A DNA stretch of 64,000 nucleotides, taken from Gracilibacillus oryzae. GTDB taxonomy: Bacteria > Bacillota > Bacilli > Bacillales > Amphibacillaceae. Shown here piece by piece: positions 1 through 64,000 of this stretch; position 1 is the first letter of the stretch; every line of letters begins with the position of its first letter. A program made the position numbers and the translations under genes. The notes under the pieces are model-generated. The model did not search any database. It was given only the letters and a program-made list of their open reading frames with translations, and was not told the origin of the DNA. Location: positions 25,357 to 89,356 of the forward strand of contig NZ_ML762435.1 in NCBI RefSeq assembly GCF_009498735.1. Reading direction: 5' to 3'.

Positions 1-272
<272 letters not shown>

Positions 273-2501
273 CTACACTTTTGTAATTGGTGCAAATTTT
301 GCTAACAGTCGTTTAATACCTGTAGGTGCAGGAAAGGCAATATCTAATTCCATCCCTTCCCCTTCTCCAGTAACTTTAACAACCGTTCCTTGGCCCCACT
401 TATTATGAGCCGCTTTATCACCAACACTCCAGGCTTGCTTCTCTCCGCCTGTTGTTTTCTGCTGAATGACTGTACGTTTTGGTTTTCGTTTTGGCTGATC
501 AAATGGCAAATCCTGATCACTGATATCTACTACCGTTCTGCCAAACATGGACTGCTCAACCTCTTCTTTTCCTTCTAGCAGTTCCTGTGGAATCTCATTA
601 ATAAAACGACTCATTGGATTCATATTTGTCCGCCCAAACAATGTCCGCATCTTCGCATGAGACACATGCAGCAGTTGCTCTGCTCTCGTAATTCCCACAT
701 AGGCAAGACGCCGCTCTTCCTGCATCTCCTCTTCATCCATCAAAGAACGACTGTGCGGAAATACATTCTCCTCCATCCCGATAAGGAAGACAACAGGAAA
801 CTCCAGACCTTTGGCTGCATGCAATGTCATCATGGTTACTTTATCATCAGCATTCGGATCCTCATCCATTCGGTCAATGTCAGAAACTAAAGCTAAATCT
901 GTTAAGAAATTAACTAATGTTTTATCCTCATTGGTTTCTTCAAAGTGCTTCGTAACTGTTTTAAATTCTTCAATATTTTCCAGGCGGGTTTGCGCTTCGA
1001 TACTGCGCTCATTAAGCAGCATTTGTTCATAACCCGTTTTTTCAATCACTTGTTCAACCATATCTGTTGCTGTAAGAAATTCCTGTTGTCTTTCCCAATT
1101 CTGTATCATCTGTCCAAAATCCATTAAGGCTTTAGCGGCTTTGGCACTTACCCCAACAAAATCCACTTCTTTTACAGCTGTATACAGTGAGATATCATTA
1201 GCTGCTGCATATGCTGTTAATTTATCAAGGGAAGTTTTACCGATTCCGCGTTTCGGTTCATTTACAACACGTGCAAAACTAATGTCATCTTCCGGATTAA
1301 CAATCAAACGCAAATAGGCAAGCAAATCTTTTATTTCTTTACGATCATAGAACTTTGTTCCACCAACCATCTGGTAGGGAATATTCGATTTCATAAAAGT
1401 TTCCTCAATCGCACGTGACTGGGCATTTGTACGGTACAAGATCGCTACATCACGGTGAGTGTACTTGTCCTCTCTCACTAATTCCGCGATACGGTTTGCT
1501 ACATACAGACCTTCTTCTCGTTCAGATCCTGCTTGAAAATAATAGATTTTGTTACCTGCCTGATTTTCTGTCCACAGATTTTTCGGTTTTCTTCCTGCAT
1601 TGTTATCAATGACCCGATTGGCTGCATCCAGGATTGATTTTGTTGATCGATAATTTTGTTCTAATAAAACAACACGTGCACTAGGATAATCCTTCTCAAA
1701 TGATAAGATATTCGAAATATCTGCACCGCGCCATGCATAGATGGACTGATCAGAATCACCGACAACACAAAGATTCTGGAAACGGGCAGCCAGCTGCTTC
1801 ACTAAGAAATATTGCGCATGGTTTGTATCCTGATACTCATCCACATGTATGTATTGAAAGCGTCGTTGATAATATTCCAATACTTCCGGTACCCGCTGGA
1901 ATAAGTGGATTGTCTGCATAATCAGATCATCGAAATCAAGCGCCTGATTCTTGCGGAGTCTTTTCTGATATTCTGTATATACTTCAGAAACCTGTCTGCT
2001 GTAAAAATCTCCTACAGATTCTGCAAACTTCTCTGGTGTGACAAGTTCATTCTTCGCACTGCTAATCGCTCCTAAAAATGCACGCGGTTCAAATTTCTTC
2101 GGATCAAGGTTCTTCTCTTTGACGATATTCTTAATCACGGTTAATTGATCTCCACTGTCCAGAATGGAGAAATTACGGCTGTAGCCAATTCTGTCAATAT
2201 CTCTTCTTAAGATACGCACACACATTGAGTGGAAGGTAGATACCCACATATCATTACCGGAAGAACCGACAAGGCTTGTAATCCGGTCTTTCATCTCTCG
2301 TGCTGCTTTATTTGTAAATGTAATAGCCAAAATACTTCTTGGCGATATTTCTTTCTCATCAAGCAAGTAAGCAATCCTGTGTGTTAACACTCGTGTCTTT
2401 CCACTTCCAGCGCCTGCCATAATGAGTAATGGACCTTCTGTATGTTTAACAGCTTCCTGCTGCTGTGTATTCAATCCTTTTATTAAATCATGCATCATCA
2501 T
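273..2501 (-). CDS. pcrA: ATP-dependent DNA helicase PcrA (UvrD/Rep family, SF1A)
   Basis: A 3'-5' helicase of 742 residues, the usual family length, acting in repair, plasmid rolling-circle replication and clearing of RNA polymerase. Visible motifs are Walker A GAGSGKT at residues 30-36, the Walker B/motif II DEYQDTN around 220, motif [16 protein letters not shown], motif IV QNYRS, and motif [17 protein letters not shown]. The C-terminal Tudor-like WGQGTVVKV segment is the part known in the family to contact RNA polymerase. Three ATG codons are in tandem at the start. The upstream AGGTGG fits any of them, so the true start could be residue 1-3. It follows pcrB by 21 bp and precedes ligA by 18 bp, so one operon is likely. 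Confidence 0.97.
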
Positions 2502-2522
2502 ACTAAATGGAGCACCACCTTA

Positions 2523-3206
2523 TTATTTCTTTACTGCTTTCACTGTTTTTAATGCTTCTTTCGGGTTTTCATAAAGGGCATTTCCCACAACAATAATATC
2601 CGCATACTGGCTCATCTCTTCCGCTTGCTGTTTATTGGTGATGCCGCCGCCATAAATAAGTTTTGTCCGATTCAATTCATTTTTTATTTGTTTGACTAAG
2701 TCCGGGTCACCATATACGCCGCTGTATTCCAGATAGAAAAATGGTAAGCGGAATAAATGTTCTGCCATTCTTGCATAGCCAATTGCTTCCTCAGAAGTTG
2801 GCTGATTACAATCGGCAAGCTTATATACTTTCGCTTCCGGGTTCATAATACAATAACCTTCCGCAAACATCTCATCCCAATTAATGACATCTCCATATTC
2901 CACAACTGCTTCATGTTGCAAATCCATTAACCATTTTTTCTGACTGCTATTTAAAACCATTGGCACGAAATAGTAATCGAACCCTGGTGTAACTGATTCA
3001 ATGTTGGATATTTCCAGAATAACCGGTACCGTATATCTGCGAATATAGCTAAGCAGCTGCAGCACACCATCTAATGTGACATTGTCTGTGCCGCCAACAA
3101 TTATTGCATCTGTACCTGACTCGCAAATCTGGTCTAATACTTCATCCGGCAAATCTTTTGCTGGGTCTAATTTAAATACATGTTTCCATTCTTCCATATT
3201 ATACAC
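2523..3206 (-). CDS. pcrB: Heptaprenylglyceryl phosphate synthase PcrB
   Basis: A TIM-barrel prenyltransferase of 227 residues that joins heptaprenyl diphosphate to sn-glycerol-1-phosphate, giving archaeal-type ether lipids in Bacillus. Visible family features are GTDAIIVGGTDNVT near residue 31, the YLEYSGVYG substrate-binding strand near residue 160, and the phosphate-binding YGGGI and VVGNALYEN stretches near the C-terminus. The chosen start is a GTG at 3206 with GGAGG nine bases upstream. An ATG three codons later lies further from that site. It is the first gene of pcrB-pcrA-ligA. Confidence 0.93.
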   Translation of the reverse strand: MYNMEEWKHVFKLDPAKDLPDEVLDQICESGTDAIIVGGTDNVTLDGVLQLLSYIRRYTVPVILEISNIESVTPGFDYYFVPMVLNSSQKKWLMDLQHEAVVEYGDVINWDEMFAEGYCIMNPEAKVYKLADCNQPTSEEAIGYARMAEHLFRLPFFYLEYSGVYGDPDLVKQIKNELNRTKLIYGGGITNKQQAEEMSQYADIIVVGNALYENPKEALKTVKAVKK

Positions 3207-3249
3207 AATCTTAATCCTCCAATAATGACGATTCTCTATCCATTAGTTC

Positions 3250-3279
3250 ATTATAGCAAAAATATTGGGGATTATTGAA
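3250..3279 (-). promoter_or_regulatory. Probable sigma-A promoter of pcrB-pcrA-ligA
   Basis: On the minus strand a perfect TATAAT (3250-3255) lies 18 bp downstream of a TTCAAT -35-like hexamer (3274-3279), 43 bp before the pcrB start codon. The rest of 3207-3449 shows no convincing gene. Confidence 0.5.
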
Positions 3280-3425
3280 GGATAACAAATGATATTCAAA
3301 AATGTGTTGAAAAGTTAGAGATGAACACAGGGGGAAGAACATATATTCGCTATTTATTTTATCATAATTGTTAGAATTTGTCCCTATCCAGGAAAGGGAA
3401 AGCTGACTAAATTTATTCGTACTAA

Positions 3426-3460
3426 CTAAAAAAAAGCTCAGCAATTTTGCTAAGCTTTTT
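3426..3460 (-). terminator. Intrinsic terminator of the narK-like gene
   Basis: An 11-bp stem with one G-T pair (AAGCTTAGCAA / TTGCTGAGCTT) and a two-base loop is followed by a run of T on the minus strand. The stem begins inside the last codons, so it overlaps the stop codon. Confidence 0.85.
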
Positions 3461-4961
3461 CTGCATCAGATATTTCACCGAATACTCCGACATAATTTGT
3501 TATGTTATCACCGGCATCTTTTAATGTGCTTATGGACAGCCATTGTTTGTATAGTTCGCCTGACTTTCTTTTATTCACTATTTCTCCTTGCCAAATTCCG
3601 GTTTGATTTAATTGGTTCCACATTTTTTTGTAAAAGTCATTTCCCTGCTCTCCGGAATTCAATACATTTGGATTTCTTCCTATTACATCATCTTCTCTGT
3701 AACCGGTAATTTGTTCAAACGCTCGATTTGTTTTTGTTATACGTAAATTTTCATCTGTTACAAGAATTGCCTGCCCGGCATTTTTTACAATATAGTCAGA
3801 GATATTCAACTTATCTGTATAAAACATCCAGACAATAATAATCAAACTTGCCAGAGCAAATTGTGATAACGCCATAAAGCCAATCGCATAATGTCCATTA
3901 ATTTCAAACACTAATGTCAAAATGATCGGAGGGAAAAATCCGCCAAGCCCTCCCATTGCTGCAACGATCCCATTGACAATTCCGGCTTGCTTTGTGAAAT
4001 ATAATGGCACCAATTTGAAAATTGTCCCGTTCCCGATACCAGAGAAAAATGCCACAGATAAACTTCCGACAGTGTACAATACAATGGTTGGAGAGAAAGA
4101 TAATAGAATACCGGAAACCGTTAATCCTGCAAAAACAACCATCAGTACTTTAAATGGATCAAACTTATCACCAAGCCATCCGCCAATCGGGCGCATTAAT
4201 GTACATAAAACAATAAAGCCTGCTGTTCTTAAGCCTGCATCTACTTCTGATAACTGAAACTCTGAAACTAGAAAGTTAGGCAAATAAACAGTTAAGGCAA
4301 CAAAGGAACCAAATGTCAGGAAATAAAAGAAACTGAGAAACCATAGTTTGTTATTTTTATAAACACTCATGATCTGTTGTTTTAATGAAGTATCCACTTT
4401 CGGTTCATTTCTGTCACCAAGAATAAAGTTGAAAACAGCCAATATGATAAGTGGTATAATAAACACTAAGACTGCGACACGCCAGTCGTACATTCCTGCG
4501 ATAATTGGCGCACCAAATGAAGTAATGGCTGTTCCGATATTCCCTACTCCATAAATCCCATTGACAAAACCATGCTTTTCTTTCGGATAATATTTTGGTA
4601 ATGAAGTAACCCCAACAGAAAAAATTGCCCCGCCAATCCCGAGAAACAGACCTGCAATAATCAAATCAATAAAACTATCTGCCATGCTTAAGTAGCCTAC
4701 AGGTAAAACAAGAAACAACATACTTAAAATAAATAATCCGCGCGCACCAAAACGATTCGTATAGTAACCTAATGGGACACGCAGGACAGATCCAAGGATG
4801 ACAGGAACAGCAGTAATTAAAGAGATCTGCCCTGCTGTTAAGGCAATATCCTGTTTAATAAAGCTCATTAATGATGATAATAACACCCAGACCATAAAAC
4901 CAGTAACCAGACTCAATGTTTGTAACGGTAATTGAAACTTCTTTACATTCTGCATCTTCAT
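3450..4961 (-). CDS. narK: NarK-type nitrate/nitrite MFS transporter with C-terminal PAS domain
   Basis: The first ~385 residues form a 12-helix major facilitator transporter of the nitrate/nitrite porter family. Visible signs are the GQISLITAVPVILGSVLRVP and GIGGAIFSVG segments and the NFLV helix region. Residues ~388-500 are a soluble PAS domain (VTDENLRITKTNRAFEQITGY, then a typical VNKRKSGELY strand), followed by the stop. Ordinary NarK proteins of about 400 residues end before this. A PAS domain on a transporter suggests gating or sensing by redox state, ligand or cofactor, but no ligand can be read from the sequence. A perfect FNR palindrome sits upstream, which fits anaerobic nitrate respiration. 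No nitrate reductase genes are in the window; moaC and moaB for molybdopterin are about 8-10 kb away. The start ATG at 4961 follows GAGAGGATGC. Confidence 0.88.
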   Translation of the reverse strand: MKMQNVKKFQLPLQTLSLVTGFMVWVLLSSLMSFIKQDIALTAGQISLITAVPVILGSVLRVPLGYYTNRFGARGLFILSMLFLVLPVGYLSMADSFIDLIIAGLFLGIGGAIFSVGVTSLPKYYPKEKHGFVNGIYGVGNIGTAITSFGAPIIAGMYDWRVAVLVFIIPLIILAVFNFILGDRNEPKVDTSLKQQIMSVYKNNKLWFLSFFYFLTFGSFVALTVYLPNFLVSEFQLSEVDAGLRTAGFIVLCTLMRPIGGWLGDKFDPFKVLMVVFAGLTVSGILLSFSPTIVLYTVGSLSVAFFSGIGNGTIFKLVPLYFTKQAGIVNGIVAAMGGLGGFFPPIILTLVFEINGHYAIGFMALSQFALASLIIIVWMFYTDKLNISDYIVKNAGQAILVTDENLRITKTNRAFEQITGYREDDVIGRNPNVLNSGEQGNDFYKKMWNQLNQTGIWQGEIVNKRKSGELYKQWLSISTLKDAGDNITNYVGVFGEISDAEKA

Positions 4962-4991
4962 GCATCCTCTCGTAGCTTTCTATTTATTTAC

Positions 4992-5034
4992 AGAATAAAC
5001 ATTAAGCAGATGTATGTCTGTGATTTTTTTCACA
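4992..5034 (-). promoter_or_regulatory. FNR-type class II promoter of narK
   Basis: A perfect TGTGA-TTTTTT-TCACA palindrome occupies 5019-5034. On the minus strand a TATTCT -10 hexamer lies at 4992-4997, its centre 32 bp from the palindrome centre. That is the spacing expected when an FNR/CRP-type activator sits at -41.5. The narK start is 31 bp further on. Assignment to FNR rather than another CRP-family protein is inferred from the anaerobic function of narK and of the nrdDG genes, which carry a similar site. Confidence 0.75.
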
Positions 5035-5162
5035 TAAAGTCAGAATTCTATTATGGACTATCTACTCAATTTTTACAGCATCATTGTGAATTTAAACATT
5101 TTAGATGTATACTTATATTGTGTTGGAAAGAAGTATAGGACATCTTGTCTTTTTCATAGTAT

Positions 5163-5181
5163 AAAGTGAGACTTTGAACAG
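5163..5181 (+). repeat. Short dispersed repeat, copy 1
   Basis: AAAGTGAGACTTTGAACAG; the core GAGACTTTGA(T/A)CAG recurs at 13242-13260 and 42367-42384, always between genes. Function is unknown. Confidence 0.4.
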
Positions 5182-5240
5182 TGGAGAAAATAATATTCAA
5201 CACATATATACTGATAATAATTTTTGGGGGTTTTTCCTTT

Positions 5241-6296
5241 ATGAAAACGAAAATTCACTTGTTATTTGGCGGCAAGTCTGCTGAACATAAAGTATCATTG
5301 CAAACGGCAAAAGCTGTTATGAACGCAGTTGACCAGACGAAATATGAAGTACAGCCAATCTACATAGATGCGACAGGAACATGGCATAAAGGCGGCTTAT
5401 TAGAAGGAAAAGTAGATGATGCTAAACTGTTAGAGTTTAAGCAGGCAGAGCAGTCTGTATCACCACTTACACTTACAGAAAAAGAAAATGAAGTAGTTTT
5501 CCCTTTACTACATGGGCCAAACGGAGAAGATGGAACAGTACAAGGTTTACTGGAATTATTGAATTTGCCTTATGTCGGAAATGGTGTGTTAGCATCATCT
5601 GCTGGAATGGATAAGATTGCGATGAAAGCAATTTTTGCACAAGCAGGCCTTGCGCAAGTTGGTTATGTCGGTTTTATCAGAAAAGAATGGGAAGATAATC
5701 AGCAGAAAGTCATCAGCGACATTGAGGAGAAATTACCTTACCCTTGTTTTGTCAAACCAGCAAATCTTGGCTCAAGTGTTGGAATTAATAAGGCAAGTGA
5801 CCGCAACAGCTTGGTGGAAGCGATCAAGGAAGCTTTGCAATATGACCGCAGAATCATTGTCGAAGAAGGTGTCACAGCAAGAGAAATTGAAATTGGTGTA
5901 ATTGGAAATGAAGAACCGGAATGCTCGGTTGTCGGTGAAATTGTCCCAAAAACAGAATTCTATGATTATCAGTCGAAATACGAAGATGGCGATACAGCAT
6001 TAATTATTCCTGCTGATGTATCTGATAATACATACCAGAAGATTCAGGAGATGGCCGTAAAAGCTTACAAAGCATTGGATTGTTCCGGTTTAGCGAGAAT
6101 GGATTTCTTTTTAACAGAAAATAACGAAATTCTCATTAATGAAGTTAATACAATGCCAGGTTTCACTCCTGTCAGTATGTTTCCATTATTATGGGCTAAC
6201 AGCGGTTTAGATTATCCAGCATTAATTAATAAGTTAGTAGAATTGGCACTAGAAAGACATGAAGAAAAAACGAAAATCCGTTATACATTTGATTGA
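5241..6296 (+). CDS. ddl: D-alanine--D-alanine ligase
   Basis: An ATP-grasp enzyme making the D-Ala-D-Ala dipeptide for peptidoglycan. It is 351 residues from the chosen ATG at 5241, close to the usual 350-360. An upstream in-frame ATG at 5181 would add 20 hydrophobic residues with no ligase homology, so it was rejected; the chosen start follows a GGGGG tract. Visible motifs are [10 protein letters not shown] at the N-terminus, [16 protein letters not shown], the phosphate-loop region [11 protein letters not shown], and the metal/substrate segment [17 protein letters not shown]. The YDYQSKY loop is typical of D-Ala:D-Ala rather than D-Ala:D-lactate ligases. It is followed after 14 bp by murF, which uses its product, so the two form an operon. 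Confidence 0.95.
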
Positions 6297-6310
6297 TTGG
6301 AGGTTAGAAA

Positions 6311-7693
6311 ATGATTACAAGAAGTCTTAACCAAATTGCAATCATGTCAAATGCGATCCTTTCCCATCCTGAAGCTGGTAATAAACAAATTTCAGGTGTT
6401 TCGATTGATACGAGATCGATTGACGATAATCAGCTATTCATCCCATTACAAGGGACAAATTTCGATGGACACCGTTTTGTTGAGAAAGCCTTTGAGGCGG
6501 GTGCAGGGACTGCATTTTGGAAAAAAGATGTTCCTGATCCACCGGAAAACCTGCCTTTATTATTTGTTGAGGATCCGTTACAGGCAATGCAGGATCTTGC
6601 AAGAAACTATCGGGAAGAATTAGGTGTGACGATCATCGGAATTACTGGCAGTAATGGCAAAACAACGACTAAAGATATGATCGCCCAAGTTTTGTCAGAT
6701 ACCTATAAAGTTCAGAAAACTTCCGGGAACTTTAACAGCCAGCAGGGATTGCCGTTAACCTTGCTTTCATTAGAGGAATCAACTGAAATTATGGTGCTGG
6801 AAATGGGCATGAGTGCACTCGGTCAAATCGAAAAGCTTTCTTATATAGCAAAGCCAGATATTGCGGTGATTACAAACATCGGGGAAGCCCATATGGAGGA
6901 ACTTGGTTCAAGGGAAAATATTGCTACAGCCAAATTCGAGATTATTAAAGGTTTAAAGCCGAACGGTCTGTTTATTTTTGATGGAGATGAACCGTTACTG
7001 TTGAACAAGGTACAGAATTTAAGCTATCCTTTTACGAAAAAGTCGATTGGAATGGATAAGAAATCTGCACTTTATCCAGAATCTGTCCTGGTAAATGAAA
7101 ATGGAACGTTCTTTAAAGTAAATATTCTACCTGATACGACGATCCAATTACCTGTTCTTGGAATGCATAATGTGAAGAATGCCTTGTTTGCCATTGCGAT
7201 TGCCAATTATTTAAATGTTCCTGATCGTACCATTCAGCAACAATTGGAAAGTCTGCGCATTACTGCTATGCGCATGGAAACACACCAAGGTGTAAATGGT
7301 GCGTTGATCATTAATGATGCCTATAATGCAAGTCCTACATCCATGAGAGCTGCGATTGATTTAGTTGCTCAGTTAAATAACTTTTCCAAAAAAATACTGG
7401 TGCTTGGCGATATGCTGGAACTTGGTTCAAGAGAAGTAGCCTTTCATCAGGAAGTAGGTCATTTTATTGCAGAGCATGATGTTCAATATGTATTTACATA
7501 TGGAGAACTAGGCAAGCAAATTGCTATTGGCGTAATGGAGCAGAACAGCAGTATTGATGTAAGGAGTTTTGCAGATAAGAAAGAGATAACGGAGGTAATT
7601 CAGTCTTTATTGGATGAACAGACTGTTTTATTGTTGAAAGCATCGCGCGGAATGAAGTTGGAAGAAGTATTGGAAGGATTAGTACAGGATTGA
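6311..7693 (+). CDS. murF: UDP-N-acetylmuramoyl-tripeptide--D-alanyl-D-alanine ligase
   Basis: Cytoplasmic Mur ligase adding the D-Ala-D-Ala dipeptide to UDP-MurNAc-tripeptide, the last soluble step of peptidoglycan precursor synthesis. It is 460 residues with the three Mur domains: an N-terminal uridine-binding domain (SGVSIDTRSI), a central ATPase with P-loop GITGSNGKTTTKD near residue 112, and a C-terminal domain with the INDAYNASPTSM segment and ILVLGDMLELG. GGAGG lies 7 bp before the ATG. It is directly downstream of ddl and followed by a strong terminator. In B. subtilis a DEAD-box helicase gene follows murF; here it does not. Confidence 0.96.
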   Translation: MITRSLNQIAIMSNAILSHPEAGNKQISGVSIDTRSIDDNQLFIPLQGTNFDGHRFVEKAFEAGAGTAFWKKDVPDPPENLPLLFVEDPLQAMQDLARNYREELGVTIIGITGSNGKTTTKDMIAQVLSDTYKVQKTSGNFNSQQGLPLTLLSLEESTEIMVLEMGMSALGQIEKLSYIAKPDIAVITNIGEAHMEELGSRENIATAKFEIIKGLKPNGLFIFDGDEPLLLNKVQNLSYPFTKKSIGMDKKSALYPESVLVNENGTFFKVNILPDTTIQLPVLGMHNVKNALFAIAIANYLNVPDRTIQQQLESLRITAMRMETHQGVNGALIINDAYNASPTSMRAAIDLVAQLNNFSKKILVLGDMLELGSREVAFHQEVGHFIAEHDVQYVFTYGELGKQIAIGVMEQNSSIDVRSFADKKEITEVIQSLLDEQTVLLLKASRGMKLEEVLEGLVQD

Positions 7694-7731
7694 TTGATGT
7701 TAAACGGGCAAATGTATTTTGTCTTTACTTA

Positions 7732-7766
7732 AAACCGAACTTTCATTAATGAGTTCGGTTTTTTTA
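7732..7766 (+). terminator. Intrinsic terminator of ddl-murF
   Basis: A 9-10 bp stem AACCGAACT / AGTTCGGTT is followed by seven T, 40 bp after the murF stop. Confidence 0.9.
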
Positions 7767-7982
7767 TATAAAAGCTGGTTCATATGTTATGTCGCTCCGT
7801 CAAAGTTCTTTGCTTAATATGTGCGTTCATTTCTTTATTATAGTATCGTTCGCGGTTTAGTTTAATTTTTCTTCGTATGTTTTAACTATTCTGATTTTCC
7901 CACACGGCAAGGATAGATATTTCGAATAGGCTCTGCAGGCCTTGAGGATTTTCTTTTGTTGTATTTTTGGAAATGAAGCGGA

Positions 7983-8242
7983 TGCTGAATGCCTTCGCTG
8001 TTTCCTTTCCTCTCCTGCTTGGTATTGAAATGACTGCTGAATGCCTTCGCTGTTCCCCTCTCTCTCCTGCTTGGCATTGAGACAGCTGCTGAATGCCTTC
8101 ACTGCTCCCGTTCCTCTCCTTCTTGGTATTGAAATGGCGGCTGAATGCCTTCGCTGCTCCCGTTCCTCTCCTCCTTGGCATTGAAATGACTGCTGAATGC
8201 CTTCGCTGCTCCCGTTTCTCTCCTGCTTGGCATTGAGACAGC
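7983..8242 (+). repeat. Tandem array, five copies of a 52-bp unit
   Basis: Five consecutive units of exactly 52 bp begin at 7983, 8035, 8087, 8139 and 8191. Each starts with TGCTGAATGCCTTCRCTG (the fourth with GG) and contains a TGG(C/T)ATTGA segment near its end. Because 52 is not a multiple of three, all three minus-strand frames stay open and encode out-of-phase versions of the same repeat, which is strong evidence against a protein-coding role. The array lies between the convergent murF and oxidoreductase genes, bounded by two terminators. The period and the CCTGCTTRGCAT core match the array at 61435. Confidence 0.93.
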
Positions 8243-8264
8243 TCAGACCTTCTGCCAAAAAAGT

Positions 8265-8298
8265 AAAAAGCCACATATCCTGGCGATAGTGGCTTTTT
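8265..8298 (-). terminator. Intrinsic terminator of the Gfo/Idh/MocA oxidoreductase gene
   Basis: The stem AAAAAGCCAC / GTGGCTTTTT gives, on the minus strand, a hairpin followed by TTTTT just after the oxidoreductase stop. Its symmetric A/T flanks could also work on the plus strand. Confidence 0.85.
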
Positions 8299-8311
8299 CT
8301 CCATCTTAATT

Positions 8312-9304
8312 TTACTTTCTATCAGCAGGGAACACTAGTCCAATTTCTGCTCGTGCCTGATCAAGCACTCTCATTGTTTCGATCGAACGATTCCATGTAT
8401 TCACACTGTTTTCCCGTTCTCCATTTTTCACTGATTCAATAAATGATTTTGCTTCATAAAACATCGTTGTCTCTTTTTGTTCCACCGCAATATTCTCTTC
8501 CGTCCCATCACGATAGACAATTTTTACATTAGTCATATCAGAAAACTGCTCAATGATGATCGATCCGTTTTCGCCTTGGATTTCGGAAGGCAGCTGGGAA
8601 TTGGTAATTTTCGAGAACATTGCCAAACCAGTGAATTCCGGATATTCTGCTATAACAGTCCCTTGTCCATCTACACCGGATTCCAGCATATAAGCACTTG
8701 CCTGCACTCGTTCTGGTGCACCAAATAATGTAACGATTGGGTAGATGCAATAAACGCCGATGTCCATTAATGAACCATTTGATAATTCCGGTTTAAATGC
8801 ATTTAACACAATACCTTCTTTATATTTATCATAACGGGATGAATATTGACAAAAATTCACAACCAAACGGCGTACTGGCCCAATTTTATCTAAACTCGCC
8901 TTCACTTGGTTAAAATTCGGAAGATGGGTAGTCTTCATAGCTTCCATTAGAGTCACATTATTTGCCTTGGCTGTTTCTATCATTTCGGTAACTTCCTCTA
9001 AGTTGGAGGCAAAAGGTTTCTCACAAATTACATGCTTGCCGCCTTTCATACATTTTATAGCATGCTCAGCATGTAAGACGGTTGGACTTGCTATATAGAC
9101 AGCATCAAATAGTTCACTGTCAGCAAATGAGTCAAGATCTGTAAAGGTATTGTCTACATTATATTTCGAGGCAAACTCCTTTGCTTTCTCTTCCGTCCTT
9201 GAATATACTCCTGTAAGCTGGAAATCTTCAATCTCACTTGCCCCTGTAATAAAGCGATCTGTTATCCAATTCGTTCCTATTACTCCAAAGCGGACCATCT
9301 TCAT
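8312..9304 (-). CDS. Gfo/Idh/MocA family NAD(P)-dependent oxidoreductase
   Basis: A 330-residue dehydrogenase. The N-terminal Rossmann fold starts RFGVIGTNWI. The hallmark EKPFA motif lies near residue 96, with the cofactor-contacting lysine. The C-terminal half is the alpha/beta dimerisation domain (LMDIGVYCIYP). Family members oxidise or reduce sugars, inositols or trans-dihydrodiols; the substrate cannot be assigned here. Two ATG codons are two apart at the start. The AAGGAAGGGG site is very close to the first (9304) and better spaced for the second (9298), so the protein may lack the first two residues. It lies 11 bp downstream of yerC and may read through from it, with its own terminator after it. 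Confidence 0.85.
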   Translation of the reverse strand: MKMVRFGVIGTNWITDRFITGASEIEDFQLTGVYSRTEEKAKEFASKYNVDNTFTDLDSFADSELFDAVYIASPTVLHAEHAIKCMKGGKHVICEKPFASNLEEVTEMIETAKANNVTLMEAMKTTHLPNFNQVKASLDKIGPVRRLVVNFCQYSSRYDKYKEGIVLNAFKPELSNGSLMDIGVYCIYPIVTLFGAPERVQASAYMLESGVDGQGTVIAEYPEFTGLAMFSKITNSQLPSEIQGENGSIIIEQFSDMTNVKIVYRDGTEENIAVEQKETTMFYEAKSFIESVKNGERENSVNTWNRSIETMRVLDQARAEIGLVFPADRK

Positions 9305-9315
9305 ACCCCTTCCTT

Positions 9316-9612
9316 TTATTCCTCTTCCTTTAGTCGATCCAAAACAATTCGGTAACCATCATTGCCATAGGTTAAACACCTTTTGACACGAGAGATGGTT
9401 GTAGTGGAAGCACTTGATTCATTTGCTATCGCTGTATATGTACGGCCTTCATCCAGCATTTTCGCAACATGTAATCGCTGAGCTAATGACTGGATTTCAT
9501 TCATTGTCGCAATATCGTCAAAAAAACGATAACATTCTTCCCTGTCTTTTAATGTTAAAATTGCATCAAATAATTGATCTAACTGCTTACCACGCAATTT
9601 ATCAATTTGCAT
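9316..9612 (-). CDS. yerC: YerC/YecD family TrpR-related DNA-binding protein
   Basis: A 98-residue helix-turn-helix protein of the YerC family, related to the Trp repressor fold. The HTH is visible as EGRTYTAIANESSASTTTIS near residues 55-74, preceded by the helical MNEIQSLAQRLHVAKML. Homologues are small dimeric repressors; the effector is unknown in this family. The start ATG has AGGGGAG nine bases upstream. It lies between yerB and the oxidoreductase on the minus strand. In B. subtilis the order is yerA-yerB-yerC-pcrB, so here about 6 kb (3.2-9.3 kb) separates yerC from pcrB. Confidence 0.85.
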   Translation of the reverse strand: MQIDKLRGKQLDQLFDAILTLKDREECYRFFDDIATMNEIQSLAQRLHVAKMLDEGRTYTAIANESSASTTTISRVKRCLTYGNDGYRIVLDRLKEEE

Positions 9613-9637
9613 GGGACCACTCCCCTTTTACTCCGCA

Positions 9638-10699
9638 CTAGTTAGTGATCGCTATTCCTTCTATACCAGGACTCATTGGTATGACATTGATCCATGTTTT
9701 GCCTGGAACAAATGGAACAGGTTCACCATTTACCGTTGGAATAATTCTACCATCAATTTGTTCCCATTGCACGTGTTGTACTTTACCCTTCTGGAGTAAC
9801 AGAGCATTTCCTCCAGATTCCATATCAATTTCGCGGCGTCCCACTTCATCAACTACCTTGTGATCTGTTTCCAGAATCAGGACATTGCTGATTTCAATTG
9901 GTGTACTGTCTGCATATTCAACTGTCTGTTCCCCATCACTATACCTTATGTATTGTTGTGCATTTTCCTCATATACATATCTCACCGTATAATTCCCATA
10001 ACTAAACTGCACATCATCAGCTGGATCCCCAGTTACTTCCTCATTACTAAAAAGCATTGGTTCATATGTTGACTCAATCTCATAGCCATTTTCCTCTGCT
10101 CTCTGGAAAACCCCGTCAAAAATAGCATAAGAGTTATGTGGTGCTACTCGATCTGTTGAGCGTTCAAATAATACTTTATCATTGTCATAATACATTCCAT
10201 TCAATCCGTCAGCAGCTCCTGCTTTAATCATATCTTCAATAAAATATATCGCACCATGGTATACGTACATTGCACCATAATCATCAGCAAGATTAAAATA
10301 GTATGGTCTGGCACTTCTTACAGGTCCTACTCTTTCGGGAATCTCACTATGAAATAATGCCATGAATCTTGTTATATTTCCTTCAGCAAGTATTTCAAAC
10401 ACAATATCCGCTTTTGACAGGCTTGTTTGTGGTCTGGCAGCTGAAAAATTGTTCACCATCACAGCAACTATCCGATTCGTTAATTCCTCATCAACCTCTA
10501 AGCCTGTTAATGGTGCTACTATTTCTGGTTCTGTTTTTTCCACAGGCTCTTGAGGTTTCAAAGGGATCTCTTCTATCGTCTCTTCTACAGGTATAGGAAC
10601 TGCCTCTTTTTCTTCCGCATCTGAGGCGTCTCCTTCTTTATTCGAACAGGCGAATAATAATATCGAGAGCATAATCACAATCAGTACTTTCCATTTCAT
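9638..10699 (-). CDS. yerB: DUF3048 (YerB) lipoprotein
   Basis: A 353-residue exported lipoprotein. A short hydrophobic signal ends in the lipobox LLFAC at residues 14-18, and an acidic linker (residues ~20-58) separates it from the DUF3048 domain. Recognisable family segments are VMVNNFSAARPQTSL, GPVRSARPYY and the C-terminal GKTWINVIPMSPG. The molecular role of YerB is not established; the domain is extracytoplasmic and may bind a cell-envelope component. AGAAGGAAGGTG precedes the start. It is between yerA and yerC as in B. subtilis. Confidence 0.88.
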   Translation of the reverse strand: MKWKVLIVIMLSILLFACSNKEGDASDAEEKEAVPIPVEETIEEIPLKPQEPVEKTEPEIVAPLTGLEVDEELTNRIVAVMVNNFSAARPQTSLSKADIVFEILAEGNITRFMALFHSEIPERVGPVRSARPYYFNLADDYGAMYVYHGAIYFIEDMIKAGAADGLNGMYYDNDKVLFERSTDRVAPHNSYAIFDGVFQRAEENGYEIESTYEPMLFSNEEVTGDPADDVQFSYGNYTVRYVYEENAQQYIRYSDGEQTVEYADSTPIEISNVLILETDHKVVDEVGRREIDMESGGNALLLQKGKVQHVQWEQIDGRIIPTVNGEPVPFVPGKTWINVIPMSPGIEGIAITN

Positions 10700-10724
10700 A
10701 CGATAACACCTTCCTTCTAAAATA

Positions 10725-10756
10725 ATATCGGCATGTATAATTATACATGCCGATAT
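10725..10756. repeat. Perfect 32-bp palindrome between yerA and yerB
   Basis: ATATCGGCATGTATAA is followed at once by its exact reverse complement, with no loop bases. As RNA it would form a long hairpin between the yerA stop and the yerB ribosome-binding site. No T-run follows on the minus strand, so it is not a standard terminator. It could be an RNA-stability element, a weak terminator or a dimeric operator. Confidence 0.8.
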
Positions 10757-10778
10757 ACCTACTTTATTATACCAAACT

Positions 10779-12527
10779 TTAACGCATTATCGCAGGAAAT
10801 AGTATATCTTTTTTCTTAACATCTATGATGCCAAGTGGAGTAATCCTTACATAAGGCAGATGCATCGATGATAAAAATAATAAACTATATGGTGGGTCAT
10901 TATATTTATAGCCATGTTCGAAAAGGATTTCTTTCAGTTTTAAATCTTCTGCTATCAGTTTTTCCATTTTCCCGTCATACATCATCCCTGCAATGGTTAG
11001 TGGTAATTCAAAGATTACTTCGCCTTCGTGAACAAGTACAATTCCGCCACCGATTTCTTTCATTCTCGTAAAAGCCAGCAACAGATCAGATTTGCACTTT
11101 CCTATTAAGACAATATCACCAGTTAACGAGTAAGAGCTTGCCAATCCTCCCAATGTTTTTGTAAATCCATTAATAATGGTATTCACTCGCCATTCGCCTT
11201 CACGATCACCAAGCATGAGAAAAGATTCATCACTGGTATGCAGCAGCTTTTCTGTATTTGCATCAATTGCGATAGGATATGGTTTCATGATAACATCATT
11301 TTCCATCTTCAGTCCGACTGGCATAGAGAATTGCAAGTCACGTTCTGATAATTGCCATTTTAGATCAAGCTTACCTAACCCATACTTGTTCCAATCGATC
11401 ATCACATTATGATTAATAACTTTCCCATCACGTTTTAACCATTTTCCTTTTGCAATAACGGATACTGGAGTGGCGTTATCACTTGCTTCTAATATGTTTA
11501 AGTGTGCTACCCTTCCAGGCGCAATCGCTCCTAACCTTTCCTCTAAGTGGAACTGTTCTGCTGCATTATATGTTGCCATCATGTATGCTTCAATTTCCGG
11601 CACACCATTATCTATCGCGATCTGGACACACTGATTAATCATGCCATTTTCATAAAAAGATGGTGTGGAACCATCAGTTGTCATTGTTAAATGATCATAT
11701 GAATCTAATCCCAATTCCTGCAATTCTTTTAACAATTTAGCAAGATCAGGCCTGATGGAGGAATTACGCAATCCGATTCGGTAACCCATTGAAAGGCGGT
11801 GGAACACTTCTTCACCAGACAATTCCTCATGATCAGAGCTTGCGCCAAGTAATTTTAATTTCACAAGAGTTTTCTCAGAGGCTCCAGGAAAATGGCCTTC
11901 GACAGGTTTTCTTAACCGTTTGGCTTCTTGCATCCAATAGAGAATTCTGTCATCATCCCGAAGTACTTGCGGCCATGCTGTAAGCTCTCCCCCTTGCACA
12001 ACGGCTTCATGCTGCAGCCATGCATGAACTTCCTCGTCATTAAAAATCTCCTGTTCGTCATGAATCTCTGACTGGGAGTCAAATCTTGCCCACCAGAACA
12101 TGGATACAGGTAATTTCATAAAGTCCTCAATCAGGGAAAACGCTTTCTTTCTGTCTGTTAAATAAAGCCATGGTAAGTTGTCATTCATCATTTTTGTTGT
12201 TCCGGTCTGACCGGCATACATAGCTAATTGATAGGGATTATACAATTGAAATGGATGAGCATGTGGCTCAATATAACCTGGTACAACATATTTGCCAGTA
12301 CAATCTACCACATTCACACCAACTAAATTCTCAGGCATTTTCTTCCCTACATATACAATTCGGTCATTATAAATCCAGATATGTGCTTCCAGCCATTTTC
12401 TTAAGAACACATTCAGATAGTATGCATTTTTTAATATTAATGTAGGTGACTCCTTTTCATCAATGACAGCCACTTGTTTGCGGATTTCTTTATTACGCCA
12501 TCTATATAAATGATCATTCATTGTCAT
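10779..12527 (-). CDS. yerA: Adenine deaminase family amidohydrolase (YerA)
   Basis: A 582-residue metal-dependent hydrolase of the adenine deaminase family. The metal-binding HxH is visible in GYIEPHAHPF (near residue 90), later metal and proton-transfer residues lie in VEGHFPGA, SSDHEE and MTTDGSTPS, and the C-terminal domain with GGIVLVHEG matches the family. Adenine deaminases convert adenine to hypoxanthine; the activity of YerA itself is not certain, since B. subtilis also has AdeC. Its place beside the purine block fits base salvage. The ATG at 12527 follows GAGGAG. Confidence 0.82.
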   Translation of the reverse strand: MTMNDHLYRWRNKEIRKQVAVIDEKESPTLILKNAYYLNVFLRKWLEAHIWIYNDRIVYVGKKMPENLVGVNVVDCTGKYVVPGYIEPHAHPFQLYNPYQLAMYAGQTGTTKMMNDNLPWLYLTDRKKAFSLIEDFMKLPVSMFWWARFDSQSEIHDEQEIFNDEEVHAWLQHEAVVQGGELTAWPQVLRDDDRILYWMQEAKRLRKPVEGHFPGASEKTLVKLKLLGASSDHEELSGEEVFHRLSMGYRIGLRNSSIRPDLAKLLKELQELGLDSYDHLTMTTDGSTPSFYENGMINQCVQIAIDNGVPEIEAYMMATYNAAEQFHLEERLGAIAPGRVAHLNILEASDNATPVSVIAKGKWLKRDGKVINHNVMIDWNKYGLGKLDLKWQLSERDLQFSMPVGLKMENDVIMKPYPIAIDANTEKLLHTSDESFLMLGDREGEWRVNTIINGFTKTLGGLASSYSLTGDIVLIGKCKSDLLLAFTRMKEIGGGIVLVHEGEVIFELPLTIAGMMYDGKMEKLIAEDLKLKEILFEHGYKYNDPPYSLLFLSSMHLPYVRITPLGIIDVKKKDILFPAIMR

Positions 12528-12623
12528 GATAATCTCCTCGACTTTATCTCTTATTTTATCTTAATATGATTGTATCACCTTTTGGTAGCGTTTGCATTGT
12601 GTGAAGTTGACAAATTTATGACG

Positions 12624-12689
12624 ATTCTTTAGGCAGATTTACATTACAGCAATTTATTCCAAGTAATCATTTAGCATTCTTTAGGCAGA
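12624..12689. repeat. Direct repeat of 14 bp with 52-bp spacing
   Basis: ATTCTTTAGGCAGA occurs at 12624-12637 and again at 12676-12689, exactly 52 bp apart, upstream of moaC. The spacing equals the period of the two larger arrays in the window, and the intervening sequence has TTTATTC and TTAGCAT blocks resembling the 61435 array. This may be a decayed pair of that family. Otherwise 12528-12757 holds only a presumed moaC promoter. Confidence 0.4.
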
Positions 12690-12757
12690 AGTGCTTACGA
12701 TGATTTTTATTCCCTAATGGAGTATAGTATAATAACTTATAAAGGCTGGTGAGTGAA

Positions 12758-13243
12758 ATGACTGATTTTTCGCATATAAATGAACAAGGCAGGGCAAAGA
12801 TGGTCGATATTACAGATAAGAAAGTTACAAGCAGAACTGCTCTCGCAAAATCGAGTATTATCGTTAATGAAGAGATATATAAGAAAATAATCGATCAGAC
12901 AATTGGCAAAGGGGACGTTTTATCTGTTGCCCAGGTAGCTGGAATTATGGCTGCTAAACAAACTTCTAACATTATTCCAATGTGTCATCCACTTCCACTT
13001 AGTGGTGTGAACATTCATTTCGATTGGAATATAATCAATGAAAAACATGAACTGATAATAACCGTTGAAGCAAAGACAAAAGGCAGTACCGGTGTAGAGA
13101 TGGAAGCACTGACAGCAGCCTCCGTCACGGCACTAACCGTTTATGATATGTGTAAAGCGGTTGATAAAGGCATGATAATAGGACAAACCTATTTAGTAGA
13201 AAAGACTGGCGGGAAAAGTGGTACATATCGAAGAGAAGAGTAA
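12758..13243 (+). CDS. moaC: Cyclic pyranopterin monophosphate synthase MoaC
   Basis: Second enzyme of molybdenum cofactor synthesis: it converts the MoaA product 3',8-cyclo-GTP to cyclic pyranopterin monophosphate. It is 161 residues from the ATG at 12758. An in-frame GTG at 12749 would add three residues but overlaps the GGTG ribosome-binding stretch. Signature segments are [25 protein letters not shown] and the C-terminal KSGTYRR. moaA is not in the window. With moaB nearby and narK at 3.4 kb, this points to a molybdoenzyme such as nitrate reductase elsewhere in the genome. Confidence 0.95.
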
Positions 13244-13260
13244 AGTGAGACTTTGATCAG
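13242..13260 (+). repeat. Short dispersed repeat, copy 2
   Basis: AAAGTGAGACTTTGATCAG overlaps the moaC stop and shares its core with 5163-5181 and 42367-42384. It is followed by an imperfect inverted repeat (GCGTCTGTTATCCC near 13269 and GGGTATGACAGACG near 13322) that may serve as the moaC 3' end. Confidence 0.4.
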
Positions 13261-13392
13261 GATGCTTAGCGTCTGTTATCCCCAACTTACCATTTTCGTG
13301 TTACTCGATACTTTTCGATTAGGGTATGACAGACGGTTAGCGATGTGATAAAAAAGTGTACGAATACCAGTATGAAACTGTGCAATGGAAGC

Positions 13393-13425
13393 AAAAAAAC
13401 AGCAACTGATTTTAGTTGCTGTTTT
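13393..13425 (-). terminator. Intrinsic terminator of the nucleotidyltransferase-like gene
   Basis: A stem of AAAACAGCAACT / AGTTGCTGTTTT with a GATTTT loop is followed on the minus strand by T residues. The stem overlaps the stop codon of the gene it ends. Confidence 0.85.
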
Positions 13426-13984
13426 GCCATTCCTGAATTAGATCCGAGACTTTTGCAGCTTTTGCCTGTTGATGGAAATATTCAAAATCAATATCTGCTT
13501 TGTGGATTAAAAACATCCGATGAGCCCATTCATAGTCCTCATCTTCTTTTGGATAGGTTGTAGAAAAAGCAATTCCTTCTAAACGATGAATAATGATATC
13601 TTCTACACTGATAAGGTAGACACTTTTACCACCAGGAAGCTCTAGTTCAATCACCCGCTCCTCGCTGCCCTCTAGGAAATTAGAGGGAATCTCCACAGCT
13701 ATTTCAAGCTCTGTATGATACCATTCCCGTTCTATTTTAGTAAAGCCTAACTCAATCAGCAGCTTATCAAAATATTCCCATCCATCACTTACAAAGTCAA
13801 TATCATGTGTGTGATAATCATTTCTTGTGTAAATTTCAACAGCTAATCCGCCAACAATGATCGGTTTTATGTTTTTCTCACTCATAAATGCTGTAATCAA
13901 AGCAGCAAATTCCAATTGTCGCTCAAACTTGGATAAACGCTTCAGCTTCGGCATGTTTTTTTTAATTTCGTCAACGGTAATCAT
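13412..13984 (-). CDS. Nucleotidyltransferase-fold protein (DUF6036/AbiEii-like)
   Basis: A 190-residue protein with the start of a nucleotidyltransferase domain: IIVGGLAVEIYTRNDYHTHD, residues ~42-61, ending in the HDIDFV strand. The GG and DxD pattern is what AbiEii/MNT-type and DUF6036 proteins use to bind NTP and metal. The downstream SVEDIIIHRLEG helix is also typical. Related proteins act as toxins or antitoxins, or as antibiotic- or tRNA-modifying enzymes; the target here is unknown. Its start overlaps the end of a small basic protein gene by 14 bp, so the two are translationally coupled. Confidence 0.7.
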   Translation of the reverse strand: MITVDEIKKNMPKLKRLSKFERQLEFAALITAFMSEKNIKPIIVGGLAVEIYTRNDYHTHDIDFVSDGWEYFDKLLIELGFTKIEREWYHTELEIAVEIPSNFLEGSEERVIELELPGGKSVYLISVEDIIIHRLEGIAFSTTYPKEDEDYEWAHRMFLIHKADIDFEYFHQQAKAAKVSDLIQEWQNSN

Positions 13985-14204
13985 AATACATCTTCCTTTT
14001 GGAAATGCGTTTTATCTTACCTTCTTGGACCGCTTTTTGCCACCTAGCTACAGCAATTTTGTCCAATGCTTCCCGTTCAGCAGCTGACCTTGATCTGGAC
14101 TTCTTTCTTCTTGTCGGCGGCAGTGATTCTCTAATAATAGTATTTGCTTCCATACGGTTCCGTTCAATATTCGACTTCAATTGTTCCAGTTTTATTTTTC
14201 TCAA
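13971..14204 (-). CDS. Small basic protein coupled to the nucleotidyltransferase-like gene
   Basis: A 77-residue protein rich in Arg and Lys (PPTRRKKSRSRSAAEREAL near the middle) with predicted helical ends. I do not recognise a family. The start is a TTG at 14204 with AAGGTGG seven bases upstream. It overlaps the next gene by 14 bp, and the pair has its own terminator. Size, charge and overlap with a nucleotidyltransferase gene resemble toxin-antitoxin or nucleic-acid-binding partner arrangements, but this is only inference. Confidence 0.6.
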   Translation of the reverse strand: MRKIKLEQLKSNIERNRMEANTIIRESLPPTRRKKSRSRSAAEREALDKIAVARWQKAVQEGKIKRISKRKMYYDYR

Positions 14205-14224
14205 ATCACTGCCACCTTTCTTAT

Positions 14225-14734
14225 CTACAAATCTTTATTAATTTCCCGCATTACATGACCTAATTCCGGGATAATTAAGCGTTCCATTGCCAATTTCACA
14301 GCACCTGATGATCCTGGAGTGGCAAAAACAGCTTTATCATGCATTACACCAGCTTTAGCACGTGAAAGAATTGCTGCTGATCCGATATCTTCCTGAAAGC
14401 TTAACATGCGGAAAATCTCCCCGAATCCCGGTAACTCTTTATCAAGCAAAACCTCTACAACTTCGATGGTGACATCGCGTTTGGCAATCCCTGTACCGCC
14501 ATTCAGCAATATTGCATCAACATCTGACTGATCTATCCCGTGCTTTATTGCACGTTCAATATCTGCCTTTTGATCTTTGACGATTTCATAGGCTGTTACT
14601 TGGTGCTGGTTATTTTCTAAGTATTCACGCATTAATTTTCCGCTTTTATCCGTTTCTTCGGTTCTTGTGTCACTAACTGTAATAATTTTACAACGGACAG
14701 TTGACGGTGCTTCTGCTTTATGTTCTATTGACAT
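14225..14734 (-). CDS. moaB: Molybdenum cofactor biosynthesis protein MoaB/MogA family
   Basis: A 169-residue MPT-binding domain protein. MogA/MoaB proteins adenylylate molybdopterin before molybdate insertion. Visible motifs are ITVSDTRTEETDKSG, the GGTGIAKRDVT nucleotide-binding loop near residue 80, and ATPGSSGAVKLAM near residue 133. GGAGAAAA precedes the ATG. It lies 20 bp upstream of the small basic gene and 15 bp downstream of the DUF2252 gene, so these minus-strand genes may share a transcript, although their functions look unrelated. It is about 1 kb from plus-strand moaC. Confidence 0.92.
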   Translation of the reverse strand: MSIEHKAEAPSTVRCKIITVSDTRTEETDKSGKLMREYLENNQHQVTAYEIVKDQKADIERAIKHGIDQSDVDAILLNGGTGIAKRDVTIEVVEVLLDKELPGFGEIFRMLSFQEDIGSAAILSRAKAGVMHDKAVFATPGSSGAVKLAMERLIIPELGHVMREINKDL

Positions 14735-14749
14735 TGGTTTTCTCCTTTT

Positions 14750-16093
14750 TTAGTAAAAGTCTTTTTCTAACCATTCCAGAAACAGCTTATAATCTTGTTC
14801 TACACGTTGCTTATAAAAGCGGGACCATGTTACCAGTTCTTGAATAAACTGTGCCCGATCACGTTCAATTACTTCATTAATCGCATCCTCACTATGATAG
14901 CCAAGTAAATCCTCATTTATATCCTGGTCCGCTCTCGAGTGGATTTTAGCTGCTATTTTGCCCATAATTTTCACTGTTTGTTTTATCGGCTTTACTTCGT
15001 CTAAATGCTTTGGATTAATATCTTTATCATAAGCACAGCGTTCTCTAACATAGAATTCCCTGTTTCCGATCGAGAAAAACCCTAAATATGCATCAGCTTT
15101 ATGATGCATTGCTTTCTGAGTATGGACAATACGTTTGCCCTGGTGCTTATATTGCTCCCAGAAAGATTCATTGTATTCCACAAAATATGCCGGAATTGCC
15201 GGGCGTGCTTCTTTCACTTCCAATATGATATCATCTTGTGTCTCATTATTATGCGTCCCTTCGATCAGCACATAGTACCGCTTTAGGCCTGTAGATGCAA
15301 CGCCTGAGCCAAGTTTTCTGACAATATCTTTGATTTCATAATGTGAATCCTCTTTTGCCAGCTCTTTTGGAATGGATGCGATATAATTGGACCAATTGGC
15401 TGAAATTTCTCTGTATTCTTTTTGGGAGACTTCCTCCAGCCTTTCTTTTTCAAGGTTAAATACCCGTTTACCTTCATCATCCAGGATAGTTTGTTTTTCT
15501 AATTCATGAGTTGCCTTTCGTTCCTCAAGCTTATTTAACACCTTCTTAATTGGACCCTTTGTATTCTCTGCCGTGAAACAGGTTGTTCTCGGATCCTCTT
15601 CTCTATTGGCAAATTTCTTAATTTGTTTACTGTATGCTTTTAAAAATGCTTCCACTAGTTCATCGCGGACAAAAGAGTCTGTAACACCTTGCTGTTGTGT
15701 CATTAATCGGATACTTACAACCATTCGCAGCAAATCATATAAATAAGAGCCTAAATACCCTTCATCGAAATCATCCACATCAAAGACCAGTTGACCATCC
15801 TCATCCTGAAAACTGCTGAAATTATCAAAATGCATATCACCCATAATCCACGTAGGCGTTAATGATGGAGTATGGAAGGCAAACGGGATTTTTGTTACAT
15901 CATAATAAAATAAATAAGCACTGCCCCGGTAAAAGCTGTAAGGATTTTGCTTCATTTTATTATATTTCTTGCGGCGCTCTTGTTTACTGAGACCCATTAC
16001 ATAATCATCCAGCTGATCTATAATTGTCTGAATTGATTGTTTTCTTAATAATCTGTTTGTCTCTCTCACTTTTTCTTGAATATCGATAACCAA
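14750..16093 (-). CDS. DUF2252 protein (kinase-like fold, function unknown)
   Basis: A 447-residue protein of the DUF2252 family. Signature segments are NPYSFYRGSA near residue 70 and WIMGDMHFDNFSSF near residue 103, where the GDxHxxN pattern recalls the catalytic loop of aminoglycoside/choline kinase-like folds, then VFDVDDFDEGYLG with the second metal-binding acidic cluster. Substrate and biological role are unknown. The start is a TTG at 16093 with GGAGGG upstream. It is the first gene of the minus-strand run leading into moaB. Confidence 0.82.
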   Translation of the reverse strand: MVIDIQEKVRETNRLLRKQSIQTIIDQLDDYVMGLSKQERRKKYNKMKQNPYSFYRGSAYLFYYDVTKIPFAFHTPSLTPTWIMGDMHFDNFSSFQDEDGQLVFDVDDFDEGYLGSYLYDLLRMVVSIRLMTQQQGVTDSFVRDELVEAFLKAYSKQIKKFANREEDPRTTCFTAENTKGPIKKVLNKLEERKATHELEKQTILDDEGKRVFNLEKERLEEVSQKEYREISANWSNYIASIPKELAKEDSHYEIKDIVRKLGSGVASTGLKRYYVLIEGTHNNETQDDIILEVKEARPAIPAYFVEYNESFWEQYKHQGKRIVHTQKAMHHKADAYLGFFSIGNREFYVRERCAYDKDINPKHLDEVKPIKQTVKIMGKIAAKIHSRADQDINEDLLGYHSEDAINEVIERDRAQFIQELVTWSRFYKQRVEQDYKLFLEWLEKDFY

Positions 16094-16171
16094 AACGGGA
16101 CCCTCCTCTTTAATAGTAGTTTAACATAATTTTTCTTTGATACTTGTGTGGAAGCATTCAATTTTAAGTAG

Positions 16172-16203
16172 AAAAAAAGCTGCTACCTTTAAGGTAACAA
16201 CTT
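16172..16203 (-). terminator. Intrinsic terminator of the catE-like gene
   Basis: On the minus strand GTTGTTACC / GGTAGCAGC (with G-T pairs) forms a nine-pair stem followed by seven T, immediately after the stop codon. Confidence 0.8.
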
Positions 16204-17054
16204 TACTGAATAACTAGTCTAATTTTATTCCCAGCAGGATCTGTAACAATTGCCTGATCTGATTCTTCTTGTACTGAGACACCAAGCGTTTTTAATCTTT
16301 CAAACGCTTGATCTAGCGATTTTCGGTCTTTATAGGTTAATTCAAAATAGTCCAGACCTGCACTATTTGCTGATGGTTGTGGTGCGCCTACACCATTCCA
16401 AGTATTTAAGCCGATATGATGATGGTATTTTCCAGTGGAGATAAACAGTGCCTGATTACCAAAACGAGAGACAACATCAAAACCTAATCCTGCTGTATAA
16501 AAGTCATGCGTTTTATCTAATTCAGCAACATGAAGATGAATATGCCCCATCACTGTATTTTCCGGCAGCCCCCGCCAAGCGTTTGGGTGTCCTTCTTTAA
16601 CTAAATCTTCATAATCTAAAGGATCAACTGCCATTGCTATCTGATCACCATTCCACTTCCATGTTGACGGGTCCCTGTCTGCATACACTTCTATTCCATT
16701 CCCATCTGGATCGTTGAAATATAATGCTTCACTGACAAGGTGATCTGATGAACCGAGCTGAATTCCCTGATTAACCGCATGAAAAACGAAATCAGCTAAA
16801 TTACTTCTTGTTGGCAAAAGGATAGCAAAATGGTAAAGACCTGTTGTCCGCGCTTGCTTTGGAAGACTGTCTTCAGGCTGCTCCAATGATAACAAGCTGG
16901 TCTTGCCGTCAGCTGTAAGTTTTGCTGTAGTATCCGTTTTTTCTAATATATCAAAGCCGACAATTTGCTGATAAAATTGAATCGATCTATTTAAATCCTG
17001 GACTTTTAGTTTGACATGACTTACAAACGTATTGGGCTTTTGTTGGAAATTCAT
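16203..17054 (-). CDS. CatE-like extradiol dioxygenase (VOC superfamily)
   Basis: A 283-residue protein made of two vicinal-oxygen-chelate modules. Module 1 begins FVSHVKLKVQDLNRSIQFYQ and ends GNGIEVYADRD; module 2 begins MGHIHLHVAELDKTHDFY. This layout matches B. subtilis CatE-type catechol 2,3-dioxygenases. Histidines in VMGHIHLH and HHHIGLN and the glutamate in the second YFELTY strand are candidate iron ligands. It would open catechol or hydroquinone rings, a detoxification role. The promoter carries paired TTAC-N5-GTAA-like sites almost identical to those of the HxlR/YceI region at 47.1 kb, suggesting control by that quinone/redox-type regulator. RBS AAAGGAG precedes the ATG. Confidence 0.85.
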   Translation of the reverse strand: MNFQQKPNTFVSHVKLKVQDLNRSIQFYQQIVGFDILEKTDTTAKLTADGKTSLLSLEQPEDSLPKQARTTGLYHFAILLPTRSNLADFVFHAVNQGIQLGSSDHLVSEALYFNDPDGNGIEVYADRDPSTWKWNGDQIAMAVDPLDYEDLVKEGHPNAWRGLPENTVMGHIHLHVAELDKTHDFYTAGLGFDVVSRFGNQALFISTGKYHHHIGLNTWNGVGAPQPSANSAGLDYFELTYKDRKSLDQAFERLKTLGVSVQEESDQAIVTDPAGNKIRLVIQ

Positions 17055-17078
17055 ACATAGTCTCCTTTAATAAATCAC

Positions 17079-17127
17079 TTACTTAATGTAACTTATTTTA
17101 ATTTTGTAAGTTGGTTATGTCAAGTAA
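17079..17127 (-). promoter_or_regulatory. Promoter with paired HxlR-type operators for the catE-like gene
   Basis: On the minus strand TTGACA (17118-17123) and TAAAAT (17095-17100) are spaced 17 bp. TTAC-ATTAA-GTAA spans 17079-17091 near the start point. TTAC-TTGAC-ATAA (one mismatch from the palindrome) spans 17115-17127 over the -35. The same two elements in the same order occur at 47115-47167. Confidence 0.7.
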
Positions 17128-17138
17128 ATCATTTTTAT

Positions 17139-17180
17139 GAAAAAAGCTACTAATCTTTATGATGAGACTAGTAGCTTTTA
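17139..17180 (-). terminator. Intrinsic terminator at the end of the pur operon
   Basis: AAAAGCTACTA / TAGTAGCTTTT form an 11-bp stem followed by TTTTTT on the minus strand, seven bases after the purD stop. Confidence 0.88.
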
Positions 17181-17186
17181 TTATAT

Positions 17187-18443
17187 TTATTCTTTTGAAA
17201 ATCCGATATCCTTCCGGTAGAAGAACTCATCTGTTTGATCAAAACGTTCGAGATAACGATAGATTTCTTTCTGTGCTCGTTCCGGGCTGTCCTGCAGTGA
17301 GCCAACCAGGAGAACACGTCCGCCTGTTGAATGGAATCCTCCGTCCGCTGAGCTCCCTGTACCAGCATGGATCACGTAGACTTGGTTATCTGGCGCTAAG
17401 TCTGGAAGCTGCACATTTTTCTCATATGCCCCTGGATAGCCTTTCGACGCAACTACTGTCCCGATCGCATAACCGTCTTTCCATTTTAGCTGCGGGTCTT
17501 TCCCTGATGTCACGTCTTCGATTACTTGCATTAAGTCATTTTCAAGTAATGGTAATACAACTTGAGTTTCTGGATCACCGAAACGGGCGTTGAACTCGAT
17601 TACTTTCGGTCCTTCTTTTGTTTCGATCAGGCCACCGTAAAGCACACCTGTATACGTGCGTCCTTCTTTTTGCATACCCTTTGCTGTTGGTTTCAGAATT
17701 TTTTCCACAGTGAAGTCGATATGTTCCTGAGCAAGCCCCGGCACTGGTGAATATGCTCCCATTCCGCCAGTATTCGGACCTTCATCATTGTCATAGGCAC
17801 GTTTGTGATCTCTTGCCGGCACCATTGGATAGACATTTTCCCCGTCCACAAATGCGAACAGAGAGAATTCTTTTCCTTCCAAAAATTCCTCGATTACGAC
17901 ACGACTCCCAGCATCACCGAAACGATTGCCTACAAGCATTTCATCAACAGCATCAAGTGCTTCCTGCTCTGTCATGGCAACAACAACGCCTTTACCTGCA
18001 GCGAGGCCGTCTGCTTTAATAACTATTGGTGCACCTTCCTGCCTGATGTAGCTCTTCGCTTTTTCTGCATCTGTGAACGTTTGATATTTTGCTGTTGGAA
18101 TATCGTATTGTTTCATAAAAGCTTTGGCGAAATCTTTACTTCCTTCAATGATGGCAGCAGCTTTTGATGGACCGAACACTTTTAGATTGTTGGAGCGGAA
18201 TGCATCAACCACACCTTTTGTCAATGGAATCTCTGGTCCAACAATCGTCCAATCGATTTCTTTTTCAGCTGCAAATTTGACTAATTCTTCGATTGCATCA
18301 TCTTTAATTGGTACACAAGTCGCGTCTTCTGCAATACCGCCATTGCCAGGCGCGGCGAATATTTCGGTCACACGCTTGCTTTCTTTTAATTTTTTTACGA
18401 TGATATGCTCACGGCCACCACTGCCGATTACTAAGACTTTCAT
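17187..18443 (-). CDS. purD: Phosphoribosylamine--glycine ligase (GAR synthetase)
   Basis: Second step of purine synthesis: ATP-dependent joining of glycine to phosphoribosylamine. It is 418 residues. N-domain VLVIGSGGREH, ATP-grasp KADGLAAGKGVVVA, GNRFGDAGSRVVIEEFLEG, PNTGGMGAYSPVP and the C-terminal FNARFGDPETQVVLP are all present and normal. AGAGGAG precedes the ATG. It is the last gene of the pur operon but is separated from purH by 365 bp that hold a hairpin and a 21-bp tandem array, unlike the tight spacing elsewhere in the operon. Its expression may therefore differ from that of the upstream genes. Confidence 0.97.
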   Translation of the reverse strand: MKVLVIGSGGREHIIVKKLKESKRVTEIFAAPGNGGIAEDATCVPIKDDAIEELVKFAAEKEIDWTIVGPEIPLTKGVVDAFRSNNLKVFGPSKAAAIIEGSKDFAKAFMKQYDIPTAKYQTFTDAEKAKSYIRQEGAPIVIKADGLAAGKGVVVAMTEQEALDAVDEMLVGNRFGDAGSRVVIEEFLEGKEFSLFAFVDGENVYPMVPARDHKRAYDNDEGPNTGGMGAYSPVPGLAQEHIDFTVEKILKPTAKGMQKEGRTYTGVLYGGLIETKEGPKVIEFNARFGDPETQVVLPLLENDLMQVIEDVTSGKDPQLKWKDGYAIGTVVASKGYPGAYEKNVQLPDLAPDNQVYVIHAGTGSSADGGFHSTGGRVLLVGSLQDSPERAQKEIYRYLERFDQTDEFFYRKDIGFSKE

Positions 18444-18480
18444 TTGATCACTCCTCTTTTTGCGATTTTTCGCGTTCTTC

Positions 18481-18759
18481 TTGCGACTTCCTGTCTTCTT
18501 CTTGCGTCTTCCGCTCCTCTTCTTGCGTCTTCCGCTCCTCTTCTTGCGACTTCCTGCGCTCTTCTTGCGACTTCCCGCTCTCTTCTTGCGACTTCCCGCT
18601 CTCTTCTTGCGACTTCCGCTCCTCTTCTTGCGACTTCCGCTCCTCTTCTTGCGACTTCCGCTCTCTTCTTGCGACTTCCCGCTCTCTTCTTGCGACTTCC
18701 CGCTCTCTTCTTGCGACTTCCCGCTCTCTTCTTGCGACTTCCTGCGCTCTTCTTGCGAC
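18481..18759 (+). repeat. Tandem array of a 21-bp unit inside the pur operon
   Basis: Fourteen units begin at TTGCGAC or TTGCGTC; the first is at 18481 and the spacing is 21 bp except for one 20-bp unit at 18649. The common core is TTCTTGCGACTTCC followed by GCTC or CGCTCTC. The minus strand can be read as a 7-residue repeat of the RKSQEEE or VARRERE type, but the one-base slip changes frame mid-array. No ribosome-binding site or conserved start is seen, so it is probably not a gene. The same repeat occurs at 51142-51514. Confidence 0.93.
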
Positions 18760-18772
18760 CAATATATATGAA

Positions 18773-18798
18773 AGGATTCCCAACAAGTTGGGAATCCT
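18773..18798 (-). terminator. Strong hairpin just after purH
   Basis: AGGATTCCCAAC and GTTGGGAATCCT form a perfect 12-bp stem with a two-base loop, 10 bp past the purH stop. The tail on the minus strand is TTTCATATAT, a poor T-tract, so it may be a weak terminator or an RNA-stability element separating purH from purD. Confidence 0.6.
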
Positions 18799-18808
18799 AC
18801 CTTCTTTC

Positions 18809-20304
18809 TTAATGCTTAAAGTGACGCATTTTCGTAAATACCATGGCAATTCCATACTTATTACACTCATCAATCGAATCCTGGTCACGTTTGGATCCGC
18901 CTGGCTGGATGATTGCTTTGATTCCAGCTTTTGCAGCATTTTCTACTGTATCTGGCATTGGGAAAAATGCATCTGATGCAAGAACAGCGCCGCTCGCTTT
19001 TTCACCAGCCTGCTCGAAGGCGATTGCTGCTGCACCGACGCGGTTCATTTGTCCAGCACCAACGCCAACTGTTTGATTGTCTTTCGCTACGACAATAGCG
19101 TTCGATTTCACGTGCTTAACTACTTTCCAGGCAAAGAGTAATTCTTCGATCTCGCCAGCTTCTGGTTTGCGATCTGTTACTACTTCTAATTCATCTGCAG
19201 TGATATTGCCATTATCGCGATCCTGGACAAGCAAGCCGCCAATAACGCTAACGACTTTTTTCGTATCGTCTGTATTTACTTCCATAGGTGTTTCCAGCAG
19301 ACGAATATTTGGTTTCACTGTTAGAATTTCCATAGCTTTTTCAGAAAAACTTGGTGCAATAACAATCTCCAGGAAAATATCTTTTAACATGTTAGCTGTT
19401 GCTTCATCCACTTCACGATTCAATGCTACGATTCCGCCGAAGATGGAGACAGGATCTGCATCATATGCTTTTTTAAATGCTGCTTCTACAGATTCACCGA
19501 TACCGACACCACATGGATTCATATGTTTTACTGCAACTGCTGCTGGCTGCTCGCCGAAATCAAGCACAATTTCCAATGCAGCATTAATTGTTTTGCATTG
19601 GCGATAGAGGCACCTTTTACATTGCCTTCTTTATAAAAAGCTGCTTTCTGATGAGGATTCTCTCCATATCTTAAAGACTGCACTTTTTCAAATGTCTGTG
19701 TAAATGTCTCTGGATCTTCTTCCCCTGTAATATCAACAAAATAGCTGGCAATCATTGCATCATAATTTGCTGTATGACGGAAAACTTTTGCCGCTAATGT
19801 CTTACGGAACGCAACTGTGCCGCCATTCTCACTTAAGTTTTCCAAAGTAGCGTCATAATCAGCAGGATCTACAACGACTGTGACATCACGGAAATTCTTT
19901 GATGCAGAACGAAGCATTGTCGGTCCGCCAATATCAATGTTTTCAATCGCATCTTCTTCTGTTACATCAGGTTTAGCGATTGTTTCTTTAAATGGATAAA
20001 GATTTACAACAACTACATCAATTGGTGCGATTTCACGTTCTTCTAATTGCTTCACATGTGATTCTTTATCACGGCGTGCAAGTAAACCTGCATGGATAAA
20101 TGGATGCAGAGTTTTAACACGTCCATCAAGAATCTCGTCAAAATTTGTAACAGCAGACACCGGTAATGCTGGCAGTCCTGCTTCTTTTAATGCTTTTAAT
20201 GTCCCGCCTGTTGAGATTAATTCATAACCTAATTTATCTAATCCTTCTGCAAATGGAATTAAATTGCTTTTATCTGATACACTTAATAATGCTCGTTTTT
20301 TCAA
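18809..20304 (-). pseudogene. purH: purH, AICAR transformylase/IMP cyclohydrolase, with internal frameshifting deletion
   Basis: PurH carries out the last two steps to IMP. The reading frame from the ATG at 20304 encodes the complete IMP cyclohydrolase domain and the start of the transformylase (RYGENPHQKAAFYKE), through IANAKQ, then runs out of phase and stops at 19528. The matching frame resumes at NAALEIVLDFGEQPAAVAVK and continues to 18809, including the transformylase Lys-His motif KHMNPCGVG. In other PurH proteins about 14 residues (of the LHGKELSYNN type) join these parts. Here two bases remain between the two sides of the break, so about 40 bp is missing near 19586-19590. Intact length would be ~512; what remains is ~498 codons. 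The second half has no ribosome-binding site of its own that I can see; a TTG at 19576 is possible. Either the transformylase is dead, or the assembly is wrong here. purN overlaps the start by 4 bp. Confidence 0.85.
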
Positions 20305-20885
20305 GATGATTCTCCTCCCGAAATCAGTTTTTGAATCGTTGCTGGATAAAGCTTGTGTTCTACTTGTTGAATTGCTGATTGCAGCTCATCACGTGTCATC
20401 TCGTCATTAATATAGACAACATCTTGTGCAATAATTTTTCCAGTATCCATCCCTGCATCTACATAATGTACTGTCACACCAGAGACTTTGACACCTGCAT
20501 CGAATGCTTGTCCAATTGCATCAAGTCCCGGAAAAGCTGGCAATAACGATGGGTGGATATTGATGATTTTTCCTTCAAATGGCTGAAGTAATGTTTTCCC
20601 GATTAAGCGCATATAGCCAGCAAGGATAATCCAATCGATTTCAGCTTCTTGTAAAACCTCGACAATTTTCGCTTCAAACAACTCTTTTGCTGCATATTGT
20701 TTTGGGTCGAATACAAAGGTTGGTGTGCCATTGTGCTTTGCTTTTTCCACAACTTTGGCTGCAGGCTTATCACATACTAACAAGGCAGCTTCTGCATCGA
20801 GTGTACCATTATTTATTGCATCAATAATAGCGTCATAATTGCTTCCAGTACCTGATGCGAAGACCGCTAATTTGGCTTTACTCAT
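20301..20885 (-). CDS. purN: Phosphoribosylglycinamide formyltransferase (GART)
   Basis: Transfers the formyl group of 10-formyl-tetrahydrofolate to GAR, the third step of purine synthesis. It is 194 residues. Visible features are the N-terminal [15 protein letters not shown] phosphate-binding loop, [14 protein letters not shown] with the catalytic histidine, and [14 protein letters not shown] with the catalytic aspartate. The gene overlaps purM upstream by 4 bp and purH downstream by 4 bp, so translational coupling is likely throughout. Confidence 0.97.
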
Positions 20886-21907
20886 TTGGAAAAAGTCACC
20901 CCTGCCTTATCTGTCACCTCACCAATGATGTATGCTTTCTCACCAATATCCTCAAGAAGTTGAATCGCCATTTCTGCTTCATGCGCTTCAACAACGACTG
21001 CCATTCCCACACCCATATTGAAAACACCGTACATATCTTCTGTACTGAATCCTGCCTGTTTTTGCAAATACGGAAAAATCGCCGGTACTTCCCAGCTGCC
21101 TTCCACCAAGTTCACACCAAGGTTCTCAGGAAGTGCGCGCGGAATATTTTCATAAAAACCGCCGCCTGTAATATGGCTGATTCCTTTAATCGTTAAATCG
21201 AGCTTTAATTGCTGAATCGCTTTTGTATATATTTTTGTCGGTTCAAGCAATGCTTCCCCTAATGACTTACCAAGCTCTTCCACATGATCAGTCAGCTTTA
21301 GACCTTTATCGTCAACAATTTTTCTCACTAATGAAAAACCATTCGAATGCACACCAGATGACTGGATACCGATAATTTTATCCCCAGCTTCAATTGTTTC
21401 ACCTGTGATAATTTTTTTCTTATCACCGATACCAACAACAAACCCGGCTAAATCGTATTCACCATCATCATACATTCCTGGCATCTCTGCTGTTTCACCG
21501 CCAATTAATGCAGCATTACTCTGCACACAGCCTTCACTGATTCCTTTGACGATCTGCTCAATTTTTTCTGGTTCGTTTTTGCCACAAGCAATATAATCTA
21601 AGAAAAATAAAGGATCTGCTCCTTGAGCGACAATATCATTTACACACATGGCAACAAGATCAATTCCCACCGTATCATGTTTATCGAGTGCAAATGCGAG
21701 CTTTAATTTCGTTCCAACTCCATCTGTTCCTGAAACTAGCACAGGCTCTTCATAAGAAAATTTACTAATATCAAATAATCCAGCAAAAGCACCAACACCG
21801 CCAATTACCTCAGGGCGATTCGTTCTGGCAATATGCTTTTTCATTAAATCGACTGCTTTATATCCAGCATGGACGTCGACACCAGCTTCTTTATAAATAT
21901 CACTCAT
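20882..21907 (-). CDS. purM: Phosphoribosylformylglycinamidine cyclo-ligase (AIR synthetase)
   Basis: ATP-dependent closure of the imidazole ring to give AIR. It is 341 residues. The [18 protein letters not shown]-terminus, [26 protein letters not shown] and [17 protein letters not shown] are standard PurM segments. AAGGAGAAATTCG precedes the ATG. It overlaps purN by 4 bp and follows purF after 93 bp that contain a long hairpin. Confidence 0.97.
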
Positions 21908-21928
21908 CGAATTTCTCCTTTTTTATCA

Positions 21929-21974
21929 CCGCAAAATGTCAGCAATGAAACAATCACTTCCTGACATTTTGCGG
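21929..21974 (-). other. Intercistronic hairpin between purF and purM
   Basis: Perfect 14-bp inverted repeat CCGCAAAATGTCAG / CTGACATTTTGCGG with an 18-base loop. No T-run follows; the purM ribosome-binding site lies just downstream. It probably affects mRNA processing or stability rather than ending transcription. Confidence 0.6.
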
Positions 21975-22000
21975 CACCTTTTTCTTATTTGCCGATCACT

Positions 22001-23413
22001 TTAATCTTTATAAGCAGGAATCACTGTATCTGGGTAAATCTCCGTTGGATAGTTTCCTGTAAAACATGCCTGGCACACCCCATGGTCATTCACATCACGA
22101 TCAGCGACAATTGATTTTTCCAAGCCTTCTGTTGATAGAAATGCCAAACTATCTGCACCGATAATTTCACGAATTTCTTCGACTGTATTGCTTGATGCAA
22201 TCAATTCCCCTTTTGTTGAGGTGTCGATCCCATAATAGCAAGGATTCTGGATTGGCGGTGACGCGATTCTGACATGGACTTCTGTTGCACCAGCTTCTTT
22301 CAGTAAACGAACGATCCGGCGACTGGTTGTTCCACGTACGATCGAATCATCTACCATTACGACACGCTTTCCTTCCACAATTCCGCGCACAGCTGACAGC
22401 TTCATTTTTACCCCTTGTTCCCTTAATTCCTGGGAAGGCTGGATAAATGTACGCCCGACATAGCGATTCTTAATCAAACCAAGCTCGTAAGGAATACCTG
22501 TCTCTTCAGAAAATCCAATTGCTGCAGAGATACTGGAATCAGGAACTCCTGTGACTACATCTGCAATAACAGGCGCTTCTTCAGCCAACTGTTTCCCCAT
22601 TGTTTTCCTGCTTGCATGAACATTCAATTCGTTCAAATCACTGTCTGGCCGTGAAAAATACACATATTCCATCGAGCATAATGTACGCTGCAGTGGTGAG
22701 GTAAACTGGGATGTCCGAAGTCCATCTTCATCAATCGCAATTAATTCACCAGGACGCACTTCACGTTCATACGTTGCGCCTATTAAGTCAAAGGCACAAG
22801 TTTCTGATGCGAAAACATAAGCATCACCAAGACGACCGATCGATAATGGACGAAGCCCGCGTGGATCCAGCCCGATAAAAAGCTGATCTTCTGTTAAAAC
22901 AGCGAAAGCATAAGCACCTTTTATCATACTCAGTGCTGAACTGATTGCTTGTTCAATTGGAAGATGACCACTTCGCTTTACAAGATGGGCGATTACTTCT
23001 GTATCTGAAGTTGTTTGAAAAATACTGCCTTGCGCCTCTAACTGTCCTTTTAATGCATGAGCATTGACAAGATTACCATTGTGAGCAAGTGCCATACTGT
23101 TTTTCTGTGAACGGAAAACCAGTGGCTGAACATTCTCATAGCCGCCGCCACCCTGTGTTGCATAACGAACGTGACCGATAGCTGCATGACCTTTTAGTCT
23201 GGAAAACTCTGCTTCTGAAAACACATCATTTACAAGGCCAACACCTTTATGCAGATTAAGCTTTTCACCATCTGTTGTTACAATACCTGCACCTTCCTGC
23301 CCGCGATGCTGGAGGGCATGAAGGCCGTAATAGGTCATTTCGGCCGCTTTTTCATGTCCCCAGATCGCAAATACGCCACATTCTTCATTTAAGCCTTTGA
23401 TTTCAGCAAGCAC
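22001..23413 (-). CDS. purF: Amidophosphoribosyltransferase (glutamine PRPP amidotransferase)
   Basis: First committed step of purine synthesis: PRPP plus glutamine to phosphoribosylamine. It is 470 residues from the GTG at 23413, chosen because AGAGGAGC lies six bases upstream and it gives the short propeptide ([11 protein letters not shown]) that is removed to expose the catalytic Cys of [13 protein letters not shown] further upstream at 23431 is less likely. The PRPP loop is [14 protein letters not shown]. Cysteines in [17 protein letters not shown] and [10 protein letters not shown] match the four that hold the [4Fe-4S] cluster in B. subtilis PurF, so oxygen-triggered inactivation is likely conserved. 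It overlaps the 3' end of purL by 25 bp. Confidence 0.96.
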
Positions 23414-25617
23414 GGGATAGCTCCTCTCCACAACTGTTGTAATGCCTCAATCTCTTCATTGATGACTTCTTCTGTTCCATTGGAAACAACTAATTTGCCT
23501 TGATTCGACACTGTGCCAAGATAATGAGCATTTTCCACCGCTTGTTCAAATGCCTGACGGTCAGCTTCTTTTACAGATACAACAAAACGTGATTGCGATT
23601 CACTGAATAATGCTGCTGTAAGTTCGCCTTCCACAGCGATGTTCGCTCCAAAACCTTTTCCAGTAAACAAGCTTTCCGCTACAGCAACAGCAAGTCCGCC
23701 TTCAGAAATATCATGTGCAGAAACGACAAGTCCTGAGCGAATCGCTTCTAACAACTCGCTCTGACGTTTTGCTTCCACCTCTAAATCAATCGCTGGTGCT
23801 TTTCCGAAATAACGTCCTTCCAACACATTCTGTAATTCACTGCCGCCGAATTCCGCAGCTGTTTCACCAATTACGTAAATCGCATCACCTTCATTTTGGA
23901 AATGAGATGGAGTAATATGGGAAACTGACTCATGCAATCCAACCATCCCTACAATCGGTGTTGGGAAAATTGCCTGACCATTTGACTCATTATATAAAGA
24001 AACATTTCCACTGATAACAGGTGTATCAAGCTTTAGGCAGGCTGCACTCATACCATCAACACTTTTCTCCATTTGCCAGAAGTTCTCTGGTTTATCCGGG
24101 TTACCAAAATTCAAACCATCTGTGATTGCCAAAGGTTTCGCACCAGATGCGACAATATTACGAGCTGCTTCTGCTACCGCGATCTGACCGCCAACTTCCG
24201 GATCTAAATGAATGTAGCGGGAGTTACAGTCAATTGTCATCGCAAGTGCTTTGTCATAGCCGCGCACGCGAAGAACCGCCGCATCAGAACCTGGTGAGAA
24301 TACTGTATTTGCCTGTACCATGGAATCATATTGATCATAAACATATTCCTTGCTTGCAATTGTCGGCTGCTGCAGCAATTTCTTCAACATATCAGCATGA
24401 CCCGTTACATTCGGAGCATATGCTGGCATGTTTTGATATTCTTCATAAAATGCTGGCACTTTTGATTCTTTATGGAAAATTGGTGCATCTTCTGCCAAGC
24501 TGTCCACAGGAATATCTGCAACAACTTCGCCTTTGTGCAGCAGGCGGAAACGTTTATCGTCCGTAACTGTTCCAACAGCTACAGCTTCCAGATTATATTT
24601 TCGGAAAATATCGATAATTTCCTGTTCTTCCCCTTTTTTCACACATAGAAGCATACGCTCTTGTGATTCAGAAAGCATCATTTCATATGCTGTCATATTT
24701 GCCTCACGCTGAGGAATATCATCTAAATTCATTTCCATTCCCATGCCAGCTTTACTTGCCATCTCACTCGCAGATGAAGTAAGACCAGCTGCACCCATAT
24801 CCTGAATTCCAACTAAAGCAGGAGAATGAATCACTTCTAAACATGCTTCAATCAAGAGTTTTTCCATAAAAGGGTCCCCAACTTGGACGTTGGATCGTTT
24901 GCTTTCTGTCTCTTCTGATAAATCCTCTGAAGCAAAAGTTGCCCCATGAATACCATCACGGCCTGTTTTGGAACCAACATACATGATTGTATTGCCCAGC
25001 CCTGAAGCAATACCTTTTTGAATATCTTTCGTATCAATCAATCCAACACACATTGCATTGACTAATGGGTTGCCTTCATAAGAATCATCAAATTGAACTT
25101 CTCCGCCGACTGTTGGGACACCAACACAGTTACCATAGCCTGCAATCCCGTGAACAACTTCTTCAAATAAATACTTCACACGATCTGTTGTTAAATTACC
25201 GAATCTTAAAGAATTTAATGATGCAATCGGGCGAGCACCCATTGAGAATACATCACGGATAATCCCGCCGACACCTGTTGCAGCACCTTGGTATGGTTCT
25301 ACTGCTGATGGGTGGTTGTGACTTTCTACTTTGAAAACAACCCCTTGCCCATCACCAATATCAACAACACCTGCACCTTCACCAGGTCCCTGAACTACCT
25401 GCTTTCCTTCTGTCGGAAACTTTTTCAGTAGCGGCTTTGATGTTTTGTAACTGCAATGCTCTGACCACATAACAGAGAAAATACCAATCTCAGTGAAATT
25501 CGGGCGACGACCCATAATGTCTTTAATCATGTCATACTCTTTATCTGTTAAACCCATTTCACGATAGACTTTATCTTGTTCTACCATTTCTGGTGTAATC
25601 TCAGGCGCCTGCAACAT
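23389..25617 (-). CDS. purL: Phosphoribosylformylglycinamidine synthase subunit PurL
   Basis: Large catalytic subunit of FGAM synthase, 742 residues, the small-PurL type that works with PurQ and PurS. Visible segments are [15 protein letters not shown] near the N-terminus, the ATP-binding [26 protein letters not shown]-like [13 protein letters not shown], and the second half with NVSLYNES and [16 protein letters not shown]. It overlaps purQ by 17 bp upstream and purF by 25 bp downstream, as in Bacillus. Confidence 0.97.
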
Positions 25618-26284
25618 ATGTTTCCCTCCAGTTTTTTAACATTGATTGAAATAGCTTTAATCCGTCCGCACTGTTTAAAATCGCCTCAACCGCACGTTCA
25701 GGGTGTGGCATCATTCCAAGTACATTGCCACGCTCATTAGTAACACCGGCAATATCTGCAGCAGAACCATTAGGATTGTTTTTATAGGTGAAAACGATCT
25801 GATTATTGTCTCTTAAACTAGCAAGCGTTTCTTCATCACAATAATAGTTTCCTTCCATATGGGCGATAGGAATAGAGATTACTTCGCCTTTTTCATAGTT
25901 TGATGTGAAGATAGTTTCATTGTTTTCGACAACTAAATCTTCAAAATGGCACATGAATTTTAAATTTTTATTACGCATTAATGCACCTGGCAAAAGGCCT
26001 GATTCCACTAAAATCTGGAACCCGTTACAAACGCCGAGAATCGGCACTCCAGCTTCTGCTTTCTCACGCAATTGTTCGACAACTTTGGAAGTAGATGCAA
26101 TTGCCCCACAGCGTAAATAGTCACCATAAGAGAATCCGCCCGGGATAAGGATGGCGTCATATCCGTCTAAATTGGCATCTTTATACCATAACATATCTGC
26201 TTCTTCGCCAAGGGCTTCTTTCGCAGCATAATACATATCACGATCACAGTTAGAGCCTGGGAATACTACAACAGCAAACTTCAC
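25601..26284 (-). CDS. purQ: FGAM synthase glutaminase subunit PurQ
   Basis: Class I glutamine amidotransferase supplying ammonia to PurL. It is 227 residues, with the nucleophile Cys86 in [11 protein letters not shown] and the His/Glu pair in MMPHPERA near residue 195. The oxyanion-hole region is [17 protein letters not shown]. It overlaps purS by 4 bp and purL by 17 bp. Confidence 0.97.
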
Positions 26285-26532
26285 TGAGTAACACCCTCCT
26301 CCACTGTATATTCATAGTTTTCAATGACTGGATTGGCTAATAGTTTATTGCAAATTTCCTCAATCTTTTGTTCAATATTGGCATCATCTTCTACCGTCAG
26401 CTCCAAATATTTCCCAACACGCACTTCCTGAACAAATTCATAGCCTAATCTGTTTAAAGATCCTTGCACAGCTTTTCCTTGTGGATCAAGGACACCCTCT
26501 TTTAATGTTACATGCACTTTTACTAATTTCAT
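26281..26532 (-). CDS. purS: FGAM synthase small subunit PurS
   Basis: An 83-residue protein that bridges PurL and PurQ in the FGAM synthase complex. The family pattern is clear: [20 protein letters not shown] at the N-terminus, [17 protein letters not shown] in the middle and [15 protein letters not shown] near the end. It shares a base with purC and overlaps purQ by 4 bp. Confidence 0.95.
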
Positions 26533-27242
26533 TATAATGCCTCCAGTCTTGTTAAAATATTGTCATATACTGTTACTAAATCGCCTAAGTCCTGGCGGAA
26601 CACGTCTTTATCCATCTTCTCACCTGTCGAAAGATCCCATAATCTGCAAGTATCTGGGCTCACTTCATCTGACAGAACGATCTCCCCTGATGCATTGCGT
26701 CCGAATTCGAGTTTGAAGTCAACAAGCTGCAAATTGATGTCTTTGAAAAAAGCTTGCAATTTTTCATTTACCTGAAGTGCCATTTGTTTAATTTGCGCAA
26801 GATCTTCTTCTGTTGCATCAGATAAGATCAATGCATGCGCATCATTAATCAATGGATCACCAAGTTCATCTTTTTTATAGAAAAGTTCCACAAGCGGCGG
26901 ATTGAAGACTGATTTCTCTTCAATCCCGATTCTTTTTACAATACTTCCAGCAGCCACATTGCGCACAACAACTTCAAGCGGGATAATCGTTGTTTTCTCA
27001 ACAAGCTGTTCTGTCTCATTTAGTGCTTTTTTAAAATGACTGTTCACACCATTTTTGTGCAGATATTCAAACACTTTGGCGGAAATCAAATTATTGTAAC
27101 GACCTTTTCCTTCAAATTGAGCTTTCTTCTCTCCATTAAAAGCAGTCGCATCATTTTTATAGGAAAGTACAAGCAGCTGCTCATCATCCTGTACTGTAAA
27201 AACCTGTTTCGCTTTTCCTTCATATAACAGCTTGTCCTTCAT
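26532..27242 (-). CDS. purC: SAICAR synthetase (phosphoribosylaminoimidazole-succinocarboxamide synthase)
   Basis: Joins aspartate to CAIR using ATP. It is 236 residues from the ATG at 27242. An in-frame GTG at 27251 overlaps the AAGGAG site and so was not chosen. Signature parts are LLYEGKAKQVF at the N-terminus, PLEVVVRNVAAGSIVKR in the middle and LVDFKLEFGRNASGEIVLSD near residue 172. It lies 12 bp downstream of purB. Confidence 0.96.
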   Translation of the reverse strand: MKDKLLYEGKAKQVFTVQDDEQLLVLSYKNDATAFNGEKKAQFEGKGRYNNLISAKVFEYLHKNGVNSHFKKALNETEQLVEKTTIIPLEVVVRNVAAGSIVKRIGIEEKSVFNPPLVELFYKKDELGDPLINDAHALILSDATEEDLAQIKQMALQVNEKLQAFFKDINLQLVDFKLEFGRNASGEIVLSDEVSPDTCRLWDLSTGEKMDKDVFRQDLGDLVTVYDNILTRLEAL

Positions 27243-27254
27243 CTCAAACACTCC

Positions 27255-28550
27255 TTATGCTAAACCGATTTTTTTGAAAATTTGATCAACATTTTTTAAA
27301 TGGTATGTGTAATCGAAGCAATCATCGATCTGTTCTTTCGTTAACGTGCTTGTAATCCGATCTTCCTGTTCGATCAATTCACGGAATGGTGTCGCCGTTT
27401 CCCATGCTTTCATTGCATTCGGCTGTACCATATCATAAGCTTCTTCACGGCTCATGCCCTGATCAATAAGTGAAAGCAATACACGCTGAGAGAAAATAAC
27501 GCCATACGTACGATCAATATTGCGTTTCATATTCTCAGGGAATACTGTCAGGTTCTTCACGATATTACTGAAACGATTTAACATATAATTAAGTGCGATA
27601 GTCGCATCTGGCAAAATCACACGCTCTGCTGAAGAGTGGGAAATATCACGTTCATGCCATAAAGAAACATTTTCATAGGCTGTTACCATATAGCCACGGA
27701 TCACACGAGCCATACCTGTCATGTTCTCAGATCCGATTGGGTTACGTTTGTGCGGCATTGCTGATGAACCTTTTTGTCCTTTTGCAAAAAATTCTTCCAC
27801 TTCACGAGTTTCTGTTTTTTGCAGACCACGAACTTCTGTCGCAAATTTTTCGATGGAACTAGCGATCAGGGCAAGTGTTGACAAGTATTGGGCATGACGG
27901 TCACGCTGTAATGTTTGCGTCGATACAGGAGCTGCCTGCAAGCCTAACTTTTCACAAACGAATTCTTCTACAAATGGCTCAATGTTCGCATATGTTCCAA
28001 CAGCACCGGAAAGCTTTCCTGTTTCAATCACTTTTGACGCTGCATCAAAGCGTTCGAGGTTACGTTTCATTTCTTCATACCATAATGCCATTTTTAAACC
28101 AAATGTTGTCGGTTCTGCATGGACACCATGTGTACGTCCCATCATTACCGTATGTTTATGCTCAATTGCTTTGTCTTTTAAAATATCAATAAAATTAACG
28201 ATATCACGGCGGATGATCACATTCGCTTGTTTCAGCATATAAGAAAGAGCTGTATCGACAACATCTGTTGACGTTAAGCCGTAGTGAACCCACTTTTTCT
28301 CATCACCTAAAGTTTCCGATACGGCGCGAGTAAATGCGACAACATCATGGCGAGTCTCTTGTTCGATTTCCAAAATACGATCAATATTGAAAGATGCATT
28401 CTCACGTAATTTCTTTACATCTTCTTTTGGAATGACACCAAGCTCACTCCATGCTTCACATGCCAGTATTTCTACTTCCAGCCATGCATTAAAGCGATTT
28501 TCCTCTGTCCAGATCTTGCCCATTTCTTCTCTTGTATAACGTTCAATCAT
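27255..28550 (-). CDS. purB: Adenylosuccinate lyase
   Basis: Releases fumarate from SAICAR and from adenylosuccinate, so it acts in both IMP and AMP synthesis. It is 431 residues. The fumarase/aspartase superfamily signature [17 protein letters not shown] is present near residue 262, with the catalytic-serine loop. [15 protein letters not shown] and TSTDVVDTA are the other active-site segments. TAGGAGG precedes the ATG. It lies 13 bp downstream of purK. Confidence 0.97.
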
Positions 28551-28563
28551 TTAATTGTGCCTC

Positions 28564-29694
28564 CTAATTTTCTTCGATTATCTTTTTTTCTACTAAATCA
28601 TGATATATGTTAATGGCATTGTCCCCAATAAAAGTAGCATGCCCCATTTTTCTTAATGGCTTGTTTTCTTCTTTTCCGTACATATGAAGGTGTGCTGTTC
28701 CGACTTCATCCAGTCTGGTGAAAAACGGCTCCACATCTTTTCCTAACAAGTTAAACATCACGGCACCGCCATGAGAAAATACTGGTGCAAGCGGCAATCC
28801 GCAAATCGCGCGAATGTGCTGTTCAAATTGGGAGACATTGCATGCTTCGATCGTATAATGTCCCGAGTTATGCGGGCGAGGTGCTAGTTCATTGATTAAG
28901 ATTTCCTCACCAGTTACGAACATTTCAATTGCAAATGTGCCAACAACACCGATTGTCTCTGCGATTGCTTTGGCTGCTTGCTTTGCCTTTGCTGCAATGC
29001 TTTCAGAAACGCGAGCTGGTGCAATGGTTGCATGTAAAATATGGTCACGATGAATGTTTTCAGCTACTGGAAAATAACTGATCTCCCCTGCTGCTGATCT
29101 TGTGAAAACAATCGAGATTTCTTTATCAAATGGAACCCATTTTTCTATAATCAACCTGTCTGCTGATTCAAGCATCTCTGCTGCTTCCTGCAAATCAGAT
29201 TCATTTGTCAGTTTCACCTGACCTTTGCCGTCATAACCGCCACGGCAAGTTTTCGCAACAGATGGATAGCCGATTTTGTTGGCAGCATCCTTTAATTCCT
29301 GTTCTGAGGTTACAATCGCAAATTCAGCAACAGGCTGGCTGCTTTCGACCATTGCCTTCTTCTCTAATTCACGATCCTGGGTTACTTTCAATGAATTGGC
29401 TCCCTGAGGTAATATCCCTTTATCTTCAAGGATTTGAGCTGCTGTCAGGTCAACATTCTCGAATTCATATGTGACAACATCTGATCTTTCACTAAGCTGC
29501 TTAACAGCATCAAGGTCGTCATATGCAGCAACAATCTGATCATCTGCTACTTGTGCTGTCGGGCAGTCCGGCGTCGGGTCGAGAACAATCACTCTGTAAC
29601 CCATATGCTTTGCTGCAGTTGTCATCATTCGCCCTAATTGTCCACCGCCAATAATTCCAATCGTAGATCCGAATAATAATTTATTGTTCTGCAA
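28564..29694 (-). CDS. purK: N5-carboxyaminoimidazole ribonucleotide synthase
   Basis: ATP-grasp enzyme that carboxylates AIR to N5-CAIR. It is 376 residues. The N-terminal [13 protein letters not shown] nucleotide-like fold, [17 protein letters not shown]-binding loop and [18 protein letters not shown] metal/substrate segment are present. The start is a TTG at 29694, which overlaps the end of purE by 14 bp and has GAGGGAAG just upstream. purK paired with purE shows the bacterial two-step route to CAIR. Confidence 0.96.
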
Positions 29695-30172
29695 GATCTT
29701 CCCTCATTTCTGCTACTTTCTCCCGCATTTGCTGTTGATAACTGGCCAAAGTCTCCGCAACTTTTTCATCAAAGGCTCCGATCATTTGTGCTGCCAGGAT
29801 GCCTGCATTTTTTGCCCCGGCGTTGCCAATTGCTACTGTTGCAACAGGGACACCACCAGGCATTTGCACAATGGATAAAAGGGAATCAAGTCCATTTAAG
29901 CTTCTTGTCTGAACAGGAACACCAATGACAGGTAATGTTGTCTTCGCTGCAACCATTCCAGGCAAATGTGCTGCACCGCCTGCTCCCGCAATAATAACTT
30001 TCAAACCTTTCTTTCTTGCTTGTTCTGCATATTGGAACATGTCCTCAGGCGTTCTATGTGCAGAAATGACTTCCTTTTCATATTCGATACCAAACTCATC
30101 TAATATGTCACAAGCATGTTTCATTGTCTCCCAATCTGAAATGCTTCCCATTATTACCCCAACTTGTGCCAT
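29681..30172 (-). CDS. purE: N5-carboxyaminoimidazole ribonucleotide mutase
   Basis: Class I PurE converting N5-CAIR to CAIR. It is 163 residues from the ATG at 30172, preceded by AGAGGGGAAA. A longer frame from 30265 would run through the riboswitch terminator and was rejected. Family segments are [14 protein letters not shown] with the substrate Ser/Asp, [14 protein letters not shown] and [15 protein letters not shown]. It is the first gene of the operon. Confidence 0.97.
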
Positions 30173-30205
30173 TGTTTCCCCTCTTTCTTCTATATTAAAT
30201 GTATG

Positions 30206-30262
30206 AAAAAAATAAAAACCTATCCAATCTCCATTATTATAAGAGAAGATGAATAGGTTTTT
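30206..30262 (-). terminator. Riboswitch-controlled terminator upstream of purE
   Basis: On the minus strand AAAAACCTATTCATCT pairs with AGATTGGATAGGTTTTT, with one bulge, followed by ATTTTTTT. An alternative pairing is visible upstream, where AACTTTCTAACTCTATAATC near 30360 complements GATTATAGATAGAAAGGTT near 30280. This fits an antiterminator or competing structure. Confidence 0.8.
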
Positions 30263-30384
30263 CATAATCGTATACTCAACCTTTCTATCTATAATCTCTT
30301 TTCAGGAGATATATCGAAAAAGTTTTCACAATTTTCGTATTCACCCGATGATTATAGAGTTAGAAAGTTACAAGTTACATCTTC

Positions 30385-30450
30385 CCTCATAGTCCATCAT
30401 TTACGGTGACAGGTAGAAACTGCTGGGCCTTATTCCCAAATTATATGAGG
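30385..30450 (-). ncRNA. Guanine-type purine riboswitch of the pur operon
   Basis: The minus strand shows the aptamer in order: P1 CCTCAT / ATGAGG, ATAAT junction, P2 with the AATAAGG loop, the J2/3 TTTCTACC, P3 with the CCGTAAAT loop, then GGACTATGAG. The base before TATGAG is C, the residue that selects guanine over adenine. It lies between the purE promoter and the terminator at 30206-30262, so guanine or hypoxanthine should end transcription early. Confidence 0.95.
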
Positions 30451-30489
30451 ATATTATTTTTAATTGTTAGATTACTTAACTGCACTTCT

Positions 30490-30561
30490 ATGATAACAAG
30501 CAGCCATCATTTTTGTCAATAAAAAATCGAACGTTAAATTAATAAACTAATTTAACGTTCG
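30490..30561 (-). promoter_or_regulatory. purE promoter with PurR-type boxes; also the yebG terminator
   Basis: On the minus strand TTGACA (30514-30519) and TATCAT (30490-30495) are 18 bp apart. Nine bases above the -35, CGAACGTTAAATTA (30528-30541) and its exact inverse (30548-30561) hold two inverted CGAAC cores as in Bacillus PurBoxes. Read as RNA the same 14-bp inverted repeat, followed by ATTTTTTATT, would be the intrinsic terminator of yebG; it overlaps the yebG stop. One element may therefore do both jobs. Confidence 0.7.
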
Positions 30562-30770
30562 TGTTTTAATAAAATCGCTTCAAATTGAATATTCTGTTCG
30601 GCTGGCTCTATTCCATTATCTGTCTCTTCAAAAACAGGTTTCTCTATCCTTCTTACCGGTTGATAGCCTTCCTGTTTTATTCTGTTTAAACAGTCATCAA
30701 TTGTTTCATTTTTCTCAACTTGGAAAACTTTCTTCATCTGCTGCCCGCTTTTGTTCTTCTTTTTCGACAC
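30552..30770 (-). CDS. yebG: NETI-motif protein YebG
   Basis: A 72-residue soluble protein. The family name comes from the NETI motif, here [20 protein letters not shown] at residues 20-39, followed by a [10 protein letters not shown] strand. The function is unknown. Its first part overlaps the end of yebE by 56 bp in a different frame, as neighbours do in other Bacillaceae, and it lies directly upstream of the pur operon as in B. subtilis. Confidence 0.82.
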
Positions 30771-31311
30771 TTTTAATAATCTTTCCTTTCTTCACCTTCT
30801 TCACCCAGAAACCGCCATGTATCTGCTTCGGTTCATAGGCAATAATAAAGGCTTTAGGATCAATTGACTTAATCGTTTCATATAAATGCAATTCATATTT
30901 TCTTGGTGATAAGATCTGCATGGACAATCTGTCACCATCCATTCCATAAGCATACCAGCTTGTGACACCATATCCTTTGTCCCTTAATTGCCGTGTGAAA
31001 GAGATATCAGGATTGGAGGAGATCACATTAACTGTTATATACCCTAAGGCAAGTTTTTCCTCTATCATAGATCCTACAATAACACCTATCCCATATCCAA
31101 GTCCATATGCCACTATGTTCTGAATCTCTCCCAGGTTATCTAACACTATCCCTAATCCTACTGTATATATAACAATTTCCACTGTTCCAATAACAGCGGC
31201 AATATATCTTCTGCCCTTTAGTGTTAAGATAACTCTTAATGTAGAAAGCGAGACATACACTATATTAATTGCCATGATAATGACAACCATGACAAATGCA
31301 TTTTCTAACAA
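30715..31311 (-). CDS. yebE: DUF2179/DUF5698 membrane protein YebE
   Basis: A 198-residue protein with about three N-terminal transmembrane segments ([36 protein letters not shown] and [17 protein letters not shown]) and a cytosolic DUF2179 domain ([20 protein letters not shown], then [16 protein letters not shown]). DUF2179 domains occur as small ligand-binding modules; the role is unknown. The start is a TTG at 31311 with GGGAGGGG upstream. Synteny with B. subtilis yebE-yebG-purE is kept, but yebC and yebD are absent. Confidence 0.85.
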
Positions 31312-31518
31312 AACTTCCCCTCCCAGCTTCCCCTATTATTTAATCAGTGGGAATTCCTTGCTTTTCGCCGTCTCATTTTACCATACAAAATTGACCGATA
31401 CTAGCAAAAAAATAAGCAACTACTTTTATAATCTGCCCTGTTATAAAGAAGGTAAACATGAATTATAGATTGAATAAGGAAAACTGGGGAAAGCTTGGCA
31501 AACTATAGTGCATGATTT

Positions 31519-31882
31519 CTATAAGTGGAAGACTTTCTTTTCATATTCTATATGAAGCTGTTTCAACTGTTTAATAATATCATCGGTTATTTTATGGAGT
31601 TTTTCTAATGGCACTTTTTCATCATTATAACGAAGACTATTGTTTATTTCTTCTATTAATGAATAGAAATTGTTCAATAATTGTTCTATTTGCTGATAGG
31701 TATCCATTTCTCGAATTCCTGGAATATAGGTCATCCACTAGACGAACCGATTTTAAATCAGTTTCGGTAATCTGTAACATTAGAATGAAATGCTGTATTT
31801 GTTCCCCTGTACCTTCTACTGAAACCATTTGTCCAGAAGTTTTATTAGTTTCCATACTCTTTTTTCTGAAAAGTAACGTCAT
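31519..31882 (-). pseudogene. Frameshifted remnant resembling a HemAT-type globin sensor N-terminus
   Basis: The ATG at 31882 with AAGGAG upstream starts TLLFRKKSMETNKTSG and continues to ILMLQITETDLKSVRLVDDL, a pattern like HemAT globin-sensor proteins (basic LFKK start, then a LTEEDL helix). The frame then turns into unlikely sequence and stops at 31637. A +1 frame continues sensibly from about 31734 as IPGIREMDTYQQIEQLLNNF followed by YSLIEEINNSL, and ends at 31519. Together they would make ~120 residues, far short of HemAT, with no methyl-accepting domain. HemAT similarity is from memory of the family and is tentative. The promoter region has a perfect FNR site with a TATAAT at ideal spacing. 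Confidence 0.4.
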
Positions 31883-31930
31883 TAAAATCACTCCTTATTT
31901 ATACTGTCGCTTATACATGACTATTCAACT

Positions 31931-31973
31931 ATTATAAGATAGTTCCTTTTGACTACCTGTGAGCATTGTCACA
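31931..31973 (-). promoter_or_regulatory. FNR-type site between hsp20 and the globin-sensor remnant
   Basis: TGTGA-GCATTG-TCACA is perfect at 31958-31973. On the minus strand TATAAT (31931-31936) is centred 32 bp away, the class II activator spacing. On the plus strand a TATATT at 32015-32020 is centred 52 bp away, the class I (-61.5) spacing, upstream of hsp20. One site may serve both genes. Confidence 0.7.
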
Positions 31974-32056
31974 AAATGATTGGAACATACTTTCACGGTT
32001 AGCAGATCTCAACATATATTAAATTGAAACTTACCTACATATAAGGAGGGGTGAGA

Positions 32057-32485
32057 ATGGATCCTTTTCAGCAAATGCATGATTGGAAAAATAACTTGGA
32101 TCAGTTTTTCGGCGGAAACTTTTGGAATGATTTTGAACATATCGTAAAACCGCCAATTCCTGCGATTAATCTGTATGAATTAGACAATGAAATCATTGTC
32201 TATGTGAATTTACCAGGAGTTAGTGATCGGAAAAATGTGAACATTTACTTAGATGACAATGTATTGGAATTAAAAGGGGAAACTTTTCCAGTACAGCAAG
32301 GCGGAAAGCTGTTGAAGCAGGAAATCTTGCAAGGGGACTTTTCCAGAAGAGTTGAATTACCTTGTACTGTACGAAAAGATAAAGTGTCGGCTGTTTTGAA
32401 ACATGGAGTAATGAGAATTCAATTGTTTAAATTAAGTGGGAATAGAAAGAAATTGAAGCAAATCAATTATGAAATAGAAGAATAA
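32057..32485 (+). CDS. Hsp20/alpha-crystallin small heat-shock protein
   Basis: ATP-independent chaperone that holds unfolding proteins. It is 142 residues from the ATG at 32057 (AGGAGGGG six bases upstream; a GTG at 32051 lies within that site). The alpha-crystallin domain runs from PPIPAINLYELDNEIIVYVN, about residues 36-55, through LPGVSDRKNVNIYLDDNVLE to the C-terminal strand GVMRIQLFKL. An FNR-type site lies upstream, so anaerobic or redox control is possible. A terminator follows immediately. Confidence 0.9.
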   Translation: MDPFQQMHDWKNNLDQFFGGNFWNDFEHIVKPPIPAINLYELDNEIIVYVNLPGVSDRKNVNIYLDDNVLELKGETFPVQQGGKLLKQEILQGDFSRRVELPCTVRKDKVSAVLKHGVMRIQLFKLSGNRKKLKQINYEIEE

Positions 32486-32486
32486 A

Positions 32487-32518
32487 GAGCCAGGCAAATT
32501 TACCTGGCTCTTTTTTTA
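32487..32518 (+). terminator. Terminator of hsp20, possibly bidirectional
   Basis: AGCCAGG / CCTGGCT with an eight-base loop is followed by CTTTTTTT. It sits between the convergent hsp20 and permease genes and touches the permease stop codon. Confidence 0.85.
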
Positions 32519-33820
32519 ATGTACAAATCCCAAATATAGAATAAACAGCACTGCTAACACCCACATAATTGGGTTGACTTCTTTCGCTCTGCCTTTTGCT
32601 AATAGCATAATAGGATAGAAGATAAAGCCGATCGCAATACCTGTTGCAATACTATATGCTAATGGCATGATAATAATCGTTAAAAAGGCAGGTACGGCAA
32701 TCTCGAACTGATCCCATGGAATGTCTTTTAATGATGATGCCATCATGATCCCGACGATAATCAATGCCGGCGCAGTTACTGATGGTGTGACAATATTAAG
32801 AAGTGGCGAGAAAAAGATCGCTAGCAAGAATAATAGTGCCGTGATAACAGAAGCAAATCCTGAACGCCCTCCTGCTCCAACACCTGTTGCTGATTCCACA
32901 TAAGATGTTGTGGTAGAAGTTCCTAAAGTTGCTCCTACTACTGTTGCTGCTGAGTCAGCAAATAATGCTTTACCTGCTTTTGGCAGTTTATTATCTTTCA
33001 TTAAACCTGCTTTCGATGCTACTGCAACTAACGTTCCTGCTGTATCAAAAAAGTCAACAAACAAGAAAGTTAAGATAACAATTAACATTTGTCCTGTGAA
33101 TACTTCACCGAAATGTGAGAATGCTGCTCCAAATGTCGGCGCAAGACTAGGTGCTGCACTAAAGACATCATCCAATCCTTGCGGCACAGGTACCTGATTA
33201 AAGAACATTCCAACAATTGCCGTAATAATCATTCCATAAAATACGCCACCCTTAACACCTAAACCGATTAAGACAACTGTAACGACAATTCCAATAATCG
33301 CCAGTAAAGTAGGTCCTGCTGTTACATCTCCTAATGCAACAAGCGTACTGTCATCTGGCACAATAATATCTGCATTTTGGAAACCGATAAATGCAATAAA
33401 AAGACCGATCCCTGCCCCTACCGCCATTTTTAATGTGGCAGGAATTGCATTAATGATATATTCGCGAACACCTGTAAATGTTAAAATAATAAAGATTAAT
33501 CCTGAAACTAACACACCCGCTAAAGCTGTTTCCCAAGGGATCCCATTCACAATTACGACTGTATACGTAAAGAAAGCATTTAATCCCATCCCTGGTGCAA
33601 GAGCAATTGGATAATTCGCAAGCAAGCCCATTAATAATGTACCGATCGCTGCTGCTAATGCTGTTGCAACAAATACTGCACCTTGGTCCATTCCTGTTTC
33701 GGCAAGCATGGATGGATTAACAAATAAAATATACGCCATTGCAAGAAATGTGGTAAGACCTGCAACTGATTCTTTTCGATAATTTGTACCAAGTTTATCA
33801 AATTCGAAGAACTTCTTCAT
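32516..33820 (-). CDS. pbuG: Hypoxanthine/guanine permease (NCS2, AzgA/PbuG type)
   Basis: A purine base importer in the membrane, 434 residues from the ATG at 33820, preceded by GGGGAG. A longer frame from 33874 overlaps the riboswitch terminator and was rejected. Family features are YRKESVAGLTTFLAMAYILF at the N-terminus, MGLNAFFTYTVV, the GTSTTTSYVESATGVGAGGR loop and about 12 hydrophobic segments. Regulation by PurBoxes and a guanine riboswitch directly upstream supports a guanine/hypoxanthine substrate as for B. subtilis PbuG. Confidence 0.93.
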   Translation of the reverse strand: MKKFFEFDKLGTNYRKESVAGLTTFLAMAYILFVNPSMLAETGMDQGAVFVATALAAAIGTLLMGLLANYPIALAPGMGLNAFFTYTVVIVNGIPWETALAGVLVSGLIFIILTFTGVREYIINAIPATLKMAVGAGIGLFIAFIGFQNADIIVPDDSTLVALGDVTAGPTLLAIIGIVVTVVLIGLGVKGGVFYGMIITAIVGMFFNQVPVPQGLDDVFSAAPSLAPTFGAAFSHFGEVFTGQMLIVILTFLFVDFFDTAGTLVAVASKAGLMKDNKLPKAGKALFADSAATVVGATLGTSTTTSYVESATGVGAGGRSGFASVITALLFLLAIFFSPLLNIVTPSVTAPALIIVGIMMASSLKDIPWDQFEIAVPAFLTIIIMPLAYSIATGIAIGFIFYPIMLLAKGRAKEVNPIMWVLAVLFILYLGFVH

Positions 33821-33856
33821 TTTATTATCTCCCCTTCTTTTCATACCAGAAGTAAG

Positions 33857-33891
33857 AAAAACTCCTTTAACCATAGCAGCTAAAGGAGTCT
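33857..33891 (-). terminator. Riboswitch-controlled terminator upstream of the purine permease
   Basis: On the minus strand ACTCCTTTA and TAAAGGAGT form a nine-bp stem followed by TTTTTCTT, between the aptamer and the permease start. Confidence 0.88.
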
Positions 33892-33951
33892 CTCATACAA
33901 TTCAGAGATATTGCACTGAACGCAAAAAATTGCGGACAGAAAATATCTCCT

Positions 33952-34022
33952 CCTCGTAGTCAGAGCAATTAATGGTGCTCCGGTAGAGACTCTTGGGCCA
34001 TATTCCCAACATTATACGACGG
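33952..34022 (-). ncRNA. Guanine-type purine riboswitch of the purine permease gene
   Basis: The minus strand reads P1 TCGTA / TACGA, P2 with the GAATATGG loop, J2/3 GTCTCTACC, P3 with the CCATTAAT loop, then GACTACGAG. The specificity base is C, so guanine/hypoxanthine is the expected ligand. It lies between a sigma-A promoter and an intrinsic terminator. Confidence 0.95.
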
Positions 34023-34055
34023 ATGGTAAATAATAATATTAATAATTTCATTAAT

Positions 34056-34130
34056 ATCATACTAGGCTGTGAGAAAATAGTCAATAGCAAATCCGAATGT
34101 TTTTATAAAATCGCCAATTAACGTTCGACA
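34056..34130 (-). promoter_or_regulatory. Promoter and PurR-type boxes of the purine permease gene
   Basis: On the minus strand TTGACT (34079-34084) and TATGAT (34056-34061) are exactly 17 bp apart. Upstream lie two inverted CGAAC/CGAAT cores: TGTCGAACGTTA at 34119-34130 and the inverse AACATTCGGAT at 34091-34102. The arrangement matches PurR control regions of Bacillus purine genes. Confidence 0.75.
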
Positions 34131-34255
34131 TCTTGGCAAATTATCTCACATACTTTTGTCGAACCTTCTTCGGATACCTTTAAATACAATTATTACAAGA
34201 TATATGGAAAGTGTTTAAAAGACTTATCTAAGAAACCTCCACCGCTTTTCAAAAT

Positions 34256-34297
34256 AAAAAACCCAAAAACATTATCATTCCATGTTTTTGGGTTTTC
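34256..34297 (-). terminator. Intrinsic terminator of guaA
   Basis: The long stem AAAACCCAAAAACAT / ATGTTTTTGGGTTTT ends in TTTTTTATTTT on the minus strand, just after the guaA stop. Confidence 0.88.
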
Positions 34298-34304
34298 CCT
34301 TCTC

Positions 34305-35843
34305 TTATTCCCACTCAATCGTAGCTGGCGGCTTACTTGTCACATCATACAGCACACGGTTAATATGGTCGACTTCATTTACTAAACGAACCGAGATTTT
34401 TTCTAATACATCCCATGGAATACGTGCCCAGTCAGATGTCATCCCATCAATCGATGTTACAGCACGGATACCAATCGCATAATCATATGTTCTTGTGTCA
34501 CCCATTACCCCAACACTGCGGATATCAGGTAATACCGTGAAATACTGCCAAATATCACGATCAAGTCCAGCTTTGCTAATTTCTTCTCTTAGAATAGCAT
34601 CAGATTCACGAACAATTTCCACTTTTTCCGGCGTGATTTCACCAAGTACACGAATTCCTAAACCTGGGCCTGGGAATGGTTGGCGCCAAACGATTTCGTC
34701 AGGTAAACCTAGTTCTGTACCTAAAGCACGAACTTCATCTTTAAACAATGTGTTTAGTGGCTCGATCAATTGGAACTCCATATCTTCTGGAAGTCCACCA
34801 ACATTATGGTGTGATTTGATCGTCTGTGCAGTTTCTGTCCCACTTTCCACGATATCTGTATAAAGTGTTCCTTGTGCAAGAAAATCCATATTCTCTAATT
34901 TCGCTGCTTCATCATCAAATACATAGATAAATTCATTACCAATGATTTTACGTTTCTGCTCAGGATCTGACACACCTTTTAACTTACTCAAGAAACGTTC
35001 CTCTGCATCCACTCTGATAATATTCATATGGAACTCATCACGGAATGTCTCCATAACCGTATCTCCTTCATTTTTCCGAAGCAGACCATGGTCAACAAAA
35101 ATACATGTTAATTGGTCACCAATCGCTTTATGGATAAGGGCAGCAACAACAGAAGAATCAACCCCGCCGCTTAATGCACAAAGCACATTGCGGTCACCGA
35201 CTTGTTCTCTGATCTTTTCCACTTCCATATCAATGAAGTTCGCCATTGTCCAATCACCAGAACATTTACTCACATTGAAGACGAAATTTTTCAACAAATC
35301 ATTTCCATATTCTGAGTTACGAACTTCAGGGTGGAATTGCACTCCGTAAAATTGCTTATCAGGATTGCTCATTGCTGCAACTGGTGTTGATGAGCTTGTC
35401 GCTTCAATCTGGAATCCAGCTGGAGCTTGAATGATTTTATCACTATGACTCATCCAGACAACCTGCTTCTCTGGTGTTCCCTCAAATAAAATCGTACCCT
35501 CTTTTACATCAATTTCTGCTTTTCCATATTCACGCTCATTCGCACGTTCTACGACACCGCCAAAGTGATGTGTCATTAATTGCATTCCGTAACAGATTCC
35601 CAGTACAGGAATCTCCAGATCAAAAATTCTTTCATCACAACGGAAACTGTTTTCTCCATAGACACTATGAGGACCACCTGAAAGAATAATTCCTTTCGGG
35701 TTCATTTCCTTAATTTCTTCCACTGTTAAGCGGTGAGAATGCAGTTCACTGTATACACCAAACTCGCGGATACGGCGAGTGATTAATTGGTTATATTGAC
35801 TTCCAAAATCGAGCACTAAAATCATTTCATTGTTTACTTCCAA
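34305..35843 (-). CDS. guaA: GMP synthase (glutamine-hydrolysing)
   Basis: Converts XMP to GMP. It is 512 residues. The glutamine amidotransferase domain has [18 protein letters not shown] with the Cys nucleophile and [14 protein letters not shown] with the His/Glu pair. The ATP pyrophosphatase domain has the PP-loop [13 protein letters not shown] near residue 230, and the C-terminal dimerisation domain ends in KPPATIEWE. The start is a TTG at 35843 with AAGGAGTGG upstream; an ATG five codons later is too far from it. Its own riboswitch and terminator sit upstream. Confidence 0.97.
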
Positions 35844-35876
35844 GATTGTCCACTCCTTTTTATGTCACTAAAACAG

Positions 35877-35922
35877 AAAAACTGCCTTTCTTTTTCAAAA
35901 GCTTGTCAGAAAGAAAGGCAGA
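35877..35922 (-). terminator. Riboswitch-controlled terminator upstream of guaA
   Basis: On the minus strand CTGCCTTTCTTT and AAAGAAAGGCAG form a perfect 12-bp stem followed by TTTTTCTG, between the aptamer and the guaA ribosome-binding site. Confidence 0.9.
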
Positions 35923-35940
35923 AATCACGATAGACCCCCA

Positions 35941-36012
35941 CCCTCATAGACCGAACATTTAAGGTGTTCAGGTAGATACATCTGGGCCCTATTCCCAAAC
36001 TTATATGAAGGT
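35941..36012 (-). ncRNA. Purine riboswitch of guaA, slightly divergent
   Basis: The minus strand reads CTTCATATAAG, P2 GGG / CCC with a GAATAGGG loop, J2/3 GTATCTACC, P3 GAACA / TGTTC with the CCTTAAAT loop, then GGTCTATGAGG. The specificity base is C as in guanine aptamers. The base before it is U where the other two copies in the window have A, and the P3 loop has T for G. It should still be a guanine sensor, but the core differs from its neighbours. Confidence 0.88.
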
Positions 36013-36059
36013 CAACAGATGATAATTTCATCTTATTCTATCAATCGACGTTTTTTTGG

Positions 36060-38267
36060 TCAAGCAAATATTTGATCCATGATTTTCTGAACAAGCCGAC
36101 GCAGTTTATCTTTATCCACTTTCTCATCAGATCCGCGATACAAGTATTGTTCATATATTAACGTTAATTCCATCATTTCATTTATGCCCATTTTTTCATC
36201 AATCAACCGTGCATATTGACGTAGTGTCTGGCCTTTATTCCTGTGAAAACCTCTTCTGGCCAAAACATCTAATACATATAAGTAGCTCTTATCAAGCTCC
36301 ATTCGCTTGGCAATATTTCCCCATTTCCGTTTGTCATACCAATCCCTGATTTCCTTTCGTTTCCAAAAGATCAGAATGAATGCTGCAGCGATCAGGATAG
36401 CAAAACCAATAAGCCAGATTAGCCCATTATTATTTTCCTGATCATTTCCAGTTGAAGTTTCACTATTTTCTTCTTGCGCTGTTTCTACGTTTTCTGTTTC
36501 TTGCTGTGCTGGATCTTCTGCCAATTCTTCTTCCACAGCCTCTTCAGGTACTTCAGGCGTTAATGCTTCACCAGATGTTTCCTGGTAGAATTCAGTTGGA
36601 TTAGTAAAACCGCTTGTTGGTTCAAATGGTACCCAGCCAACTTCCGGAAAATAAACTTCTACCCATGAATGGGCATTATTGTTTGTTATTTCATATAAAT
36701 TATAACCATCAGGCAGGTTTTCCTGGTCAGGCTGCAAATTACCTCCAGTAAATCCTTTTACCCATCGTGCTGGTATATCTAAAGAGCGTAACATGACAAC
36801 CATCGATGTGGAGAAGTTATCGCAATAGCCAACCATTGTTTCGAACAGAAACTGATCAACATAATCTTCGCCTTGTTCAGGAACAGAAACATCCTCTGTT
36901 TGATACGTATACCCATTACTGCCAAAATACCCTTCGATCGCTTTTGCCTTTTCATATCTTGTCTGTTCTTCTTTTACAATTTCTGCAGCTAAATCATGTA
37001 CTCGCTGCGGCAAAGTCTCAGGCAATTGAAGATACTGGTTCCTTATATAATCTGGATCACTTCCGCTTACCTGATTCAGCTGATCGATATTAAATGAAGG
37101 GTCTTCATACAATATATTGAATGATTGGCTAATTAAGTTTTGTTCTCCCGCTTCCACTTCCATCATCCCTGACTCCATATCCTGGAATAGGTTGACGCCC
37201 GTCGGTGTTACAATAAAGCTGGATCCATAGGGAATTGGGACTTTAGACAAATTACTTTCCGGTGCATAACGAAGGGATGCTTCTGATTGTGTTGTCTCCA
37301 CTTCAGTAAAGGAAAAAGTTTCGAATTCTATTCTGCTTGCCCTTATCGGGTCATAATCTAATTCAGTTGACCTTTCCCATCCTTTTCCTGTATAAACATC
37401 CTTTGACTCAATCCGCCAATATAACCTTTCTTTGGCATATGCCTCAAACACGGGTGTGTCATCTTTGATAAAGGAACCACCTAATTTGGAGTCATTTTCG
37501 CCATAACCGACCCTCTGGAAAGAAGTGCCTTCACCGAATCCGACATGTCCTGCGGTGCTTTGAAGAAACGGGACAGGGTCTGGCCATTGCGGATTAAGCT
37601 TTGGTGCAAATAATCCTACCCCCACAACAACTAGCACCATTAGTGATACAGGCACCATCCATTTAAAAAAGTTTTGCTTATTCCTCTCGATCGGAACCCC
37701 TAAGTGCTGCAGCTGCATGTAGCGGCTAAGACCTAATGCAATAAATGCAATGAGAACAGTCCGGACAATCGCCGTAGTTGCAACATACACCGTAAATGTG
37801 TCCAATATTGCCAAATAGAAGATTGTCAGTACGACAAAAAGGAAAAATTTATTCGCGATCAGAAACCAGTAATGCAGTAAATAACTCATTAACCATAACA
37901 AAATAAAAAACAGGAAACTTCTAAATAAAGGAGACATCTCTGTCCAGTTCGCCTGCTGAATTATCTGGAGATTGTATTGCAGCTCCATTGATAACTGTGC
38001 GATCCATTCCCCGCTGAACAGAAACCCTGTCAAAAACAAATAATCTATGACAAGAATTAAACCAATTCCTTTAAAAATAAACTTCAGCCAGCCGTTTTTA
38101 AAGAAAAAAGAAATCGCAAAACAAAAAGCCGTATAGATAATAAATACATGCATACTTCCTGTATCTGTGATTTGCTCTAAAGGTCTCAGCCATTCCCAAA
38201 ACAATACAAACCCTGCTGTAATAATAATTAATGAGGAGAGGGAAAAGGAATATTTTGTATTATTCAT
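36060..38267 (-). CDS. yebA: Transglutaminase-like membrane protein YebA (TgpA family)
   Basis: A 735-residue integral membrane protein. Residues 1-~215 hold several transmembrane helices. A periplasm-side transglutaminase core follows, with catalytic Cys in MVGYCDNFSTSMVVMLRSL, His in NNAHSWVEVYFPEVGWVPFE and Asp/Glu nearby. Then come an acidic Glu-rich linker, one more helix (LIWLIGFAILIAAAFILIFW) and a C-terminal DUF4129-like cytosolic tail. It forms a conserved trio with the DUF58 and MoxR genes, each overlapping by 4 bp. The set is thought to act in envelope protein maturation; substrates are unknown. Confidence 0.88.
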   Translation of the reverse strand: MNNTKYSFSLSSLIIITAGFVLFWEWLRPLEQITDTGSMHVFIIYTAFCFAISFFFKNGWLKFIFKGIGLILVIDYLFLTGFLFSGEWIAQLSMELQYNLQIIQQANWTEMSPLFRSFLFFILLWLMSYLLHYWFLIANKFFLFVVLTIFYLAILDTFTVYVATTAIVRTVLIAFIALGLSRYMQLQHLGVPIERNKQNFFKWMVPVSLMVLVVVGVGLFAPKLNPQWPDPVPFLQSTAGHVGFGEGTSFQRVGYGENDSKLGGSFIKDDTPVFEAYAKERLYWRIESKDVYTGKGWERSTELDYDPIRASRIEFETFSFTEVETTQSEASLRYAPESNLSKVPIPYGSSFIVTPTGVNLFQDMESGMMEVEAGEQNLISQSFNILYEDPSFNIDQLNQVSGSDPDYIRNQYLQLPETLPQRVHDLAAEIVKEEQTRYEKAKAIEGYFGSNGYTYQTEDVSVPEQGEDYVDQFLFETMVGYCDNFSTSMVVMLRSLDIPARWVKGFTGGNLQPDQENLPDGYNLYEITNNNAHSWVEVYFPEVGWVPFEPTSGFTNPTEFYQETSGEALTPEVPEEAVEEELAEDPAQQETENVETAQEENSETSTGNDQENNNGLIWLIGFAILIAAAFILIFWKRKEIRDWYDKRKWGNIAKRMELDKSYLYVLDVLARRGFHRNKGQTLRQYARLIDEKMGINEMMELTLIYEQYLYRGSDEKVDKDKLRRLVQKIMDQIFA

Positions 38268-39535
38268 TTAGCTGCACTCACCTCCCATTTCTCTTTCACT
38301 AAATCTGCCTCCGTAATTGTCTGAACTGCAATATCTTTCAATTCCAGCTGTTGTATCATTCGTTGATTTTCCAGTGTTAACTGTTTTTCTGAAGAAATGT
38401 AACAAACGAATAATTGATAAGCCAGCTTCTTTTTCGCGATCAAACTGTTTACCAATTCTGCGTCTAAACAGGTAACAATCGTTAAGATGAGTGTTCCTTT
38501 AGGGAGGTAATGCACAGTCTGCTGGAGCTTGCCAGAAATATTTGATTGTTCTCCCTGTTTAATCGTAGCTAAATAATTCTGGACACTGGCAAATTGGGAC
38601 TGAATCTGCTGAGAGGTAAAATGTTTCTCCTGCTCTGCAAAAACATGGAGAGTTATATGCTGCCCTTTTGATCTCATTCTGCTTAAAATCGATAAGCAAA
38701 GCTCAATTGCAGCTTCAAATGACATTGGCAAAAGCTGTTTCCCGTTATTCACTGGTAATAGAACTGCTATATGCGCATCCTTTTCTTGCTCAAATTCTTT
38801 TGTCATCACTGTATTTTTTCTCGCCGTTGTTTTCCAGTCTATCCACGAAAAACGATCTCCTGGTATATACTCCCGAACTCCTGATACAACGTTTGTTAAT
38901 CTTTCATCATACATATTAGCAGGATTGCTCCCCTCTTCTAAGCTGTTTGTTCTCAGCTGCCATTTAATCTCATGAATGGCAGGATACACCACCACATGAG
39001 AATCCAGGTTTAGATTAAACTCACTTGATACGAGCCCGAATGGATCTCCAGTTGATAGTTTGATTGTGGTAAAGTCATGCTTACCACGAGGTAAATGATC
39101 CAATTTAAATGAAACACTAAACTCTTTTCTAAAATAGGGAAAAAGAATCTTCTTCAATGTGCGATTTTCACGATAATAGGACTGATCCGCCATATACTGA
39201 TATTTCTTATCTCCAATATCCTTATACTTTAGGGATGCAGGACATGATTCTTCAACCATGACATAAAAAAGAGGAAAATGCGTTTTACGCTTGATGTTAA
39301 TCTTTAATTCTACTGAACTGCCTGCATCAACATAGCTTGCAGACAGGTCCCTTTCCACCCGCCAATATTTGAATGGATAGAAAGGAATGATAAGCATATA
39401 AACAAGAATCGGTGTAATACTGTAAAAAAGAAACCAGCTGAGAAACCCTCCCTGGAACATTGCAAAGGAAAAAAGAATACCGATAAACAAACACAATTGA
39501 ATGACTCTGCCTAAATGTTGTGCTGTCCTCTTCAT
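38264..39535 (-). CDS. yeaD: DUF58 protein YeaD
   Basis: A 423-residue protein with two N-terminal membrane segments and a DUF58 domain carrying a von Willebrand A-like fold. Characteristic sequences are VSGVREYIPGDRFSWIDWKT, about residues 212-231, and ARKNTVMTKEFEQEKDAHIAVL. DUF58 proteins are the usual partners of MoxR ATPases. It overlaps yeaC upstream and yebA downstream by 4 bp each, so translation is coupled. Confidence 0.88.
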   Translation of the reverse strand: MKRTAQHLGRVIQLCLFIGILFSFAMFQGGFLSWFLFYSITPILVYMLIIPFYPFKYWRVERDLSASYVDAGSSVELKINIKRKTHFPLFYVMVEESCPASLKYKDIGDKKYQYMADQSYYRENRTLKKILFPYFRKEFSVSFKLDHLPRGKHDFTTIKLSTGDPFGLVSSEFNLNLDSHVVVYPAIHEIKWQLRTNSLEEGSNPANMYDERLTNVVSGVREYIPGDRFSWIDWKTTARKNTVMTKEFEQEKDAHIAVLLPVNNGKQLLPMSFEAAIELCLSILSRMRSKGQHITLHVFAEQEKHFTSQQIQSQFASVQNYLATIKQGEQSNISGKLQQTVHYLPKGTLILTIVTCLDAELVNSLIAKKKLAYQLFVCYISSEKQLTLENQRMIQQLELKDIAVQTITEADLVKEKWEVSAAK

Positions 39536-40485
39536 CCATGCAGTTCCTTTCGAACAGGTATATCAACTTTTTCCACAATTTCTGCCAGCAGCTTCTCTTG
39601 TGTCATTCCATCATATCTGGCTTCCGGCCTTAGGATAATCCGGTGGGTTAACACAAATGGTGCAAGGAACAGGACATCATCAGGAATGACATAATCCCGA
39701 TTATGAATAAAAGCATAGGCTTTGGCTGCACGCATCAATGCGATAGAGCCGCGGGGACTGACTCCCAGCTGTACATAGTTATTTTTCCTTGTACCTGAAG
39801 CAATCTGAACAATCAATTGTTTTACTGATTGATCGATATAAACATCTTCAATCACTGCTTGCATTTCAAGGAGCTGATTCTTATCAATAACAGGATAAAT
39901 TTGGTCAATTGGATGCTTTCGATCTGTTCGGTTTAACATTTCCAATTCATCTGTCTCATTTGGATATCCCATACTTAACTTCATAATAAACCGGTCAAGC
40001 TGTGCTTCCGGTAACGGATAAGTTCCTTCATAGTCTACCGGATTCTGTGTTGCCATGACGAAGAATGGTTTGTTTAATGATTTTGTGACACCGTCAACCG
40101 TTACATTCATTTCTTCCATTGCTTCTAACAGTGCTGACTGCGTTTTAGGTGAGGTACGGTTAATTTCGTCAGCTAACACAATATCACCAAAAATTGGTCC
40201 CTCTCTAAATTCAAAGACCATATCTTTCGGATTGTATATGGAAACACCTGTTACATCTGATGGAAGCAAATCAGGAGTAAACTGAATCCGCTTGAAATCA
40301 CAATTAAGGGATTTGGCAAGTGCACGAACAAGCATCGTTTTTCCGACACCTGGTACATCTTCTAATAATACATGCCCATCTGCTAAAAGAGCTACTAGGC
40401 TTAATGTTGCTTCACGTTCTTTCCCGATAATTACTTTTTGTATATTATCAAGGATTTCATTTACTTGTATGTGATACTTTGTCAT
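39532..40485 (-). CDS. yeaC: MoxR family AAA+ ATPase YeaC
   Basis: A 317-residue AAA+ ATPase of the MoxR class, chaperone-like proteins that help insert metals or assemble complexes. Walker A is EDVPGVGKTMLVRALAKSL near residues 38-56, Walker B is GDIVLADEINRTSPKTQSAL near residue 99, and sensor 1 FFVMATQNPVDYEGTYPLPE follows. The C-terminal lid has GVSPRGSIALMRAAKAYA. It leads the yeaC-yeaD-yebA operon, placed beside guaA as in B. subtilis. Confidence 0.92.
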   Translation of the reverse strand: MTKYHIQVNEILDNIQKVIIGKEREATLSLVALLADGHVLLEDVPGVGKTMLVRALAKSLNCDFKRIQFTPDLLPSDVTGVSIYNPKDMVFEFREGPIFGDIVLADEINRTSPKTQSALLEAMEEMNVTVDGVTKSLNKPFFVMATQNPVDYEGTYPLPEAQLDRFIMKLSMGYPNETDELEMLNRTDRKHPIDQIYPVIDKNQLLEMQAVIEDVYIDQSVKQLIVQIASGTRKNNYVQLGVSPRGSIALMRAAKAYAFIHNRDYVIPDDVLFLAPFVLTHRIILRPEARYDGMTQEKLLAEIVEKVDIPVRKELHG

Positions 40486-40803
40486 TTCGTGGCCTCCATC
40501 TCTATTATGCTGGTATAGTGATCTCGGTGTCTTAACTATATTTTTTTACTACAAATCTGCTATCTATCATTCTACCCTTAGCATACCATTCTCATACAAT
40601 TTTTAGAAGAAGGAAGCTTATTGAAATGATAAGAAAATTAATCTATTAATGGAAGAAAAGCCAGCAATAACAAATTGGAGTTCTGTTGGAAGAAAAAGAT
40701 GATGGAACATAGCAAAGATAGCTAATCAAAAAACCGAACAATAAATACACAAATGTGTCACTCACTAATGTACTAATTTAGATACTGCTAGCTCACCGCT
40801 GAA
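40486..40803. other. Intergenic region without a recognised gene
   Basis: About 320 AT-rich bases between yeaC and the potassium channel gene (both minus strand). I see no open frame with a ribosome-binding site, no structured RNA and no repeat. The yeaC promoter presumably lies near its left end, but no clear -35/-10 pair stands out. Confidence 0.5.
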
Positions 40804-40835
40804 GAAAAAAACCTCTTAGACGGCGCTAAGAGGTT
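40804..40835 (-). terminator. Intrinsic terminator of the Ktr-type gene
   Basis: AACCTCTTAG / CTAAGAGGTT form a ten-bp stem with a six-base loop, followed by TTTTTTT on the minus strand. The stem touches the stop codon. Confidence 0.88.
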
Positions 40836-42201
40836 ATCCGATAATGACACGTTCTTTCGGGTAATGAAATTTATCCTGGCTTGCATCTCCGCGTACAAGA
40901 AACAGGAAGGAGAAAATACCGATTCTTCCGATAAACATGAGACACATGATCAGGCATTTTCCGAATGTTGATAAATCTGGTGTGATTCCCATCGACAAAC
41001 CTGTTGTTCCAAATGCCGATGAAACTTCAAATACAATTTGAATCAGGGAAAAGTTCTCTGTGTATGATAAAACAATCACAGAAGAAACACACAACATTAA
41101 AGCAGTGGAGATGACAATAAAGGAACGCAGAATGTCTTCCTGGTCAAGCTCCCTGCCAAATACTTTTACACTGGAATTTCCTTTCGCATAATTCCAGATT
41201 GTCAATAGCATAATGGCAAATGTTGTTGTTCGAATCCCCCCGCCGACACTGCTTGGTGAAGCTCCAATAAACATTAATGTACTTATCAGAAATAATGTTG
41301 GCAGAGAGAACTCTGAGACATCCATTGTTGATAAGCCCCCGCTTCTGGAAGTAACCGACTGAAACAGACTATAGAAAAAAGTCTCATGCCAGCTTTTGTT
41401 TGCGAAGAAATTATTGTGCTCAAGGACATAAATTAGAACCGCTCCAACGATAACTAACCAGAAAAAGGTGATCGTGGTTATTTTGGTAAATAAGGTAAAT
41501 TTATGACGATCATTAATACCATATTTTTTCCCTTGTAATACTTCTTGTACTTCTACTAAGACTGGAAAGCCAATTGCTCCAAGAATGATTAAAACCATAT
41601 GGATAAATTGGACAAAATAATCATCAGCAAACGGTATTAAGGAAGCACCTGTAATATCCAGCCCTCCATTTGTTGTAGCACTGATTGATGCAAATATACC
41701 ATGATGAAGAGCTTCCTGAAACGTATCATAATAGTTCAGAAAGTGTAAGGATAATACAATCGCACCAATCAGTTCGATTAAAAGAATAATTTTAAATATC
41801 TCTAACATCAGCTTCACTAAGCCTGCTAATGTTTTACTATTTTGGTCAACCATAATTAATTTACGGTTTCTGATTCCGATTTTTTTCCCAAGGAGAACCC
41901 AGATAAATGTCCCCATTGTCATAATCCCAATACCGCCCAAATGCAATATGACGGCAATAGCTATTTGACCAGCTGAATTAAAAGTGTCGGAAATTGATAC
42001 AACTGTTAATCCTGTCACACTGATGGAAGTAACAGCAGTAAACATAGCTTCAATAAAGGACAGCTCGACACCTGGCTTATGGAAAACTGGTAAACTAACG
42101 ATAATGGTTGAGATAATAACAGCTAAAAAGTAATAGGTAACGATAAGATGAATCGTTGACCATTGTTTAAATATTTTATTCCAAATTTCCCGGATCTTCA
42201 T
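40834..42201 (-). CDS. Ktr-type potassium uptake channel subunit (KtrB/KtrD, TrkH family)
   Basis: A 455-residue membrane protein of the Trk/Ktr/HKT superfamily, which forms the K+ (and Na+-influenced) pore. Four M1-P-M2 repeats are visible through their pore glycines: SISVTGLTVV, SATTNGGLDITG, SRSGGLSTMD and GTTGLSMGI. The M2C gate region with small residues (MFIGASPSSVGGGIRTTTF) follows the third. A KtrA/KtrC cytosolic regulatory subunit is not in the window, as for the stand-alone ktrD of B. subtilis. The ATG at 42201 is preceded by GGGAGAATTATC. Confidence 0.92.
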   Translation of the reverse strand: MKIREIWNKIFKQWSTIHLIVTYYFLAVIISTIIVSLPVFHKPGVELSFIEAMFTAVTSISVTGLTVVSISDTFNSAGQIAIAVILHLGGIGIMTMGTFIWVLLGKKIGIRNRKLIMVDQNSKTLAGLVKLMLEIFKIILLIELIGAIVLSLHFLNYYDTFQEALHHGIFASISATTNGGLDITGASLIPFADDYFVQFIHMVLIILGAIGFPVLVEVQEVLQGKKYGINDRHKFTLFTKITTITFFWLVIVGAVLIYVLEHNNFFANKSWHETFFYSLFQSVTSRSGGLSTMDVSEFSLPTLFLISTLMFIGASPSSVGGGIRTTTFAIMLLTIWNYAKGNSSVKVFGRELDQEDILRSFIVISTALMLCVSSVIVLSYTENFSLIQIVFEVSSAFGTTGLSMGITPDLSTFGKCLIMCLMFIGRIGIFSFLFLVRGDASQDKFHYPKERVIIG

Positions 42202-42514
42202 TCTGATAATTCTCCCTCAATTTATTGAAACTAGTCGATAGTTTACCATATTCGTGATAAATAAGCATCACTTTCTCCTAAAGTTGTAAAAGGAATTAAC
42301 ATATGTTTAAAACAAGGAGATGAAACTTGCAGAATTAGAAAAAATTATAGATGATTTATTTATAATAAGCGAGACTTTGATCAGTTGGAAGTTCTGATCA
42401 CTCGGAACATTAGCGAAACTTGGTTAGATAAATTTGTTTTTCTAGTAGTTTCAATTTACAATATTTTTAGTAGTTTATTCGTATTTTACAATGTAAAGGA
42501 GAAAATTAAATTTG
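42202..42514. other. Divergent intergenic region of two cation channel genes
   Basis: About 310 AT-rich bases between the divergent potassium and sodium channel genes. It holds the third copy of the short repeat with core GAGACTTTGATCAG (42367-42384), followed by a partly related GATCACTCGGAACATTAGCGA. No riboswitch is recognised; in particular I do not see a c-di-AMP (ydaO) aptamer. Confidence 0.5.
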
Positions 42515-43300
42515 ATGGAAATGTTGAGAAAATTTGTGATGGATACTCGGTTTAACCGGTTTATTACTGGGCTTATTATTATTAATGCCATATTAATCGG
42601 GATAGAGACCTACCCTGGTGTCTATTCCAACAATTACACACTGTTCTTTACTTTGGATGTAATCATCCTCGCTATTTTCACTATAGAAGTACTTTTGAAA
42701 ATAGCCGTCCTAAGGAAAGGATTCTTCCATAACTTCTGGAATATTTTCGATCTCATCATCGTACTAGGCAGCGTTATTTTATACAGCACACCATTCGTAA
42801 GTGTATTACGGATCTTCCGCGTTCTTCGTGTGTTCCGTACAATTTCCACTGTTCCTACCTTACGACGGATCGTTACAGCTCTTTTTATGGCTATTCCGAC
42901 AATAAGCAGTGTTCTTCTTATTATGGCCATTATATTTTATGTCTATGCTATTTTAGGGACCAGTTTTTATCGTGAAATCTCGCCTGAATATTTTGGTGAC
43001 ATTTTCTTAAGCTCTGTTACCTTATTCCAGATATTCACGTTAGAATCATGGGCTAGCGGAATATTCCGGCCGATTTTTGAGCAATCTCCTTCCTCATGGT
43101 TTTACTTTATATCATTTATTATTATCACAACCTTCATTATGATCAATTTAATCGTAGGGGAAATTGTTAATAATGCCCAGAAATTATCAGAAAACATTGA
43201 AGAAGAATCAGATGAAATCAAACGTGAAATCCATGAAATAAGTGCATTGAGAAAAGAGATAGAAGAAGTGAAACAATTACTATTAGAAAAAAATAAATAG
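42515..43300 (+). CDS. Bacterial voltage-gated sodium channel (NaChBac/BacNav type)
   Basis: A 261-residue single-domain, six-helix ion channel that works as a tetramer. S4 is visible as RIFRVLRVFR with arginines every third residue (residues ~99-108). The selectivity filter TLESWAS (~175-181) is identical to that of NaChBac. S6 is FIIITTFIMINLIVGEIVNN, and the C-terminal ~45 residues form an acidic/basic coiled coil (ISALRKEIEEVKQLLLE) used for tetramer assembly. The family is common in alkaliphilic and halophilic Bacillaceae, where it supports Na+ re-entry for pH homeostasis and motility. The start may instead be the TTG at 42512; AAGGAG lies 10-13 bases upstream. Confidence 0.92.
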   Translation: MEMLRKFVMDTRFNRFITGLIIINAILIGIETYPGVYSNNYTLFFTLDVIILAIFTIEVLLKIAVLRKGFFHNFWNIFDLIIVLGSVILYSTPFVSVLRIFRVLRVFRTISTVPTLRRIVTALFMAIPTISSVLLIMAIIFYVYAILGTSFYREISPEYFGDIFLSSVTLFQIFTLESWASGIFRPIFEQSPSSWFYFISFIIITTFIMINLIVGEIVNNAQKLSENIEEESDEIKREIHEISALRKEIEEVKQLLLEKNK

Positions 43301-43339
43301 ACTATGCAAGCATAAGGCATCTGCTCAGCAACATATTGA

Positions 43340-43370
43340 CCGGACCCTGAGCGTGAAATCAGGAGTCCGG
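43340..43370 (+). terminator. Hairpin after the sodium channel gene
   Basis: CCGGACCCTGA and TCAGGAGTCCGG pair over 11 bp with one bulge and an eight-base loop. The tail (GACATAAGTTCGGGTTTT) has only a delayed T-run, so it is a weak or atypical terminator. Confidence 0.4.
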
Positions 43371-43504
43371 GACATAAGTTCGGGTTTTAGTGCAGGTTAT
43401 TTCCGTCCCCTTTTCTCTTAATTTTAGGCTGTTGTGTTATGCAATCTAACTAACAGATACATATACTTTGAGTATAAACACATATCCTGAAGGAGGTTCG
43501 GTAG

Positions 43505-44155
43505 TTGAGTATATTAAAAAATCAACTGAATCAGTCTATCACAGTGTATTTCGCTGAACAGAAACTGGATGGAATCCTTATAGAAGCAGGAAGCGATATT
43601 CTCCTGATCTATAAAAATAATGAATTCATCTATATACCTGTCGCACATATTCAGCAAATAAAAAAATGCAATGATGGCAGAATTACACCCGAACTGGATT
43701 TGCCTGGTCATATGAAAGAATTATCATTAAGGAAAGTATTAATAAATGCAAAAGGAATTTTTACAGAGATTGTTGTTTCCTCAGCTCAATCCATTCATGG
43801 GTATATAACGAATGTACTAAATGATTATTTCGTTTTTTATTCGCCTGTTTATAAGACAATGTTTATTCCGCTCCATCACTTGAAATGGTTAATTCCATAC
43901 AAAGAAAACGAGATACCTTACGGGTTAGCCCAGGAACAACTGCCACTTCACCCAAGCACGATGAATCTTTCCAGAACACTTGAAATTCAATTACAGAAGC
44001 TACTTGGGAAGATAGTTATCATCGATCTTGGCACAAAACCCGACCACATTGGCAAATTAAAGAACATTTATCCAACAATGATGGAATTGGTATCAGCAAG
44101 ACAGGAACCAGTCTTCCTCCCTCTAAACCATATCGGATCCATTCACTTTTCCTAG
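43505..44155 (+). CDS. DUF2642-like protein (possibly spore-coat related)
   Basis: A 216-residue soluble protein. The last ~60 residues (LLGKIVIIDLGTKPDHIGKL, then VFLPLNHIGSIHF) look like a DUF2642 domain, a small Sm-like barrel found in spore-associated proteins of Bacillus. The first half holds similar short barrel motifs (GILIEAGSDILLIYKNNEFI followed by YIPVAHIQ), so the protein seems to be built of three related modules. The function is not established. The start is a TTG at 43505 with AAGGAGG eight bases upstream. It converges with ung, leaving 3 bp between the stops. Confidence 0.6.
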   Translation: MSILKNQLNQSITVYFAEQKLDGILIEAGSDILLIYKNNEFIYIPVAHIQQIKKCNDGRITPELDLPGHMKELSLRKVLINAKGIFTEIVVSSAQSIHGYITNVLNDYFVFYSPVYKTMFIPLHHLKWLIPYKENEIPYGLAQEQLPLHPSTMNLSRTLEIQLQKLLGKIVIIDLGTKPDHIGKLKNIYPTMMELVSARQEPVFLPLNHIGSIHFS

Positions 44156-44158
44156 CAT

Positions 44159-44833
44159 TCATTCAATTTGCCAATCAATTGGTTCTTTCCCCACTTCTTG
44201 TAGAATTTCATTTGTTTTCGAAAAAGGTTTGCTCCCAAAGAACCCACGGTGGGCTGATAACGGACTAGGGTGTGGTGACTTGATAATAAAATGTTTGGAT
44301 GTATCAATTAGAGCCTGCTTTTTTTGCGCAGCAGCTCCCCACAGAATGTAAACAACAGGATCTGTTTTATCATTTAAACTGACAATAACTTGATTAGTAA
44401 ACTGTTCCCAGCCCTTTCCGCGATGAGAATGGGCCTGTCCTGCTCTGACGGTAAGAACATTATTTAATAAAAGCACACCTTGTTCTGCCCATTTTTTTAA
44501 GTAACCGTGATCAGGGATCGAACAGCCCAAATCCTCTGCCAGTTCTTTGTAAATATTTCTCAGTGATGGAGGAATGTCCACTTCTGGTTTAACAGAGAAA
44601 CTAAGACCATGCGCCTGATCCGGTCCGTGATAAGGGTCTTGTCCTAATATCACTACTTTCACATCAGCATAGGATGTGTAATTGAGGGCATTAAATATAT
44701 CATACATATTTGGATAGATCGTATATTGCTGATACTCTTTTTTTAAGAATTCGCGTAATTGCTTATAATATTCTTTATCAAATTCCTGTTCAAGTACATT
44801 AGCCCAATCATTTTTCAATACTTCTTTTGACAT
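44159..44833 (-). CDS. ung: Uracil-DNA glycosylase
   Basis: Family 1 UDG removing uracil from DNA. It is 224 residues. Catalytic Asp lies in [20 protein letters not shown] near residues 60-79, LLLNNVLTV forms the uracil pocket, and the DNA-intercalating Leu loop with catalytic His is [17 protein letters not shown] near residue 184. It is the last gene of a minus-strand set with ribokinase and a nucleoside hydrolase, only 6 bp from rbsK. Confidence 0.97.
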
Positions 44834-44839
44834 GTTATC

Positions 44840-45709
44840 TCAACCTTTTTTTAAAAATTGATCTACTTCTTCTGCTGTCGGCATTCCTGATTGCGCTCCC
44901 AGTTTCTGAACGGATAACGCAGCTGCAGCATTAGCAAAGGTCAATGCCTCACGCAATGAGGAGCCTTGCGCTAATTGTGCAGCAAGCGCACCATTAAATG
45001 TATCACCGGCACCTGTTGTATCAAGCACTTCTACTTGATGACCAGGGATATTTGTCTTTATACCCGCTTCAATAAATTCTACTCCTGCTTCACCTTTGGT
45101 TATCATCATTTTTTCTTCATATTCATCCCCAAAAAGTTGCGCTCTCTCTGACTCATTTGGAGTAATATAAGTTGCCTTCTCCCATGCTTCATCTGATAGT
45201 TGCATTGCTGGTGCAGGATTCACAATTACCGGAATATTATTTTCAGAACACATCGCCAGACAATACTCAATAGTTTCCTTAGGTATTTCGAATTGAATGA
45301 CAACAATTTCGCTGTCAAGGATCTGTTCTTTATGCGTGGAAACAAAAGCAGGCGTAACATGTTCATTAGCCCCAGAAATAAAAATAATCCGGTTATCTTT
45401 TTCAGTTAGTATGATATTCGCAAGACCAGAGGATGTCTCGGGAATGGTAGAAACAGAATCAACATTAATCTTTTCTTTTTGCAATACAGTTAGAAGTTCT
45501 TCGCCAAAGGCATCGTCACCAACACAGCCGATCATCTGAACATCCGCACCTAACCTGGCAGCAGCTACTGCCTGATTCGCACCTTTACCGCCTGGTTGTG
45601 TCTCAAACGTTGTGCCACGTACGGTTTCTCCCTTTTCGGGAAAAATTTCTGTTGATGTTACCAGATCCATATTGATACTGCCAATTACCGTAATTTTTGG
45701 TTTTTTCAC
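44840..45709 (-). CDS. rbsK: Ribokinase
   Basis: PfkB-family kinase phosphorylating ribose to ribose-5-phosphate. It is 289 residues. The N-terminal VIGSINMDLV with GGKGANQAVAAARLGA and the C-terminal DTTGAGDTFNGALAAQLA with the catalytic Asp are diagnostic. The preceding gene encodes a nucleoside hydrolase that would release ribose, so the pair forms a nucleoside salvage route rather than a ribose-transport operon. The start at 45709 has GGTGGTGGG upstream. Confidence 0.93.
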   Translation of the reverse strand: MKKPKITVIGSINMDLVTSTEIFPEKGETVRGTTFETQPGGKGANQAVAAARLGADVQMIGCVGDDAFGEELLTVLQKEKINVDSVSTIPETSSGLANIILTEKDNRIIFISGANEHVTPAFVSTHKEQILDSEIVVIQFEIPKETIEYCLAMCSENNIPVIVNPAPAMQLSDEAWEKATYITPNESERAQLFGDEYEEKMMITKGEAGVEFIEAGIKTNIPGHQVEVLDTTGAGDTFNGALAAQLAQGSSLREALTFANAAAALSVQKLGAQSGMPTAEEVDQFLKKG

Positions 45710-45721
45710 AATCCCACCACC

Positions 45722-46651
45722 TTAATTTCCATAAGAAGCAATTGCATTTTTAAATAATGACCAGAATCTATTTTCATCAAGACCTGTTGCTACACAGACA
45801 TTCGGCTCTTTTCCTGTCACTCTGTCACGATCAATCACCGTCATCCCATAGGTATGTTCTCCTTTGGTTTCTATGTCGATATGAAGATGTTCGAAAGAAA
45901 AAATGGCAGGATCCATTAAGTGGGCAACGGTACAAGCATCATGAACAGGCCCGCCATTAAAATCAAAATGATCTTTATATGCTTTGATGAAAAATATAAA
46001 CAGCTCTGCAATAAAATCAGCTACAGGATGATCCATTTCTTTTAGTTCTGTAACGGTTTTATCTGTTGCTAATACTTGATGAGTGATATCCAGACCAAAC
46101 ATGCGGACAGGCACACCACTCTCAAAAACTACCTTTGCTGCTTCAGCGTCAACATAAATATTAAACTCTGCTGCAGGCGTCCAGTTCCCATAAGATCCCC
46201 CGCCCATCAACACAATCTCTTCAATGTTATCTTTTATTTTTGGTTCTTTTATTAATGCAAGCGCAATGTTTGTTAATGGGCCTGTCAGGACAAGTGTCAG
46301 CTTCTCATTTGCTGTTAACAGTTTATCAATAATAAGGTCAACTGCATGTTGATTGATAGCTTTTCTCTCAGGTGTTGCAGGCAAATTTGGTCCGTCTAAT
46401 CCGGATTCTCCATGAATTTCTTCCGCTATCTCAGGTTGTTTCACGAGAGGCCGAACTGCCCCTTGCGCAACAGGGACATCTAATCCAATAATATCGCAGA
46501 CTTTTAATGCGTTTAATGTGTTCTTTTCCACCTCAACATTTCCAGCTACTGTGGTGATCGCTTCGATTGTGAGCGGACTGATTGCAGATGCTGCCAGAAT
46601 GATGGCAACTGCATCATCATGCCCGGGATCACAGTCCAGAATGATTTTCAT
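45722..46651 (-). CDS. Inosine-uridine preferring nucleoside hydrolase
   Basis: A 309-residue hydrolase splitting nucleosides to base plus ribose. The Ca2+-binding N-terminal DCDPGHDDAVAIILAA motif is present, as are LVLTGPLTNIALAL and the Asp in GGPVHDACTVAHLMDP near residue 237. It is the first gene of the nucleoside hydrolase-rbsK-ung set, 12 bp ahead of rbsK, with GAGGAGG upstream of its ATG. Released purine bases could feed the salvage genes elsewhere in the window. Confidence 0.93.
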   Translation of the reverse strand: MKIILDCDPGHDDAVAIILAASAISPLTIEAITTVAGNVEVEKNTLNALKVCDIIGLDVPVAQGAVRPLVKQPEIAEEIHGESGLDGPNLPATPERKAINQHAVDLIIDKLLTANEKLTLVLTGPLTNIALALIKEPKIKDNIEEIVLMGGGSYGNWTPAAEFNIYVDAEAAKVVFESGVPVRMFGLDITHQVLATDKTVTELKEMDHPVADFIAELFIFFIKAYKDHFDFNGGPVHDACTVAHLMDPAIFSFEHLHIDIETKGEHTYGMTVIDRDRVTGKEPNVCVATGLDENRFWSLFKNAIASYGN

Positions 46652-46691
46652 AATGGTGTCCTCCTCTTTTTCTATTATTTTAACATAGAAA

Positions 46692-46718
46692 AAAAGCGAA
46701 GAAATAATCTCCGCTTTT
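46692..46718 (-). terminator. Intrinsic terminator of the HxlR gene
   Basis: On the minus strand AAAAGCGGAGA / TCTTCGCTTTT form a stem with one G-T pair and an AATAA-type loop, followed by TTTTTTT. It lies between the HxlR gene and the nucleoside hydrolase. Confidence 0.75.
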
Positions 46719-46729
46719 CACTGTACTAG

Positions 46730-47065
46730 CTATTTAGCTGATGACTCTCCATCCATCCAGCCTTCCGCCCATTGTTGAATACTCTTAATTACAGGTTCTA
46801 ATGCGCGGCCTTTCTCTGTCAAACTGTACTCTATTCTTACAGGGGTTTCATTATAAACCTCTCGTTTCACTATTCCGGACTTTTCCAGGTCTTTTAAACG
46901 TTCAGACAAAACTCTTCCGCTGATCCCAATTACTGACTCTATAGTAGAGAAGCGCTGTGCTCCTTCTAATAACTGAAAAATAATTAAACCAGTCCACCGT
47001 TTATTTAATATATCTAAAGCTGATTCAAATCTTGGGCATATCGTCTTATCGCTCATCACTTTCAC
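46730..47065 (-). CDS. HxlR/DUF24 family transcriptional regulator
   Basis: A 111-residue winged-helix protein of the MarR/DUF24 (HxlR) class, which includes B. subtilis YodB, CatR and HypR, sensors of quinones, diamide and hypochlorite. A single Cys near the N-terminus (KTICPRFESALDIL, about residue 8) matches the conserved redox-sensing cysteine of the family. The recognition region is FSTIESVIGISGRVLSERLK and the wing is GIVKREVYNETPVRIEYSL. It is divergent from the YceI gene, with paired TTAC-N5-GTAA operators between them, so autoregulation is likely. The same operator pattern lies before the catE-like gene at 17 kb. Confidence 0.9.
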   Translation of the reverse strand: MKVMSDKTICPRFESALDILNKRWTGLIIFQLLEGAQRFSTIESVIGISGRVLSERLKDLEKSGIVKREVYNETPVRIEYSLTEKGRALEPVIKSIQQWAEGWMDGESSAK

Positions 47066-47114
47066 CTCTTTGTATACATTATAGCAGAAATTTTTACAGA
47101 AATAAAATAACTAA

Positions 47115-47167
47115 TTTACTTGACGTAACTAAATAATTTTTGTACACTTAGTTACATAAAGTAAGTT
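47115..47167 (+). promoter_or_regulatory. Promoter with paired HxlR-type operators for the YceI gene
   Basis: TTGACG and TACACT are spaced 17 bp on the plus strand. TTAC-TTGAC-GTAA overlaps the -35 and TTAC-ATAAA-GTAA lies just past the -10, both perfect palindromes. Position, order and most bases match 17079-17127 on the other strand. Confidence 0.75.
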
Positions 47168-47194
47168 ATTTATTTTTTGGGAGGAATATTAATT

Positions 47195-47725
47195 ATGGCA
47201 AACGCAAAATTAGATAAAGTACACAGTGCATTGAATTTTCAAGTAAAACATATGATGGTTTCTAAAGCTAAAGGAGAATTCCAAGATTTCGATGTAGATT
47301 TCAATGGAGATTTCGACAGCCTGGAAAATGCTGATGTAACAGTAACAATAAAAGTAGCATCTATTGAAACAAACAACCCAGACCGTAATGGTCACTTGTT
47401 ATCAGGAGACTTCTTTGATGCAGAAAATCATCCAAACATCACTTTCCAAAGCAAGTCTGTGAAAAAAGTCAGCGATTCTGAATTTGAAGTAACTGGCGAT
47501 CTGACAATTAAAGGTGAAACAAACGAAGAAACATTCAACGTTGAATATAACGGGAAAGCGAAAGACCCAATGAGCGGAAACATCGTAGCAGGTGTTGATG
47601 TGGAAGGTAAAATCAACCGTGAAGAGTATGGTTTAACTTGGAATGCTGCTCTTGAAACTGGCGGAGTACTTATCGGGAAAGATATTAAACTAAGTGGTTC
47701 GTTTGAATTTGCTATTGAAGATTAA
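47195..47725 (+). CDS. YceI family lipid-binding protein
   Basis: A 176-residue YceI beta-barrel (lipocalin-like) protein that binds isoprenoid/quinone-type lipids in characterised members. Visible segments are LDKVHSALNFQVKHMMVSKA at the start, the DRNGHLLSGDFFDAENHPNI stretch near residue 66 and REEYGLTWNAALETGGVLIG near the end. The ATG at 47195 has GGGAGGA ten bases upstream. No signal peptide is visible, so it is cytosolic. Control by an HxlR regulator shared with a catechol dioxygenase gene suggests a quinone or aromatic stress link. A strong terminator follows. Confidence 0.92.
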   Translation: MANAKLDKVHSALNFQVKHMMVSKAKGEFQDFDVDFNGDFDSLENADVTVTIKVASIETNNPDRNGHLLSGDFFDAENHPNITFQSKSVKKVSDSEFEVTGDLTIKGETNEETFNVEYNGKAKDPMSGNIVAGVDVEGKINREEYGLTWNAALETGGVLIGKDIKLSGSFEFAIED

Positions 47726-47733
47726 TATAGTAT

Positions 47734-47764
47734 AAGCCAACGCAATGAGTGCGTTGGCTTTTTT
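47734..47764 (+). terminator. Bidirectional terminator between YceI and LacI genes
   Basis: AAGCCAACGC / GCGTTGGCTT with a seven-base loop is followed by TTTTTT on the plus strand; the other strand has a shorter tail. It overlaps the stop of the LacI-family gene. Confidence 0.88.
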
Positions 47765-48728
47765 ACACTGTTTTTCTTTCAATTAATGTGACTTCCAGTT
47801 CTTCATGTCTGATAGGATATTTCCCAATCGCTTGCAAAAATAATTTCTCGCCCATTTGAACAAGCGGGACTTCAAATGTGGTAATATCCAGCATTTTAGC
47901 ACTTGGCTGATTATCAAATGCTATGATTGCTAACTCATCAGGAACGTTAATCCCCACTTTTTCACCGGCTGTTAATATACCTGCAGCCACCCCATCGCTT
48001 GTAACCAAAAGTGCTGTCGGAGGATTTTTCATAGAAACAATCTTACTTACAATCTCATGGCCATCTTCAAAGAAGAAATTATCTGTGAACACATAACTGC
48101 TGTCATATGATAACTCCTTCTCTTCAAGAAATTCCTTGTATGCTTTTTTTCGATAATAAGAATTAGCACCAGATTCCCTTCCGGTACAATAGCCAATTTT
48201 ACGATGACCGTGATTGTATAAATATTGTAAGGCACGAAAGATAACCTGATAATGATCTAAATACACGGAAGAAATCAATTGATTATTTGTTGCATTTTCA
48301 CAAACAACAATTTCCCCATATGGTACATAGGCCTCCACTTCTTGCATTTCAGCAATTCTTGAAGTAATAATCAATCCATCTATTTGTTTATGCTTTAACA
48401 TATTCAGTGCTTCTTGTTCGCGTTCTTTTTCATAATTCGTTTGGATTAACACAAAATGAAAATGGTGTTTAACTGCTTGGTTTGCAATTCCTTCAATAAG
48501 TAAACCAAAAAAAGGATTGGTAGCAAATGGCACAACGACTCCGATCATTTGTGATTTCCCTTTACTTAACTGAACCGCCTTCATATTTATTTGATAATTC
48601 GTCTTCTTCATAACTTCTAAAACGTGATTCCTTTTCTCCTCACTTACATAAGGATGGTTATTGATAACTCTAGACACTGTTGTAACAGAAACACCTGCCA
48701 TTTTTGCTATATCACGAATGTTTGTCAT
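47763..48728 (-). CDS. LacI family transcriptional regulator
   Basis: A 321-residue repressor from the ATG at 48728 (AGGTGA upstream; a longer frame to 48776 adds sequence with no homology). The HTH is NIRDIAKMAGVSVTTVSRVI at residues 3-22, followed by the hinge helix and a periplasmic-binding-protein-like effector domain (MIGVVVPFATNPFFGLLIEG). No adjacent sugar operon is visible, so effector and targets are unknown. It faces away from a small membrane-peptide gene. Confidence 0.88.
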   Translation of the reverse strand: MTNIRDIAKMAGVSVTTVSRVINNHPYVSEEKRNHVLEVMKKTNYQINMKAVQLSKGKSQMIGVVVPFATNPFFGLLIEGIANQAVKHHFHFVLIQTNYEKEREQEALNMLKHKQIDGLIITSRIAEMQEVEAYVPYGEIVVCENATNNQLISSVYLDHYQVIFRALQYLYNHGHRKIGYCTGRESGANSYYRKKAYKEFLEEKELSYDSSYVFTDNFFFEDGHEIVSKIVSMKNPPTALLVTSDGVAAGILTAGEKVGINVPDELAIIAFDNQPSAKMLDITTFEVPLVQMGEKLFLQAIGKYPIRHEELEVTLIERKTV

Positions 48729-48808
48729 TTTTTCACCTAAATTCAGAAAGAGTTCTTGCTCTGAAACGCGTTCCATGCTCTATGATTCACTCAAAGGGGG
48801 CATTTCTT

Positions 48809-48934
48809 ATGGATATAGTAATCGGAATCGTTGTCTGGTTGTTCATGTGCAGTAGTATTCTATATTTTAGTAAGCTGGCTTCTAAGGAAAAAGAACCGCA
48901 TAAGGTCGAAAGTTATGTTGATTTTTTGAAATAG
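48809..48934 (+). CDS. Small single-pass membrane protein
   Basis: A 41-residue open frame with AAAGGGGGC eight bases before its ATG. It starts with a hydrophobic helix (DIVIGIVVWLFMCSSILYF) and ends in a charged tail (KLASKEKEPHKVESYVDFLK). I do not recognise the family. A good ribosome-binding site and the clean membrane-helix/charged-tail layout support a real gene. Confidence 0.5.
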   Translation: MDIVIGIVVWLFMCSSILYFSKLASKEKEPHKVESYVDFLK

Positions 48935-48942
48935 CAGGATGA

Positions 48943-48970
48943 AGAATCGTTCCATTAAGTGAGCGATTCT
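48943..48970. terminator. Weak hairpin between convergent small gene and DUF817 gene
   Basis: AGAATCG / CGATTCT seven-bp stem with a 14-base loop and no strong T-run on either side. It overlaps the DUF817 stop. Confidence 0.35.
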
Positions 48971-49716
48971 CTGTTTCTGCCTTTGATATGTTTCAGCATT
49001 GCGACAATAAGAAAACTGACGATGACAAGCAGCAGCCATGAACTAATTTTGCTGAAATGAACAAGCTGCCATGTATCAGATTGATTCGGATATTGCCACG
49101 CTCCAAAGAATGTTGCGATATTTTCCGCAATCCAGATAAAAAAGCCGATTAGCAGAAAGGAAAGGACAACAGGCATTTGATAGATTTTTTCGTTAACCTT
49201 ATAGTAAACAATTGTCCGAATAAATAAAAGAACTGTCGCAGCTTTTAATACCCAGCGGAAATCATAAATAAAATGATGGGTAAAAAAATTAAAATAAATG
49301 GCCGCACTTAATATCGCTACAGACCATGTCGGCGGCCAGTGTGCCAGCTTCACATCCATCCTCCGCCAAGCCTGACAGAGGTAGCTTGCAACACTTGCAT
49401 ACATAAAGCCGCTATATAACGGAACACCAAACACTTTACTCCATGCTTCTTCCGGATAGCTCCATGAACCCATATGTACTTTGTAAATCTCTAACGCTAA
49501 GCCAATCACGTGAAAAACACAGATTACTTTGAGTTCGTCCAACGTTTCCAGTTTGGTGATTAACATAATGACTTGTGTAATGATACACACAAGCAGGATC
49601 CAGTCATAGCGATTAGTTAGTTCAATCATTTGTGTGATTGCCAATGTTGAGAAAATTACAACAGCAAACAGACATGACTTCGCCTGTTCGACCCCAAATG
49701 TCCAGAGCTGCTTCAT
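48955..49716 (-). CDS. DUF817 integral membrane protein (YoaT-like)
   Basis: A 253-residue protein with about eight predicted membrane helices. Family-typical stretches are FHVIGLALEIYKVHMGSWSY, PLYSGFMYASVASYLCQAWR, IYFNFFTHHFIYDFRW and IWIAENIATFFGAWQYPNQ, in which His and Trp residues are conserved. The function is unknown. It follows the SnoaL-like gene by 1 bp and is probably co-transcribed with it. Confidence 0.8.
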   Translation of the reverse strand: MKQLWTFGVEQAKSCLFAVVIFSTLAITQMIELTNRYDWILLVCIITQVIMLITKLETLDELKVICVFHVIGLALEIYKVHMGSWSYPEEAWSKVFGVPLYSGFMYASVASYLCQAWRRMDVKLAHWPPTWSVAILSAAIYFNFFTHHFIYDFRWVLKAATVLLFIRTIVYYKVNEKIYQMPVVLSFLLIGFFIWIAENIATFFGAWQYPNQSDTWQLVHFSKISSWLLLVIVSFLIVAMLKHIKGRNRESLT

Positions 49717-49717
49717 C

Positions 49718-50077
49718 TTATACCTCTAAAACATAGCTAATAATCTCTTTTATTTTCCCATCTTTATGCTTGTTAAGACGATAAATATCACAAAAGCTGT
49801 AGTGACGCTGTTCGCCATCACGATTAGTAGAATGGATGAGTCCATTTACTGCCGCTTCTTTCCCATGGGTAATCATATGCTCAATTTCCAGCTCAAACTT
49901 GTTATCATTTTCCATTCCTGCTAACGCCTCTTTCAGTGCGTCTATTCCTTTGATCGTATCTGTCCCGACCATTCTCCAAACAATATCATCCGTCACACTT
50001 GCTAAAATTATATCGGTAGTTCCTTTTACAAATGCTTCATTAAATTCTCGAAATAAGATTTGATTCTGTGATTCCAT
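49718..50077 (-). CDS. SnoaL/NTF2-like domain protein
   Basis: A 119-residue protein from the ATG at 50077. AAAGGAGTG precedes it; an in-frame GTG at 50086 lies in that site. The single NTF2-like cone fold is visible in FREFNEAFVKGTTDIILASV, DDIVWRMVGTDTIKGIDALK and HYSFCDIYRLNKHKDGKI. Such proteins bind small ligands or act as isomerases/hydrolases; nothing here fixes a substrate. It is immediately upstream of the DUF817 gene. Confidence 0.8.
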   Translation of the reverse strand: MESQNQILFREFNEAFVKGTTDIILASVTDDIVWRMVGTDTIKGIDALKEALAGMENDNKFELEIEHMITHGKEAAVNGLIHSTNRDGEQRHYSFCDIYRLNKHKDGKIKEIISYVLEV

Positions 50078-50159
50078 TTTTCCCACTCCTTTTTTTGCTT
50101 TCAGTATATCATATCATTTTCCTATGTTATAATATGGGAAAAAGATTGGAGAGATATTG

Positions 50160-51098
50160 TTGATTTTAAAACCTCCCGCTAAAACTCCCCACCTGTCTTA
50201 TTTAGAAGCATTGCAAGACCGCATCCTCCATCCCGATCCCGACCTGAGTGAAGCATACGGCAGAGAACTTGCTGGTTTTCTCGGAGAATCAAGCCTGCCT
50301 TATTACATCGATCTCACTTCCCTTCCTTCCCATTATGATCTCTATGGATTAAGACTTAAACATCAGGAGAATTTTTTTCAAATAGACAGTTTACTTTTAT
50401 TCCGGAATTTTCTGTTAATTCTGGAAGCGAAGCATCTGAAAGGAAAATTGCTGGTTAATGATGCTGATCAATTAGTTCAAATGAAAGATTCAGATCAGGA
50501 AAATGTGTATGATCATCCTTTGCTGCAAGCAGAATTACAAAAACAGCAACTGACCTCTTTATTGAAGCAATTAGGTTACCCGCCTATTCCAATTCACACA
50601 TTAGCCTCCTTCACCCACAAAAAAGCACACCTGACCTTCAAACATCAGGATATGATCCCTTCACAACAAATACCATTTCGCTTAAAGCAAATTTCCGGGC
50701 AGTACCGAGATTCAGTCATGTCCATGGATCAACTGCTCGGTTTAGGGAAACAGCTGATATCTTTGCATCGAGAGAGAAAATATGAATATGTTAAAGACTA
50801 TCGGACGATTAGGAGAGGGGTGTTTTGTGGGAAGTGTAAGGCTGTTGTAATGAAGAGAATCTATGGGTCGTGGATTTGTCCTAAATGCAGAGAAAAAGAT
50901 CCATTAGCCCATATACCAGCATTAATTGATTTCTATTATTTATTTGGCAGTAAAGTTAATAACAAGTCAGCTAGATGGTTCCTGAATGTGGATTCTGTAT
51001 ATACTTCCTATAGGATTTTAAACAGTCTCAACCTTCCAGCTAGCGGAAAAACGAAATTTAGAACTTATGATCTTAGTTCTTTAATCGAGAAAAGATAG
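50160..51098 (+). CDS. NERD-domain protein with C-terminal zinc ribbon
   Basis: A protein of about 312 residues. The nuclease-related NERD domain spans roughly residues 25-140, with QIDSLLLFRNFLLILEAKHL giving the D...ExK pattern of restriction-endonuclease-like folds. The C-terminal part has a CxxC...CxxC zinc ribbon (CGKCKAVV, then WICPKC, about residue 221-242). NERD proteins are presumed nucleases with unknown targets. The start is a TTG at 50160 (or 50157) with TTGGAGAG upstream. A TATAAT at about 50127 is a likely -10. Its terminator abuts the 21-bp tandem array. Confidence 0.82.
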   Translation: MILKPPAKTPHLSYLEALQDRILHPDPDLSEAYGRELAGFLGESSLPYYIDLTSLPSHYDLYGLRLKHQENFFQIDSLLLFRNFLLILEAKHLKGKLLVNDADQLVQMKDSDQENVYDHPLLQAELQKQQLTSLLKQLGYPPIPIHTLASFTHKKAHLTFKHQDMIPSQQIPFRLKQISGQYRDSVMSMDQLLGLGKQLISLHRERKYEYVKDYRTIRRGVFCGKCKAVVMKRIYGSWICPKCREKDPLAHIPALIDFYYLFGSKVNNKSARWFLNVDSVYTSYRILNSLNLPASGKTKFRTYDLSSLIEKR

Positions 51099-51125
51099 AA
51101 GCGGTTTGTGCTTCTATCTTTTTTT
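51091..51125 (+). terminator. Intrinsic terminator of the NERD gene
   Basis: AAAGATAGAAGC / GCTTCTATCTTT form a 12-bp stem with a seven-base loop and a T-run. The stem overlaps the stop codon. Confidence 0.9.
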
Positions 51126-51141
51126 CAGTTCCTGATTTTTC

Positions 51142-51514
51142 TTGCGACTTTCCGCTTTCTTCTTGCGACTTTCCGCTCTCTTCTTGCGACTTTCCGCTTT
51201 CTTCTTGCGACTTCCCTGCTCCTTCTTGCGACTTCCGCTCTCTTCTTGCGACTTCCGCTCTCCTTCTTGCGACTTCCGCTCTCCTTCTTGCGACTTCTGC
51301 TCTCCTTCTTGCGACTTCCGCTCTCTTCTTGCGACTTTCCTGCTTCTTCTTGCGACTTCCGCTCTCTTCTTGCGACTTCCGCTCTCTTTTTGCGACTTTC
51401 CTGCTTCTTCTTGCGACTTCCGCTCTCCTTCTTGCGACTTCCGCTCTCCTTCTTGCGACTTCCGCTCTCCTTCTTGCGACTCCCGCTCTCTTCTTGCGAC
51501 TGCACCTTCTCCTT
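51142..51514 (+). repeat. Tandem array of a 20-21-bp unit, second locus
   Basis: Eighteen units begin with TTGCGACTT (one with TTGCGACTC, the last with TTGCGACTG), from 51142 to 51494, spaced 21 bp with five 20-bp intervals. The core TTCTTGCGACTTCCGCTCTC is the same as in the array at 18481-18759, in the same orientation relative to the plus strand. The 20/21 mixture changes reading frame repeatedly, so apparent proteins in either direction are unlikely to be real. Degenerate copies (CACTTCTTGCTACTT) extend to about 51550. Confidence 0.93.
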
Positions 51515-51595
51515 ATCGGGACGCACCTGCCACTTCTTGCTACTTCCTACTTCATTCTATCCTTTCGCCTACTACATCTAATAAAAACTATATAT

Positions 51596-51638
51596 AGTGA
51601 TCAAAATCACATACAAACACAACATATTGATTTAAACT
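51596..51638 (+). promoter_or_regulatory. FNR-type class II promoter of nrdDG
   Basis: AGTGA-TCAAAA-TCACA at 51596-51611 differs from the perfect FNR palindrome by one base. TAAACT at 51633-51638 is centred 32 bp downstream, the class II spacing. The nrdD start follows 31 bp later with AAAGGAGAG. Confidence 0.7.
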
Positions 51639-51669
51639 CTATTCATCACCAAAAAAGGAGAGTTACCAA

Positions 51670-53610
51670 ATGTTCCAAAATTCTGAGCAAATTATAAAAA
51701 AATTCACCTCCCAATCAGAAGATAAGAAAGCTGATTATCTAAAAAGAGAAAACAGTAATTATGTTTACTCTCTGCCCCTCCTGAGACATAACCTCAACAA
51801 TCATGCAGAGGAGCAATTTTTATTCCAACATGTGCTTCCTCCTAGAATAAAAGAACTCTACGATGAAGGAATCGTTTATGTTCACGATAAGCAGCTTGCT
51901 CCTTATTGTGTGTCAATCAGTTGCCTTGATATTGCAATGAAGGGAATTCCGACTATTGCAAAAAATATGATCACATCGAAACCGACAAAGAGGTTATCTA
52001 CCTTATTAAGACATTTCAGCAATGTTGTCACACTTATCTCCCAACAGGTTTCTGGCGCTGTTATGCTTGCACAGCTATCAACTGTTGCTGCTTCTTATCT
52101 CCACACTGAGGCGTTGCATCACTTTACATACGAAAAAGATGAGCTTAAGCAGATGTTCCAAAGTCTTATCTGGGAATTAAATATGCCGCTAAGGTCAGGG
52201 GCGCAAAGCAGTTTTTCCAATATCACACTGGAATTCGGCAAACCTTCTGAGGAAATAAATGAGGAGTATGTCGTTATTGGCGGGGAGCCTCAATCATTCA
52301 AATATAAAGATATTCCTGGTGAGTATTTTGACAAGATTAATCAGGCGATTATTGATGTAATGAGTGAAGGGACTGGCAGTGATGGTATTCCATTCACTTT
52401 TCCTTTATTAACTGTGCAAATCGACGATACATTCAATTATCAGAATACGATTTTTCTTGAGCTGCTTGACAAAATGTATAACTGGGGCGGTGTCTATTTT
52501 GAGAATTTCAAGACACAGCCATTTGAAGATCCATATTATAAGCAACTGAACCCACTAATCCAGGCGAAAGACCCTGAAGTTAGCAGAAGCCTGTGCTGTC
52601 GTCTTCAAATTAATCTGGAGACATTATCAAAAGCGGGCGGCGGGATTTTTGGATCATCCACAGGTTCAACCGGTGCTGTGCAAGTCTTGAATTTAAATAT
52701 GAACCGGATCTTAATGGAATTCGGACACGACCTCTCCCTTGCTAAACAAAAAATGAAAGAATACATGGAAGTAATGCAAGAAGCACATATGGCAAAACGC
52801 CAGTGGATTGAGCAAAACAAAGAACTGTATCCGACATTTTTCTCTTATAATCATAATCTGAAAAACTATTTTAATGTGTTTGCTGTGACCGGCATGCATG
52901 AAGGGTTGATGAATCTCGGGCTTAAGAGCGGGATAAAAGATCAACAGGGAAAACTCCTAGCACATGAATTAATGCAATATATGACAGAAATAGTGAACAG
53001 TTTTATCGTCCGCGACAAAGTGGCGTGTGGCATTGAGTATGCCCCAGCCGAGAATGCAGCAATTAAACTGGCCAGACATGACAAAAAGTGGGCGGAAGAA
53101 AATGGCCGCAGCATCATTACACAGGGAGAAGGAGAGAATCCTTATCTAACAAGCGGCTGTATGACGCCATTTTCAGAGGAAGACTTTCTAGCACAATTAG
53201 AAAACAGTGCCGAATTTCAAGGATATGCGACATCAGGCAGTGTGCTCCATCATTTCCTTGAGGCAAAAGTAGCACCAGAGCGGCTTGCTCAGTATATTGA
53301 TCGAATTTTTCAAAAGCCGATTAACTATATTACATTAACACCAACGATCACTTCATGTATGGATTGCGGCCAAAAAATCATTGCAGAGGATGCGAAAAAT
53401 ATTCACACATGTCCCTCATGCGAATCATCTGATATTGCGACATTCAGTCGTGTGATCGGATATTTAAAAATGATTGCCAGAAATAATATTGAAGTAAATG
53501 ACAAGGGATATTATCAAGGGAAGTATAATTTCTGGTCAAAAGCACGGAGACATGACTGGAATGAGAGAAAACGACTGAAAGAAAAAGAATTAAGGACGAG
53601 TTCATATTGA
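51670..53610 (+). CDS. nrdD: Anaerobic (class III) ribonucleoside-triphosphate reductase NrdD
   Basis: Makes deoxyribonucleotides without oxygen using a glycyl radical. It is 646 residues. The glycyl radical site is FSRVIGYLKM near residue 615, and the zinc site is CMDCGQ...CPSCES near residues 573-595. Active-site cysteines lie in YCVSISCLD near residue 77 and in SLCCRLQIN near residue 307. The N-terminus goes straight into the catalytic domain with no ATP-cone, so it lacks the usual allosteric on/off module. nrdG, its activase, overlaps the 3' end by 4 bp. FNR-type control fits its anaerobic role. Confidence 0.95.
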   Translation: MFQNSEQIIKKFTSQSEDKKADYLKRENSNYVYSLPLLRHNLNNHAEEQFLFQHVLPPRIKELYDEGIVYVHDKQLAPYCVSISCLDIAMKGIPTIAKNMITSKPTKRLSTLLRHFSNVVTLISQQVSGAVMLAQLSTVAASYLHTEALHHFTYEKDELKQMFQSLIWELNMPLRSGAQSSFSNITLEFGKPSEEINEEYVVIGGEPQSFKYKDIPGEYFDKINQAIIDVMSEGTGSDGIPFTFPLLTVQIDDTFNYQNTIFLELLDKMYNWGGVYFENFKTQPFEDPYYKQLNPLIQAKDPEVSRSLCCRLQINLETLSKAGGGIFGSSTGSTGAVQVLNLNMNRILMEFGHDLSLAKQKMKEYMEVMQEAHMAKRQWIEQNKELYPTFFSYNHNLKNYFNVFAVTGMHEGLMNLGLKSGIKDQQGKLLAHELMQYMTEIVNSFIVRDKVACGIEYAPAENAAIKLARHDKKWAEENGRSIITQGEGENPYLTSGCMTPFSEEDFLAQLENSAEFQGYATSGSVLHHFLEAKVAPERLAQYIDRIFQKPINYITLTPTITSCMDCGQKIIAEDAKNIHTCPSCESSDIATFSRVIGYLKMIARNNIEVNDKGYYQGKYNFWSKARRHDWNERKRLKEKELRTSSY

Positions 53611-54263
53611 AATTTTACAATAACTTTATCCGCACCTTTCATGACTTACCGGACCATACAACATTACTGGTCCATTCCCTGTCTGGATGCCCGCTTCACT
53701 GTTATGGCTGTCACAACTATGAAGAAATTGTCGCAAACACACCGAAACAATATAAAACAGAACAAGATCTCCTGGATTACTTAAATAAAAGCGGCTTTTT
53801 ATTTGATGCGATTATGTTTAGCGGCGGGGAATTTCTAATCAACAAGACAAGTGAAATTAAACCGTTATTACAGCAAGTCCGCACTGTATTCAGCGGGAAA
53901 ATCATTGTAACAACATGTGGTGTCTATCCAGAAAAGATCAAGCAATTATATGAAGAAAACTTGGCTGACGGAATCCATATTGATATGAAGCTGCCTTATC
54001 ATTTATTAGATGTGGAAGAAGATAAACAAATTTTCCAGGATATTATGGGCATCACACCGAATGAAAAACTTTTGGGAAAGTTGCTTGAAAGTATTGATAC
54101 TGTATTAAAACACAATTCAGCCCTAGACCAGGTAAGGACAGTAAAATATCCCATTTTAGCAGATAGCTTTTTTAACGAAATCAGAGACTATATCCAAGCA
54201 AAGAAAAGTTATTATCAGTGCGAGAATGTTCCCTATTTTCTTAATGACTTTTTCTCCAAGTAA
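53607..54263 (+). CDS. nrdG: Anaerobic ribonucleotide reductase activating protein NrdG (radical SAM)
   Basis: Radical SAM activase that generates the glycyl radical on NrdD. It is 218 residues. The [4Fe-4S] CxxxCxxC motif is SGCPLHCYGCHNYE near residues 27-40, followed by the SAM-binding MFSGGEFL. The start is a TTG at 53607 that overlaps the nrdD stop (TTGA), typical of translational coupling. A terminator follows. Confidence 0.94.
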   Translation: MKFYNNFIRTFHDLPDHTTLLVHSLSGCPLHCYGCHNYEEIVANTPKQYKTEQDLLDYLNKSGFLFDAIMFSGGEFLINKTSEIKPLLQQVRTVFSGKIIVTTCGVYPEKIKQLYEENLADGIHIDMKLPYHLLDVEEDKQIFQDIMGITPNEKLLGKLLESIDTVLKHNSALDQVRTVKYPILADSFFNEIRDYIQAKKSYYQCENVPYFLNDFFSK

Positions 54264-54273
54264 AATGCAAAAT

Positions 54274-54300
54274 GGCTGTCCGATTAAAGGACAGCCTTTA
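54274..54300 (+). terminator. Terminator between convergent nrdG and sensor kinase genes
   Basis: GGCTGTCC / GGACAGCC with a seven-base loop lies between the two stop codons, with moderate T-richness on both sides. Confidence 0.7.
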
Positions 54301-54301
54301 A

Positions 54302-55714
54302 CTATTTTTTCTTAGGAAGGATAAGACGAAAAGTTGTGCCTGTTTTATCACTATTCATTAATAATAAATCACCACCAAGGACTTGGGCGATCATTTTGCT
54401 AAACGGCAAGCCGAGACCTAACCCACCGACCTTATATTTCTTGTTGGTTCCACGGTAAAAACGCTCGAAAACAAATGGCTGGTCCTCTTCTTCAATTCCT
54501 GTACCATTATCGCTTACATCAATCTGAATGTGATCCTTCTCCACCACAACCTCAACCAGAATTTGTCCATCATTGTCGATAGCTTGCTTGGCATTATTCA
54601 GCAAGTTCGTCAAAATCTGTTGAAAACGTACAGGGTCCACATCGATTTCCTGATCACCTTGAAGTAAACTCATTTCGATCTGGACAGGCTCATTCATTTG
54701 TGATTTTTCCCATAAATTGACTGATTCTTTCATTAATTCATTAACTAAATAACTATCGAGTGTAACAGGTACCCCACCTGCAGCAAATGTATTAAAAGCA
54801 AGCAGATCTTCCACCATTTTCTTGACTTTTTCAGTCTCTTTAATAGAGATTTCGAGAAATTCTTTTGCTTCTTCCCCTTCCACAACGCCATCATTAATTG
54901 CACCCAATAAGCCGCTGATTGAGGTAACAGGAGTTTTTAGCTCATGAGACACACCTGCCAACAGTTCTGTTCTTAATGCTTCCAGTCTCTCTAATTTATC
55001 TGCCATTTCTTTAAATGACTGAATCAATGTATCGACTTCTTCTTCTTTTGCTTGATTGGAAAGCTCAATTTGATAATTGCCCTCTTCAATTTGCTTAGCA
55101 GCACTAGCTACTTCTTTTATCGGCTTCGCTAATCGACCAGCTAAAATATAAATCGCAATCCAGCCTAGGATAAGTAAGCTGACAATCATAATCGTTAATT
55201 GGCCATAAGCCTGGTCCACATGTGCTAATTTTGCTTTGTACTCGACATACAAGACCCAGCCTACATTTGTTTCACCATCTTCAATCGGTTTTTTTATAAC
55301 ATAAAAATCTCCCGCTTCGTTATGAATCCTTTGCACTTCTTGTTCATTTTCGATAAAAGACGGCTCAATTTGCTGGTTTTCCAGCATTTCTCTTAAATTA
55401 TCATACATGATTCTGCCATCTGTATCGGTGATATAGATACTTGGTTTGCCCTCCATATCAATAAATCTTCCTTCACCTTCCAGGAATCTGTGCATTTCCA
55501 TAGCTGGTGGAAGATTGTCTTCATCCATATTCGCAATTCTTCTTGCTGTTTCTTCTGCCATAAATTCCATTACCTGCAGCCGGTTTTCTAATGTTGTATG
55601 CTTAATCCATAAGGCAGATACTACTGCAACTAATGCTAAACCAATAATTAATGTCAGCAAAAATCTGGAGGTCCAATATCGCTGTAATGGTATTTTCCGA
55701 TTATTTTTGAACAC
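54302..55714 (-). CDS. Two-component sensor histidine kinase
   Basis: A 470-residue membrane kinase. The first transmembrane helix is at residues ~17-37, an extracytoplasmic sensor of about 135 residues follows, then a second helix (LTIMIVSLLILGWIAIYILA near 175-194), HAMP, the HisKA box AGVSHELKTPVTSISG with the phosphorylated His, and a HATPase with N box LLNNAKQAI, G1 DNGTGI and G2 GGLGLGLPF. It overlaps its response regulator by 14 bp. The signal is unknown; the neighbouring surface cluster at 56.5-60 kb is a candidate target. Confidence 0.93.
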   Translation of the reverse strand: MFKNNRKIPLQRYWTSRFLLTLIIGLALVAVVSALWIKHTTLENRLQVMEFMAEETARRIANMDEDNLPPAMEMHRFLEGEGRFIDMEGKPSIYITDTDGRIMYDNLREMLENQQIEPSFIENEQEVQRIHNEAGDFYVIKKPIEDGETNVGWVLYVEYKAKLAHVDQAYGQLTIMIVSLLILGWIAIYILAGRLAKPIKEVASAAKQIEEGNYQIELSNQAKEEEVDTLIQSFKEMADKLERLEALRTELLAGVSHELKTPVTSISGLLGAINDGVVEGEEAKEFLEISIKETEKVKKMVEDLLAFNTFAAGGVPVTLDSYLVNELMKESVNLWEKSQMNEPVQIEMSLLQGDQEIDVDPVRFQQILTNLLNNAKQAIDNDGQILVEVVVEKDHIQIDVSDNGTGIEEEDQPFVFERFYRGTNKKYKVGGLGLGLPFSKMIAQVLGGDLLLMNSDKTGTTFRLILPKKK

Positions 55715-56378
55715 TTAACTGATACCCCACTCCTCGAAGTGTTTTAATTTCACCTTCTGTTACTGGCCAGTCACCTAACGCTTTTCGTAAACGTTTAATG
55801 GATAAATCCACTGCCCTGTCACTTCCATCATAATCCCAGCCCCATACATGTTCAATTAACTGTTCTCTCGTAAAGGTCTTATTAGGATTTTCCGATAAAA
55901 AAAGTAATAACGCTAAGTCTCTTGGTGTTAATTCAATTTCCCTTTGAAAAAGACTTACCCGATGTGCTTCTAAATCAATTTGCAATTGACCAAATTGCTT
56001 GATATGTTGATCGCCTTTTTCATACCTGCGTAAAACTGCACGTACTCTTGCAATCACTTCATCACCAATAAAAGGTTTGGCAATATAGTCATCAGCACCG
56101 TTATTTAACCCATCCAGGCGATAATTTACATCACTTAAAGCTGTTAACATAATCACAGGACAATCACTCTTTTTCCTGATTTCTTTCAAAACATGCCAGC
56201 CGTCTCTTCCTGGCAGCATGACATCTAACAAAACGAGTGCCGGATTCATTTGATCAAATTTTTCTAGGGCAGTTTCACCGTCCAGCGCTATGTCTGTTTC
56301 AAAATTGGCTTTTTTCAAATATGCTTGTAATACTTTGCTTATCGCCAGCTCATCTTCTACAATCAGAATTTTACTCAT
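55701..56378 (-). CDS. OmpR/PhoB family response regulator
   Basis: A 225-residue DNA-binding regulator. The receiver has Asp52 in LVLLDVMLPGRDG as phosphoacceptor, the acidic pair in VEDE at residues 7-10 and Lys in DDYIAKPF. The C-terminal winged helix (ELTPRDLALLLFLSENPNKT, then DLSIKRLRKALG) is of the OmpR type. It lies upstream of and overlapping the histidine kinase gene. A hairpin separates it from the preceding surface-protein cluster. Confidence 0.95.
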   Translation of the reverse strand: MSKILIVEDELAISKVLQAYLKKANFETDIALDGETALEKFDQMNPALVLLDVMLPGRDGWHVLKEIRKKSDCPVIMLTALSDVNYRLDGLNNGADDYIAKPFIGDEVIARVRAVLRRYEKGDQHIKQFGQLQIDLEAHRVSLFQREIELTPRDLALLLFLSENPNKTFTREQLIEHVWGWDYDGSDRAVDLSIKRLRKALGDWPVTEGEIKTLRGVGYQLSVQK

Positions 56379-56479
56379 TGTTTACAATCTCCAATTCATT
56401 TTATCCTCACATTTTACCATAGAAATATGTCAGAATGATGTTAACAAACAAGCAGTCTCCCTTTCTTAACTCCTATGCG

Positions 56480-56514
56480 AAAAAGACGTCCCCCGTTCAA
56501 GGAAACGTCCTTTC
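56480..56514 (-). terminator. Hairpin terminator after the surface-protein cluster
   Basis: On the minus strand AAAGGACGTTTCC and GGGGGACGTCTTT pair with one bulge and a TTGAAC loop, followed by TTTTTCG. It separates the DUF4956/VTC cluster from the two-component genes. Confidence 0.65.
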
Positions 56515-56519
56515 ATTAT

Positions 56520-58640
56520 TTATTCTGCCTGTCTCTGCATACCTCTGCCAAAACCGCCCTGCCTGTTTTCTGATTGCTCTGTTACCCCAGATTCATTGAC
56601 ATATGTCATCATATTCTCCATGGTAAAATCAACATTCACTGTTCCACCCTCATATGCTGCATTTTCATATAATCCATTACTGTTCTCACCAGTTAATGTG
56701 CCGCCTGATGAAAGGCTATAATTCTCACCTTGTTTCAGCAGAGGGGAACTAATGACAATTGTCTGAAATTCTTTTTCCGGCGTAATTGCAATCACTTCTT
56801 CACCATTACTGTCTTTTACATAAACAGAGGTACCGGCTTCTTGCATTTCTGAAAACGTCATCATCATCGTTGCCTGAGCGGATGTATCAGATACACCTTC
56901 AGCCATGCCGCTGCTTCCTGCAGCAATAAGTGTACCGCCTTCGATGTCAAAAGATTCGTTATAATCAAGTGCACCATTTCCGCCATTTGTTGGACCATAC
57001 ACCAGGACAGTTCCACCTGTCATCGTTGCTGTCGTATTGGAGTCTAATCCATCCCCATTGGCGTTCACATAAATATAACCACCTTCAATTAACAACTCAC
57101 CACTTTCTTCTGTTGCTGCAGTATCTGCAGTTTCTTCCTCTTCTGCAGTTGAGTCAGCAGCATCCATATCCATTCGTGCCATACCAAATCCATCACTGCC
57201 GCCGCTCACATTAAATCCATCATCTTCAGAAGTCACATAGATAGTTCCATCTGATACGGCGATATCTGTTCCTTCTATACCTTCCAAACTTTTATTAATG
57301 GTGACAGAACCGCCAGTAATAGTTACCTTCCCATCAGCATGAAGTCCGTCATCGCCTGTCGATACATCTAATGTACCTGCAGTTATGCTAACATCTAAAT
57401 CACTGTGAATAGCATCATCATTGGAATCTATGGAAATTGTGCCACCAAAAATGGATAACTCATTTACTGCCTTGATTCCTTTTGTACTTGGAGTGCTTTC
57501 CTCTGATGATGCAGACTCTGTGGCATCTGCGGAAGTTACCTCCGCGGAATCGGATTGTGTTCCATTCTCGAGTTCTGATTGTTGCTCTGTTCCTTCTGTT
57601 TGATCAGAAGGAAATTCTGGTACTTGTGGCCTTTCCCCTTCTTCAAATCCTTCTGGCGGTGTCATTTGTTCCCCTGATGGTAATTCAGGCGGCCCTTCTC
57701 CTGCTGGTATATCGCCTGGGGCAAAGTTCCCTCTGCCGCCAAAACCACCACCCATAGTTTCCTGGGCTTCGATGACATCAGGGCTTCCATCACCTGCTGT
57801 AATGGTATATTCACCATCAATAACAGTAACCGTATTTTCTGACTGTATCCCGTCTCCAGCCGAATCTATTGTTAGTGAACCACTTTCTAATACAATATTA
57901 CCTTTTTCTGCATCAGAATCATTGCTGGATTTTACTCCATCACCTTCTGCATTAATCGTAAGATCAGCATCTCTCAGTGCGAAAAGATCTCTGCCGACAA
58001 TCCCGTCGTCTATTGCATTGATGGTTATTGTCCCGCCAGTAATTTTCAAATCATCTCTTCCTGTTATTCCATCATTAAAATTACCGTCTACTGTCAGGTT
58101 GCCTCCACCATTTATCGTTAAATCATCTTTACTGTAAATGGCGGCAGAAGGCTCATCTGTTTTTTCATCTGGATATATATACTCTAGGGCATCTGACAAA
58201 TAATTATCTGTACCTTCTTCTATCGAAATAACCGTTTTATCCGCTTGCTTCACATAGATTGGAGCAGTTGTTTGTGATTCAATGGAAGCACCGTTAAGTA
58301 CAAGACGAACCGTCCCAGCGTCTTCTGCATCTATGACAACTTGGCCATCAGTTAAAGTCCCTGCAAATACATAGGTCCCTGTAGTATGAATTTCAATCTG
58401 ATTTTCATTAATAACAACACTATTGTTATCATCCATTGTAATCGAGGTGCCATCTAAATAAATATTGGTTACATCTGCCTCATCCCAAGCTGAGTAAGTA
58501 TCGTCTGCATCATATGAGACGATATTGCTTGTTACATCAATTTCCTTTGTTGCTGCGTCATTACTGCATCCACTTAAAATATACGCAAAAATAAGAATTA
58601 GGCTGAGAAATAGAATGCATCTCTTATTATGTTTCATCAT
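56520..58640 (-). CDS. Cthe_2159-like carbohydrate-binding beta-helix lipoprotein
   Basis: A 706-residue secreted lipoprotein: signal peptide with lipobox LSGC at residues ~22-25, then repetitive beta-strand sequence of the kind found in right-handed parallel beta-helices (DDLTINGGGNLTVDGNF, GGTITINAIDDGIVG, GTLDVSTGDDGLHADGKVT, GGSVTINKSLEGIEG). A Pro/Glu/Ser-rich low-complexity insert occupies residues ~300-375, and acidic turns could bind Ca2+. Related Cthe_2159 proteins bind acidic polysaccharides such as polygalacturonate. It is the last gene of a set with DUF4956 and VTC-domain genes 15-16 bp apart. RBS AAGGAGAG precedes the start. Confidence 0.82.
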   Translation of the reverse strand: MMKHNKRCILFLSLILIFAYILSGCSNDAATKEIDVTSNIVSYDADDTYSAWDEADVTNIYLDGTSITMDDNNSVVINENQIEIHTTGTYVFAGTLTDGQVVIDAEDAGTVRLVLNGASIESQTTAPIYVKQADKTVISIEEGTDNYLSDALEYIYPDEKTDEPSAAIYSKDDLTINGGGNLTVDGNFNDGITGRDDLKITGGTITINAIDDGIVGRDLFALRDADLTINAEGDGVKSSNDSDAEKGNIVLESGSLTIDSAGDGIQSENTVTVIDGEYTITAGDGSPDVIEAQETMGGGFGGRGNFAPGDIPAGEGPPELPSGEQMTPPEGFEEGERPQVPEFPSDQTEGTEQQSELENGTQSDSAEVTSADATESASSEESTPSTKGIKAVNELSIFGGTISIDSNDDAIHSDLDVSITAGTLDVSTGDDGLHADGKVTITGGSVTINKSLEGIEGTDIAVSDGTIYVTSEDDGFNVSGGSDGFGMARMDMDAADSTAEEEETADTAATEESGELLIEGGYIYVNANGDGLDSNTTATMTGGTVLVYGPTNGGNGALDYNESFDIEGGTLIAAGSSGMAEGVSDTSAQATMMMTFSEMQEAGTSVYVKDSNGEEVIAITPEKEFQTIVISSPLLKQGENYSLSSGGTLTGENSNGLYENAAYEGGTVNVDFTMENMMTYVNESGVTEQSENRQGGFGRGMQRQAE

Positions 58641-58654
58641 GTTATCTCTCCTTA

Positions 58655-59344
58655 TTATGCAGTAAAATTACCATCATAGCTCAACATGACTGCTGATTGT
58701 ACACCATCAATATGTGAGACTTTTGAAGGGATTTGTGCATCATTTTCTTTTACCCGTACTTCAAAAGTTACTTCTATCTCGCTATCTTGCATAATCGATT
58801 TAGATTTTAGACAAACACGCTTTGCATAAGACTTGATTAGCTGCTCAATTTCTTCTCCAACCGAATCTCCCGTATATTTAACCACTAATAAATATGGATT
58901 TTCCACTCTAATTTTGTTGGCGAACAGGATAATAACAAGGCCTATGATAATCGAACCGATTGCCGCTAATAAAATGAAGCCAGCGCCACTAAGAATACCG
59001 GCAATAACCGACCAGAATAAGTAAACTAAATCCATCGGGTCTTTAATTGGTGTACGAAAACGAACGATCGACAATGCTCCAACCATACCTAGTGATAACA
59101 GAACATTTTGACTAATCCCCATGATGACAAGTGATGTGGCCATTGTCATGATTACCAGTGAGATATTAAAGGAATGGGAATAAATCACTCCATTAAAAGT
59201 TTTCTTATAAATAAGATAGATAAACAATCCGACAATAAACGATACACCTAATCCTAGTAATGCATCGATAATGGAGAAAGATGTTGTATTCTCCAAAAAG
59301 CTTGATTTAAAAATATCTGTAAAATTTGTTGTTTCTGTATTCAT
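58655..59344 (-). CDS. DUF4956 integral membrane protein
   Basis: A 229-residue protein with four predicted N-terminal helices (SIIDALLGLGVSFIVGLFIY, VMTMATSLVIMGISQNVLLS and two more around FWSVIAGILSGAGFILLAAI and GSIIIGLVIILFANK). The conserved loop VGALSIVRFRTPIKDPMDLV lies near residues 95-114, and a cytosolic tail follows. DUF4956 genes nearly always travel with VTC-domain genes; it may be the membrane channel or anchor of a polyphosphate system. The molecular role is not proven. RBS AGAGGAG. Confidence 0.88.
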   Translation of the reverse strand: MNTETTNFTDIFKSSFLENTTSFSIIDALLGLGVSFIVGLFIYLIYKKTFNGVIYSHSFNISLVIMTMATSLVIMGISQNVLLSLGMVGALSIVRFRTPIKDPMDLVYLFWSVIAGILSGAGFILLAAIGSIIIGLVIILFANKIRVENPYLLVVKYTGDSVGEEIEQLIKSYAKRVCLKSKSIMQDSEIEVTFEVRVKENDAQIPSKVSHIDGVQSAVMLSYDGNFTA

Positions 59345-59359
59345 TTTTTCTCCTCTTTC

Positions 59360-60061
59360 CTAGATATACATTCTGCTTAATTGATATTTGGAATATGCTT
59401 CCTGTCTTGTGTCTGAAAGCTGTAGTAAATGTTTTATTACCTCAGGCAAATACTCATCATACTTCACTTCTAAAATGACTAAATGATCTTCTAATACATC
59501 AACCATCGGTAAGTCTTTTTGAAACATGTTCGTATTTCTGATGCTTGTCTGAATCTTCAAATCAAAAGTAACCCGAACATTGCCATATGGATAAATATAC
59601 GGCTCCCTCACATAATCAACCACTGTCATTGGTCTGATCTGATGATGATGCATTTCGAAATATAAATCTCTCATCAGTGGACGCGGATCCTCCTCCATCC
59701 AGCTAATCTCACCAACGCGCATTTTTTCATATTCCTTTCGCGTTATTTCACATTTTGATTTAAACGTAAGATTATTTCTTTTACTCTTTCTTTCAAGATT
59801 GATTATCTGGTCACTTTTTCCGTATATTCTGACACGATACTTATCTCGGTCTAAATAGCCTTCTTTTTTCTCTGTTAAAACTTTATTATCGAAATTATCG
59901 AAATAAGTTGATCGAATATAATATTTGCCTTCCCTATTCGCATTGGGATCTGCTTGCATAAAGTGTCGTAATTTATTGCTTAATACTTTATATTCCGCAA
60001 TAGAGACAGCATGTTTCATTTCTTGCCTTCCTTTTGGGTTGAACGAACTTTGGATTGGCAT
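59360..60061 (-). CDS. VTC-domain protein (polyphosphate polymerase-like)
   Basis: A 233-residue protein with the tunnel-shaped VTC domain of the triphosphate tunnel metalloenzyme fold, as in the yeast polyphosphate polymerase Vtc4. Alternating basic strands are visible: YYIRSTYFDNFDNKVLTEK, RDKYRVRIYGKSDQIINLE and KRNNLTFKSKCEITRKEY. The acidic partner strand is LVILEVKYDEYLPEVI near residue 200. Key Lys/Arg/Glu residues for phosphate and metal binding appear intact. It lacks an SPX domain, as bacterial members do. It is the first gene of the VTC-DUF4956-Cthe_2159 operon, with GGAGG eight bases before the ATG. A CotH gene, often part of such clusters, is absent. Confidence 0.88.
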   Translation of the reverse strand: MPIQSSFNPKGRQEMKHAVSIAEYKVLSNKLRHFMQADPNANREGKYYIRSTYFDNFDNKVLTEKKEGYLDRDKYRVRIYGKSDQIINLERKSKRNNLTFKSKCEITRKEYEKMRVGEISWMEEDPRPLMRDLYFEMHHHQIRPMTVVDYVREPYIYPYGNVRVTFDLKIQTSIRNTNMFQKDLPMVDVLEDHLVILEVKYDEYLPEVIKHLLQLSDTRQEAYSKYQLSRMYI

Positions 60062-60156
60062 TCTGTCTTCCTCCTCTCGCTTACAAGTTATACTTTATAA
60101 AAGAAATGCGTCAGGAATGTGTCAAGTAAATTTCTTGTTAACTTTTACATAAAAAC

Positions 60157-60185
60157 TCCACATTTTTGCGGAAATAATTTATAAT
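60157..60185 (+). promoter_or_regulatory. Promoter of the leader-peptide transcript
   Basis: A perfect TATAAT at 60180-60185 lies 17 bp downstream of TCCACA (60157-60162). The first open frame starts 25 bp later, so the leader RNA would be about 160 bases before the CD3324-family gene. Confidence 0.6.
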
Positions 60186-60209
60186 GTGATGCAAATGGAG
60201 GTGTTCGGT

Positions 60210-60269
60210 ATGGCAATTAATCTTTCATTGCCAGAGTTATTGGTAACCCATGCAAAGCCTGGTAACTAA
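60210..60269 (+). CDS. 19-residue leader peptide upstream of the CD3324-family gene
   Basis: The frame MAINLSLPELLVTHAKPGN followed by TAA is preceded by AATGGAGGTG with good spacing. Its last codons and stop lie inside a nested hairpin (60252-60320), so a ribosome held on the leader would disrupt that structure. This layout is typical of translational attenuators for ribosome-targeting antibiotics. The peptide is not one of the Erm, Cat or Tet leaders I know. Confidence 0.55.
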   Translation: MAINLSLPELLVTHAKPGN

Positions 60270-60320
60270 GGCGATACTTTGTATGGGAGATAGTCAATAT
60301 CGCCTGTTCTCAGGCTTTGC
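60252..60320 (+). promoter_or_regulatory. Nested hairpin, possible attenuator of the CD3324-family gene
   Basis: Outer stem GCAAAGCCTG (60252-60261) / CAGGCTTTGC (60311-60320) encloses inner stem GGCGATA (60270-60276) / TATCGCC (60298-60304). The leader-peptide stop codon is in the internal loop between them. No T-run follows; AAGGAG for the next gene is at 60338-60343. The hairpin does not directly cover that site, so the mode of control is unclear. Confidence 0.6.
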
Positions 60321-60354
60321 CCTTATAGAAAAAATATAAGGAGCTGGGCCAAGC

Positions 60355-60621
60355 ATGAAATATATGAAGGCAACAGAAGTGCTGCCAGAAGATTTACTGG
60401 AAAGATTACAAGACTATATTCAAGGGGAAATGCTCTATATTCCCAAAAAGGAAACTGCTCGCAGCAAATGGGGAACGCGGTCTGGAAATCGTCAGTATTA
60501 TGATGAAAGAAATAAACAGATTACAGGAGCATTCCAAAACGGAAGCAAGCTGGAAGACTTAGCGGAAGAGTATCATCTATCAATAGAGACAATTAAGAAA
60601 ATTGTTTATAATAAAAAATAA
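60355..60621 (+). CDS. CD3324 family putative DNA-binding protein
   Basis: An 88-residue protein of the CD3324 family. The N-terminal YMKATEVLPEDLLERLQDYI and YIPKKETARSKWGTRSGNR segments and a C-terminal helix-turn-helix-like LEDLAEEYHLSIETIKKIVY are typical. Members resemble Mor-type activators, but targets and function are not established. The gene follows the leader peptide and nested hairpin and is ended by a strong terminator, so it forms its own unit ahead of the FusB-type gene. Confidence 0.75.
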   Translation: MKYMKATEVLPEDLLERLQDYIQGEMLYIPKKETARSKWGTRSGNRQYYDERNKQITGAFQNGSKLEDLAEEYHLSIETIKKIVYNKK

Positions 60622-60623
60622 TG

Positions 60624-60670
60624 AAGCTATGGCAGGAATAGTTCATACCCATTCTTGCCATAGCTTTTTA
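60624..60670 (+). terminator. Intrinsic terminator of the CD3324-family gene
   Basis: AAGCTATGGCAGGAAT / ATTCTTGCCATAGCTT is a 16-bp stem (one G-T or mismatch) followed by TTTTTAG. Confidence 0.88.
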
Positions 60671-60712
60671 GTGCTGGTCTGTTACAATAGATAATTGGAA
60701 GGAGTGCTGAAG

Positions 60713-61348
60713 ATGGAAGCATTTATACACGCAGATCACTATCATTTTATCCAGGAACAAGGACGTTCGATTGTACAAGCGAAAGTGCAATCTACTGACA
60801 AGGGTGTTGTCCAGGCAGTACGAGAAATGGCATTGGAGAAAATAGCCAATAAATTAAGTGACTTAAATGATGAGCAGAAACAATTATTAATAGATATGAA
60901 GCTGATTGAGGATAAAGAAGGTTTAGAAAGTTTTCTTGGAAAACTAAAGCCGTATGTTATCCCATTTCCTGCAGTGTCTGAGAAAACAGTGGAGAAGGCA
61001 TTTCCTAAAGTAAAAAAACTGAAGCAGCCTGATCTCGAAGACTACGATTTGCAAGAAACTGTTTACCTTCGCTGGGAAGATCTTGGCACGAACAGAACGT
61101 ATATGTTAATCCCAAAACAAGGTAAGCTTGTTGGTGTATCAGGCTTTTTAGAAACATCTGTCCATAAAGGAATCTGTACCATTTGCGGCGGCCTGAGTGA
61201 GGTTTCCCTTTTTACTGTAGAAAAGAAAGGGCGAATCCGGGGAACTTACTCCAAAAAGGGAAATTACATTTGTAAAGATGAATCAGCATGTAATCATAAT
61301 ATAAAAGACATAGACAAACTGCATGCCTTCTTAGATAACTTGCAATAA
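60713..61348 (+). CDS. FusB/FusC family EF-G-binding protein
   Basis: A 211-residue protein of the FusB family, which binds elongation factor G and releases it from ribosomes stalled by fusidic acid. It has an N-terminal helical bundle (residues ~1-80) and a C-terminal zinc-binding domain; the four-Cys pattern CTICGG...CKDESACNH is visible near residues 155-200. The start ATG at 60713 has AAGGAG 10 bases upstream; an in-frame TTG at 60695 lies before that site and was rejected. Chromosomal homologues occur in many Bacillaceae, so it may be a housekeeping translation factor with resistance as a side effect. Confidence 0.88.
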   Translation: MEAFIHADHYHFIQEQGRSIVQAKVQSTDKGVVQAVREMALEKIANKLSDLNDEQKQLLIDMKLIEDKEGLESFLGKLKPYVIPFPAVSEKTVEKAFPKVKKLKQPDLEDYDLQETVYLRWEDLGTNRTYMLIPKQGKLVGVSGFLETSVHKGICTICGGLSEVSLFTVEKKGRIRGTYSKKGNYICKDESACNHNIKDIDKLHAFLDNLQ

Positions 61349-61434
61349 AACTCATCTGAAACTGATTCTGCATTGTATGTCATCAAGTTGATAGCTCGCT
61401 TTATTCTTCATTCCACAGCTTGGCATGCGCTGGG

Positions 61435-61860
61435 TTGATGTTTAAACGGGCTTTATTCTTCACATCCCTGCTTAGCATCCACTCATTTGATGTTTAAACA
61501 CATTTTATTCTTCATTCCGCTGCTTAGCATGCACTGGGTTGATGTTTAAGCAGGTTTTATTCTTCATCCCCCTGCTTAGCATCCACTCATTTGATGTTTA
61601 AACGCATTTTATTCTTCATTCCGCTGCTTAACATGTGCCGGGTTGATGTTTAAACGCGCTTTATTCTTCATCCCCCTGCTTAGCATCCACTCATTTAATG
61701 TTTAAACACATTTTATTCTTCATTCCGCTGCTTAGCATGCACTGGGTTGATGTTTAAGCAGGCTTTATTCTTCAGTCCACTGCTTAACATCCACTCATTT
61801 GATGTTTAAACGCATTTTATTCTTCATCCCGCTGCTTGGCATGAACTGATTTGATATTTA
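61435..61860 (+). repeat. Tandem array of a 52-bp unit in two alternating types (104-bp higher-order repeat)
   Basis: TTGATGTTTAA-type landmarks recur at 61435, 61487, 61539, 61591, 61643, 61695, 61747, 61799 and 61851, always 52 bp apart. Two unit types alternate: one has CATCCACTCATTTGATG, the other has GCACTGGGTTGATG (GTGCCGGGTTGATG in one copy). The array is thus a 104-bp dimer repeated about four times. Each unit contains TTTAAAC and CTGCTTAGCAT. Another unit-like stretch begins before 61435. It lies between convergent fusB-type and MMPL genes, with no open coding frame. Confidence 0.93.
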
Positions 61861-61886
61861 AACATACTCCACTCCACAAAAACAGC

Positions 61887-61925
61887 CATAAAATAAAGGA
61901 GCTGACTTCAAAAGCCAGCTCCCAT
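61887..61925 (-). terminator. Intrinsic terminator of the MMPL-family gene
   Basis: On the minus strand GGAGCTGGC / GTCAGCTCC (one G-T pair) with a TTTTGAA loop is followed by TTTATTTTATGG, four bases after the stop. Confidence 0.8.
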
Positions 61926-61928
61926 TTT

Positions 61929-64000
61929 TTATTTCTTATTCTTAAACAGTTTCAATTTATTGGTTATCTCCATTAATCCTGGCAATAAGACAGGCATTGC
62001 GATAAGGCTCAATAAGATCAGCCCGATAATCACAACAGTTGCCACCTGAATTAATGTTAATACACCCGACGGAATAAGTGCAGCAAATGTACCACCAAGG
62101 ATTAAAGCAGCTGATAAAACTACTCCGCCAATATGACGGGAAGCTTCCAGAATTCTCGTTGACGGATCTCCATCTGTTTCATTATATCGCATCATTAAGA
62201 AGATACTGTAGTCTACACCTAATGCGATGATCATAATAAAGCTGAAGAAAGGTACATTCCAGCTCAGCATATCCACACCTAAAAGGTGAGTGGAAATTAA
62301 TTCACTGATTCCAAGGGATGTAAAGTAGACTAACAATAAGGAACCAATGATAAACAGCGAGTTAGACACAGACCATGTAATCAAAATTAATACAAGTGTA
62401 ATTCCAATTAACATAATTGTAGCTGTACGCAGGAAATCCTGCTCTGTTATTTCCTTTAGGTCAGCATTAGTTGCTGTAGTTCCGGCAATAGCAAACTCTG
62501 CATCTGCCAAGTCTGTTCCTTCTAATTGTGATTCTACTATTTTATTTATACCCGCAACAATTGGCATTGCTTCTCGTGAATATGGGTTCACATCAAGAAT
62601 AATCCTCATTGTCGTGATGGTGCGGTCTGTTGACATATAATTGTCTAATGCCTCTTGAAATTCTTCTCCCTCCAACACTTCTTGCGGGATATAAAATTTC
62701 TCTGAGCTGTTTGATGTACTTAAATCGTCCAAGTAACTTTCCGCATCATGTAAACCATTATTAATCTGGTCTAAACCATCTGTACTTTCCGCTAATCCTG
62801 ACTGCAATTCAGCCATTTTGTCTTGTAATTTATTTAATTCAGACAGCAGTTGTGTTTGCCCGTTATTAATTTGGCTTAATCCTGATTGTAATTCACCAGT
62901 TTTGCCTGCAATTTGCGCCGAGCCATCTGCGCCAGTATTCAATCCGGCTTTTAATTGAGAAGCACCTGCCTGCAATTCTTTTACACCAGACTGTACTTTT
63001 CCTAATCCGTCTTTTACAGCAGAAAGTGAACTGTTTGCTTCTGCAAAAGATGTCACGACAGTTTGATGCTGTGCGGATAACTGTGCTAACTGATCAGTTA
63101 AGCCGCTTAATTGTTCCTGTGCGGAGACAGCGATTTTCAATGTTTGCTGAATGTTCGCATCATCAGCCATGTTCGGATTTGCTTCGATAAAGTTATTCAT
63201 TAATGTTTCAATTTGACCATATCCTGCACTTGCACTGTCAATTGCTTGTGAAATTTTCTGGAAATAATCATCATAACTTTCCAGGCCTTTTTCTAACTGA
63301 CGATAACCTTCATGAAGCTGGGTTACTGCACCAGAAAGCTTCACAACATTATCATTTAGGGAGGCAAGTCCTGTCTCAAGGTCTGCACTTCCTGTTGCCC
63401 CATTCGTAAATCCTTCTGTCAGTTGATTCATTGCATCACGTAATGATACAACCCCATTTTCTATTTCATTTGTTCCGTCAATTAACTTCTGCACATTCGC
63501 GAGGCCAGCAGTATTGTTACCATCCATTTGGTCCTGAGCAGCTGTCAGGCCATCATTCACTTCACCAATCCCGCTGTTCGCATCATTGATACCTGTGCCT
63601 AATTCACCTGCTTGCTCATCAATATATAATTCTTCAATTTTGCTGCCAGTTGGACGGGTTGCTGAATAGATCTCTGATACTCCATCAATATTGGCAATTT
63701 TTTCAGTCAACTCATCAATTGTCTGCAATGTTTTTGCCTGATCTAATTTTTCCTCAGATTGGATAACCAATGTGCCTGGTGATGAGAAGCCTGGCGGGAA
63801 ATGGTCTTCAATGACATTAATCCCCTGTTTCGATTCATATTTATCATTCACTTCAAACAGATCATTAAAGTTAAGGGTACCGGAATATTTAAAAATAAAC
63901 GGAATCGTTACTACCAGGACTAGAATTACTGCCATAAATGGGCGAATAATTGTATTTTTCGCTAAGAAACCCCAGATACGGCTTTCCCCATGTCCTTTGA
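61929..64000 (-). CDS. MMPL/RND family exporter, 5' end beyond the window
   Basis: The C-terminal ~690 residues of a large membrane protein. The reading frame stays open past the ATG at 63935 to the window edge (KGHGESRIWGFLAKNTIIRP just upstream), so the gene continues to the right. A hydrophobic segment (VILVLVVTIPFIFKYSG) is followed by an unusually long extracytoplasmic region of ~400 residues rich in heptad-like DGL/NGL repeats (SGVKELQAGASQLKAGL, INNGLHDAESYLDDL), like YhgE/Pip and MmpL-type proteins. Five or six helices follow, with the conserved MIIALGVDYSIFLMMRYNE motif near the C-terminus. It would export lipids, siderophores or drugs by proton coupling; substrate unknown. Confidence 0.9.
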   Translation of the reverse strand, partial: KGHGESRIWGFLAKNTIIRPFMAVILVLVVTIPFIFKYSGTLNFNDLFEVNDKYESKQGINVIEDHFPPGFSSPGTLVIQSEEKLDQAKTLQTIDELTEKIANIDGVSEIYSATRPTGSKIEELYIDEQAGELGTGINDANSGIGEVNDGLTAAQDQMDGNNTAGLANVQKLIDGTNEIENGVVSLRDAMNQLTEGFTNGATGSADLETGLASLNDNVVKLSGAVTQLHEGYRQLEKGLESYDDYFQKISQAIDSASAGYGQIETLMNNFIEANPNMADDANIQQTLKIAVSAQEQLSGLTDQLAQLSAQHQTVVTSFAEANSSLSAVKDGLGKVQSGVKELQAGASQLKAGLNTGADGSAQIAGKTGELQSGLSQINNGQTQLLSELNKLQDKMAELQSGLAESTDGLDQINNGLHDAESYLDDLSTSNSSEKFYIPQEVLEGEEFQEALDNYMSTDRTITTMRIILDVNPYSREAMPIVAGINKIVESQLEGTDLADAEFAIAGTTATNADLKEITEQDFLRTATIMLIGITLVLILITWSVSNSLFIIGSLLLVYFTSLGISELISTHLLGVDMLSWNVPFFSFIMIIALGVDYSIFLMMRYNETDGDPSTRILEASRHIGGVVLSAALILGGTFAALIPSGVLTLIQVATVVIIGLILLSLIAMPVLLPGLMEITNKLKLFKNKK

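Follow-up and report, generated by a model that had tools for sequence, protein, structure and literature searches.

In Gracilibacillus oryzae, a conserved structured RNA that carries a short leader frame lies ahead of a CD3324-family gene and a FusB-type gene. We regard it as somewhat probable that together they form a two-step relay, in which a ribosome-sensing attenuator would control a CD3324 activator and this activator would in turn control the neighbouring resistance-type gene. A single, simple attenuated operon of both genes is the less likely arrangement: the leader most likely acts on CD3324, which in turn probably governs the FusB-type gene through a separate promoter, located beyond a terminator-like hairpin. 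All positions refer to the window, which is the whole stretch of 64,000 nucleotides that was analysed, and the features of the locus are collected in Table 1.

Table 1. Features of the leader, CD3324 and FusB-type region, in window positions.
Feature	Position	Strand	Detail	Basis
Promoter-like hexamers	60157-60185	+	TCCACA / TATAAT, 17-nt spacer	10/12 matches
Leader Shine-Dalgarno (SD) sequence	60197-60203	+	GGAGGTG	letters; place kept in relatives
Leader frame	60210-60269	+	19 codons, MAINLSLPELLVTHAKPGN, and stop	ATG 60210, TAA 60267-60269
Hairpin P0 over leader start codon	60211-60233	+	60211-60217 with 60227-60233	fold and swap test
Fold A	60247-60287	+	segment 1 (60247-60257) with segment 2 (60277-60287)	covariation
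Fold B, outer stem	60252-60259 with 60313-60320	+	segment 1 GCAAAGCC with segment 4 GGCTTTGC	covariation
Fold B, inner stem	60270-60276 with 60298-60304	+	GGCGATA (segment 2) with TATCGCC (segment 3)	covariation
Helix C, covering the CD3324 SD	60321-60341	+	anti-SD CCTTAT (60321-60326) with ATAAGG (60336-60341)	covariation
SD of CD3324 gene, closing the structured RNA	60338-60343	+	AAGGAG	letters
CD3324-family gene	60355-60621	+	88 aa, Mor-like, probably DNA-binding	NF040785, PF08765
Inverted repeat and five T, terminator-like by eye	60626-60669	+	same repeat as operator-like dyad 60628-60667	
-10-like hexamer	60683-60688	+	TACAAT, TG one base before	letters; spacing kept in other loci
FusB-type EF-G-binding gene	60713-61348	+	211 aa	PF07299, PF16571

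The structured RNA is about 140 nt long, carries the leader frame and ends at the SD sequence of the CD3324 gene. The fold of positions 60192-60375 has an energy of -56.1 kcal/mol (z -2.95), and none of 200 shuffles was equally stable. For the start-codon hairpin P0, the energy over 164 distinct leaders was -6.28 kcal/mol with the own halves and -4.64 kcal/mol with swapped halves. The original prediction, made from the window alone, had described a strong promoter and a 19-codon frame with a good ribosome-binding site. The frame and its SD sequence were recovered as described. The promoter hexamers are in place, yet twelve hexamer-pair sites of this quality occur in the region and 11.7 are expected from shuffles, so the word strong is unsupported. 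A terminator within the element was considered and dropped, since the scan of the window (loops of up to 8 nt) lists none on the forward strand inside the RNA. The divergent neighbour of the leader encodes a VTC-domain protein (PF09359; 59360-60061, reverse strand). Elsewhere in the window, three purine riboswitches (RF00167) lie on the reverse strand within 6 kb, at 30370-30468, 33937-34039 and 35927-36028.

The spread of the RNA was measured with a covariance model, R1, which was built from 20 sequences and knows nothing of genes. R1 matched in 139 of 397 genomes of the order sample (50 of 135 genera), in 95 of 398 genomes of the class sample (27 of 145 genera) and in 10 of 398 genomes of the phylum sample (7 of 267 genera); the three samples overlap. 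Within the genus, CD3324 is present in 11 of 17 genomes, the window's own included, with the RNA upstream in all 11 loci, and the same RNA is also found at loci of other genera and families. The 175 elements counted below are those in the fetched loci, a subset of the R1 matches, and 20 of them were used to build R1. Loci repeating an element already counted (L059-L063, L068, L079, L082, L111) and weak second matches (on L075, L086 and L141) were left out. Three elements (L154, L157, L210) could not be segmented, which leaves 172 for the structural counts. R1 gave no match at L013, L023 and L028. One locus (L163, genome G143) carries two R1 elements of equal score 765 bp apart, with a CD3324 gene after each. 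Another genome (G724) carries four (L215, L216, L217, L218), each ahead of a different gene. Two of these genes are CD3324 genes, one of them followed by an AadA/ANT(9)-like gene, and the other two are a FusB-type gene and a SpoU rRNA methyltransferase gene.

On the element in the window, no Rfam 15 family scored above its gathering threshold. Nine loci searched at E values up to 10 gave six sub-threshold matches, none of them on the element, and ten further loci gave no match on the element. In the open-licence PMC literature, with published RNA-motif lists hardly covered, we found no description of the RNA class, of its linkage to CD3324 or of the relay; in the portion available of one RNA-motif paper, the main text holds no EF-G or fusidic terms (PMC6429828). 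As far as the literature covered goes, the RNA class, the linkage and the relay are undescribed, and leader attenuators and Mor-type activators as such are already known kinds.

The leader frame is kept in relatives. By a loose rule, a frame reaching segment 1 is present in 171 of the 172 segmented elements. When an SD sequence with at least 5/7 matches and a frame open through segment 1 were both required, 161 of 172 elements still qualified; after shuffling of the upstream DNA, 15.1 did so on average. The start codon lies 36 nt ahead of segment 1 in 102 of 171 leaders. These counts argue against a reading in which the leader frame would be incidental to an RNA that works by binding a ligand, as a riboswitch, or a protein. 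The RNA sequence is indeed more conserved than the leader peptide, and alternative folds exist, as such an element would have. Nevertheless, we consider this reading very unlikely, also because the studied homologue, plasmid fusB, acts through stalling on its leader, according to the part of the source available (PMC12008383).

The peptide itself is a different matter. Of 171 leaders, 135 read HAK, with codons that hardly vary; these near-invariant codons are the ones that pair, so their constancy is expected from RNA pairing and gives no clear sign of selection on the peptide. Some elements have another frame, ending in SCKA or SCRA (L151, L201 and, by eye, L231 of Paenibacillus cellulosilyticus). 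A leader peptide acting as a nascent-chain sensor is unsupported, in view of both the constant HAK codons and the use of another frame in some elements. A second frame starting from ATGCAAAG (60250) was also set aside, since by eye it stays open in only some of the relatives.

Two folds of the RNA, A and B, covary in relatives, and they are mutually exclusive because segment 1 (60247-60259) has two partners. In alignment A3 (100 sequences), fold A is paired in 98.5% of cells, with both-side changes in 4 of 11 pairs; this alignment was not built on the fold A helix, but was fitted to the two helices of fold B, namely 1:4 and 2:3. In the same fitted alignment, the outer stem 1:4 is paired in 98.6% of cells (both-side changes in 3 of 8 pairs) and the inner stem 2:3 in 89.3% (7 of 7 pairs). 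The swap test, in which own and swapped halves were compared over 155 distinct sets, gave z values of -11.6 for A, -5.3 for 1:4 and -19.7 for 2:3, which are inflated because the sequences are related. The original prediction had drawn a two-tier hairpin with the leader stop codon in its internal loop, and it hinged on conservation of the frame and the stems in relatives. Both stems are present, the stop codon sits between the outer and inner tiers of fold B, and covariation, as well as the frame counts above, attests that frame and stems are kept. The nested hairpin is, however, just one of two competing folds, since fold A covaries too. Fold A, hairpin P0 and, between CD3324 and the FusB-type gene, the terminator-like hairpin with a separate promoter-like region go beyond the original prediction.

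Two further helices concern the SD sequence of CD3324. Helix C, which covers it, is paired in 86.5% of cells, with both-side changes in 2 of 6 pairs (100-sequence alignment, corrected register), and the swap test found no coupling over 155 distinct sets (z -0.3). Helix D would join segment 2 to the anti-SD and so free the SD. It is paired in 76.5% of cells, a value that 6 of 500 shuffles equalled, and its covariation score exceeded all 500 shuffles; the swap test gave z -2.5, and about 30% of sequences are one column out of register. As an SD-freeing step, helix D is appealing by eye in L030, L115 and L119 and mixed overall, and we keep it only as a possibility. Helix D and 2:3 together make a pseudoknot, which is beyond the model of the folding program.

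Static folding with a model ribosome was carried out on sets of 70 and 45 sequences drawn at random from the 171 elements with a leader. In the set of 45, a model ribosome placed between 15 and 6 nt ahead of segment 1 lowered the cost of opening the SD from 6.63 to 5.45 kcal/mol at best, with easier opening in 67% of elements, and one on segment 1 or shortly after it raised the cost to 7.4-7.6 kcal/mol. The set of 70 gave the same trend, with small changes further downstream. Opening that is harder for a ribosome on or just past segment 1 does not match a simple model in which the ribosome pauses at the stop codon. Of the 171 leaders, 46 have this codon in loop 1, 28 have it within segment 2, and in 97 it falls between segments 2 and 4. 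Because the stop position varies and static folding has the opposite sign there, we do not propose a recycling sensor, in which a ribosome on the leader stop would be the trigger.

Taken as the first step of the relay, the RNA would work as follows. The last codons of the leader lie in segment 1, for which two alternative partners exist: segment 2 in fold A, and segment 4 in fold B, which also includes 2:3. The anti-SD beside segment 4 would pair with the CD3324 SD and hold translation down. If a ribosome slowed down towards the leader's end, segment 1 would stay unpaired, the fold would shift and translation of CD3324 would rise. We infer this ribosome-dependent switching and an inducer for it. 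The original reading of the locus as a translation-stress switch is reasonable by analogy, because a leader-based translational attenuator has been published for plasmid fusB of S. aureus.

Which genes stand behind the RNA? A CD3324 or FusB-type gene follows 169 of the 175 elements: CD3324 comes first in 136 and FusB directly in 33, and the remaining six have something else or a broken gene. By eye, the six include a broken-frame CD3324 followed by FusB (L094, L164), the start of CD3324 only (L116) and the start of FusB only (L088). At L217 the gene is a SpoU-type rRNA methyltransferase (PF00588, E 5.5e-25; NshR/TsnR model 1e-7, far below its cut-off), and at L157, where the element has no SD, it is acetyltransferase-like, with no NCBIfam match. 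FusB stands further on, in the stretch examined, in 93 of the 136 CD3324-first loci. In the 43 loci without FusB, the product of the next gene resembles a GNAT acetyltransferase (10), an alpha/beta hydrolase (7), an APH-type kinase (6), a nucleotidyltransferase (5, one of them AadA/ANT(9)-like), a beta-lactamase fold (2), a SpoU methyltransferase (1) or an unnamed protein (1, L160); the other 11 fall outside the class counts, among them L159, a SpoU methyltransferase by profile. None of ten such next-gene proteins reached the cut-off of a named NCBIfam family, so the term resistance-type is a fold-level statement.

In the window, the FusB-type protein carries both EF-G-binding domains above gathering, as the original prediction of a FusB-type gene implied: 78.1 bits for PF07299 (gathering 27.1) and 41.8 bits for PF16571 (gathering 27.2). 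It remains below the NCBIfam cut-offs for fusB (124.1 of 375 bits), fusD (114.1 of 450), fusF (112.4 of 435) and fusC (103.1 of 400), which makes it a relative and not a named resistance allele. After the gene, positions 61390-61870 are filled by repeat units like TTTATTCTTCATTCCGCTGCTTAGCATGCACTGGGTTGATGTTTAAAC (by eye). FusB-type genes of Listeria monocytogenes (L226), Enterococcus faecalis (L227) and S. aureus plasmid pUB101 (L228) have, by eye, a leader frame and inverted repeats of their own and no R1 match; the FusB-type family may have leaders in general. On the Priestia megaterium plasmid pBMV_2 (L224), an EF-G-binding gene directly follows a macrolide glycosyltransferase gene, in a stretch with no R1 match.

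The protein encoded by the first gene is probably a small DNA-binding regulator, judging from family profiles and a structural model. It scored 114.8 bits against NF040785 (cut-off 65) and 30.1 bits against PF08765, the Mor transcription activator family (gathering score 24.9), in agreement with the CD3324-family, putatively DNA-binding gene originally named; the closest named relative found is that of G. ureilyticus, with 74% identity. The AlphaFold model, of moderate quality (23 sequences; pLDDT 79.2, pTM 0.48), has a C-terminal helix-turn-helix. Foldseek of this model against the PDB gave nothing at an E value of 0.001 or better, and rank 2 among its hits was the phage Mu activator C bound to RNA polymerase. 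In VIA, residues 43-88 reached Z 6.5 to Mu Mor (1rr7) and C (9l0x), which is tied with unrelated helix-turn-helix proteins (best 7.1), so that the fold match is at the level of any helix-turn-helix. For CD3324 as a Mor-like protein, the Pfam match is the better evidence than the fold comparison. No match to the window's CD3324 was found among 50,697 phage records at E 1e-5. In the open-licence PMC literature, the matches to the name CD3324 were nematode work only, and those to Mor transcription activators with Bacillus and antibiotic resistance were prophage work. Five CD3324 genes of other Bacillales (L019, L020, L021, L022, L027) share a different upstream region, with AAGGAGGACGTAAAT before the start, and a higher block with GGTGATTTCCGC is visible in four of them.

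Between CD3324 and the next gene lies a 35-bp dyad (motif 40 wide, half site about ATGGCGAGTTT). The 136 CD3324-first loci gave 125 intergenic regions, of which 120 were long enough for the search; a single dyad is common to the two elements of L163 (L163 and L163b), and some of the loci come from nearly identical relatives. The dyad scored above 4 in 108 of the 120 regions and above 15 in 101, against a shuffled 99th percentile of 0.1, the motif having been trained on the same regions. When it was trained on FusB-linked loci, it was found in 23 of 31 other-gene loci, and in the reverse direction in 81 of 89, with the -10 hexamer at the same distance. Its symmetry score was 8.7 against 1.9 for the next shift. 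The dyad of the window scored 32.1, and the window's own genome has one place only with these half-sites and this spacing at up to three mismatches. Two named plasmids with R1 and CD3324 (L225, L229) carry the dyad as well. None of 174 upstream-plus-element stretches scored above 15 (two above 4), and none of the 33 FusB-first loci did (highest 8.2). Nine CD3324 loci with other leaders (L013, L019-L023, L027, L028, L230) stayed at or below 6.3 on the forward strand. Control stretches taken from where the second gene begins (125 in all) gave a score above 15 once, at L011, where the gene call began inside the intergenic region.

A -10-like hexamer follows the dyad window by 15-17 nt in 93 of the 101 loci, and in 86 of these 93 the -35 position matches TTGACA in at most three of six letters. 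This arrangement is the geometry of an activator-dependent promoter. Mor, for its part, binds a dyad just upstream of its promoter and activates that promoter without a -35. The Mor-like product of the gene immediately upstream is the obvious candidate for a dyad binder, and its binding is what we infer. A dyad over the -35 region is also a usual site for a repressor, and CD3324 might act as one here, in which case the leader would act to reduce the output of the second gene. We hold this to be improbable, since the promoters have no recognisable -35 and the Mor family consists of activators.

The dyad also bears on the possibility of a simple attenuated operon, in which the leader would regulate CD3324 and FusB jointly, through translation or read-through, CD3324 would have no DNA target and the dyad would serve only as a terminator or as a structure at the mRNA end. 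One and the same sequence forms the dyad and the terminator-like hairpin in the window; the terminator scan, which allows loops of up to 8 nt, does not list it because its loop is 11 nt long. Dyad conservation within Gracilibacillus thus has two possible causes. The 33 elements with FusB alone behind the same RNA would fit such an operon too. However, many loci outside Gracilibacillus have, by eye, a separate terminator-like hairpin ahead of the dyad. The fixed distance from dyad to -10, the low dyad scores of the FusB-first loci and the match of CD3324 to the Mor activator family point the same way, and we judge a simple operon unlikely.

In the second step of the relay, CD3324, as a small Mor-like helix-turn-helix protein, would bind the 35-bp dyad, centred about 50 bp upstream of the putative transcription start of the next gene, and would activate a promoter in which a -10 is present and a proper -35 is missing. 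The target would mostly be FusB and, in other loci, an acetyltransferase, phosphotransferase, nucleotidyltransferase, rRNA methyltransferase or esterase. Genomes with the RNA directly before FusB would skip the activator step.

Several known systems resemble parts of this proposal. According to the portions available of the papers on it, fusidic acid induces plasmid fusB of S. aureus by way of translational attenuation, in which ribosomes stall on the leader and the SD is freed, and, as in the window, the FusB-family gene of pUB101 is preceded by a leader frame and an inhibitory mRNA structure (PMC12008383, PMC3352095, PMC12493156). A hairpin at the start codon, and a long stem whose end is close to the stop codon of the leader, can likewise be made out by eye in pUB101. 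Unlike the locus here, the pUB101 locus has no R1 match (E up to 1, filters off), and the stretch shown has no CD3324 gene. In the open-licence PMC literature, the matches listed for fusB or attenuation are, by title, staphylococcal and resistance work. The vmlR leader of B. subtilis, as described in the accessible part of its source, likewise combines a short upstream frame, antibiotic-induced stalling and an SD-sequestering hairpin before a ribosome-protection gene, but its frame encodes a tripeptide and it contains an intrinsic terminator (PMC9226507); none is listed on the forward strand of the R1 element. The short SD-led frame, the mutually exclusive helices and the SD-covering helix of the window are features of a leader-peptide translational attenuator. 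The Mor and C activators of phage Mu (PF08765; PDB 1rr7, 9l0x, 9l0y) share with CD3324 a family match above gathering and, in its structural model, a helix-turn-helix; CD3324 differs in being shorter and chromosomal and in adjoining resistance-type genes. The dyad and -10 geometry of a Mor-type promoter without a -35 is present at the locus, with binding and activation by CD3324 being putative.

In Actinobacteria, an upstream frame of WhiB7/WblC senses ribosome inhibition and so controls an activator of resistance genes. Whether CD3324 is the counterpart of WhiB7 in Bacillota seems to us an even bet: Mor-like activators under a ribosome-sensing leader would each drive one exchangeable neighbour (FusB, GNAT, APH, ANT, SpoU/TsnR-type rRNA methyltransferase or esterase) from a dyad-dependent promoter. 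If true, environmental Bacilli would widely carry a resistance cassette that is modular and inducible by drugs. It would give the uncharacterised CD3324 family a likely function, together with a site and a sequence model for finding its targets, and neighbour genes of unknown substrate would be probable inducible defences against ribosome-targeting compounds. The conserved leader RNA without an Rfam 15 match, ahead of FusB-type genes or a linked activator, makes the proposal directly testable. The two systems would be alike in their working, from a ribosome-sensing frame to a transcription activator. They differ in that CD3324 is Mor-like and not a WhiB protein, and in that WhiB7 has a large regulon, whereas the target of CD3324 appears to be the neighbouring gene, in keeping with the single dyad in its own genome.
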